A DNA stretch of 39,627 nucleotides from Candidatus Solincola daggyaiensis (GTDB lineage Bacteria; Actinomycetota; Geothermincolia; Geothermincolales; RBG-13-55-18): NCBI GenBank assembly GCA_015711825.1, contig JACVJD010000019.1, forward strand, positions 1-39,627. Direction: 5' to 3'. The notes under the pieces are model-generated. The model had not been told where the DNA came from, ran no database searches, and saw only the letters and a list, made by a program, of their open reading frames with translations. Both the position numbers and the translations under genes were made by a program. Shown here in pieces: positions 1 to 39,627 of this stretch (position 1 is the stretch's first letter; every line of letters starts with the position of its first letter).

Positions 1-261
1 ACGCGGGTCGGAGGTTTGCCGGAGATCATCCGCGAAGAGACGGGCGTATTGGTGGAGCCCAGAAATCCGGCATCGCTCGCCGGCGCCATACAGCAGATGC
101 TCGAAAACCTGGAGCGGTTCGACAGATTGAGGATATCGACTCTGGCCGCGCGGGAGTTTTCCCTGCATGCGATCGGAAAGCGACACAACGAACTTTACGT
201 GATGTTGATGGAACGGAAAAAGGCCCGCTATAGGCAAAAAAGCGGTATTTACGACGGGTAA
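1..261 (+). CDS. Glycosyltransferase family 4, C-terminal fragment (truncated by window edge)
   Basis: Frame 1 is open from base 1 (TRVGGLPEIIREETGVLVEPRNPASLAGAI), the typical GT4/GT-B C-terminal motif G-G-x-P-E-x-I-x-x-x-x-G-x-L-V. Confidence 0.75.
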   Translation, partial: TRVGGLPEIIREETGVLVEPRNPASLAGAIQQMLENLERFDRLRISTLAAREFSLHAIGKRHNELYVMLMERKKARYRQKSGIYDG

Positions 262-339
262 AGCTCCCGTGGTGTTACCATCGCCACCGCGATGGCCTGG
301 ATGGACGGATAGATTTCGCGTAGAGAGAAAAGCGTAGAT

Positions 340-1779
340 ATGAGTGAGGGCGGTTTTTTTAGAAGCACGTTGTTCACTATCGCGAGCGGCGTCTTCATCC
401 TCGCAGTGGGTATCGCAACGTCCATGATCCTGGCAAGGGTGTTGGGACCCGAGGGGAGGGGCGTGTTCGCCCTCGCATGCTTGTTGCCGTCCATGATCGT
501 GACCTTCGGCGGCCTGGGCATAGGGCCGGCAACGGCTTTCTACGTGGCGCGCGGAGACTTTCCCCGCAAGCAGGTCCTTGGCAACAACCTATTGATCGCA
601 CTCGCCATGGGATCGGTAGGGGTTCTTATCGGGGTGGTGATAATCGTATTCTTCCGCCAGAGACTTTTCCCTGGCGTGAACCCTGCATATCTTTATTTCG
701 TCCTCGCGTTCATCCCCATCGAGTTCCTAGCCGCCTATACGAGATACGTTTTGCTCGGGGCGCAGTGGATAAGAAAGTTCAATTATGTGGATATTGGGCA
801 GGCCGTATTGTTTTTGGCGCTTATATCCGTATTCTTACTTGGAATCAACGCTGGGGTCTCAGGTGCACTGGCCTGCATGCTGCTCACCAATATTATCACG
901 AACGTCTTATGTTTAATGTGGGCCAAGTCCGCCGCCGGAGGGGTCGATTTAACCTTCAATACCGCATATTTAAAAAAATCCGTAACCTATGGATCCAAGG
1001 TTCACGTCTCCAATATCCTGGGATTTCTCAACTACCGCGTAGACATGCTCTTCATAAGCGCCTTTCTCGGGCCCTCCGCGGTAGGTCTTTACGCCATAGG
1101 AGTCGGGTTGGTGGAGAAGTTGTGGCTGGTTTCCCAGGCGGCCGGGACGGTGCTTTTTCCGCAGGTATCGGCGGAGAAGGATGAAAAAAGAAGAAAGGAG
1201 TTCACGCCGCTCGTCGTGCGTACCGTGTTGTGGATCACCGCGCTCGGCGCCGTCGCGCTGGTCATTTTAAGCCGGTGGGCGGTGCTGTTGCTTTATTCGG
1301 ATAAGTTCTTGCCCGCCGTCGGGGCCCTGCAGGCGCTTCTGGTGGGAACAGTAGCCTTGAGCGCAGGGCGCGTGCTGGGCAGCGATATCTCAGGCCGAGG
1401 GCGCCCGGAACTGAACATTTTCATAGGCATCGTTACCGTGGCCACCAATATAGTGCTCAACTGGATCTGGATCCCCCGCTACGGCATCTCGGGGGCGGCC
1501 TGGGCCTCCACCGTCTCCTATTCCATTTCCTTTCTCGGAGGCCTGTTCTTTTATTGTAGGCTCTCCGGCAATAAATGGTACGTGGTCGTCTTCCCGCAGA
1601 GGAGAGATCTGGAGGTATATCTCAGGGTGTCGAGATCCTTATTGGCGCCCATGCGCGGCCGCGTGGGAAGGGCTGCGTGGAGGCGAAGGGGCGTAGGCAG
1701 CGAGGAGGGCATCGATAAGTCGAAGGTAGCCGGGAAAGGTGACGGCAAGCGGAAAGGTAGAGTAGGTAGTGATGAGTAA
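340..1779 (+). CDS. Polysaccharide flippase / Wzx-like O-antigen exporter (MATE/MOP superfamily)
   Basis: 479 aa, many hydrophobic TM segments; N-terminal SGVFILAVGIATSMILARVLGPEGRGVFALA motif typical of oligosaccharide flippases; within a GT cluster. Confidence 0.85.
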   Translation: MSEGGFFRSTLFTIASGVFILAVGIATSMILARVLGPEGRGVFALACLLPSMIVTFGGLGIGPATAFYVARGDFPRKQVLGNNLLIALAMGSVGVLIGVVIIVFFRQRLFPGVNPAYLYFVLAFIPIEFLAAYTRYVLLGAQWIRKFNYVDIGQAVLFLALISVFLLGINAGVSGALACMLLTNIITNVLCLMWAKSAAGGVDLTFNTAYLKKSVTYGSKVHVSNILGFLNYRVDMLFISAFLGPSAVGLYAIGVGLVEKLWLVSQAAGTVLFPQVSAEKDEKRRKEFTPLVVRTVLWITALGAVALVILSRWAVLLLYSDKFLPAVGALQALLVGTVALSAGRVLGSDISGRGRPELNIFIGIVTVATNIVLNWIWIPRYGISGAAWASTVSYSISFLGGLFFYCRLSGNKWYVVVFPQRRDLEVYLRVSRSLLAPMRGRVGRAAWRRRGVGSEEGIDKSKVAGKGDGKRKGRVGSDE

Positions 1780-3145
1780 AAAGGGCACGGGACGTAGAAG
1801 CGTTTTCATGATCAGCAGCAGCTATCCGCCCTATGTGACGCTTGGAGGCATGAGAACGTCGAAGTTCGCCCAGTACCTTCCCGGTTTCGGATGGCAGCCG
1901 ACGGTGCTCACCATGTCGGGGCCCGCCAGGAGGTGGGTTTCACCTCAAAACCCGGCGGGCGGCATAACAGGGGTCAAAGTGATCCGGGTGCCCTTTTTCG
2001 ATCTTATAGCACTCATGGACGGCGTGGCCCAGGGGTTGGGATTGGCAGAAAAAGCAGGCCCACCGGAAAGGAGCGCAGATGAGAGCGGTGCGGGGCGAAG
2101 GAGAGAAAGGGGGTTGGGATCCGGCGCCCTATCGACACTCAGAAGATTAGAGCGCTGGGCGGCTTTCCCTGACTACTACGTGTTCTGGCTTCCGAACGCC
2201 TTTGTGCAAGGCATCCGGGAATTGAAGAGCAAAACCTATCACGTCCTATACAGCACCTCTCCGCCCAACTCATGCCACTTGCTGGGGGCGGCCCTGTCAG
2301 CGGCAGCGGGCTTGCCGTGGGTGGCGGATTTCAGAGATCCGTGGACGCAGAACGTTTACAGAACGGCATCCTTTTCGCCTGCTAGGTTCAAAGCTGAGAG
2401 AGGATGCGAAAAAAGATTGTTGCGCAGGGCATCTGCCCTGGTGACCGTCTCCGAGGCTTTGGCGGAGGACATGCGCGATCTCCACGGCGACAGGCCGGGG
2501 GGGGTTTACTGTATAACGGGTGGTTTCGATTCCGATTACAGCTTGGCAGGCGTCCAACCTGGCAGGGATAGGTTCACCATCACCTACGCCGGCTCGCTTT
2601 ACGGCTTAAAACGGGATCCCACTCCCCTCCTAGAGGCCGTGGACGAGTTGATAAGGGTGGGGTTCATAGAAAGGGAAAAGATCCTCGTCAGGTTTTATGG
2701 ACCTTATGAGCCCGGATTGGCCGGGCTTAAGAACCGGCTCACTTACCCTGAAGTGGTGGAGATAAACGGCGTGGTTCCGCGCGAGGAGGCCCTCGTTAGA
2801 CTTGCGGAGTCCTCGATAGTGGTTACCATGCAATGGAGCAATCCCTACGACGAGAAGATATACGGAGGTAAGATCTTCGAGCTCATGGGGGTGGGGAGGC
2901 CCGTCCTCACCCTGGCTAGCCACCAAGGCCTGCTGGCGCGCCTGGTTGAGAGGACCGGTTTGGGTCGCGTTTGCGCGAGCAAGGAGGAGGTCAAATCGGC
3001 GCTGTGCGTCTGGATCGAGGAGTTCAAGAGGCATGGATGCGTGGAATTCTCGGCTAAGGCGGAGGAGCTGGAGGTTTACCGTTGGAAAAACCTCACCGCT
3101 AGGCTTGCTGCGGTGCTGAATAGCGTGAGCGCCCTAACTACCTGA
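1769..3145 (+). CDS. Glycosyltransferase (GT4-like)
   Basis: 458 aa; SSSYPPYVTLGGMRTSKFAQYLPGFGWQPTVLT N-terminus and KIFELMGVGRPVLTLA C-terminal motif; overlaps the flippase gene end. Confidence 0.8.
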   Translation: MMSKKGTGRRSVFMISSSYPPYVTLGGMRTSKFAQYLPGFGWQPTVLTMSGPARRWVSPQNPAGGITGVKVIRVPFFDLIALMDGVAQGLGLAEKAGPPERSADESGAGRRRERGLGSGALSTLRRLERWAAFPDYYVFWLPNAFVQGIRELKSKTYHVLYSTSPPNSCHLLGAALSAAAGLPWVADFRDPWTQNVYRTASFSPARFKAERGCEKRLLRRASALVTVSEALAEDMRDLHGDRPGGVYCITGGFDSDYSLAGVQPGRDRFTITYAGSLYGLKRDPTPLLEAVDELIRVGFIEREKILVRFYGPYEPGLAGLKNRLTYPEVVEINGVVPREEALVRLAESSIVVTMQWSNPYDEKIYGGKIFELMGVGRPVLTLASHQGLLARLVERTGLGRVCASKEEVKSALCVWIEEFKRHGCVEFSAKAEELEVYRWKNLTARLAAVLNSVSALTT

Positions 3146-3167
3146 CTGCGGCGCCTGCCTATATCGC

Positions 3168-5033
3168 TCAAGGACACCCTTTTCGCCAGACTAAAAAAGT
3201 GATCGCCCTGGAAAGTGGCAACACATTATTTCGCTGTCCTCTCAGGTGTGCTTCGAGCAGGGACATAACCGCTGCGGGGTCTATAACCCCATCCCTCATG
3301 GCGGAACCTTCACCCAACAACTCCTTAAGGAAGCCGGATATTGGGCCCTCCCGCCAGAAGTAGCCCTGACTAGGCCACGGACCTGGGGTTAGGACCCATC
3401 TGGGTGTCTGCGGATGGAATGTTCTCAGGGCTAGCGGGGTAAAGATATGGTCATAGATGATGCCGGGAACGCGGTGCGTAACGTTAAACAAACTGCCCAG
3501 GCAGAGCGGAAGAAAGGTATAAGAATTCGATATGAGACACAAGCGCCGGCCAAGCGCTTTCAAGGCCTTCAGAAAAAGCCTGGAGTCGAATCGCGTCTCG
3601 GGCGACGTGGAGAGAGCGATATCCACGAGCGCATTGTCCATGGCCACCCACCTTTCAGGGAGGTAATGCCTGAGGCAATCGGCCAAGGGGAAGGTCAGCC
3701 ATGCCGAGAGGTTGCCGAACACGAAGAGCTCCAACGCGTCCAAGGGTTCTACCACTGAATCCTCCACCCTGTCCAGGAATCTCCGCACCAAGGAACGTGG
3801 AATATCTACAACATCGCCCTTCAGCCGCCCAGAAAGCATTTCGATAGCATCGAGCCTGACGCCTTCCATATTGAGAAGAAGTTCCTCCATCTCGGACTTT
3901 GAGCTGCTCTTATGGAGTATTTTCGCAGAAGCCTTACGGCGACCAAGCCTTATGATCTTGGTCGGCAGGTAATGGCCTCGCAAGATAAAATCTAGACCTA
4001 GGCCGTGCAGCACGGCCCTTCCTTCCGTATCCTCCATGTAATGGATGAGGTTGACGAAGTGCGCATGATGGAACTCCTTATTACCCTCGGTGATGCGGGC
4101 GGCGGTCGGCAGGATATCCAGGTAATGGAAAGGAGAGCGTTGCAGTAGAAAATGGGGGCAGCCCTTGGTCCTGGCGACCTTGCGCGCGATGCGTGTTTCG
4201 TAGTTGATGCGGTCGCAGGAAGTATAACAGGCGGTACCCTCCGGCAGGCAGGCGAGCAAGGCGCGGGAGTCGGCGCCGCCGCTCAGCATGAGGCTGGCTC
4301 CGTCGAATCCCAGGAGGTTCCTCTCGGTCGCTTGCCGCAACGCCTCCGCCAGCTCAGCCGCCCGTTCCTTTGTGTCCTCTCGACCGCGCTTGTACCTGAA
4401 CTTGATTTTCCAGTACTCTTGCATGGTGGCCCGGCCGCCATGGATGACGCAGGAGGTCGCGGGCGGCACTTCCGTCACCTCGTCCCACATACGGGAGTTC
4501 AGCAGCCTGCCGAAGACAAAGAATTCCGCCAGTCCCTCGGGGTTCAGTTTCCGCGTAGGGTCGAAGCCGAGATGACGAAACGCCTCAATCCGCGAGGAAA
4601 ATGCGACTCTCCGCTCCGTCATCATGTATCTCAAAGGACGTGAGGATAAGCGGTCGGATATCAACGCCAGGGTTCCTTCCGCCTGATCGTACACCACGAT
4701 GGAGAAAGAGCCGTTGAGGGCGGCGGCAAAACCTGGGCCTTCTCGGCGGTAAAGCACAGCCAGCTGTTGCGTCAGCCTGTCGAGGTCAGACAGAGACAGA
4801 TCCTTGCCCTCGATCTGGGTGATGTAGCCGTAGAGGAGGACGAAGAGCCCGCCGTCGTCTTTGTATACATGGCGCTTGATGGCTTCGCCGCAAGGCGATA
4901 CCGCCACGCCGAAAAAGCGGTCCCCCTCCACCGATTCCACGCATTCCCGCGAGGCAAAGGAAAGGGCGCTGGAGACAGCTGAAAGGTCTATATTTTCAGG
5001 ACTTCCACCGAGGCAACCTGCAAATCCTGCTAT
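3168..5033 (-). CDS. Asparagine synthase-related protein with degenerate (Cys2-less) glutaminase domain; probable ATA start
   Basis: The track ORF begins at an internal GTG (4940), but the frame stays open upstream to encode (M)AGFAGCLGGSPENIDLS..., an Ntn-amidotransferase-like N-terminus beginning at ATA 5033-5031 directly after an in-frame TAG. The synthetase domain has the PP-loop LMLSGGADSRA. Confidence 0.8.
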   Translation of the reverse strand: MAGFAGCLGGSPENIDLSAVSSALSFASRECVESVEGDRFFGVAVSPCGEAIKRHVYKDDGGLFVLLYGYITQIEGKDLSLSDLDRLTQQLAVLYRREGPGFAAALNGSFSIVVYDQAEGTLALISDRLSSRPLRYMMTERRVAFSSRIEAFRHLGFDPTRKLNPEGLAEFFVFGRLLNSRMWDEVTEVPPATSCVIHGGRATMQEYWKIKFRYKRGREDTKERAAELAEALRQATERNLLGFDGASLMLSGGADSRALLACLPEGTACYTSCDRINYETRIARKVARTKGCPHFLLQRSPFHYLDILPTAARITEGNKEFHHAHFVNLIHYMEDTEGRAVLHGLGLDFILRGHYLPTKIIRLGRRKASAKILHKSSSKSEMEELLLNMEGVRLDAIEMLSGRLKGDVVDIPRSLVRRFLDRVEDSVVEPLDALELFVFGNLSAWLTFPLADCLRHYLPERWVAMDNALVDIALSTSPETRFDSRLFLKALKALGRRLCLISNSYTFLPLCLGSLFNVTHRVPGIIYDHIFTPLALRTFHPQTPRWVLTPGPWPSQGYFWREGPISGFLKELLGEGSAMRDGVIDPAAVMSLLEAHLRGQRNNVLPLSRAITFLVWRKGCP

Positions 5034-5231
5034 CTAAAACACCCCCATTATCGTTGATCTTTAAAAGGCGACTAACAGTACGAGCGAGTCGAGATCATAA
5101 CCATAGCACATATAGCGGTCACGATTCGTTGCCGCTCTCCATGTCCTCCTTCTTTGACCTGCTCGGACACTATGCCCATCACTTCCTGTTCATTATAAAT
5201 GTGGCCGGGAGCCGGAGAACCTTCTGCATCT

Positions 5232-6416
5232 CTATCGCGAACCGTCCACCTTATCCTTCAGCGACAGGATGTTGTTATAGTAGCGTTCGTAATCCGCGCA
5301 AAGCCGGTCATGGTTAAACCTTTTCCTTATGGTGTCGGGGTTCGATACCAGGAAATCCCTCATTTCCCGAAGTCTTGCGGGGTTCACGATCACCTCACGC
5401 ATGGCCTCCTGCAGCTGGTCTTCGTTCTCCACCAATATGCATCCGTTTTGCAGGTCCTCGATTATCTCGTTGACGCCTCCGCGGGGGGCGATGATGAGGG
5501 GCTTTCCGAGCAGTAAAGCCTCCACCGCGACGCGCCCGAAGGATTCGTAGCATTTTGCCGGCGCCAACACAACATCTGAAGACCGGTAGTACTCCAGCAT
5601 ACCGTGGATGGGAACGGGATCCAGTATGTGAACGTTGCGGAGGCTGTGGCGCGAGCATTCCTTCCTTGCCCATCCGGCCAAGGGTCCTCTTCCTATCATC
5701 AGTAGCTCGAAACGCTCAGCATAGCCCTCCTCGTTCAACCGCGCGGAGCACCTCAGGGCTTCCCGCACGCCTTTTTCGTGTGCAATCCTACCTGGCATAA
5801 GGAACCGTACTGGGCCGCCTTTTCCTCCATGCGGCGACTCATCAGGCTCCAGGGAATCCTCGTACCATTGCCTCATAGGAAGGGAGCGGTAGATTATGGT
5901 GATGTTTAAGGGCGATATGCCGTGCTCCACAAGGATTTTGCCCGTATGGCGGCTGTTGGCGACGACAAAACGCTCTTTTCGCAATCGCCTGATAATAGAC
6001 CTTCTCTTGAGATCCAGAAGGATAAGCTTCCAGGAACGGTGGGAGGATTCGAGCTGCCTCCGGGAAAGGTCATCGATGACGGTGAAGACCTTGACCACTT
6101 CCCCCCCGGCGATCTTTGAGGCGGCGGTGATGGAGAACCTGTCCTGGACGTCCAGGATATCTGGGCGGTGACAGCGGATGTGCTGCCTGATCCTTCTAGC
6201 GATGAGGCGGTCGAGTAAAGGAGCTCCGGTGTTGTAAAACCCTTCTGGGATGATTTTCAGCAGCCTTTCCAATGGCGTCTCGGGGGCTTCTTTGCGGATA
6301 TATTCGTTGACCACGTCGATGCCTTTTTCGCGCAGGTAAGCCGCCACGAGGGAAGATGATATATTGCCACCTCCCTTGTATTCCGTGCCCAGGGTCGATA
6401 CGAACAGCACCTTCAT
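5232..6416 (-). CDS. Glycosyltransferase family 4
   Basis: 394 aa; MKVLFVSTLGTEYKGGGNISSSLVAAYLREKG, MPGRIAHEKGVREAL, ESFGRVAVEALLLGKPLIIAPRGGVNEII. Confidence 0.88.
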   Translation of the reverse strand: MKVLFVSTLGTEYKGGGNISSSLVAAYLREKGIDVVNEYIRKEAPETPLERLLKIIPEGFYNTGAPLLDRLIARRIRQHIRCHRPDILDVQDRFSITAASKIAGGEVVKVFTVIDDLSRRQLESSHRSWKLILLDLKRRSIIRRLRKERFVVANSRHTGKILVEHGISPLNITIIYRSLPMRQWYEDSLEPDESPHGGKGGPVRFLMPGRIAHEKGVREALRCSARLNEEGYAERFELLMIGRGPLAGWARKECSRHSLRNVHILDPVPIHGMLEYYRSSDVVLAPAKCYESFGRVAVEALLLGKPLIIAPRGGVNEIIEDLQNGCILVENEDQLQEAMREVIVNPARLREMRDFLVSNPDTIRKRFNHDRLCADYERYYNNILSLKDKVDGSR

Positions 6417-6962
6417 CTAACCGCCGGTTCTCCTGTGAGTCGGTCCGATCTCCCACGAAACTACTGCAATATCATCACCCTCAACAAAGAGCCGTGGTCT
6501 TATCGCTGTAAAAACTGTTGTTCCGTTCTCATGCGAAATCCTTGTGATGTTATCGTCGCCTGTGGATATGGTTCACGACTAGCCGCCAGCGGAGACGCTG
6601 TCCGCGGCGCACCGTATTAAGGCTCAAATATCCAATATGTTATCTTACCGATTCTTGCCCCACCAAAGCCAATATGGTCTGGTTTGGTTGCCGCGCACGG
6701 ATATTTCTCATCTCACATTCGCAATCCCAAAGGATCATGCGGCATGTCCTGAAGCGGCGTTTTCAGCCCGCCTTTGCCTTCGCATACCGTTTAACCCGGA
6801 AGCGCCTGACCCCTCGGTCGTTCTTTGCAATGGGCGCCGGGAATGCCGACGCAAAGGGTGTCCTTGCCTACCCGGCTATGGAAAATGACATGTATATCTG
6901 GTAGAAGAAAGCTGGGCGAGTTACCGTGATCCGCACGGAATTCCAGGCGAAGAGGGTATGCA

Positions 6963-8057
6963 ATGAGGATTTGCCTGATAAGCTACGATTTCTATCCCCA
7001 CGTGGGAGGCCAGGGCGTAGAGGCATACAACCTCTTCAGGCGCTTGAGGGAAGAGCAAGGCCTGGAGGTCAAAGTGGTCTCAGGATGCCGCAATGACATT
7101 GAAGGACACGTATGCATAAAGGTGACGGAAAAGATCCCGGGGTCCGCCCTGCGCTTTTCCTTTAAGGTGAACCAAAGGCTGAAAAGGATCTTGACCAGGA
7201 TATCACCGGACCTTGTGCAGATATACGGAGGCCCCGGCGGAGTGCTCCTGCTCAGGGAAACAGGCCTTCCGGTCGTCTATGTTGCCAACCACACGTATGC
7301 CCAGCAGCGCAGATACCTGGGCAGAAGGGTGTACGGGGTCCTTGCGAGGGCGGAGAATGTGGGATATGCGAGATCAAGTCACATCGTTGCCATCTCCACC
7401 ACCACGCGAAAGAGCCTGATCGAGGACTACGGGATCAAAGGCGAAAAAGTGACCGTCATACCCGTGGGCGTGGATACGAGCCGGTTCAAACCGCTTGTGG
7501 AGGAAAAGATACCGGACAGCATGTTGTTTGTGGGTAGGCTATGCGAAAGAAAAGGCCTTTTTCACCTTCTGGAAGCTTGCAGCCTTATACGAAGGAAAAA
7601 GCCCGACTTTCATCTTTTCATAGCCGGGGAAGGCGGGTTGCTCGTCTCCTTAAAGGCCAAAGCGGCGGACTTGGGTTTGAGTGGTAACGTGAGTTTCCTG
7701 GGGAAGATCAGCGAAGAAGAGCTGGTCAGGTGGTACAACCGCGTGGAAGTCTTCTGCCTCCCTTCCCTTTTCGAAGGATTCGGCATCGTGTGCTTGGAGG
7801 CCATGGCTTGCGGCACGCCGGTGCTGGCCTCCCGTTCTCCCGGCATCGTGGACGTCATGCCAGCAGAGCATGGCGGCTTGATGTTCGAGCCGGGGAATGC
7901 GCGGGAGCTGGCGGCGAAGGCGATCGCCCTTCTTGGTGACCAGGTAGAAAGAAGGACCATAGGGGAATCGTTGCGAAGAACGGCAGAGAGAGAATACGAC
8001 TGGAAAAGCATCTCATTGCGCTTCCTTGATATTTATAGAAAGGTGATGGATGCATAA
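6963..8057 (+). CDS. Glycosyltransferase family 4
   Basis: 364 aa; MRICLISYDFYPHVGGQGVEAYNLFRRL, FVGRLCERKGLFHLLEA, FEGFGIVCLEAMACGTPVLAS. Confidence 0.9.
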   Translation: MRICLISYDFYPHVGGQGVEAYNLFRRLREEQGLEVKVVSGCRNDIEGHVCIKVTEKIPGSALRFSFKVNQRLKRILTRISPDLVQIYGGPGGVLLLRETGLPVVYVANHTYAQQRRYLGRRVYGVLARAENVGYARSSHIVAISTTTRKSLIEDYGIKGEKVTVIPVGVDTSRFKPLVEEKIPDSMLFVGRLCERKGLFHLLEACSLIRRKKPDFHLFIAGEGGLLVSLKAKAADLGLSGNVSFLGKISEEELVRWYNRVEVFCLPSLFEGFGIVCLEAMACGTPVLASRSPGIVDVMPAEHGGLMFEPGNARELAAKAIALLGDQVERRTIGESLRRTAEREYDWKSISLRFLDIYRKVMDA

Positions 8058-9736
8058 TGCCCCGGCGTTTCGACTCTGAAGCATTAAGGATTATAGCTTT
8101 GCTCGCCGTTCTCTTTTTGATCTATAACAGTTTGAACCTCTCGCATGGCAGGTGGATCCTTCACCCTGACGATAAGAACGTTTACGTCTTTTCCAACGTG
8201 CTTCTGCATACCGGACGGCTCTGGTACCAGAGCGAATACAACATCGAGTTCGAGACGGGCGCTTTCGTGCCCGGCCTAGACGACTACGTCATGGTTCCCG
8301 CAAGCGAGGCGAGGATAAGGGCTCCGTATTCGCCAGGCGTCTTCGTCCTGGTATGCGTAGGGCATATATTCGGATACAAAGGCCCATTTGTCGTTGTCAG
8401 CCTGGTGGGCATCATTGGGCTGTTTTTTCTTTACCTTGCCATGAGAAAGCTTTATGGAAGCGAAGTGGCGTTTCTGGCCGTGTTTCTCATGGGCTTCTCC
8501 TCCGCCTACATCTACTGGAATAACATGCTCTTTTCCAACGTACCCGCCCTGTCATTTGCCGTAGGGGGATTATATTTCACGCTAAGCGCCGTCAAGGAGC
8601 CTGAAAAGCTGAACAACTACCTGCTGGCGGCGGCCTTTTTCGTTTTCAGCGTATGGATCAGATACGAATTCGTTATTTTAGCGCTGCTGTGTATGCTGCC
8701 GGTAATATGGAACATGAAAAAGTTGCGGCTCAGAAACGCGCTCTATGCATTTATCCTGCTCATGGCGTTGACGGGGGTGGTGCTGGCTTTAAACTACCTG
8801 ACCACGGGCGGGTTCTTCGGTATCCCGCAGAAGGCAGGAGCCACGGCGACGGAATATGCGGTCAAGTATCCGGCGCGCTTCAAGGGCGTGGAGGTTCTAT
8901 CCAACAACTGGGAAATGTACGTTTTCGGAGTCGCGCCGCTCCTTACCGTCCTGGGATGCGCGGGCCTTTTTTACACACTTTTGCACGAGAGGAACGTCTA
9001 TGCGGTGTCTCTGATGTTTCTAGGCTTGATGGTCTTTTATTACTACGGCAACAACAGCAAGTTCTGGGGGTACGGAAAGGGATGGATGGCCGCGAGCTAT
9101 ACGAGGTATTTTCTGCCGCTTTTCATGGTGTTGTCATGCTTTGCCGCCGTCTTTGTGGCGGGATTTCCAAGGAAGCGCGGCTGGAAAGAGTCCACATGCT
9201 CCCTCATCCTCTTCATGGTCCTGGCGGTCCATGCCGCTACCTCTCTCTCCTTGCTCGGGTCGGCGGAATTTGGGCTCTCTTACACCGAGGAATACATGAG
9301 GGGACGGCGTGCGGTGGAGGAATTCGCGGCATATCTCCCTGAGAACGCCGTGGTCGTGGACCTTACCGATGCATGGTACGAGAAAATGATCGTCTCACGG
9401 ACGGTCTTCCTTCCGAGTAGGGTCGTGAAGGGGGGCAGCGGTGAAATGAAAGTGGCTGAGATCCTGGGTGCGCTGTTGGATTCCGGCGTAGAGGTTTACG
9501 TATTTCATAATCCGGAACGCAGCGTATTGAGTCCGCAAAAGCTCGCGGATTTGAACGCCGATTTCTCCTTCCAGCCGGTAAGCCACGGCATCGTCATTGC
9601 AAAGGGAGGCAGGTCACCTGAGATATACCGGTTGACTTGGAGGGACAGAGCGGAAGCGACTGGGGTCGAAAGGCGAGAGCCTGAAGCGGGGGCCGGCGTC
9701 GACGCGTGCGTGCGGGGTCCCGTTTCAGGGGCCTGA
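8057..9736 (+). CDS. Polytopic membrane glycosyltransferase (PMT/GT39-like)
   Basis: 559 aa multi-TM protein with an early acidic loop (HPDDKNVYVFSNVL); TAATG overlap with the upstream GT. Confidence 0.65.
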   Translation: MPRRFDSEALRIIALLAVLFLIYNSLNLSHGRWILHPDDKNVYVFSNVLLHTGRLWYQSEYNIEFETGAFVPGLDDYVMVPASEARIRAPYSPGVFVLVCVGHIFGYKGPFVVVSLVGIIGLFFLYLAMRKLYGSEVAFLAVFLMGFSSAYIYWNNMLFSNVPALSFAVGGLYFTLSAVKEPEKLNNYLLAAAFFVFSVWIRYEFVILALLCMLPVIWNMKKLRLRNALYAFILLMALTGVVLALNYLTTGGFFGIPQKAGATATEYAVKYPARFKGVEVLSNNWEMYVFGVAPLLTVLGCAGLFYTLLHERNVYAVSLMFLGLMVFYYYGNNSKFWGYGKGWMAASYTRYFLPLFMVLSCFAAVFVAGFPRKRGWKESTCSLILFMVLAVHAATSLSLLGSAEFGLSYTEEYMRGRRAVEEFAAYLPENAVVVDLTDAWYEKMIVSRTVFLPSRVVKGGSGEMKVAEILGALLDSGVEVYVFHNPERSVLSPQKLADLNADFSFQPVSHGIVIAKGGRSPEIYRLTWRDRAEATGVERREPEAGAGVDACVRGPVSGA

Positions 9737-9757
9737 TGACATAAAGGGGACAAGTAA

Positions 9758-11254
9758 GTGGAGAAAGGAAGCGCTGGACGCAGCCACCCCGTTGCGGACG
9801 GGGCCAAAGAGGGCATCTGGAAACTCATCAGGCGGTCATATAGGGCTGCTTTTGGCGCAGCTGTGTTGTCGATCTTAGCGCTCTTGCTTTATGTGAACGC
9901 AGCGCCATCGGGTGCCGAGGTGCGCTACGAGATAATCATGCAGGCGGGGGAGGCGCCGACGGCAATGCGGAGTTCGTACTCGCTGGGCGGATATAGCGAT
10001 GCCAGGCGTTTTACCGTCAACGGTTCCAGGATGGCCTCGGACCAGGTGGTCTTCACTTGGAAGGTCCCTTACGGACGCTTTGACCGCGCAGAGGCGGTGG
10101 TAAGGTACAGAGGCGATCCGGAAGAGCTACTATTGGGGATCAAGGGCGGGGCATCGAAGTGGCTGGAGACCAAGCCGGTCCATTGCCGCATGTTGAACGA
10201 GTTGCCATGGGATCGCATCGAGGAAAAGGGGCTAACCCTCTTCCAGAGGGAGAACGCTTATGCGACCATCCATGATTTCCTGGGGAGCAGGAGGGCTGTT
10301 ATTGGCCAGGGCATGGGCAGGCTTTCGCCCTCCGACCTCGCTGCTTATTATTTCGACGGACTGCCTTATTACAAGGAAAAGGCGGGCGAAAAAGCCAGGA
10401 TGCTGGATATAGGGCTGAACCTTAGGGGTGCCCACAAGGCCATAGCCTATATAGACGACGGCCGCCTCGAACTCTCCTTCGATAAATACGACCTGAACAT
10501 GTACGAGGGGGGAGACAACCTTTCGTTTAACGTTTTCCGCAAAGGGGAAAACGTTTATGGCGCTACCATGAAAGACGACGGCGATACGGCGGCCAGTTAT
10601 ATCACCTCCAGCCCGCAGGGAATGTCCATAGCGCTGGACGGCTTGCAAGATGGCTTCTACACGCTGGTTTGGGATTGCGGACCCGATGTTCTTTTCCGCG
10701 ACCTGCGCCTGTCCTGTAAATGGGCGTCCTTCCTCGACCGCGTGTTTATGGCGCAGGGGGAACTGTATGGCCTCGAGCGCTCGGGTACTGTCTCGCTTTA
10801 CACCTCGGCCCGCATCATGGCGTTGGAGACCTGGCACGCCGAAACGCTGCAGGAGGTATCCGTGGACGGGGTCATGACCATAACGCTATCTGAGCCAGGA
10901 GTACCCGTCACCACAGACCTGGCCTCAGGCATAAAGGAGATAGCCGTAAGAAACCCCAATCTTTTGCTGAACTCTCCAGGGTTTTCCTTCGCCGTCAGCC
11001 GGGATTCGCTACTGATACCGAGCTATGAGACGTTTTCACCCACCTTGTCGCTTCAGGGTATCGATTACATAATCGCCAATTATTCCGCTCCGACGATGGT
11101 AGACGGCGCTTGGGAGCGGAGGATCGAATTAGATCTGAAAGGAAGGGAAATGGACGGGAACACCCTGCAACTCCTGATCACCTCGCCGGGGCTTGCCTCC
11201 AGTGAAGTCGAGCTGGACCTAATATCCATCGAGTTGACGCTATTCAAGGATTGA
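9758..11254 (+). CDS. Membrane-anchored extracytoplasmic protein of unknown function
   Basis: 498 aa; one N-terminal TM helix (AAFGAAVLSILALLLYVNAA) followed by a beta-rich ectodomain; 21 nt after the PMT-like gene. Confidence 0.65.
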   Translation: MEKGSAGRSHPVADGAKEGIWKLIRRSYRAAFGAAVLSILALLLYVNAAPSGAEVRYEIIMQAGEAPTAMRSSYSLGGYSDARRFTVNGSRMASDQVVFTWKVPYGRFDRAEAVVRYRGDPEELLLGIKGGASKWLETKPVHCRMLNELPWDRIEEKGLTLFQRENAYATIHDFLGSRRAVIGQGMGRLSPSDLAAYYFDGLPYYKEKAGEKARMLDIGLNLRGAHKAIAYIDDGRLELSFDKYDLNMYEGGDNLSFNVFRKGENVYGATMKDDGDTAASYITSSPQGMSIALDGLQDGFYTLVWDCGPDVLFRDLRLSCKWASFLDRVFMAQGELYGLERSGTVSLYTSARIMALETWHAETLQEVSVDGVMTITLSEPGVPVTTDLASGIKEIAVRNPNLLLNSPGFSFAVSRDSLLIPSYETFSPTLSLQGIDYIIANYSAPTMVDGAWERRIELDLKGREMDGNTLQLLITSPGLASSEVELDLISIELTLFKD

Positions 11255-11382
11255 ACAGAAAGGGGTATGCGAGGCGAGCGTTTGTTACGGTGCGCAACTT
11301 CAAGCCTTCGGGAATCGGTTCTAACGCCGGTATTGGAGAGCACGTAAAAGGGCATAAGCGGTAAGGAGCAAGGGAGCTTCAC

Positions 11383-11598
11383 ATGAGGCGTATTGCGAGA
11401 GCGATGGAGATGATCTCCGATATCGTGGGAGACTTTTTTGCCGCAACCCTTGTTTTATACTGCGCCCTTTTGACTTTTGAGGTGTTGAGGCCTGGATTCG
11501 CCCGCTTCTTCTTCGATATCCACTTCGTCGCCTCGATGGTGTTTTTTTCTGGCACCACTGCAGCCCTAACCTGCCGCTCACAGCGTCGGCAGAGGTGA
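11383..11598 (+). CDS. Small membrane protein (about two TM helices), unknown function
   Basis: 71 aa; hydrophobic segments FFAATLVLYCALLTFEVL and FVASMVFFSGTTAAL; AAGGAGC upstream of ATG. Confidence 0.4.
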   Translation: MRRIARAMEMISDIVGDFFAATLVLYCALLTFEVLRPGFARFFFDIHFVASMVFFSGTTAALTCRSQRRQR

Positions 11599-11763
11599 TG
11601 CGTTACGAGGCCTGGTGCTGCCGAGCCCACACAAGAGACAGGGGCGACTATGTCGTGGATCAGTTATCTGTACCGCGATTTGCGAATTCCGAAGACAACA
11701 AGTTCGCCCCCGGTAGAATTGCTGAGGATGCGCCGTTTTATGCTCGTGAAAGAAAGCGCAAGA

Positions 11764-12966
11764 CTAAGAGCGGTCGTTGTACGCATTGCCCGAGGCGCCT
11801 GAGAAATAGATCTCCAGATGAAGAAAGGCGACAAGGGCCCGTTCCCTCTCCAGTTCTTGATCTTCCCGCCCTCCTGCCGGGGCCCGGCTCGGAAGCTCTT
11901 TGAAAGCCGTTCTTATGGTTTCCGCAAGAGAGACGGGACAGCCGGTCTTGGCGAGAAAGACCCCACCGCCCTTACGCTCATCTAGGTCGCAGGCATCACT
12001 GACCACTACCGGTTTGCCGAGGGAGCGAGCGAGCACGACCGATCCGCTGGCGGAATCGAGATTCTTGAAAGGGAAAACGGCAAGATCACATGCCGATATG
12101 TATTTATGCAGCTCATGGAAGGGAAGGTAGGCCAATCTGGTTATTACATTTCCCCGTAAGCCTTCCGCTTCGATGATCTCCTGATACTTACTCCATTCCT
12201 CCCATGGTTGTCCCGCCACCACAAGCTTGGTATTCGGATGATGTTCCGTTACCATGGGCAAGGCCTTGATAAGAACATCAAGGCCCTTGTACTCCCTGAT
12301 GTTTCCGAAAAACAGCAGGACTTTATCCCCTCTCTTTATGCCCAGATCGTTACGCGCAGCGTCCTTGGACACTGTTTTTTCGTAGCCGCGCATGGCCGAT
12401 AAAAAAGGAACGTGGGGCACCACATGGACAGGCTTCGGACACCGTCCCAGGCGCTGTAGCAACTTTTCCCGGTTCGATTCGTTGTGCACGATGAACTCGT
12501 GAGCTTGATCAAGAACGCTGTAGTGCATGAGGCCTTGAAACAACCCTTTTTCGTGTGGTTCAACATTGTGCACCGTCATTATAATGCGCTTCTTCCTTGC
12601 CCGTGCGATTCCCAGGATAGCGTGGTAAACGGGCGCGAGCACCCCCGTCCACCAGTGGGCGTGCACAATCTCTCCGCAGAGGGAAAAGCCCGTCGAAAAC
12701 CAACTCAAGGGATTGCAGAAATCGATGCAGTCACGCACCTCCAGACGCTCCTCGCGCAGACCCGCTACCGTGGGATAGAGATCATCCTCACGTGTGCCCC
12801 CGGGATACAGCTTCTCAGGATAAAGTCTTTTAAAGTTCAGGAACTCGATCTCCACCTGCCCGCTCAAGCAACCTAACAATTCGGCGCAGTAAGGACTGAT
12901 GCCCTTCAGCGGGGGAAGGGTTCCGATCATCGAGACCTTAGGACCTCTCAAAGCGTCACCGTTCAT
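11764..12966 (-). CDS. Glycosyltransferase family 4
   Basis: 400 aa; MIGTLPPLKGISPYCAELLGCL, LLFFGNIREYKGLDVLIKALP, SASGSVVLARSLGKPVVVSD. Confidence 0.88.
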   Translation of the reverse strand: MNGDALRGPKVSMIGTLPPLKGISPYCAELLGCLSGQVEIEFLNFKRLYPEKLYPGGTREDDLYPTVAGLREERLEVRDCIDFCNPLSWFSTGFSLCGEIVHAHWWTGVLAPVYHAILGIARARKKRIIMTVHNVEPHEKGLFQGLMHYSVLDQAHEFIVHNESNREKLLQRLGRCPKPVHVVPHVPFLSAMRGYEKTVSKDAARNDLGIKRGDKVLLFFGNIREYKGLDVLIKALPMVTEHHPNTKLVVAGQPWEEWSKYQEIIEAEGLRGNVITRLAYLPFHELHKYISACDLAVFPFKNLDSASGSVVLARSLGKPVVVSDACDLDERKGGGVFLAKTGCPVSLAETIRTAFKELPSRAPAGGREDQELERERALVAFLHLEIYFSGASGNAYNDRS

Positions 12967-13490
12967 GCCGATATTTTTTAAGAGATTGCTTTGCCGACCC
13001 GTAATTACTGAAACAACACCAATATACCAGATTATCCCGGAGCATTTAAGGGGGTGTCCACTATGTTTATGAACCCGGGCAGGGGGCAGCAGCTCAGGTA
13101 TTGAGCCGCGTGTAAGGGACGTCGGCGGCTAAGCCGTCAAGTTACAGGACCGCCCCATGTGCCGCTCAAAACGAGAAACGGTTGGGGCGTTGTTGTATGG
13201 CGTGGAATATGTTGAGGACGATCGCTGGGCGGAAGCGTCTCATGGCCTCCCTGTTGCGGCGGTTTTCCTTAACTCAGAGATGCGAGGGACGGCAGCTTTT
13301 TGAGAAGCGAACGTCGATAACGGGGGTGACGAGTTGCCCCTTTCTAGCGGGCTTTGACGGATGGTAAAGCAAGCAAAAGGAAAACCCAGGTTTCGCGGCT
13401 TTGACCAAACGGAGAAAAAAACGCTACTATCGCTTACGAGTTCTCTCTTGGTCTTGTTGGTTGCCGTTAGCGGTTTATGGAGTGTCGATC

Positions 13491-14351
13491 GTGAAGGTAT
13501 CCCTGGTCGTCCCGGTTTTCAACGAGAAAGAAGCGATTGGAGATGATCTCGAGGTCGCCATTGACGCCTTGCGGGCAACCGACTGGGAGTGGGAGATCAT
13601 CGTGGTGGACGACGGCTCCACCGACGGCACGGCGGAGATAGTGCAGTCCTTTCCGGAGGTGAAGCTCATCCGCCACCCCTACAACATGGGGGGAGGAGCC
13701 GCGCGTTCCACGGGTATCCGGCACGCTTCCGGAGAGATAGTGGTGATCTCCGACGGGGACGGCACCTACCCCATGCGGGACATCCCCAGGCTGGTGGAGG
13801 CCCTGGGCGACTGCGAGATGGTGGTGGGGGCGAGGACCAGGGAGGCGGGCACCCACAAACTCCTGCGCGTGCCGGCCAAGTTTTTCATCCGCAAGCTGGC
13901 GGAGTTCATCAGCGGCGCCAGGATACCGGACCTCAACTCCGGGATGAGGGCCATGCGCAGGGATACCGCCCTTCCTTACCTGCACATGCTCCCCAACGGG
14001 CACTCCTGGGTGAGCACCATCACCCTGGCCTTCCTCACCAACGGCCACCCCGTAAAATACCTGCCCATCGACTACTATCCGCGCAAGGGCAAGTCCACCT
14101 TCCATCCCGTAAAGGACACCGGGAACTACCTCATGACCATCTTCCGCACCATCACCTGGTTCAGCCCCTTGAAGATATTCCTCCCCCTGGCCATGCTCTT
14201 TCTGCTCACCGGAACAGGGAAGCTCATCGCGGACGTGGTGCGCTACAGCTGGCGCGTCACCCCCAGCACGGTGATCCTGGTGCTGGGGGGCCTGCAGATC
14301 ATGGTCCTGGGGCTCATCGCGGACATGATCGCCAAGAGGAGTTCTCCGTGA
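13491..14351 (+). CDS. Glycosyltransferase family 2 (dolichyl-phosphate-mannose synthase-like)
   Basis: VKVSLVVPVFNEKEAIGDDLE...IIVVDDGSTDGTAEIV...NMGGGAARSTGIRHASGEIVVISDGDGTYP; GTG at 13491 is the probable start (track ORF opens at 13401). Confidence 0.9.
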   Translation: MKVSLVVPVFNEKEAIGDDLEVAIDALRATDWEWEIIVVDDGSTDGTAEIVQSFPEVKLIRHPYNMGGGAARSTGIRHASGEIVVISDGDGTYPMRDIPRLVEALGDCEMVVGARTREAGTHKLLRVPAKFFIRKLAEFISGARIPDLNSGMRAMRRDTALPYLHMLPNGHSWVSTITLAFLTNGHPVKYLPIDYYPRKGKSTFHPVKDTGNYLMTIFRTITWFSPLKIFLPLAMLFLLTGTGKLIADVVRYSWRVTPSTVILVLGGLQIMVLGLIADMIAKRSSP

Positions 14352-15316
14352 CCCCCAGAGTCCTCATCACCGGGGCGGACGGTTTCGTCGGCCGCCACCT
14401 GGCTTCCTACCTCCTGAAAGACGTGGGGGCGGAGGTCAAGGGCATGGATCTGCGGGCGCCGCGCCCCGGGGGGCCGTGGGAGCGCTGCGCCTTCGAGGTG
14501 TGCGACATCCTCGACGGGAGGGCGGTGCTCGAGCTGGTCGAGAGCTTCCGCCCCGCATACGTCTTTCACCTCGCGGCGCAGAGCTCGGTGCGCCGCTCCT
14601 GGGAGGATCCGGACCTCACCTACCGCATCGCCATCGGCGGGCAGGCCAACCTCATCGAGGCCCTGCGCGAGGCGGGGGTCGCCGCGAGGGTGCATATCGC
14701 CTGCTCGGCGGAGGAGTACGGGAGGGTGAGCGAGGAGGAGCTGCCCGTGGCCGAGGATCACCCCCTGCGGCCCGCCAGCCCCTACGCCCTCAGCAAGGTG
14801 ATGCAGGAATACCACGCCGTCTTCGCGTGGCAGGCATACGGCATGGAGACGGTTATCACCCGCGCCTTCAACATGACCGGGCCCGGGCAGTCGCCGGAGT
14901 TCGTGGTCTCGGATTTCGCGCGCCAGGTGGCGGAGGCGGAGGCGGGATTGCGGGAAGCGGAGATCCGGGTGGGCAACCTGGAGGCGAGAAGGGATTTCTC
15001 CGACGTTCGCGACCTGGTGGGAGCGTACTGGGAGCTGCTGCGCAAGGGCGTTCCCGGCCAGGCCTACAACGTGTGCTCGGGCGAGGACCATTCCATATCG
15101 GAGCTGCTGGACATCCTGCTCTCATTGAGCGATAAGCATATAGAGGTGGTGGTTGACCCGGAGAAGTACCGCGTGGCGGATATCCCGGTGCTGAGGGGGG
15201 ACAACACCAGGATGCGCGAGGTCACGGGGTGGGAGCCCCGGCACCGGCTGGAGCAGACCCTGGCGGACGTGCTGGACTGGTGGAGGGCGGAGGTCGGGGG
15301 GACGCAAAGGAGGTAG
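14348..15316 (+). CDS. NAD-dependent epimerase/dehydratase (GDP-mannose 4,6-dehydratase-like SDR)
   Basis: GTG at 14348 overlaps the upstream TGA; VTPRVLITGADGFVGRHLASYLL Rossmann motif; YALSK active-site motif; NLEARRDFSDVRD. Confidence 0.88.
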   Translation: MTPRVLITGADGFVGRHLASYLLKDVGAEVKGMDLRAPRPGGPWERCAFEVCDILDGRAVLELVESFRPAYVFHLAAQSSVRRSWEDPDLTYRIAIGGQANLIEALREAGVAARVHIACSAEEYGRVSEEELPVAEDHPLRPASPYALSKVMQEYHAVFAWQAYGMETVITRAFNMTGPGQSPEFVVSDFARQVAEAEAGLREAEIRVGNLEARRDFSDVRDLVGAYWELLRKGVPGQAYNVCSGEDHSISELLDILLSLSDKHIEVVVDPEKYRVADIPVLRGDNTRMREVTGWEPRHRLEQTLADVLDWWRAEVGGTQRR

Positions 15317-15320
15317 TCAT

Positions 15321-16442
15321 ATGCAGGCGGTTATCCTGGTAGGCGGGCAGGGGACGAGGTTGCGCCCCTTGACCCTCACGGTGCCCAAGCCCATGCTTCC
15401 CCTGATGAACCGGCCTTTTTTGGAGTTCCAGATCGAGCTCTGCAAGCGCTACGGCGTCACCGATATCATCCTCTCCACCGCCTACAAGCCCGAGGTCTTC
15501 GCCGCGCGCTTCGGAGACGGGAGCGCCCTGGGGGTCAAGCTTACCTACGTCACCGAGGAGGAGCCCCTGGACACCTGTGGGGCGGTGAAGAACGTGGAGC
15601 AGCACATCCAGGGCACCTTCCTGGTCTTCAACGGGGACGTGCTCAGCGACCTCAACCTCGCCAACCTCATCGCCTACCACCGCGAGAAGGGGGGGAAGGC
15701 CACCCTGTACCTCACGCGGGTGGAGGACCCCACCGCCTACGGCCTGGTCCCCCTGGACAGGCGGGGGCGCATCTGCGAGTTCCTGGAGAAGCCGAGCTGG
15801 GACCAGGTGATAACCGACCTCATCAACGCCGGCACCTACGTGCTCGAGCCCGAGGTCCTGGACCGCGTGCCGGCGGGGGAATGCTATTCCTTCGAGCGCC
15901 AGCTCTTCCCCGGCCTGTTGGAGGACGGGATCCCCATGTACGGCTTCCCCAGCGACGCCTACTGGCTGGACATCGGGACCCCGGCCAAGTACCTGCAGGC
16001 CCACTACGACATCCTGCGCCGCATGCTCCCCTTCCGCTTCCGGGGGGAGATGGTGAGGCCCTCGGTGTGGGTGGAGGGGGAGGCGGACATCTCCCCCGAG
16101 GTCTCGATCTTCGGGCCCACGGTCATCGGCGAGGGGTGCAGGATCGCGCCTCACGCCACGGTTTCCAGCAACTGCGTGCTCGGGCCCGGCTGCGTGGTGG
16201 AGGAGGGGGCCCACCTCGAAGGCGCGGTGTTGCATGCGGGCTGCAGGGTGGGAGCCGACAGCGTCTTGAGACAGTGCGCGCTGTCGGAGGGGGTCGTGAT
16301 AGGGGAGAGAGTGCATGTATCCGACATGGCGGTGGTGGGAGGGGGCGTGAAGGTAGGCGAGGACAACGAGCTCCGTTACGGCATCAGGGTATGGCCGGGC
16401 CACGACATCCCCCCATCCACGCTGCGATTCCTGACCAACTAG
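15321..16442 (+). CDS. Sugar-1-phosphate nucleotidyltransferase (mannose-1-phosphate guanylyltransferase-like) with left-handed beta-helix
   Basis: MQAVILVGGQGTRLRPLTLTVPKPMLPLMNRPFLEFQIE signature plus hexapeptide-like C-terminus. Confidence 0.9.
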   Translation: MQAVILVGGQGTRLRPLTLTVPKPMLPLMNRPFLEFQIELCKRYGVTDIILSTAYKPEVFAARFGDGSALGVKLTYVTEEEPLDTCGAVKNVEQHIQGTFLVFNGDVLSDLNLANLIAYHREKGGKATLYLTRVEDPTAYGLVPLDRRGRICEFLEKPSWDQVITDLINAGTYVLEPEVLDRVPAGECYSFERQLFPGLLEDGIPMYGFPSDAYWLDIGTPAKYLQAHYDILRRMLPFRFRGEMVRPSVWVEGEADISPEVSIFGPTVIGEGCRIAPHATVSSNCVLGPGCVVEEGAHLEGAVLHAGCRVGADSVLRQCALSEGVVIGERVHVSDMAVVGGGVKVGEDNELRYGIRVWPGHDIPPSTLRFLTN

Positions 16443-16779
16443 AGGAGAGGAAGGGCGCCGGGGGGTTTCGGCTCATGTCGCCGAGGTCTCGAGGACGAAA
16501 GGGCCGTGATGCCGCCCCGTCAAACTCGAGGTACGAGCGAGCTCGGCAGGGATAGAGAGGCGGCCTCTGTGAGTCTCGATACGGGGGCGGTTGCGCAGCG
16601 CATGGGCGGGGAGAGATGAGGTATTGGAGATGGGAAAAGGGTGCTTGGCCGATGGGCCGAGTCAGCCTGGAAAACCGGCTCCCATATAGGCATAATGGAC
16701 GGATGACGGCAGCCCGCCCGGCGCATGGGGCGGGTGATGCGGAAAGGATACCGAACGGGTTCGTAGCAAGGAGGACGTC

Positions 16780-17733
16780 TTGAGGATACTGATCACGGGG
16801 ATAACCGGCTTCGTGGGAAGCCACCTGGCGGAATATGCCCTGGCCAAGGGGGGCATAGAGGTCTTCGGCACCGTGCGTTGGCGCTCGCGTATGGACAACG
16901 TGGAGGGTATCCTTGACCGTATCCAGGTCATCGACTGCGACCTGCGGGACAACGTGGCGGTCAGGAGGACCCTGGAGGAGGTCAGGCCCGATTACATCTT
17001 CCACCTGGCGGCGCAGAGCTTCGTGCCCACCTCGTGGGTCGCTCCCGCCGAGACCCTCACCACCAACATCATCTCCGAGCTCAACCTGCTGGAGTCCATC
17101 CGCGACCTGGGGCTGGACACGCGCATCCAGGTGGCGGGCTCGAGCGAGGAGTACGGGCTGGTCTTCGAGCACGAAACGCCCATCAGCGAGGAAAATCCCC
17201 TGCGTCCCCTCTCCCCCTACGCGGTGAGCAAGGTGGCCCAGGACATGCTGGCCTACCAGTACTTCCGCAGTTACGGCATCTACGCGGTGCGCACCCGCGC
17301 CTTCAACCACGAGGGCCCGCGCCGCGGCCACGTCTTCGTCACCAGCAACTTCGCCAAGCAGATAGCGGAGATAGAAAAGGGCAAGAAGGACCCCGTCATC
17401 GAGGTGGGTAACCTCAACGCGCGCAGGGATTTCACCGACGTCAGGGACATGGTCAAGGCCTACTGGCTGTCCCTGGAAAAGGGCGAGGCGGGGGAGGTCT
17501 ACAACATCGGATCCGGCCGGGCCGTGACCATCCGCGAGATGCTGGACATGCTGCTCTCCTTCACCCACTTGGACATCGAGATAAGGCCGGTGCCCGAGCG
17601 CATGCGCCCCTCCGATGTGGAGCTGCTGGTATGCGACTGCAGCAAGTTCAAGGCCGTCACGGGATGGAACCCCGAGATCCCGCTGGAGAAGACCCTGCGG
17701 GACACCCTCGATTACTGGCGGGAACGCGTTTAA
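16780..17733 (+). CDS. gmd: GDP-mannose 4,6-dehydratase-like SDR
   Basis: TTG start; MRILITGITGFVGSHLAEYAL, YAVSK motif, NLNARRDFTDVRDMVKAYW; aaggagg SD. Confidence 0.85.
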   Translation: MRILITGITGFVGSHLAEYALAKGGIEVFGTVRWRSRMDNVEGILDRIQVIDCDLRDNVAVRRTLEEVRPDYIFHLAAQSFVPTSWVAPAETLTTNIISELNLLESIRDLGLDTRIQVAGSSEEYGLVFEHETPISEENPLRPLSPYAVSKVAQDMLAYQYFRSYGIYAVRTRAFNHEGPRRGHVFVTSNFAKQIAEIEKGKKDPVIEVGNLNARRDFTDVRDMVKAYWLSLEKGEAGEVYNIGSGRAVTIREMLDMLLSFTHLDIEIRPVPERMRPSDVELLVCDCSKFKAVTGWNPEIPLEKTLRDTLDYWRERV

Positions 17734-17818
17734 AGAGAAGAACCGGCGGGACGGCTTGTTTTATATTTCCGGCGTCGGGCCGGGAGAAGCGCGGAGGAAA
17801 AGCTAAAGGAGCGGGAAT

Positions 17819-19075
17819 ATGGAATACGACGTCAAGGACCTCTCCCTGGCGCAGGAGGGGCGCCTGCGCATAGAGTGGGCGGAGCGGGACATGCCGGTGC
17901 TGCGCATGATCCGGGAGCGCTTTGAAAAGGACAAGCCCCTCAAGGGCACCCGGGTGGGCGCCTGCCTGCACGTGACCACGGAGACCGCCAACCTCATGAT
18001 CACCCTAAAGGCGGGGGGCGCGAAGGTGGCGCTGTGCGCCTCCAATCCCCTTTCCACCCAGGACGACGTGGCGGCCTCGCTGGTCAAGCACCACAAGATA
18101 CCGGTCTTCGCGGTGAGGGGGGAGGACAAGAAATCCTATTACTCCCACATCAACGCGGTGCTGGACAGCCAGCCCCACGTCACCATGGACGACGGGGCGG
18201 ACCTCATCTCCACCCTGCACTCCGAGCGCAGGGAACAGGCGGAAAAGGTGTGGGCGGGGGCGGAGGAGACCACCACCGGGGTCATCCGTCTCAAGGCCAT
18301 GGCGGAGGCGGGAGTGCTGCTCTACCCGGTGATCGCGGTGAACAACGCCATGACCAAGCACCTCTTCGACAACCGCTTCGGCACCGGGCAGTCCACCCTG
18401 GACGGGGTGTTGCGGGCCACCAATATCCTGCTGGCGGGCAGGCGGGTGGTGGTCTTCGGTTACGGCATGTGCGGGCGCGGCGTGGCCTCTCGGGCCCGCG
18501 GCATGGGGGCCAACGTGACGGTGGTGGAGACCGACCCCCTGCGCGCCCTGGAGGCGGTTATGGAGGGCTTCGAGGTGTCGGGGGGCGCCGCGGCGGCAGA
18601 GAAAGGCGACCTTTTCATAACCGTCACCGGGGACATCCACGTGCTGCGCGCCGAGCACTTCCGCCGCATGAAGGACGGCGCGGTGCTCTGCAACTCCGGC
18701 CATTTCAACGTGGAGATAGACATCCCCGCCCTGGAGAAGATGTCCCGCGGCAGGCGCCGGGTGCGCGAGAACGTGGAGGAGTTCCTGCTCCGGGACGGGC
18801 GCCGCATCTACCTCCTCGCCGACGGTAGGCTGGTTAACCTGGCGGCCGCGGAGGGCCATCCCGCCTCGGTGATGGATATGTCCTTCGCCAACCAGGCCCT
18901 GGTGGTGGAGTACGCCAAGGAAAGCCACCGCTACCTGGAGAAGACGGTTTACGACGTTCCCGAGGAGCTGGACCGAGAGATCGCGCGCCTCAAACTGGCC
19001 TCCATGGGTATGGAGATCGATTGCCTCACCCGCGAGCAGGAGAAATACCTCTCCTCGTGGGAAATGGGTACCTGA
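17819..19075 (+). CDS. ahcY: Adenosylhomocysteinase (short C-terminus type)
   Basis: 418 aa; [70 protein letters not shown]; ends YLSSWEMGT with no KPxxYRY tail. Confidence 0.93.
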
Positions 19076-19120
19076 CGACCGGCAAAGACGCGTCGACATC
19101 GCATATCGGAGTAGAAAACT

Positions 19121-20143
19121 TTGGCCGCGGAATTCGCTTTCAAGGCGGTGGACTGGCGGGAGGGAAAGGTGGTCCTCCTGGACCAGACACGGCTTCCCGC
19201 CGAGGAGGTCTACTTGGAGATAGCCGACTGGCGGGAGGTGGGCGAGGCCATAAAGGCCATGCGGGTGAGGGGAGCGCCCGCCATCGGGATCGCCGCCGCC
19301 TACGGCGTCGCCCTGGCGGCGCTGGCGCGAGACCCGTGGCGGGAGGTGGAGGATGCTTGCCGGGAACTCGCCACCGCCAGGCCCACGGCGGTGAACCTGG
19401 CCTGGGCGGTGGAGCGCATGCGCGGGGTGGCGGAAAGCGCGCCGCTGGAGGAGCTTGCGTCCGCCCTGCTGGCGGAGGCGGACAGGATCGCCGCGGAGCA
19501 GGATGCCGCCGACCGAGCCATAGGGGAGCTGGGGGCGGAGTTGCTCGCGGAGGGGAGCCGTGTCCTCACCCACTGCAATGCCGGGGGACTCGCCACCTAT
19601 TCCTATGGAACCGCCCTGGGGGTGATAAAGAGCGCTTTTGGCAAGGGAAAGATCGCCCACGTGTGGGTGGACGAGACGCGCCCTCTCCTGCAGGGATCCC
19701 GCCTCACCGCCTGGGAGCTCGCGCGTGAGGGCATCCCCATCTCCCTCATCTGCGACAACATGGCCGGGCACCTCATGTCCAGAGGCGAGGTGGACGCAGT
19801 GGTCACGGGCGCGGACCGCGTGGCGACCAACGGAGACAGCGCCAACAAGATAGGGACCTATACCCTGGCGGTGCTGGCCGCCAGGCACGCGGTGCCTTTC
19901 TACATCGCCGCACCGCTCTCGACCCTGGACCCCGCCGCCCCCGACGGGAGCTCCATCCCCATCGAGGAGCGGGAGGAGACGGAGGTCACCACCCTGGCGG
20001 GAACTCCCATAGCGCCGCGAGGCGTGAGGGCCCGCAATTTCGCCTTCGACGTGACCCCGGGGGAGCTGATAACCGCCATCATCACCGAAAAGGGCGTGGC
20101 GAGGCCGCCCTGCCGCGAGACCCTGCTCAAGCTGCTTTCATGA
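19121..20143 (+). CDS. mtnA: S-methyl-5-thioribose-1-phosphate isomerase
   Basis: 340 aa; AMRVRGAPAIGIAAAYGVALAA, LTHCNAGGLATYSYGTALGVI, DETRPLLQGSRLTAWEL, VVTGADRVATNGDSANKIGTY. Confidence 0.94.
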   Translation: MAAEFAFKAVDWREGKVVLLDQTRLPAEEVYLEIADWREVGEAIKAMRVRGAPAIGIAAAYGVALAALARDPWREVEDACRELATARPTAVNLAWAVERMRGVAESAPLEELASALLAEADRIAAEQDAADRAIGELGAELLAEGSRVLTHCNAGGLATYSYGTALGVIKSAFGKGKIAHVWVDETRPLLQGSRLTAWELAREGIPISLICDNMAGHLMSRGEVDAVVTGADRVATNGDSANKIGTYTLAVLAARHAVPFYIAAPLSTLDPAAPDGSSIPIEEREETEVTTLAGTPIAPRGVRARNFAFDVTPGELITAIITEKGVARPPCRETLLKLLS

Positions 20144-20150
20144 CGCCCGT

Positions 20151-20208
20151 AGAGGCGGCGTTGCGGCGACAAGAGCTCAGGATCACCAAGTCAAGAGGCG
20201 GCGTTGCG
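20151..20208. repeat. 15-nt exact direct repeat AGAGGCGGCGTTGCG, 43-bp period
   Basis: Copies at 20151-20165 and 20194-20208. Confidence 0.8.
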
Positions 20209-20230
20209 TGGCCGGCGCCGCGTGGCGTAA

Positions 20231-20260
20231 CTTATAAGGCAATGGCAGCGGCCTTATAAG
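20231..20260. promoter_or_regulatory. Perfect 10-bp inverted repeat CTTATAAGGC-N10-GCCTTATAAG upstream of a nucleotidyltransferase gene
   Basis: 20231-20240 is the exact reverse complement of 20251-20260; the gene starts at 20264-20273. Confidence 0.75.
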
Positions 20261-20263
20261 GGT

Positions 20264-21388
20264 GTGATGCGGATGAAGGCGATGATCCTGGCGGCAGGTT
20301 TGGGGACCCGTTTGCGCCCCCTCACGGAGGAGATCTCCAAACCCATGGTGCCCATCGTCAACCGCCCGGTGATGGAGCACATCGTCGAGCTGCTGGCGCG
20401 CCACGGTTTCAAACAGCTTTACGTCAACCTCCATTACCACCCCGACGTGATCACCGCGCATTTCGGCGACGGCTCGAGATGGGGCCTCTCCATCACCTAT
20501 TCCTTCGAGGAGGAGCTACTGGGGACCGCCGGAGGGGTCAAGAAGCTGGAGCGAGAGCTGGGAGGAGAGAGGTTCCTGGTCATAAGCGGGGACGCCCTTA
20601 CCGACCTCGACCTCACCTCGCTCATGGCCTTCCATGCCGGGCACGGCGCCCTCGCCACCATCGTGGTCACGCCGGTAAGCGACCCCTCCAAGTACGGGGT
20701 GGTGATACTGGATGACCATTCACGCATAATAGCCTTCCAGGAGAAGCCCTCGCGCGAGGAAGCTCGCAGCCACCTCGCGAACAGCGGCATCTACGTGTTC
20801 GAGCCGGAAGTCTTGGAAATGATCCCGACCGGGTTCTACGATTTCGGCTCCCAGCTTTTCCCGCGCTTTCTGGAGGAGGGCATCTCTTTCAACGGCTACC
20901 GGCACAACGACTACTGGAACGACGTTGGCAGTCTGGAGGAATACAAGACCGGCAACTTCGACGCCTTGACCGGCAAGGTAAGGGTGAGCATCCCCGGGGT
21001 GAGGATAGGGGATGACGTGTGGATAGGGGACGAAACGGTGATCGAGGAGGACGTGGTCATGGTGGGCCCCATCTGCATCGGCGCCGGTTGCCTGGTGAAA
21101 AAAGGAGCCAAGCTCTTCGGCCCCCTGGTGGTGGGGGACCGCACGGTCATCGACGAGGGGGCGGTGTTGTACCGGGGCATCAAGTGGGGTGACGGCTATA
21201 TAGGCAAGGACGCCCACCTCATGGACTCCATCGTGGGGTGGGAGGCGGAGATCGGAAACGGCGCTTCGCTCCTCCGCGATTCCGTGGTAGGGCATCGCGC
21301 GGTCATCGGGGAGGGTAGTATCATCCACCCCAGCGTGAGCATAATGCCCGGCTCGGTGATCGAGAAAAACCTCCATTACAAGGGCTGA
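20264..21388 (+). CDS. Sugar-1-phosphate nucleotidyltransferase (mannose-1-phosphate guanylyltransferase-like)
   Basis: MKAMILAAGLGTRLRPLTEEISKPMVPIVNRPVMEHIVELL; C-terminal hexapeptide repeats; start could be ATG 20273. Confidence 0.9.
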   Translation: MMRMKAMILAAGLGTRLRPLTEEISKPMVPIVNRPVMEHIVELLARHGFKQLYVNLHYHPDVITAHFGDGSRWGLSITYSFEEELLGTAGGVKKLERELGGERFLVISGDALTDLDLTSLMAFHAGHGALATIVVTPVSDPSKYGVVILDDHSRIIAFQEKPSREEARSHLANSGIYVFEPEVLEMIPTGFYDFGSQLFPRFLEEGISFNGYRHNDYWNDVGSLEEYKTGNFDALTGKVRVSIPGVRIGDDVWIGDETVIEEDVVMVGPICIGAGCLVKKGAKLFGPLVVGDRTVIDEGAVLYRGIKWGDGYIGKDAHLMDSIVGWEAEIGNGASLLRDSVVGHRAVIGEGSIIHPSVSIMPGSVIEKNLHYKG

Positions 21389-21495
21389 TGGGATAGAAGA
21401 ACTCGTGGTCGAACCCCGACCCGGGACACGCGTGCGGTTCCCTTCTTGCCGCCAGGGACGTCGGGCGGCTTCGGTCGGCCGGTGGGGTGAGTCGG

Positions 21496-21608
21496 CTCGG
21501 TTCCGCGACGCGCGGACAAGGGCTTCGGTTGAGCCTCCAGCTCGAGGCGGAGGCCGTCTCGCCGAGCGGTGCTGCGCTCGCGATGTCGCCCCCTGCGACA
21601 CCCTCCCC
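21496..21608. repeat. Diverged intergenic repeat, copy A
   Basis: CTCGGTTCCGCGACGCGCGG (21496) and CTCGCGATGTCG (21577) recur collinearly at 32045 and 32127. Confidence 0.5.
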
Positions 21609-21792
21609 ATGTGAGTATCTTCATCGTCGTGCGTGCCGACATGTCGTGGTCCCGATTCATGCCCTGGGCGATACTTACGCTTTCGGCCTCACCGGCGGGA
21701 TGCTCTTTATCGGCACATGAGGCAGCGCATAAAACAGACCCTCGGGCGATGGGGCGTTGACATCCGCCAGGCCATAATAGAAAATAATTAAT

Positions 21793-22518
21793 ATGCTTAA
21801 CTTAAATAACATAATAGAGTTGTTGTTTCCAGTGAGGTGCGCGGGTTGCGGGGAATACCTCCGCAGGCCGATATGCCCGCGATGCAACGCCGCCATACGG
21901 CGGGTGAGCGGGCACACCTGCTCGCGGTGCGGCAAACCCACCGCATACCCCGTGGACGGGTGCCTGCAGTGCGGAGCCCACATGAAGACGGTCGACCGCG
22001 CGGTGGCCATGGCGGTTTATGAGGAGCCGCTGCGCTCCGTTATCCATAAATTGAAATACGGCAACGGATGGAGGCTGGCGGCCCCGCTGGGGGCCATGGC
22101 GGCGGCCAGCCTGGCTCCCCATCTGCTCTCTGAGCGGCCGGTGGTGACCTTCGTGCCCATGCATTTCCGCAAGAGGAGAGAGCGCGGCTACGACCATGCC
22201 GAGAAACTCGCCGCCGGGGTGGCGCGCGCGCTGGGACTCGAGGCGGTTCCGCTGCTGCAGCGAGCCCGACCTTCCCCCGCGCAGGCCTCCCTGGGATACG
22301 CGGAGAGGCGCCTGAACGTGAGAGGGGCCTTCAAACCGAGGCCGGCGGCGGAGCGGTCGTGGGAGGTGGTGGTGGTTGACGACGTGCTCACCACGGGGTC
22401 GACCATGGCGGAATGCGCTGCCGTCCTCAAGACGGGAGGGGTGCGGCGGGTGGTGGCGTGCGTGCTCGCAAGGGACGTCCTCGATACGGGACAGGCGGCG
22501 CGCTACCGCGCGGGTTGA
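21793..22518 (+). CDS. comF: ComF family protein (double zinc finger + phosphoribosyltransferase)
   Basis: RCAGCGEYLRRPICPRCNAAI...CSRCGKP...CLQCG; PRPP motif VVVVDDVLTTGSTM. Confidence 0.93.
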   Translation: MLNLNNIIELLFPVRCAGCGEYLRRPICPRCNAAIRRVSGHTCSRCGKPTAYPVDGCLQCGAHMKTVDRAVAMAVYEEPLRSVIHKLKYGNGWRLAAPLGAMAAASLAPHLLSERPVVTFVPMHFRKRRERGYDHAEKLAAGVARALGLEAVPLLQRARPSPAQASLGYAERRLNVRGAFKPRPAAERSWEVVVVDDVLTTGSTMAECAAVLKTGGVRRVVACVLARDVLDTGQAARYRAG

Positions 22519-22676
22519 GGATGAGGAAAGGCCGGCGGGACGGCAGCGGGCGGCAGAGGCAAGCAAATCCCGATCTGCCATGTTATGGAAGCGCCGGCGC
22601 CTCCTCGACCGCTTCCCGGCAAGCCGCAATAGCCCTTCGGGGAAAGGGCACAAATGGCCATGCCGTATTTACCGTT

Positions 22677-22703
22677 TAAAAACGGGCGCCTGGTTGACGA
22701 TAA
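22677..22703 (+). promoter_or_regulatory. Sigma-28 (FliA/SigD)-like promoter TAAA-N15-GACGATAA
   Basis: TAAA at 22677-22680, 15-nt spacer, GACGATAA at 22696-22703 (consensus TAAA-N15-GCCGATAA), 27 nt before the FlgM-like ORF. Confidence 0.6.
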
Positions 22704-22729
22704 AAGAATAGGTTGAAGGAGGTCGAAAG

Positions 22730-22981
22730 ATGCGGACGGAGGCAAGACGGGGCGGCAATGATCCGCGCATCATCGCCGGGGTGAGAGGCGAAAGGGCATA
22801 TCCCGATTACATGCAGACGGCGCCGTTCGCTTTGGTGGGGGGATTGCTGGATCCGCCCGAGGTGCGTGCGGAATTGGTCGCTTATCTGAAGAGCGCCATC
22901 ACCCACCATCACTACCACGTTCCGGTGGAGCTGGTCGCGCAGAGCATCATCGAATGTTGGGCCCCCTGCCTGCATAACTGA
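22730..22981 (+). CDS. FlgM-like anti-sigma-28 factor
   Basis: 83 aa; RAELVAYLKSAITHHHYHVPVELVAQSIIE fits the FlgM C-terminal pattern (V-x-x-L-K-x-A-I-x(4)-Y-x-V-x-x-E-x-x-A-x-x-I/L); gaaggaggtc SD; located between comF and hpf. Confidence 0.6.
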   Translation: MRTEARRGGNDPRIIAGVRGERAYPDYMQTAPFALVGGLLDPPEVRAELVAYLKSAITHHHYHVPVELVAQSIIECWAPCLHN

Positions 22982-23186
22982 GCGCATCTGCGAAGCCGCT
23001 GCCCGGCGGCGCGGTTTCCACTTTCCGAAACCCTGCCTTCTCGAGTCGACCATCACCAAAGCGGCCGCCTTTCCTCCTCAGCTTCTTCCGTCGCGGTGGA
23101 GCGCGGCGGCGCGATGATGACCTTCCGTCAAGGCGCCGGACCGTGGCGCCCTCGGGAAGCCGGAGGCTCGCTCATGGGCCATGGCG

Positions 23187-23192
23187 TATAAT
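23187..23192 (+). promoter_or_regulatory. -10 box TATAAT upstream of the structured RNA
   Basis: Exact TATAAT ending 1 nt before the 5' arm of the terminal helix; no convincing -35. Confidence 0.5.
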
Positions 23193-23193
23193 G

Positions 23194-23448
23194 AAAGGGG
23201 AAGGCTTTGGCCCGGGTCTGTGGTTGAAAGTCGATGCCAGCCGCAGGCGAAACGACCCACGTAAGCCAACTCTTGGTTGGTGAGCATGGTGCGGCTTAGG
23301 GGTAAGTCCTGCCCGGCGTAAAGCTGGAGAAGCGTAGTAGTGGAGGGCCAGGGATCTTTCCGAAGAAGAGCCCGCCCTCTGCGAGCCGTTCAGCAGGCGA
23401 GTGTGGGGGCAAAGACCAGGTCAGCCGGGTTCCGAGGCCTTCCCCTTT
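23194..23448 (+). ncRNA. Large structured RNA upstream of hpf/raiA; probable raiA-motif RNA
   Basis: 5' arm AAAGGGGAAGGCTTTGG (23194-23210) pairs over 17 bp with CCGAGGCCTTCCCCTTT (23432-23448; two G-U), extended by CCCGG/CCGGG (23211-23215/23425-23429). Internal hairpins include CCAAC-TCTTG-GTTGG, AAGCC/GGCTT and GGAGGGC/GCCCTCT. Position directly before the raiA/hpf gene. Confidence 0.75.
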
Positions 23449-23564
23449 ATCCGTCCGCATGTTGGCACGGGATCGATGGTGTGTTAGGCTAATGCGAGTC
23501 GGAGCAGGGAATCCGGGCCAAGGCCCGGGCATGTGCCGGCCTTACATAACGGTCTCTGTGAGGG

Positions 23565-23597
23565 CCCATACCGCAACCAACCTGGTATGGGTTTTTT
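23565..23597 (+). terminator. Rho-independent terminator between structured RNA and hpf
   Basis: CCCATACC (23565-23572) / GGTATGGG (23584-23591) followed by TTTTTT (23592-23597). Confidence 0.85.
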
Positions 23598-23622
23598 CGC
23601 TGAGAGGAAGGGAGCGAGGAAG

Positions 23623-24165
23623 ATGCAGATGATCGTCAAAGGGAAAAACCTGGAGGTAACGGACGCCCTACGCTCATACGCCCAGGAAAAGGTGGGCAAG
23701 GTGGAGAAATACCTCGACCGCATCACCAAGACGGAGATCGAGATGAGCGTGGAGAAGAACCCCAAGATCCCCGACAACCAGGTGGTGGAGGTCACGGTTT
23801 TCTCCAGCGGCCCGGTGATAAGGGCCAAGGAATCGGCCACGGATATGTACCAGGCCATAGACCTGGTGGCGAACAAGCTGGAACGCCAGGCGCGTAAGGT
23901 CAAGAAAAAGCTCATCGACCGCTCCCACCACGCCAGGAACCCTTTGAAGGAGGCGGCCTTGGAGGGGGAGGAGGAGGAAGCGGAACCGGTGATCGTGAAG
24001 ACCAAGAGCTTCCCCCTCAAGCCCATGACCCCCGAGGAGGCCTGTCTGCAGATGGACCTGGTGGGGCACGATTTCTTCGTCTTCGTCAACGCCGAGACGG
24101 AGGAGACCAACGTGGTTTATCGAAGAAAGGATGGGAACTACGGTTTGATCGAGCCGGGAGGTTGA
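23623..24165 (+). CDS. hpf: Ribosome hibernation promoting factor, long form (HPF/RaiA)
   Basis: MQMIVKGKNLEVTDALRSYAQEKVGKVEKYLDRI; C-terminal domain KSFPLKPMTPEEACLQMDLVGHDFFVFVNAETEETNVVYRRKDGNYGLIEP; start at 23623 rather than 23533. Confidence 0.95.
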   Translation: MQMIVKGKNLEVTDALRSYAQEKVGKVEKYLDRITKTEIEMSVEKNPKIPDNQVVEVTVFSSGPVIRAKESATDMYQAIDLVANKLERQARKVKKKLIDRSHHARNPLKEAALEGEEEEAEPVIVKTKSFPLKPMTPEEACLQMDLVGHDFFVFVNAETEETNVVYRRKDGNYGLIEPGG

Positions 24166-24250
24166 TATGCGCAAGCTCCTGGACATGGCGCGCCAGGTGC
24201 TGGACTACGTGATCAGGCGGGGGGCCACCATGCGTCCCTGAGGGGACGCC

Positions 24251-25882
24251 ATGGGAGAGGGAAACTCTATGGACATCAAGGCTAAGGCGTTGGCGGCGGT
24301 CGGCTTGGCCGGCTCGCTGGCGATCATCCTCATCCAGACCCTGGCGCGGGAGGTGCCGGTGTTCTGGTTCTCGGTGGTGGTCCTCGGCGCCCTCCTGGTG
24401 GTATGCGAGACCATGGGGGAGAGGATGGCCTCGGGGGGGCGCTCCACCTACGGCATCATCGTCATCTTCGCCGCCATAGCCTCCCTTAACACTCCCTCGG
24501 CCATGCTCGTGGCTCTCTGCGGAGCTTTCCACCTGCGCATGTTCGAGCGCCGGCAGGACGCGTGGGAGCTTGCCCTCGCCGGCTCCGTCTACGCCCTCTG
24601 CGCCTGGGTCTCGTCCGCCGTGTATCACGCCCTGGGGGGCGCCTCCAGGGCCTTCACCTTTTCAGGCGCCATGCGTTCCCTGCTGCCTCTGCTGGTGGCG
24701 GCGGGGGTCTTCTGGGCGCTGAACGCCCTGGCCATGGCCGCGATCCTGCGCTGGCGGGACGGCGTGGAGCCCGCGCGCTTTCTTGTCGGCGATGCCCTGC
24801 GCCTGCTCCCCAACCATTTCCTCTACGCCCTCATCGGCCTGGGCATGGGAGTGATCTACGCCCAAAACGCTTTCCACGTCGCCCTCGACCTGGAGGGTAG
24901 GCCCTTGCTGGACGCGGGGGGCAACCAGGTCATCCTGGGCTCGGTGGCGGAATCCCTTCGCGGCCTCTTCGCGGTCATGGCCCTTACGGCCATCCTGGGC
25001 GTGGCGTGGTATTTCAGCGGCAAGAACATAACGTTACTGGAATCGTACGACCGCAGCATGGAGGTGCTTGTCACCCATCTGGAGAAGCGCGAGCCCTACC
25101 TGGACGGCCACGCGGTGAGGGTGGCGGAGCACGCGGCGCGCGTCGCCGGGAGGATGCGGCTTCCCGTGTACGAGGTCAGCCGCCTGCGCCACGCCGCCCT
25201 CCTGCATGACCTGGGACGCCCGGCCATCCCGCGCGAGATACTGCTGCAGAGGGCGACCCTGAGCGCCGAGGAGTTCGAGCGCGTCAAGTCGCATCCCCTG
25301 GAGGGCGCGGCCAGGCTGGAGGAGGTCTCCTACCTCGCGGATATGGCGGAGGCGGTGAGGCACCATCACGAGTACTATGACGGCGGCGGCTACATAGACG
25401 GCCTCAAGGGGGAGACCATTCCCCTCTCCGCCCGCATCCTGGCGGTGGCGGACGCCTACGACGCCATGCTGCATCCTCGCCCGTGGAGGGAGGCAAAGTC
25501 CCGCGAGGCGGCGATAGCCGAGCTGCGCGAGAACGCGGGGCGTCAGTTCGACGCGGAGATAGTGGAGCATTTCATCGCATCCATACAGGAGGAGGAAGAG
25601 CGGCGGGAAAAGGAAACGCCGCCGGCGACCGCTGCTCCGGATGAAGGCGGGGCTGCCGTGGGGGAGATGCGTCAAGTGGGGGGCGAGCCTGGGGAGGAGC
25701 GGAAAAGCAAGCGCAGGGCGAAACGCCGCGAGGAGGTCCTGCGGGAGCGGCGCGAGGCGCGGGAGCGCCTGGAGCGGGAGGCCATGATGCGTCTGGAGGA
25801 AGAGGGCGGCGCGGCCCCGGCGCGGCATGAGGCGGCGGAGGCGGGCGGATCCGCTCCCGGAGAGGGTGGGGAGGAGCTATGA
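24251..25882 (+). CDS. Membrane HD-GYP-like domain protein with a charged C-terminal tail
   Basis: N-terminal TM region; AALLHDLGRPAIPREILLQRATLSAEEFERVKSHPLEGA...RHHHEYYDGGGYIDGLKGETIPLSARILAVADAYDAM (GYP is GYI); Arg/Glu-rich tail. Confidence 0.85.
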   Translation: MGEGNSMDIKAKALAAVGLAGSLAIILIQTLAREVPVFWFSVVVLGALLVVCETMGERMASGGRSTYGIIVIFAAIASLNTPSAMLVALCGAFHLRMFERRQDAWELALAGSVYALCAWVSSAVYHALGGASRAFTFSGAMRSLLPLLVAAGVFWALNALAMAAILRWRDGVEPARFLVGDALRLLPNHFLYALIGLGMGVIYAQNAFHVALDLEGRPLLDAGGNQVILGSVAESLRGLFAVMALTAILGVAWYFSGKNITLLESYDRSMEVLVTHLEKREPYLDGHAVRVAEHAARVAGRMRLPVYEVSRLRHAALLHDLGRPAIPREILLQRATLSAEEFERVKSHPLEGAARLEEVSYLADMAEAVRHHHEYYDGGGYIDGLKGETIPLSARILAVADAYDAMLHPRPWREAKSREAAIAELRENAGRQFDAEIVEHFIASIQEEEERREKETPPATAAPDEGGAAVGEMRQVGGEPGEERKSKRRAKRREEVLRERREARERLEREAMMRLEEEGGAAPARHEAAEAGGSAPGEGGEEL

Positions 25883-27240
25883 ACGAGAAGCGCCTCAAGG
25901 CCCTTCGCGTCCTCTCCGCCCTTCTTTTCCTGGCGGTGATCGCGGCATGCTTCCCCTTCGTGAAATGGGGGGATATCGACCCCGCGCGCACCTTCGGGCT
26001 TGCCGCCGTCCTGGCCTTTTTCGAGGCCTGGAGGATACAGTTCCCGTGGGGCAGGCCGTTGCGTCTGGGAATGGCGGCCATCCTGTGCGTGATCGCCATC
26101 AGGCCGCTTCCGGAGGCGGTGTTCATCTTCCTGCTCGGGAGCCTGGCGGGCAGGGCTTTCTCGCGCCTGCAGCGCTCGGGCGAGGGCGACCTTATGCACA
26201 TCGTCCAGCGCACCTATATCGTCGCCCTGGCGGGGATAGTCTATCGCCTGGTGGCCTTCGCGGGGTGGGATATGACCTGGAATCCCTACCCGGCATACTT
26301 CGGCAACCTGCCTGACGGCAACGTTTACCTGACCTATTTCAACCCCGTGGTGCTTCACCGCGCCCTGGTCTTTCCGGCCGCCTTCCTGGTCATGGCCCTG
26401 GTCTTCTACGTCGGGGAGGTGGTGACCTCCTCGGTGGAGACGGGGATCCTGCTGGCCGGCAACTGGCGGGTCATCCTGCCCCAGCACATGCGCCAGACCT
26501 TCCCTGCCTACCTGGCCATCACCGGCGCGGGGGCTCTCACGGCCCTCTATTTCCCCCGCTTGCCTTGGTTCAACTTCCTCCTCTTCCTGTTGCCCCTGCT
26601 CCTGGTGCGCGCGGAATCCAACCGCGATAAGGAGCTGGATGAGCGCTACTTCCAGACCATGCGCATCATCGGCGACGCCTTCGACCTGGCGCGCGGCATG
26701 CCTGGGCACTCGGGAAGGGTCAGCAACCTGGCGGCGGAAGTGGCGCGGGAGATGGGGGTCTCCGCCGAGGAGACGCGCAACATCCGCTACGCCGCCGCCC
26801 TGCACGATATCGGGCGCATCGAGCAAGAGGGCGATGAAGAGGCGCAGGGCCACGCGGAGAGAGGGGCGGAGGTGCTGGAAGAGGTCCCCAGACTGCGCCC
26901 CATAGCGCATATCGTGCGCCATTCCCATCCCTTGCCGGAGGAGGAAGGCGGGGCTACCAGGGTTCCGCTGGGAGCGAAGATAATAGGCGTGGTAAGCGAT
27001 TTCGACGCGCTCACCAACCACTCCAAGCGCAAGCTGCCGCAGCGGGAGGCCCTGGAGGAGATGGGCCTGGAGCGCGGCAGGCGCTACGATTCCATGGTGT
27101 TGCGCACCCTCTCCCAGGTGCTGGAAGCCCAGTCCAGGGCACGCCGGCGCCCCGAGCGCGAGATCAGGCAGCGAGCCAGGGTGCTGGAGGAGGAGGAACT
27201 CAAGGAGAGCCTGGAGGAGATCTTCCGGGAGGAAGAATAA
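25879..27240 (+). CDS. Membrane HD-domain protein (diverged HD-GYP paralogue)
   Basis: ATGA overlap with the preceding gene; multi-TM N-terminus; GMPGHSGRVSNLAAEVAREMG...YAAALHDIGRI...AKIIGVVSDFDALTNH; no GYP motif. Confidence 0.8.
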   Translation: MNEKRLKALRVLSALLFLAVIAACFPFVKWGDIDPARTFGLAAVLAFFEAWRIQFPWGRPLRLGMAAILCVIAIRPLPEAVFIFLLGSLAGRAFSRLQRSGEGDLMHIVQRTYIVALAGIVYRLVAFAGWDMTWNPYPAYFGNLPDGNVYLTYFNPVVLHRALVFPAAFLVMALVFYVGEVVTSSVETGILLAGNWRVILPQHMRQTFPAYLAITGAGALTALYFPRLPWFNFLLFLLPLLLVRAESNRDKELDERYFQTMRIIGDAFDLARGMPGHSGRVSNLAAEVAREMGVSAEETRNIRYAAALHDIGRIEQEGDEEAQGHAERGAEVLEEVPRLRPIAHIVRHSHPLPEEEGGATRVPLGAKIIGVVSDFDALTNHSKRKLPQREALEEMGLERGRRYDSMVLRTLSQVLEAQSRARRRPEREIRQRARVLEEEELKESLEEIFREEE

Positions 27241-27521
27241 GCGAGCTTGAAGCGAGTTTGCGCGTGAGGCGACCGGATTACCGGGTCTAAAAACCCTTAG
27301 ATGCCGCGTTCTAGGTGCTTGCATGAGCTTTTTGGCGATCGGACATACATAGGGGCAGCCAAAAGGGGACGGATTGGCGTGGGCGGGCGTCGGTTGGCGT
27401 ATCTTTCCAGAAAAAGGGCGCGCTCTCTTTAAGGGCATATCGGTCAAGGGCCGTCCCACCGTGTCCACCGCCCGTCAAGGGTAGCGTGCCGCCTTCGGGC
27501 AATGGACGAGTCTCACGGCGT

Positions 27522-27592
27522 GCGCATCGACGAACTCCAGGTATCGTCGATGCGTCCGGGCGGAGCCGCCAGGAGCTGGTTGCCTTCCTGGC
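27522..27592. repeat. Two consecutive hairpins in the long intergenic gap before secA
   Basis: GCGCATCGACGA (27522-27533)/TCGTCGATGCGT (27544-27555) and GCCAGGA (27568-27574)/TCCTGGC (27586-27592). Confidence 0.55.
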
Positions 27593-28098
27593 GAGTAAGC
27601 GAGTGATCCTGCGCGGTACCTCAACCACGTTTTCAGGATAGCGACAAGCCGATGTTCTTAGCCCGGCGATGCGGGTGCCGATGCGCGATATACATCGATC
27701 ATCGGGAAGAGGCAGGGGGGTTACAGTAGGGAATTGGATGACGAATCTCATACGGCAGCGGATTCCCCAAGCCTTGCGGTGAAGAGCGGGTCTTCAAGCG
27801 CGGGCGGGGAAAGCGGACGCCGAGAGGTCGCCTTCGGCATGCGAGCGCGCTTTTCCAGCGCGAGCAAAAGACCATGCGCGGGCAGCCGCGAAACGGGGGA
27901 AAGAACGCGAGCGGTCTTGATGGCGAGGGTACTGGCAAAGCGAGGTTGCCTCATGGCAGTCGGCCGGGGCCGACGGGACTCCCGCGATATTTCTCGATGT
28001 TGAAAGGCGGGCGGTTTCCGTGGCATGGTAAGGATACGGCCGCTTAGGCCCCGGTGCGCTCGGAGGCCGGACGCCGCGTGTGGAGAAAAGGAGGAGCG

Positions 28099-30717
28099 TT
28101 GAAGAACCCCTTGGGAAAAGTCCTGCGCATGGGGGAGAGGAAGAGATTGGAGCAGCTCTCCGACCTGGTGCAGGAGGTCAATGCCCGGGAGCCGGAGATG
28201 CAGCGACTCTCCGACGCGGAGCTGCGCGCCCTTACGGGGGAGTTCAAGGGAAGGCTGGAGAGGGGCGCGTCCCTGGACGACCTGCTCCCGGAGGCCTTCG
28301 CGGCGGTACGCGAGGCGGCGGTGCGCACCTTGGGGCAGCGGCATTTCGACGTGCAGGTGATGGGGGGCATAGTGCTGCACCAGGGAAAGATCGCCGAGAT
28401 GAAGACGGGCGAGGGAAAGACCCTGGTGGCCACCTTGCCGGTCTATCTCAACGCCCTCGAGGGCAAGGGCGTGCACGTGGTGACGGTCAACGATTACCTG
28501 GCGCGGCGCGACAGCGAGTGGATGGGGGCCATCTACCGCTTCATGGGGTTGTCGGTCGGCCTCATCCAGGCCCAGATGCCCAAGGAGGAGAGGTTCCCGG
28601 CCTACCGCGCCGACGTCACCTACGGCACCAACAACGAGTTCGGTTTCGACTACCTGAGGGACAACCTGGAGGTGAGCCGCGAGCGGCGGGTGCAGCGGGG
28701 CCACCATTACGCCATCGTGGACGAGGTGGACTCCATCCTCATAGACGAGGCCAGGACGCCCTTGATCATCTCGGGCGCGGCGGAGGAATCGGCCAGGCTC
28801 TACCGGCAGTTCGCCCAGGTCGCCCCGCGGTTGAAGGCGGGCGAGGATTACGAGGTGGAGGAGAAGACGCGCACCGTCTCCATCACCGAGGAGGGCATCC
28901 ACAAGGTGGAGACCATCCTGGGTCTGGAAAACCTCTACGACCACCTCAACACCCCCCTGGTGCATCATCTTCAGAACGCCCTCAAGGCCAAGGAGCTCTA
29001 CCGGCGCGACGTCGATTACGTGGTGACCGACGGCCAGGTGGTGATCGTGGACGAGTTCACGGGTCGCCTCATGCCCGGCCGTCGCTGGAGCGACGGCCTC
29101 CACCAGGCGGTGGAGGCCAAGGAGGGCCTCAGGGTGCGCCAGGAGAACCAGACCCTGGCCACCATCACCCTGCAGAACTACTTCCGCATGTACGAAAAGC
29201 TGGCGGGCATGACGGGAACGGCGGCCACCGAGGCCGGAGAGTTCGAGGAGATATACGGCCTGGAGGTGGTGGTCATCCCCACCAACCTGCCCATGATCAG
29301 GACGGACCACAACGACGTGATATACAAGACGGAGGAGGCCAAGTTCCGCGCCGTGGTGGAGGACATAGCCGCCTGCTACGAGCGGGGACAGCCGGTGCTG
29401 GTGGGCACCATCTCCATCGAGAAATCGGAGCGCCTCTCCGCCATGCTCAAGAAGCGCGGCATACCACACCAGGTCCTGAACGCCAAGCACCACGCGCGCG
29501 AGGCGGAGATAGTAGCCCAGGCGGGACGGCTGGGCGCGGTCACCATCGCCACCAACATGGCGGGGCGCGGCACGGACATCATGCTGGGGGGAAACCCCGA
29601 GATGCTGGCGCGGCGGAAATTGGCCGGTAAGACGGAGGTGGACGAGGAGGAATACCGCGCCGTGCTCGAGGAGACGCGCAGGGAATGCGAGGAGGAGAAA
29701 AAGAAGGTCATCGAGCTCGGCGGCCTCTACGTCCTGGGCACCGAGCGCCACGAGGCGAGGCGCATAGACAACCAGCTCAGGGGGCGCTCCGGCCGCCAGG
29801 GGGACCCCGGGATGTCGCGCTTCTACCTCTCCCTGGAGGACGACCTCATGCGCATCTTCGCCTCCGGCACCGTCGCCTCGCTCATGGACCGTCTGCGTCT
29901 GCCCGAGGACCACCCCATCGAGAACAAGATGGTGACCCGGGCCATAGAGACGGCGCAGAAGAACGTGGAGGCCAACAACTTCGAGGTGCGCAAGAACCTG
30001 CTCAAATACGACGACGTCATGAACACCCAGCGCGAGGTCATCTACGGCGAGAGAGACCGTATCCTGGAGGGCGAGGACCTCCACTCGCGGGTGGAGGAGA
30101 TGGTGCCGGAGGTCATCGAGGCGGCGCTCAAGCGCTACGCCGACCCCGGCGACTACCCGGAGAACTGGGACCTCGAGGGGCTGTTCCGCTTCCTCAAGAC
30201 CCTCTACCCCGCCACCTTCGGACCCGATGATATCGACCTCAAGGCCCTGACCTTCGAGGGATTGAGAGACGCGCTGGTGGAGGACGCCCTGGAGGTGTAC
30301 AGGGCGCGGGAAGAGGAATTCGCCGCCACGGGGCGCGACATACGCGATTTGGAGCGACTGGTGATGCTGCGGGTGATCGACAACCGCTGGCGGGATCACC
30401 TCTACGACATGGATCACCTGCGCGACAGCGTGGGGTTGCGCTCCTTCGCGGGGCGGGATCCTCTGGTGGAATACCAGAACGAGGCCTTCGCCGCCTTCCG
30501 GGAGCTCATCGCGGGCATCCAGGAGGAGTTCCTGCGCTACATGTTCCATGTCCAGGTGGTGAAGGCGGAGGAACGCCCCTCCCTGCGCGTGGTGGAGGGA
30601 GGCGGAAAGGAGGGCGGGAAGGGAAAGCCGGAGGCGGCGCGCGTGCAGAAGGTGGGAAGGAATGCGCCTTGCCCTTGCGGGAGCGGGAAGAAATACAAGT
30701 TCTGTTGCGGGTCCTGA
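28099..30717 (+). CDS. secA: Preprotein translocase subunit SecA
   Basis: [49 protein letters not shown]-terminal zinc motif [20 protein letters not shown] at 28099 preceded by AAAAGGAGGAGCG. Confidence 0.97.
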
Positions 30718-30906
30718 TGCCTCAGCCGAGGAGCGAGGAGGAAAACCTTTCCACTCGGAGCAAGGGTAAGGGGGCACCAGCGATGGGGTATCGGCCTGAA
30801 CGGGATCTGCCGGCGATGATCGGTGTCGTTTATGATCTATGGCCTGCGGTCGGGAGATCCGTATCGTATCTTAAGTGGAAGCAAGGGACGGAAACAGGAG
30901 GGTCAG

Positions 30907-32008
30907 TTGCTGAGCGATTACCGTGACGAGCTCGAGGAGATAGCCGGAAGGCTGGAAAAGATAAAGGAGTATCTTTGACGTAGAGGGGAAAAAAGCCAAG
31001 GCCGCCGAGCTGGAGAAGCAGGCTTCCCGTCCCGACCTCTGGGACGACCAGGAGAGCGCCAGGCATATCTTGGCCGAGCTCGCTTCCTTAAGGGACACGG
31101 TGGAGAAATGGGATAGGCTGGATGCCCAGCAGAGGGAGCTGGCGGAGCTGGCGGAGCTGGCGCAGGAGGAGGAGGACCTGAGCCTGCAGGACGAGATCGC
31201 CGAGGGGGCGAGGGCGCTGCGGCGGGAGGTGGACCGCCTGGAGGAGAAGAGCCTGCTCTCGGGGGAGTTCGACGCACGCGACGCCATCGCCAGCATCCAC
31301 CCCGGCGCGGGAGGCCTGGAATCCCAGGACTGGGCGGAGATGCTGCTGCGCATGTATTTGCGCTGGGCGGAGGCGCGCGGGTTCAAGGTGGACCTCAACG
31401 ACGTGCAGGAGGGGGAGGGCGGGGGCATCAAGAGCGCCACCTTCACCGTGCACGGCCCTTATGCCTATGGACTGCTCATACCCGAAAAGGGGGTGCACCG
31501 CCTGGTGCGTATCTCCCCCTTCGACGCCTCCAGCCGCCGCCACACCTCCTTCGCCTCCCTGGACGTTGTCCCTATGCTGGATGACGAGGCCGAAATAGAG
31601 ATAGACCCCAAGGACCTGCGCATCGACACCTACCGTTCCAGCGGCGCGGGCGGGCAGCACGTCAACGTGACCGATTCGGCGGTCCGCATAACCCATATCC
31701 CAACCGGCATCGTGGTGTCCTGCCAGAACGAGCGCTCGCAGATCTCCAATCGCCAGACGGCCATGCGCATCCTGCAGGCGCGCCTGGCCGATCTCGCCCG
31801 CAAGGAAAGGGAGAAGGAGGTGGCGAAGCTCAGGGGGGAGAAGATGGAGATAGGCTTCGGGAGCCAGATCCGCTCCTACGTGCTCCACCCCTACCGCATG
31901 GCCAAGGACCACCGCACCGGGCTGGAGGTCGGAAACGTGGACGCGGTCCTCGACGGCGACCTGGACGACTTCATCGACGCCTACCTCCGCCTTAAAGCCT
32001 CTTCGTGA
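30907..32008 (+). CDS. prfB: Peptide chain release factor 2, expressed by programmed +1 frameshift
   Basis: Frame 0 from TTG 30907: LLSDYRDELEEIAGRLEKIKEYL-UGA; +1 frame from 30977 (DVEGKKAKAAELEKQASRPDLWDD...) runs into ORF 31070-32008, which contains GAGGQHVNVTDSAVRITHIPTGIVV. Confidence 0.95.
30966..30979 (+). other. prfB programmed +1 frameshift site
   Basis: GGAG-TAT-CTT-TGA-C: SD-like AAGGAG, slippery CTT, in-frame TGA followed by C, as in the known RF2 recoding site. Confidence 0.93.
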
Positions 32009-32044
32009 CCCTTGCCTTGGGTCAGGGCCGTGCGGGTCGATGGC

Positions 32045-32159
32045 CTCGGCTCCACGACTCGCGGGTCCCGGGTTCCGTTAGGCCGGAGGCGAAAAGCGGG
32101 GATATTCCCCTCACCCGGGGCTGCCTCTCGCGATGTCGTCTCCGCCGACGACCCCTCCC
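32045..32159. repeat. Diverged intergenic repeat, copy B
   Basis: CTCGGCTCCACGACTCGCGG (32045) and CTCGCGATGTCG (32127) collinear with copy A at 21496-21608. Confidence 0.5.
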
Positions 32160-32306
32160 GGCAGAGGCTTGTTCATCCTCGCAGGTTTTGCTTTCTTGCT
32201 TACGCGCGCAAGGCCGCACATCCGATGGCCCCTTCCGGGCAGGGGGGTTTGAGGCGTAGGGTATAATAGCGCGGAAGGCTGACCCGGCGGGAGGAAAGGA
32301 AGGCGA

Positions 32307-33056
32307 GTGGCCGAGGGAAAGGAATACGCCATAAGGGTGGACCCGCACGTGCACTCCATTTCCAGCGGCCACGCCTATTCCACCATCGAGGAGTGCGCGA
32401 GGGCGGCGGCGGAAAGGGGACTGGAGGCCTTCGCGGTGGCCGACCACGGGCCGGCCATACCCGGCTCGGGGAACCTCTATCATTTCTGGAACCTCAAGGT
32501 GATCCCCAGGCGGTGGCACGGCGTTTGGGTGCTGCGCTCGGTGGAGGCGAACATCCTTGACCGGCACGGCAGCCTCGACCTTCCCGATAAGGTGCTGGCG
32601 AGCTTGGATCTGGTGCAGGCGGGCCTGCACCCTTACACCGGCTACGAGGGGGAGGGGGTGGAGGATCACACCGCAGCCCTCCTGGCAGCCATCTCGCATC
32701 CCCTGGTGGACGTGATCGTCCACCCCGACAATCCCTCCTACCCGGTGGACATGGAGAGGGTGGTGGAGGCGGCGGCGGGGGCGGGAAAGGCCCTGGAGGT
32801 CAACAACAGCTCCTTCGTCTACACGCGTGAAGGCAGCGGCGACAACTGCCGCCTCATGGCGCGGCTGGCGGTGGAGCGTGGATGCCTGCTCTCGGTGGGA
32901 AGCGATGCCCACGTGGCCGACTTTGCAGGAGAATTCTCGCACGCGGTCGAAATATTGCGGGAAGCTGGCGTGGATCCGCGAAGCGTTATAAACTACTCCA
33001 TCGAGAGGCTGGGGGAGTTTCTGGCCTCGCGGGGCAAAAGGCTGGTCCTGGCCTGA
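32307..33056 (+). CDS. PHP-domain phosphoesterase (YcdX-like)
   Basis: [60 protein letters not shown] start. Confidence 0.9.
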
Positions 33057-33087
33057 CGAGGGAAAGGCGGGCGAGGAAGGGAAGAGC

Positions 33088-33957
33088 ATGATCATACCGA
33101 TGCGCAGGCCGGAAGGAGCGGCGGCGAGGGAAATGGAAGAGAAAGAGCTCAGGGAATACCTGGAAAATATCGCCAAAGAGGTCCGCTGGGACATCGTGCG
33201 CATGATCGGGTTGGCGGGAAGCGGACACCCCGGCGGCTCGCTTTCCTGCGCGGATATCCTGGTCTGCCTCTATTTCCACAAGATGAACCACGACCCCGGA
33301 CGTCCGGACTGGCGCCACCGTGACCGTTTCGTGCTTTCCAAGGGACATGCCGCACCGGCCCTCTACGCGGTTCTGGCGAGGAGCGGATATTTCGACCGCG
33401 AGGAGCTTTGGAAGTTGCGCCGCTTAGGATCCATGCTCCAGGGGCATCCCGACCGCCTCAAGACGCCGGGGGTGGAGATATCCACCGGCTCGCTGGGCCA
33501 GGGGCTTGCCGCGGCGGTGGGCATGGCCCTGGGGCTGCGCATGGAGGGCAACCCTGCGCACGTCTATGCCCTCATCGGCGACGGAGAGAGCCAGGAGGGC
33601 GGGATATGGGAGGCGGCCATGCTGGCGGGCCACCAGCGCCTGCGCAACCTCACCGCCATCCTGGACCACAACGGGCTGCAGATCGACGGCAGGTGCTGCG
33701 AAGTGCTGGACCTGGGGGACATAGCCTCCCGGTGGCGCGCTTTCGGGTGGGAGGTCCTGGAAGTGAACGGCCACGATGTCCTGGAGATATGCTGCGCGCT
33801 GGACAAGGCGGATGAGTTCGACCGCCCGGGAATGATCATCGCCCATACCGTCAAGGGCAAGGGCGTGTCTTTCATGGAGAACAACGTGGATTTCCACGGC
33901 AAAGCGCCTACCCCCGAGGAGATGGAGAAGGCTTTGAAGGAGATCGAGGGCTCTTGA
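33088..33957 (+). CDS. Transketolase, N-terminal subunit
   Basis: [65 protein letters not shown] motif. Confidence 0.94.
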
Positions 33958-34895
33958 GGCTACAGCGGGAGACGAGGAACACCAGGGACGGATACGCCGC
34001 GGCCCTCCTGGAGTTGGGGGAAAAGGACGAGCGCATCGTGGTCCTCGATGCGGACCTTGCCAAATCCACCCAGACGGAGAAGTTCAAGCAGCGCTTCCCC
34101 GAGCGCTTCGTGGACTGCGGGGTGGCGGAGCAGAACCTCATGGCCACGGCGGCGGGGTTGGCGGCCACGGGCAAGATCGTCTTCGCCTCCACCTTCGCCG
34201 TTTTCGCCACCGGACGGGCCTACGACCAGGTGCGTAACAACATAGCTTACTCCAACCTGGACGTGAAGATCTGCGCCAGCCACGGGGGCATAACGGTGGG
34301 CGAGGACGGATCCTCGCACCAGGCCCTGGAGGATATCACCCTCATGCGGGCCGTCCCGCGCATGAAGGTGGTGGTGCCCGCGGATTATTACGAGACCCGC
34401 GAGGCGGTTAAGGCGGTGGCCTATATCCCAGGTCCGGCATATGTCCGCATGGGGCGCCCCAAGGTCCCGGTCCTCTTCGACGAGGGGTACCGTTTCGAGT
34501 TCGGCAAGGCGCGCGTGATGCGCGGGGGAAGGGACGTTACCGTCATCGCCTGCGGTTACATGCTTCACCAGGCCCTGGACGCGGCGGAGGAGCTGGCGCG
34601 GGAGGGGATCGAGGCGGAGGTCCTGAACCTGCACACCGTAAAGCCCCTGGATCGCGAGGGCATCCTGGAGTCGGTCTCGCGCACCGGGAGGGTGGTCAGC
34701 TGCGAGGAGCACAGCGTCCTGGGAGGTGTCGGGGGCGCCGTCGCCGAACTCCTGGTAGAGGAGTTGCCCACGCCCATGCGCATGATCGGCATAAGGGACA
34801 GTTTCGGTACCTCGGGAACCGCCGAGGAGCTGGTGGAACATTTCGGGCTGGATGCCCATCATATCGCCGAGGTCGTGCGGGGTTTCCTCGCGTGA
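33954..34895 (+). CDS. Transketolase, C-terminal subunit
   Basis: TTG start overlapping the upstream [63 protein letters not shown]. Confidence 0.94.
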
Positions 34896-34942
34896 CGTAA
34901 GGAAAGGGAGCCGCAGGCGCCGAAGAGGGGAGATGATCGACA

Positions 34943-35626
34943 GTGATCCGCATGCGAAGGGTCACCAAGATATACAAGGGCAACGTCTATGCCCTTGAGG
35001 ATATCACCCTGGACATAGAAAAAGGGGAGTTCGCCTTCCTGGTGGGGCCCTCCGGCTCGGGGAAGAGCACTTTTATCAAGCTACTCATAAAGGAGGAGGA
35101 GCCCACCAGCGGGCAGATATACATAGCCGATACCAATATAAGCCAGCTGCGCAAGTGGAAGGTGCCCTACCTCCGCCGCAAGATCGGGTGCGTTTTCCAG
35201 GATTTCAAGCTCCTTCCCCACAAGACCGTTTACCAGAACGTGGCCTACGCCATGGAGGTGACGGGGAAGTCGCGCCGCCTGGCGGAGCAGCAGGTGCCGG
35301 AGGTGCTCAAGCTGGTGGGGTTGGGGCATAAACTGGACGCCTTCCCGGACGAGCTCTCCGGGGGCGAGCAGCAGCGCGTGGCCATCGCCCGCGCCTTCAT
35401 CAACCGTCCGCCCATCCTGCTGGCCGACGAGCCCACGGGGAACGTGGATCCCTCCCTGGCGGAGGGCATCGTGCGCCTGCTGGAGAGGATAAACGAGGCC
35501 GGCACCACGGTGATCATGGCCACCCACGACAAGGCCATCGTCAACACCTTCAGGAAGCGGGTGATAGCGCTGGAGAACGGGCGCATCATAAGAGACCAGG
35601 ACAGGGGCGTGTACGGCTATGAATAA
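34943..35626 (+). CDS. ftsE: Cell division ATP-binding protein FtsE
   Basis: VGPSGSGKSTFIKLL Walker A, LSGGEQQRVAIARAFINRPPILLADEPTGNVDP; followed by ftsX. Confidence 0.96.
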   Translation: MIRMRRVTKIYKGNVYALEDITLDIEKGEFAFLVGPSGSGKSTFIKLLIKEEEPTSGQIYIADTNISQLRKWKVPYLRRKIGCVFQDFKLLPHKTVYQNVAYAMEVTGKSRRLAEQQVPEVLKLVGLGHKLDAFPDELSGGEQQRVAIARAFINRPPILLADEPTGNVDPSLAEGIVRLLERINEAGTTVIMATHDKAIVNTFRKRVIALENGRIIRDQDRGVYGYE

Positions 35627-36518
35627 GATCGCCTACTTCGCCTCCGAGACCTGGGCTTCCCTGCGCAAGAACCTCATCCTCGCCGTCGCCGCCATCGCCG
35701 TGGTGGCGGTATCCCTGGGCATACTGGGCATGGTGGTCATGGGCTGGAACATGTTCAGCAACATGATCAAGAACGCCGAGCGCAAGGTGGGGGAGGTGGA
35801 TATCTACCTCTCGGATCTCACCACCGAGGAGGAGCGCGCCGCCATCGAGGCCTTCCTGGTGAGCATCCCCGAGGTGGATCCCACCAAGGTCACCTACAAG
35901 ACCAAGGACCAGGCTCTGCAGGAGTTCAAGGAGAGGTTCAAGGACCAGCCCGAGCTGTGGGAATACATCGACGAGAACCCCCTGCCCAACTCCTATGAGC
36001 TCATGACCAAGGACCCCAAGGACGTGGGGTTGGTGGTGGGAAGGATAAGCAACGAAGCCCCCTTCCGCGACCGCATCGAGGACGTCAAGTCGGCCAGCTC
36101 GGCCATCGAGAAGCTGGAGAACATCTTCGACAAGTTCCGCCAGATCGGCATCGTGGGGGTTATCGCGCTGGCCATCGTGGCCGTGCTCCTGGTCTCGGTG
36201 ACCATCCAGGTGGCCATCTTCGCGAGGCGCCGCGAGATAGGGATCATGAAGCTGGTGGGCGCCACCAACTGGTTCATCCGCTGGCCCTTCGTGCTGGAGG
36301 GCATCTCCGAGGGCCTGGTGGGCTCAGCGGTGGCCATTCTCGTGGCCCTGGCGGTAAAGGTTTGGATATTGGACAAGCTCATCGAGAACCTGCAGTTTTT
36401 GCGCCTCTCCCTGTCTCCGGGCCTGCTGGCGGTGCTCTTCCCGTGCATGGTCCTGGGAGGAGTGGTCATCGGGGCGCTGGGAAGCGCCTACGCGCTGGGC
36501 CGTTTCCTGGAGGTATGA
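35619..36518 (+). CDS. ftsX: Cell division protein FtsX
   Basis: 299 aa, N-terminal TM, ectodomain VDIYLSDLTTEEERAAIEAFLVSIPEV, FARRREIGIMKLVGATNWFIRWPFVLEG. Confidence 0.95.
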   Translation: MNKIAYFASETWASLRKNLILAVAAIAVVAVSLGILGMVVMGWNMFSNMIKNAERKVGEVDIYLSDLTTEEERAAIEAFLVSIPEVDPTKVTYKTKDQALQEFKERFKDQPELWEYIDENPLPNSYELMTKDPKDVGLVVGRISNEAPFRDRIEDVKSASSAIEKLENIFDKFRQIGIVGVIALAIVAVLLVSVTIQVAIFARRREIGIMKLVGATNWFIRWPFVLEGISEGLVGSAVAILVALAVKVWILDKLIENLQFLRLSLSPGLLAVLFPCMVLGGVVIGALGSAYALGRFLEV

Positions 36519-36572
36519 TCGCGCGTCTCGGGGGTTGGCCGGCGCGGAGCGCGGTGGAGGCAGGCGGTTGAC

Positions 36573-37907
36573 GTGGAGGAGCTGCACGATCCCTTGAACG
36601 ACGAGAGGCGTCGCCGCGACCGCCTCATCATCATCCTTTCCGTCCTGCTCTCCCTTCTCCTGGTGGGCTCCTGCTTCGCGGTGCCCTACATCCTGACCAG
36701 GGGGAGGCCCTCCTCAAACTCCGACCGGGAAGAGGGCGCGGGATCGAGCGCCGGCGCGGAGTTGGAGCAGAACGAGCGATCGCGTGAGCTTGAGCAGGCC
36801 CTGCTGAAAAGCGACGCCTACGCGCGAGCCCAGGACATCGTGGAGGCCAACTACGTGGACGAGGTGGACGCGGATTACCTGCTGGGATCCGCGGCCCGGG
36901 GAATACGCCGCCTCTACGGGGAGGGATCGGGTGAGGAGGCGCTGGTGGAGCGGGGCATAACCGCCATGATCGATTCCCTTGACGACCCTTTCTCCTCCTT
37001 CATGAGCGCGAAGGACCTCGCCATGCTGGACACCCAGCTCTCGGGGCGGCTCTCGGGCGTGGGGGTGGCCCTGGAGAAGGTGAAGAACGAGGTGCGGGTG
37101 ACGCGCGTGCTGGAGGGAACCCCGGCCCAGGAGGCGGGACTGCAGGAGGGGGATATCGTAAGGGAGGTGGACGGGAAGGACCTGGAGGGCATGGAGCTGG
37201 AGGAGGCGGTCTTCCTCATACGCGGCCCCGAGGGCACCACGGTGCGCTTGGGAATCGCCAGGCCTCCCTCCCTGGACGTTACCTATTACGACATCGTGCG
37301 CAGGGAGATAGAGATCCCGGTCATCGATAGTGAGGTCAGGGAGGGCGGCGTGGGATATCTGCGCCTCTCGGACTGGACGGAGGACGCCCACGAGAAGATG
37401 TCCCAGGCCCTCGCGGAGATGGCGTCGAAGGGAGCGAGGTCCCTGGTCATCGACCTGCGCTCAAACCCCGGGGGTTACATGGAGCCCGCCATCAGGGCGG
37501 CGGATATGTTCCTGCGTGACGGGGTGATCGTCTCCTCGCGAGGGCGCGTGGGAGGGGCCACGCGCGAATACCGGGCGGACGGGGAGGTGAAGTGGGATCT
37601 CCCGGTGGTGGTGCTCATCAACCGCGGCACGGCCAGCTCCTCCGAGATATTCTCCGCCGCCTTGCGCGAGAACGAGCGCTGCGTGCTGGTGGGGGAGACC
37701 ACCTTCGGAAAGGGCTCCATCCAGAAGATCTTTCGCCAGGACGACGGCACCGGACTGCGGCTGACCATAGCCCGTTACTACACCCCGAGCGGATCGAGCA
37801 TCGACGACGAGGGCATCGCCCCCGATGTGGCGGTGAAGAACCCCGTGGTGGGCGAGGATGACCTGCAGCTGGAGAGGGCGCTGGAGGTCGCTCTTTCCGG
37901 GGTGTGA
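36573..37907 (+). CDS. ctpA: S41 family C-terminal processing peptidase with PDZ domain
   Basis: DDPFSSFMSAKDLAMLDTQLSGRLSGVGVALE, PDZ AQEAGLQEGDIVREVDGKDL, catalytic INRGTASSSEIFSAALRENERCVLVGETTFGKGSIQ. Confidence 0.95.
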   Translation: MEELHDPLNDERRRRDRLIIILSVLLSLLLVGSCFAVPYILTRGRPSSNSDREEGAGSSAGAELEQNERSRELEQALLKSDAYARAQDIVEANYVDEVDADYLLGSAARGIRRLYGEGSGEEALVERGITAMIDSLDDPFSSFMSAKDLAMLDTQLSGRLSGVGVALEKVKNEVRVTRVLEGTPAQEAGLQEGDIVREVDGKDLEGMELEEAVFLIRGPEGTTVRLGIARPPSLDVTYYDIVRREIEIPVIDSEVREGGVGYLRLSDWTEDAHEKMSQALAEMASKGARSLVIDLRSNPGGYMEPAIRAADMFLRDGVIVSSRGRVGGATREYRADGEVKWDLPVVVLINRGTASSSEIFSAALRENERCVLVGETTFGKGSIQKIFRQDDGTGLRLTIARYYTPSGSSIDDEGIAPDVAVKNPVVGEDDLQLERALEVALSGV

Positions 37908-37971
37908 GGCGCGCAGCCTTCGGGGAATGGGGGATAAAGGCCGCGGTGCCCGCCAGGCGCTCCAGCTTTCT

Positions 37972-38160
37972 CTATTCCACCGCCGCCTTCAATACCACCT
38001 GGAACTCCGCGATCTTCCCCTCGCGCACCGCGCCCCTCTCCTCGATCACCTGGAAGAAATGCACTTTCTCGCCCCTGGCCATGAGATCCTCGACCGCGGC
38101 GCGCACGGCCTCGGAATAGCCGAGGGGCGAAGACCCCACCACCTCTATAAAACGCAGCAA
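37972..38160 (-). CDS. Dodecin family flavin-binding protein
   Basis: 62 aa; FIEVVGSSPLGYSEAVRAAVEDLMARGEKVHFFQVIEERGAVREGKIAEFQVVLKAAVE matches the dodecin pattern; TTG start with AAAGGAGGT. Confidence 0.8.
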   Translation of the reverse strand: MLRFIEVVGSSPLGYSEAVRAAVEDLMARGEKVHFFQVIEERGAVREGKIAEFQVVLKAAVE

Positions 38161-38370
38161 GACCTACCTCCTTTCCTGCAAGCACGGCCTCAGCACTGCC
38201 TTAGCGGCATTATTGTACCCTCGCGGACGCCGGCGATATCGCAACCCTCCGCGAGCGGTTAGAGCATGATGCGTTTTACCCTCGCGGAGTTTGATGGGCA
38301 GCGGCGCAGGGATAAAGGCCACAAATGGAAATGGGCGGGCCGGTCGGCGCATGAGGGCATACCGCCGCGA

Positions 38371-38394
38371 AAAATAAAGCCCTCTTGCGAGGGC
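38371..38394 (-). terminator. Intrinsic terminator of tmRNA gene
   Basis: Minus strand GCCCTC-GCAA-GAGGGC followed by TTTATTTTT. Confidence 0.85.
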
Positions 38395-38405
38395 GGTATG
38401 GAGTT

Positions 38406-38751
38406 TGGTGGAGGCGGGGGGAGTCGAACCCCCGTCCAGAAATCCGGCCGGGTGGGCTCTACGAGCGTATCCGCCGCTGCTTTTTTCGCCGCCGGTTCGC
38501 CCGGCGGAGGGCTTGCCGGCGGCTATCCCGTTAGGGTTTTCCCTCGGCCTTTACGGGAGTGGGGCCTCGGTGATCCCGCTTCATGACGCCCCTTCCCCGG
38601 TCGCGGGCCTCCCGGAGAGGAACGGGCCGCTTAAGCAGCCAGAGCCAACTCGCTGTCGGCGTCTATCGGTTTTCCCGCTTTTTAACGAGGCTCGGGTCCC
38701 CGGCTCGCTCCCGCGCCGGCCGCCGATCCCTGTCGAAGCCGTTTCGCCCCC
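38406..38751 (-). ncRNA. ssrA: tmRNA
   Basis: Minus strand 5' GGGGGCGAAACGGCTTCGACAGGG, 3' GGGGGTTCGACTCCCCCCGCCTCCACCA; acceptor GGGGGCG/CGCCTCC; resume region CGTTAAAAAGCGGGAAAACCGATAGAC-GCC; tag ORF ADSELALAA-TAA; adjacent smpB. Confidence 0.95.
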
Positions 38752-38904
38752 AGGTTTTCAAGGTGCATCGCCTTTCTCTACCTCTATTGTAAACCATTAT
38801 GCAACCACCGCCGGCCTGGTTTCGCGAAGTGCGCCCGCCATCGGCCTCGCGGGGCGGGAATGGGACGTATAAGAGCCCCTCGAGCCGGGATCTCGATCTC
38901 CGCC

Positions 38905-39384
38905 TCATTCCCGGCCGGGTCGTCCCCTGCCCGCTTCCTTGAGGGAGCGCTCCAGGTCGCGCCGGGCCTCTCTCTCCATGATGTCGCGACGGCGGTCGGC
39001 CTTCGCCTTGCCCCTTGCCAGCCCCAGCTCCACCTTGATCCTGCCCCTCTCGTTCAGGTACAGCCTCAAGGGGATGAGGGTATACCCTTTCTCGTTGACC
39101 TTGCCCTCCAGCCTGCGCAGCTCGTCCCGGCGCATCAAAACCTTGCGCGGCCGCAGGGGCTCGTGATTGAAGGCGCCGCCGTGGCTGTAGGGGGCGACGT
39201 GCATGTTCTCCAGGAACAGCTCCCCGCCGCTCATCCTGGCGAAGCTGTCGCGCAGGTTGGCCCTACCCTCGCGGATGGACTTTACCTCCGATCCCAGGAG
39301 AGAGAGGCCGCCCTCGTATTTTTCCTCTATGTGGTAATCATGCCTGGCCTTGCGGTTCTCGGCCAGGGTCCTTACGCTTCCCAT
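38905..39384 (-). CDS. smpB: SsrA-binding protein SmpB
   Basis: NRKARHDYHIEEKYEGGLSLLGSEVKSIREGRANLRDSFARM, APYSHGGAFNHEPLRPRKVLMRRDEL; likely start MGSVRT at 39384. Confidence 0.96.
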   Translation of the reverse strand: MGSVRTLAENRKARHDYHIEEKYEGGLSLLGSEVKSIREGRANLRDSFARMSGGELFLENMHVAPYSHGGAFNHEPLRPRKVLMRRDELRRLEGKVNEKGYTLIPLRLYLNERGRIKVELGLARGKAKADRRRDIMEREARRDLERSLKEAGRGRPGRE

Positions 39385-39627
39385 GCCATTTCCTTTCACC
39401 CGCCGCAGCAAACATCATAACCCACTTGCCGGGGAACTCAAACTTCCATATAACTGCGTTCCGGATGCTTTTGGGATCCGGTCGTCACCGGCCTTTCAGC
39501 CAGGAGATGATGTCTTCGTTCGCGCGCGGGGATATGTCCATGGTATCCGCGTTCCTGGTCGCCATCTTAAGGCCCCTCCACTATGCCTAATGCGAGGTGG
39601 AGGACGGCGATTACGCCGACATTCAGC

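Follow-up and report, generated by a model that had tools for sequence, protein, structure and literature searches.

Knockouts of the raiA-motif RNA, also known as ModT, have been published for C. acetobutylicum and C. difficile, as have several cryo-EM structures (PMC11706538, PMC11751092, PMC12286853), so that the class is no longer functionally unresolved, as a preliminary description of the present locus had put it. In C. difficile the RNA is an abundant, stable transcript that acts in trans and occurs in long and short forms (PMC11706538). The commonest gene order reported for raiA RNAs has comF upstream and hpf downstream (PMC11706538).

The window, meaning the whole stretch of 39,627 nucleotides that was analysed, contains a raiA RNA directly upstream of hpf in a genome of Candidatus Solincola. 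As the RNA has already been described, with structures and knockouts, this copy adds a member to a known class. What appears to be new is the part downstream of it, a putatively attenuated hpf leader that would offer a point at which the control of ribosome hibernation could be tested; a literature search found no relevant report on attenuation of hpf. Overall, we consider it likely that the locus combines a free-standing raiA RNA, its ends sealed by the P1 helix, with an adjacent hpf unit gated by termination.

Gene content and order

The genes and the RNA of the locus follow the order comF-raiA-hpf:

21793–22518, + strand: comF-family gene, the usual upstream neighbour of the raiA RNA; DZR_2 and Pribosyltran above their cut-offs, TIGR00201 below its cut-off
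23199–23450, + strand: raiA-motif (ModT) RNA, predicted short form of about 250 nt; recognized by its RF03072 match and by covariation, both ends predicted
23623–24165, + strand: hpf, long-form ribosome hibernation-promoting factor; PF02482 and PF16321 (S30AE N- and C-terminal domains), TIGR00741 at 100.8 bits

The hpf gene was the sole S30AE gene found in the genome, and its named relatives come from Actinomycetota assemblies including Candidatus Solincola and Candidatus Geothermincola, in the class Candidatus Geothermincolia. Between comF and the raiA RNA lies an 83-aa ORF (22730–22981, + strand) with a marginal match to the FlgM anti-sigma-28 family (25.9 bits, cut-off 25), which is also present in some relatives. 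Directly after hpf are two tandem HD-domain genes (HD_5; 24251–27240, + strand), kept in most relatives whose fetched loci extend that far; in the first, the HD-GYP motif reads HHEYYDGGGYIDGL, with GYI in place of GYP. ModT influences c-di-GMP levels in C. difficile (PMC11706538), so the proximity of these HD genes may exceed chance. A tmRNA gene was also identified in the window (38406–38751, − strand; RF00023, 153.1 bits).

Identity and structure of the raiA RNA

A cmscan search against all of Rfam gave a single match in the region, to raiA (RF03072) at 23207–23433 (+ strand), which spanned model positions 1–209 of 209 and scored 175.4 bits, well above the cut-off of 101.3. What had been proposed as a probable raiA-motif RNA is thus a member of that class. 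Among 59 genomes sampled from genus to phylum level, 40 had the RNA, in a single copy apiece.

Covariation was assessed on an alignment of these 40 homologues, using a structure written down from the RNA of the window. Paired cells made up 88.4 % of the alignment, compared with 78.6 % for shuffles and 32–46 % when one strand was slid, and two-sided changes were present at 43 of the 61 pairs. None of 500 shuffles matched the alignment on any of five covariation measures. This strong covariation extended to the pseudoknot pk-1, formed by the following strands:

23239–23245, + strand: 5′ strand of pk-1, AGCCGCA, in the P3 loop; 7 pairs with TGCGGCT, covariation
23290–23296, + strand: 3′ strand of pk-1, TGCGGCT; pairs with AGCCGCA, covariation

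Across the 40 sequences, 99.3 % of pk-1 cells were paired, with two-sided changes at 4 of its pairs. The same geometry, joining the P3 loop to the pk-loop, has been resolved in the clostridial RNA by cryo-EM (PMC11751092). The minimum free energy of the region was −122.4 kcal/mol (z = −3.3), below that of all 200 shuffles. The RNA would be expected to fold into the conserved pseudoknotted core.

Predicted promoter and ends of the raiA RNA

The elements that delimit the RNA are as follows:

23187–23192, + strand: −10 box TATAAT of P_raiA, present in 14/14 family genomes; −35 box not recognizable
23199–23215, + strand: 5′ strand of the P1 helix, GGAAGGCTTTGGCCCGG; pairs with 23425–23443
23425–23443, + strand: 3′ strand of the P1 helix, with the pyrimidine run CCTTTATC directly after it

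The TATAAT reported earlier at 23187 is at that position. No consensus −35 box was found before it, the best candidates agreeing at 2/6 positions in the window and at 1–4/6 in relatives, and the perfect, conserved −10 box is consequently the sole basis of the promoter call. The spacing between TATAAT and the 5′ arm of P1, GGAAGG(C) or its equivalent, was 6 nt in 13 of the 14 family genomes and 8 nt in the other (rows L005 and L018 of this count were read by eye). This suggests that P_raiA transcripts would begin with the P1 helix, at about 23199.

The start position bears on the 17-bp pairing of the ends that had been noted previously, in which AAAGGGGAAGGCTTTGG pairs with CCGAGGCCTTCCCCTTT, followed by a 2-nt bulge and then 5 further pairs. 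The pairing is present, but its outermost 5 pairs (AAAGG/CCTTT) probably fall outside the RNA, given the spacing between TATAAT and P1; the spacer sequence that holds them varies between relatives.

At the other end, the U-tract just past P1 is weak in the window and far stronger in relatives such as L001, L021 and L023. P1 together with the pyrimidine run may act as a weak terminator and form the short-form end of the RNA. The predicted 3′ end would then lie either just past P1, giving about 250 nt, or at a downstream terminator reached by read-through, giving about 400 nt.

Promoter and leader of hpf

The interval from the raiA RNA to hpf is 190 nt in the window. Read from its sequence, it appears to be mostly a control region of hpf itself, beginning with these two elements:

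23462–23490, + strand: P_hpf (P2), TTGGCA-17-TAGGCT, with a TG-type extended −10; position and sequence conserved in the family
23513–23528, + strand: hairpin CCGGGC-CAAG-GCCCGG of the hpf leader, observed in the window

TTGGCA with a spacer of 17–18 nt was present in 11 of the 12 leaders that bear the terminator hairpin described below, and the extended −10 in all 12. The strict pattern of the relatives (TATG before the −10 box) had no match in this genome with one mismatch allowed, as the window's own site departs from that pattern in two or more positions. A looser pattern gave one exact match in the window, with 2.5 matches of two or fewer mismatches expected by chance, so it is positional conservation, and not a rare sequence, that supports the assignment of P_hpf. 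We predict that hpf is transcribed from this promoter inside the gap. The preliminary description had left the choice between a free-standing non-coding RNA and termination control of hpf; the second conserved promoter favours termination control of hpf, alongside the free-standing RNA.

The hairpin at 23513–23528 was found as claimed, and similar CCGGG...CCCGG or CCGGG...CCAGG hairpins occur in two genera and are absent from others. Because P_hpf precedes both this hairpin and the terminator, the two are parts of the hpf leader. Taken in its full length, that leader folded no better than shuffles (z = −1.1), and a scan of it against Rfam at a permissive threshold gave no element and no ligand-binding domain.

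Predicted terminator upstream of hpf

The last element before the gene is the following:

23565–23597, + strand: predicted intrinsic terminator or attenuator of the hpf leader, CCCATACC-N11-GGTATGGG-TTTTTT; stem conserved in the family

It is present where it had been placed, ending 25 nt ahead of the hpf ATG (23623). The stem CCCATACC/GGTATGGG was identical across 12 of the 14 family genomes. All 17 of the 17 aligned stem columns (GCCCATACC plus GGTATGGG) were invariant in these genomes, which belong to four genera, whereas just 4 of the 47 fourfold-degenerate sites of hpf were invariant. The loop varied in sequence and in length (8–12), and a U-run followed the stem in every case; an RNA hairpin therefore fits better than a DNA operator, and the palindrome was not taken for an operator. 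Eleven family genomes have the stem once each. This genome has it twice, with the additional copy (C14:30907) inside a glycosyltransferase-like reading frame and taken as chance.

Individual terminators folded moderately better than shuffles (0–8 of 60 shuffles equally good), and RNAalifold on the 12 leaders detected the terminator hairpin alone. For L029 the top-scoring candidate of the terminator scan was another hairpin, 77 nt before the ATG, and the conserved hairpin is also there. Genus g3 (G004 and G008) had neither the conserved stem nor another terminator before hpf, so the hairpin is not essential family-wide. In L017, from G012 only, a long inverted repeat, CCCAGGCATAGGGGTCGGCCCTGGGCTTATGCC with its near-complement, is inserted between the terminator and hpf.

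The position of the terminator, after P_hpf and 25 nt before the start codon, means that transcription reaching hpf, whether from P_raiA or from P_hpf, has to pass it. No promoter-like sequence fits in the 25 nt between the U-run and the ATG, so that hpf mRNA must arise by read-through if the terminator is real. Such dependence suggests an attenuator, which would hold hpf expression low until read-through is allowed. A duplex-energy search with the hairpin arms revealed no alternative, antiterminator-like pairing that consistently beat shuffles.

Termination itself needs no fixed stem sequence. The invariance of the stem exceeds what termination would demand and hints at a further, sequence-specific reading, for example as the binding site of an RNA-binding antiterminator or autoregulator. 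This would refine the attenuator model and is compatible with it, and we regard it as a possibility of somewhat less than even weight. The unchanged stem in the four genera, set against nearly uniformly variable fourfold-degenerate sites, speaks for it; order-level relatives, on the other hand, have other stem sequences at the same position, which would make any recognition family-specific.

The terminator could instead be merely the 3′ end of the raiA unit, generating the long isoform and insulating hpf, which would then be expressed by leakage or chiefly from P_hpf, the terminator contributing little regulation. ModT(L) of C. difficile does stop at a downstream intrinsic terminator (PMC11706538), and the weak U-tract beside P1 in the window makes a back-up terminator plausible. 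P_hpf, however, lies upstream of the terminator, so that insulation would block the gene's own promoter too. The spacing also argues against it. From the end of the stem to the hpf ATG the distance was 31–33 nt in 11 of the 12 hairpin-bearing genomes, L017 with its inserted repeat being the exception, and that from the P_hpf −10 box to the stem was stable at 64–76 nt, while the gap between the raiA RNA and hpf in the same 12 genomes ranged from 186 to 487 nt. The terminator thus travels with hpf and not with raiA, and we consider a mere raiA 3′ end unlikely.

Changing connection between raiA RNA and hpf

Among relatives, the raiA RNA and hpf remain neighbours and, judging from their sequences, the connection between them differs by lineage. 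At the order level, G015, G016 and G017 had terminators of other sequence 31–32 nt before hpf. Relatives from the other families of the class carry an additional gene between the raiA RNA and hpf; it is cold-shock-like and has a promoter-like sequence of its own, as in L004 (ORF 1888–2091, with the motif KGFGFI). A near-constant hairpin, GCAACCCCATT...TGGGGTTGT, was observed between the cold-shock-like gene and hpf in L004, L008, L011, L015, L021, L022 and L023, its U-run sometimes absent. Five members of other classes have hpf beginning 35–54 nt beyond the RNA, with no terminator found in between; the short gap without a terminator suggests that the two are likely co-transcribed in those five.

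A raiA RNA near hpf was not found in 70 of the 80 loci fetched (mostly Lachnospiraceae), a figure that is not evidence of absence, the profile being sequence-only and built from actinomycetote sequences. G003, of the same family and 92 % complete, had neither a raiA RNA nor an hpf gene that could be found; with the two being neighbours, one assembly gap could account for both absences.

In the lineage of the window, hpf is served by a promoter and a stop signal of its own, and the link between raiA and hpf is accordingly not one of obligate co-transcription, which argues against the RNA as a simple hpf riboswitch. A cis-acting, riboswitch-like leader read mainly from P_raiA into hpf would accord with the Rfam type of RF03072 (cis-reg/riboswitch) and with the little or no promoter room in the five members of other classes, but it is quite improbable in view of the dedicated promoter between RNA and gene in this lineage, the intervening cold-shock-like gene in many members of the class and the C. 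difficile RNA, which acts in trans and does not have the raiA gene as its downstream neighbour (PMC11706538).

The favoured arrangement of a free-standing RNA beside a termination-gated hpf unit can be extended: in the Solincola group, a dedicated attenuator whose stem is read sequence-specifically by some factor may take the place of the apparent co-transcription of hpf with the raiA RNA seen in other classes. We put this extension forward tentatively and as rather doubtful in its full form.

Comparison with known systems

The RNA of the window resembles other members of RF03072/ModT in its full-length model match, in the covariation of all core helices tested and of pk-1, in having comF upstream and hpf downstream, in its own −10 box and in the P1 pairing of its ends. 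It differs from them in its outer P1 sequence and long P8 arm, which are lineage-specific. By analogy with clostridia, it probably acts in trans. Unlike in clostridial ModT hosts, Spo0A was not found in this genome, so the clostridial sporulation phenotype is unlikely to apply, and the raiA RNA is hereby recorded in a deep, uncultured actinomycetote lineage that lacks a detectable Spo0A.

As for ModT(L) and ModT(S) of C. difficile, two forms are predicted here, the shorter ending near P1 and the longer extending to a terminator further downstream. In contrast to C. difficile ModT, the downstream terminator of the window follows a second promoter and lies directly before hpf; the gene downstream of ModT in C. 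difficile is a PTS-operon antiterminator gene and not raiA/hpf (PMC11706538).

The remaining comparison is with transcription attenuators in mRNA leaders. Unlike typical attenuators, the hpf leader combines an invariant stem sequence with no detected conserved antiterminator or Rfam ligand-binding element. A mutually exclusive antiterminator is typical of attenuators and dispensable where a factor acts instead. Like such attenuators, the leader consists, as far as its sequence shows, of a promoter, about 70 nt of leader and an intrinsic terminator right before the ribosome-binding region.
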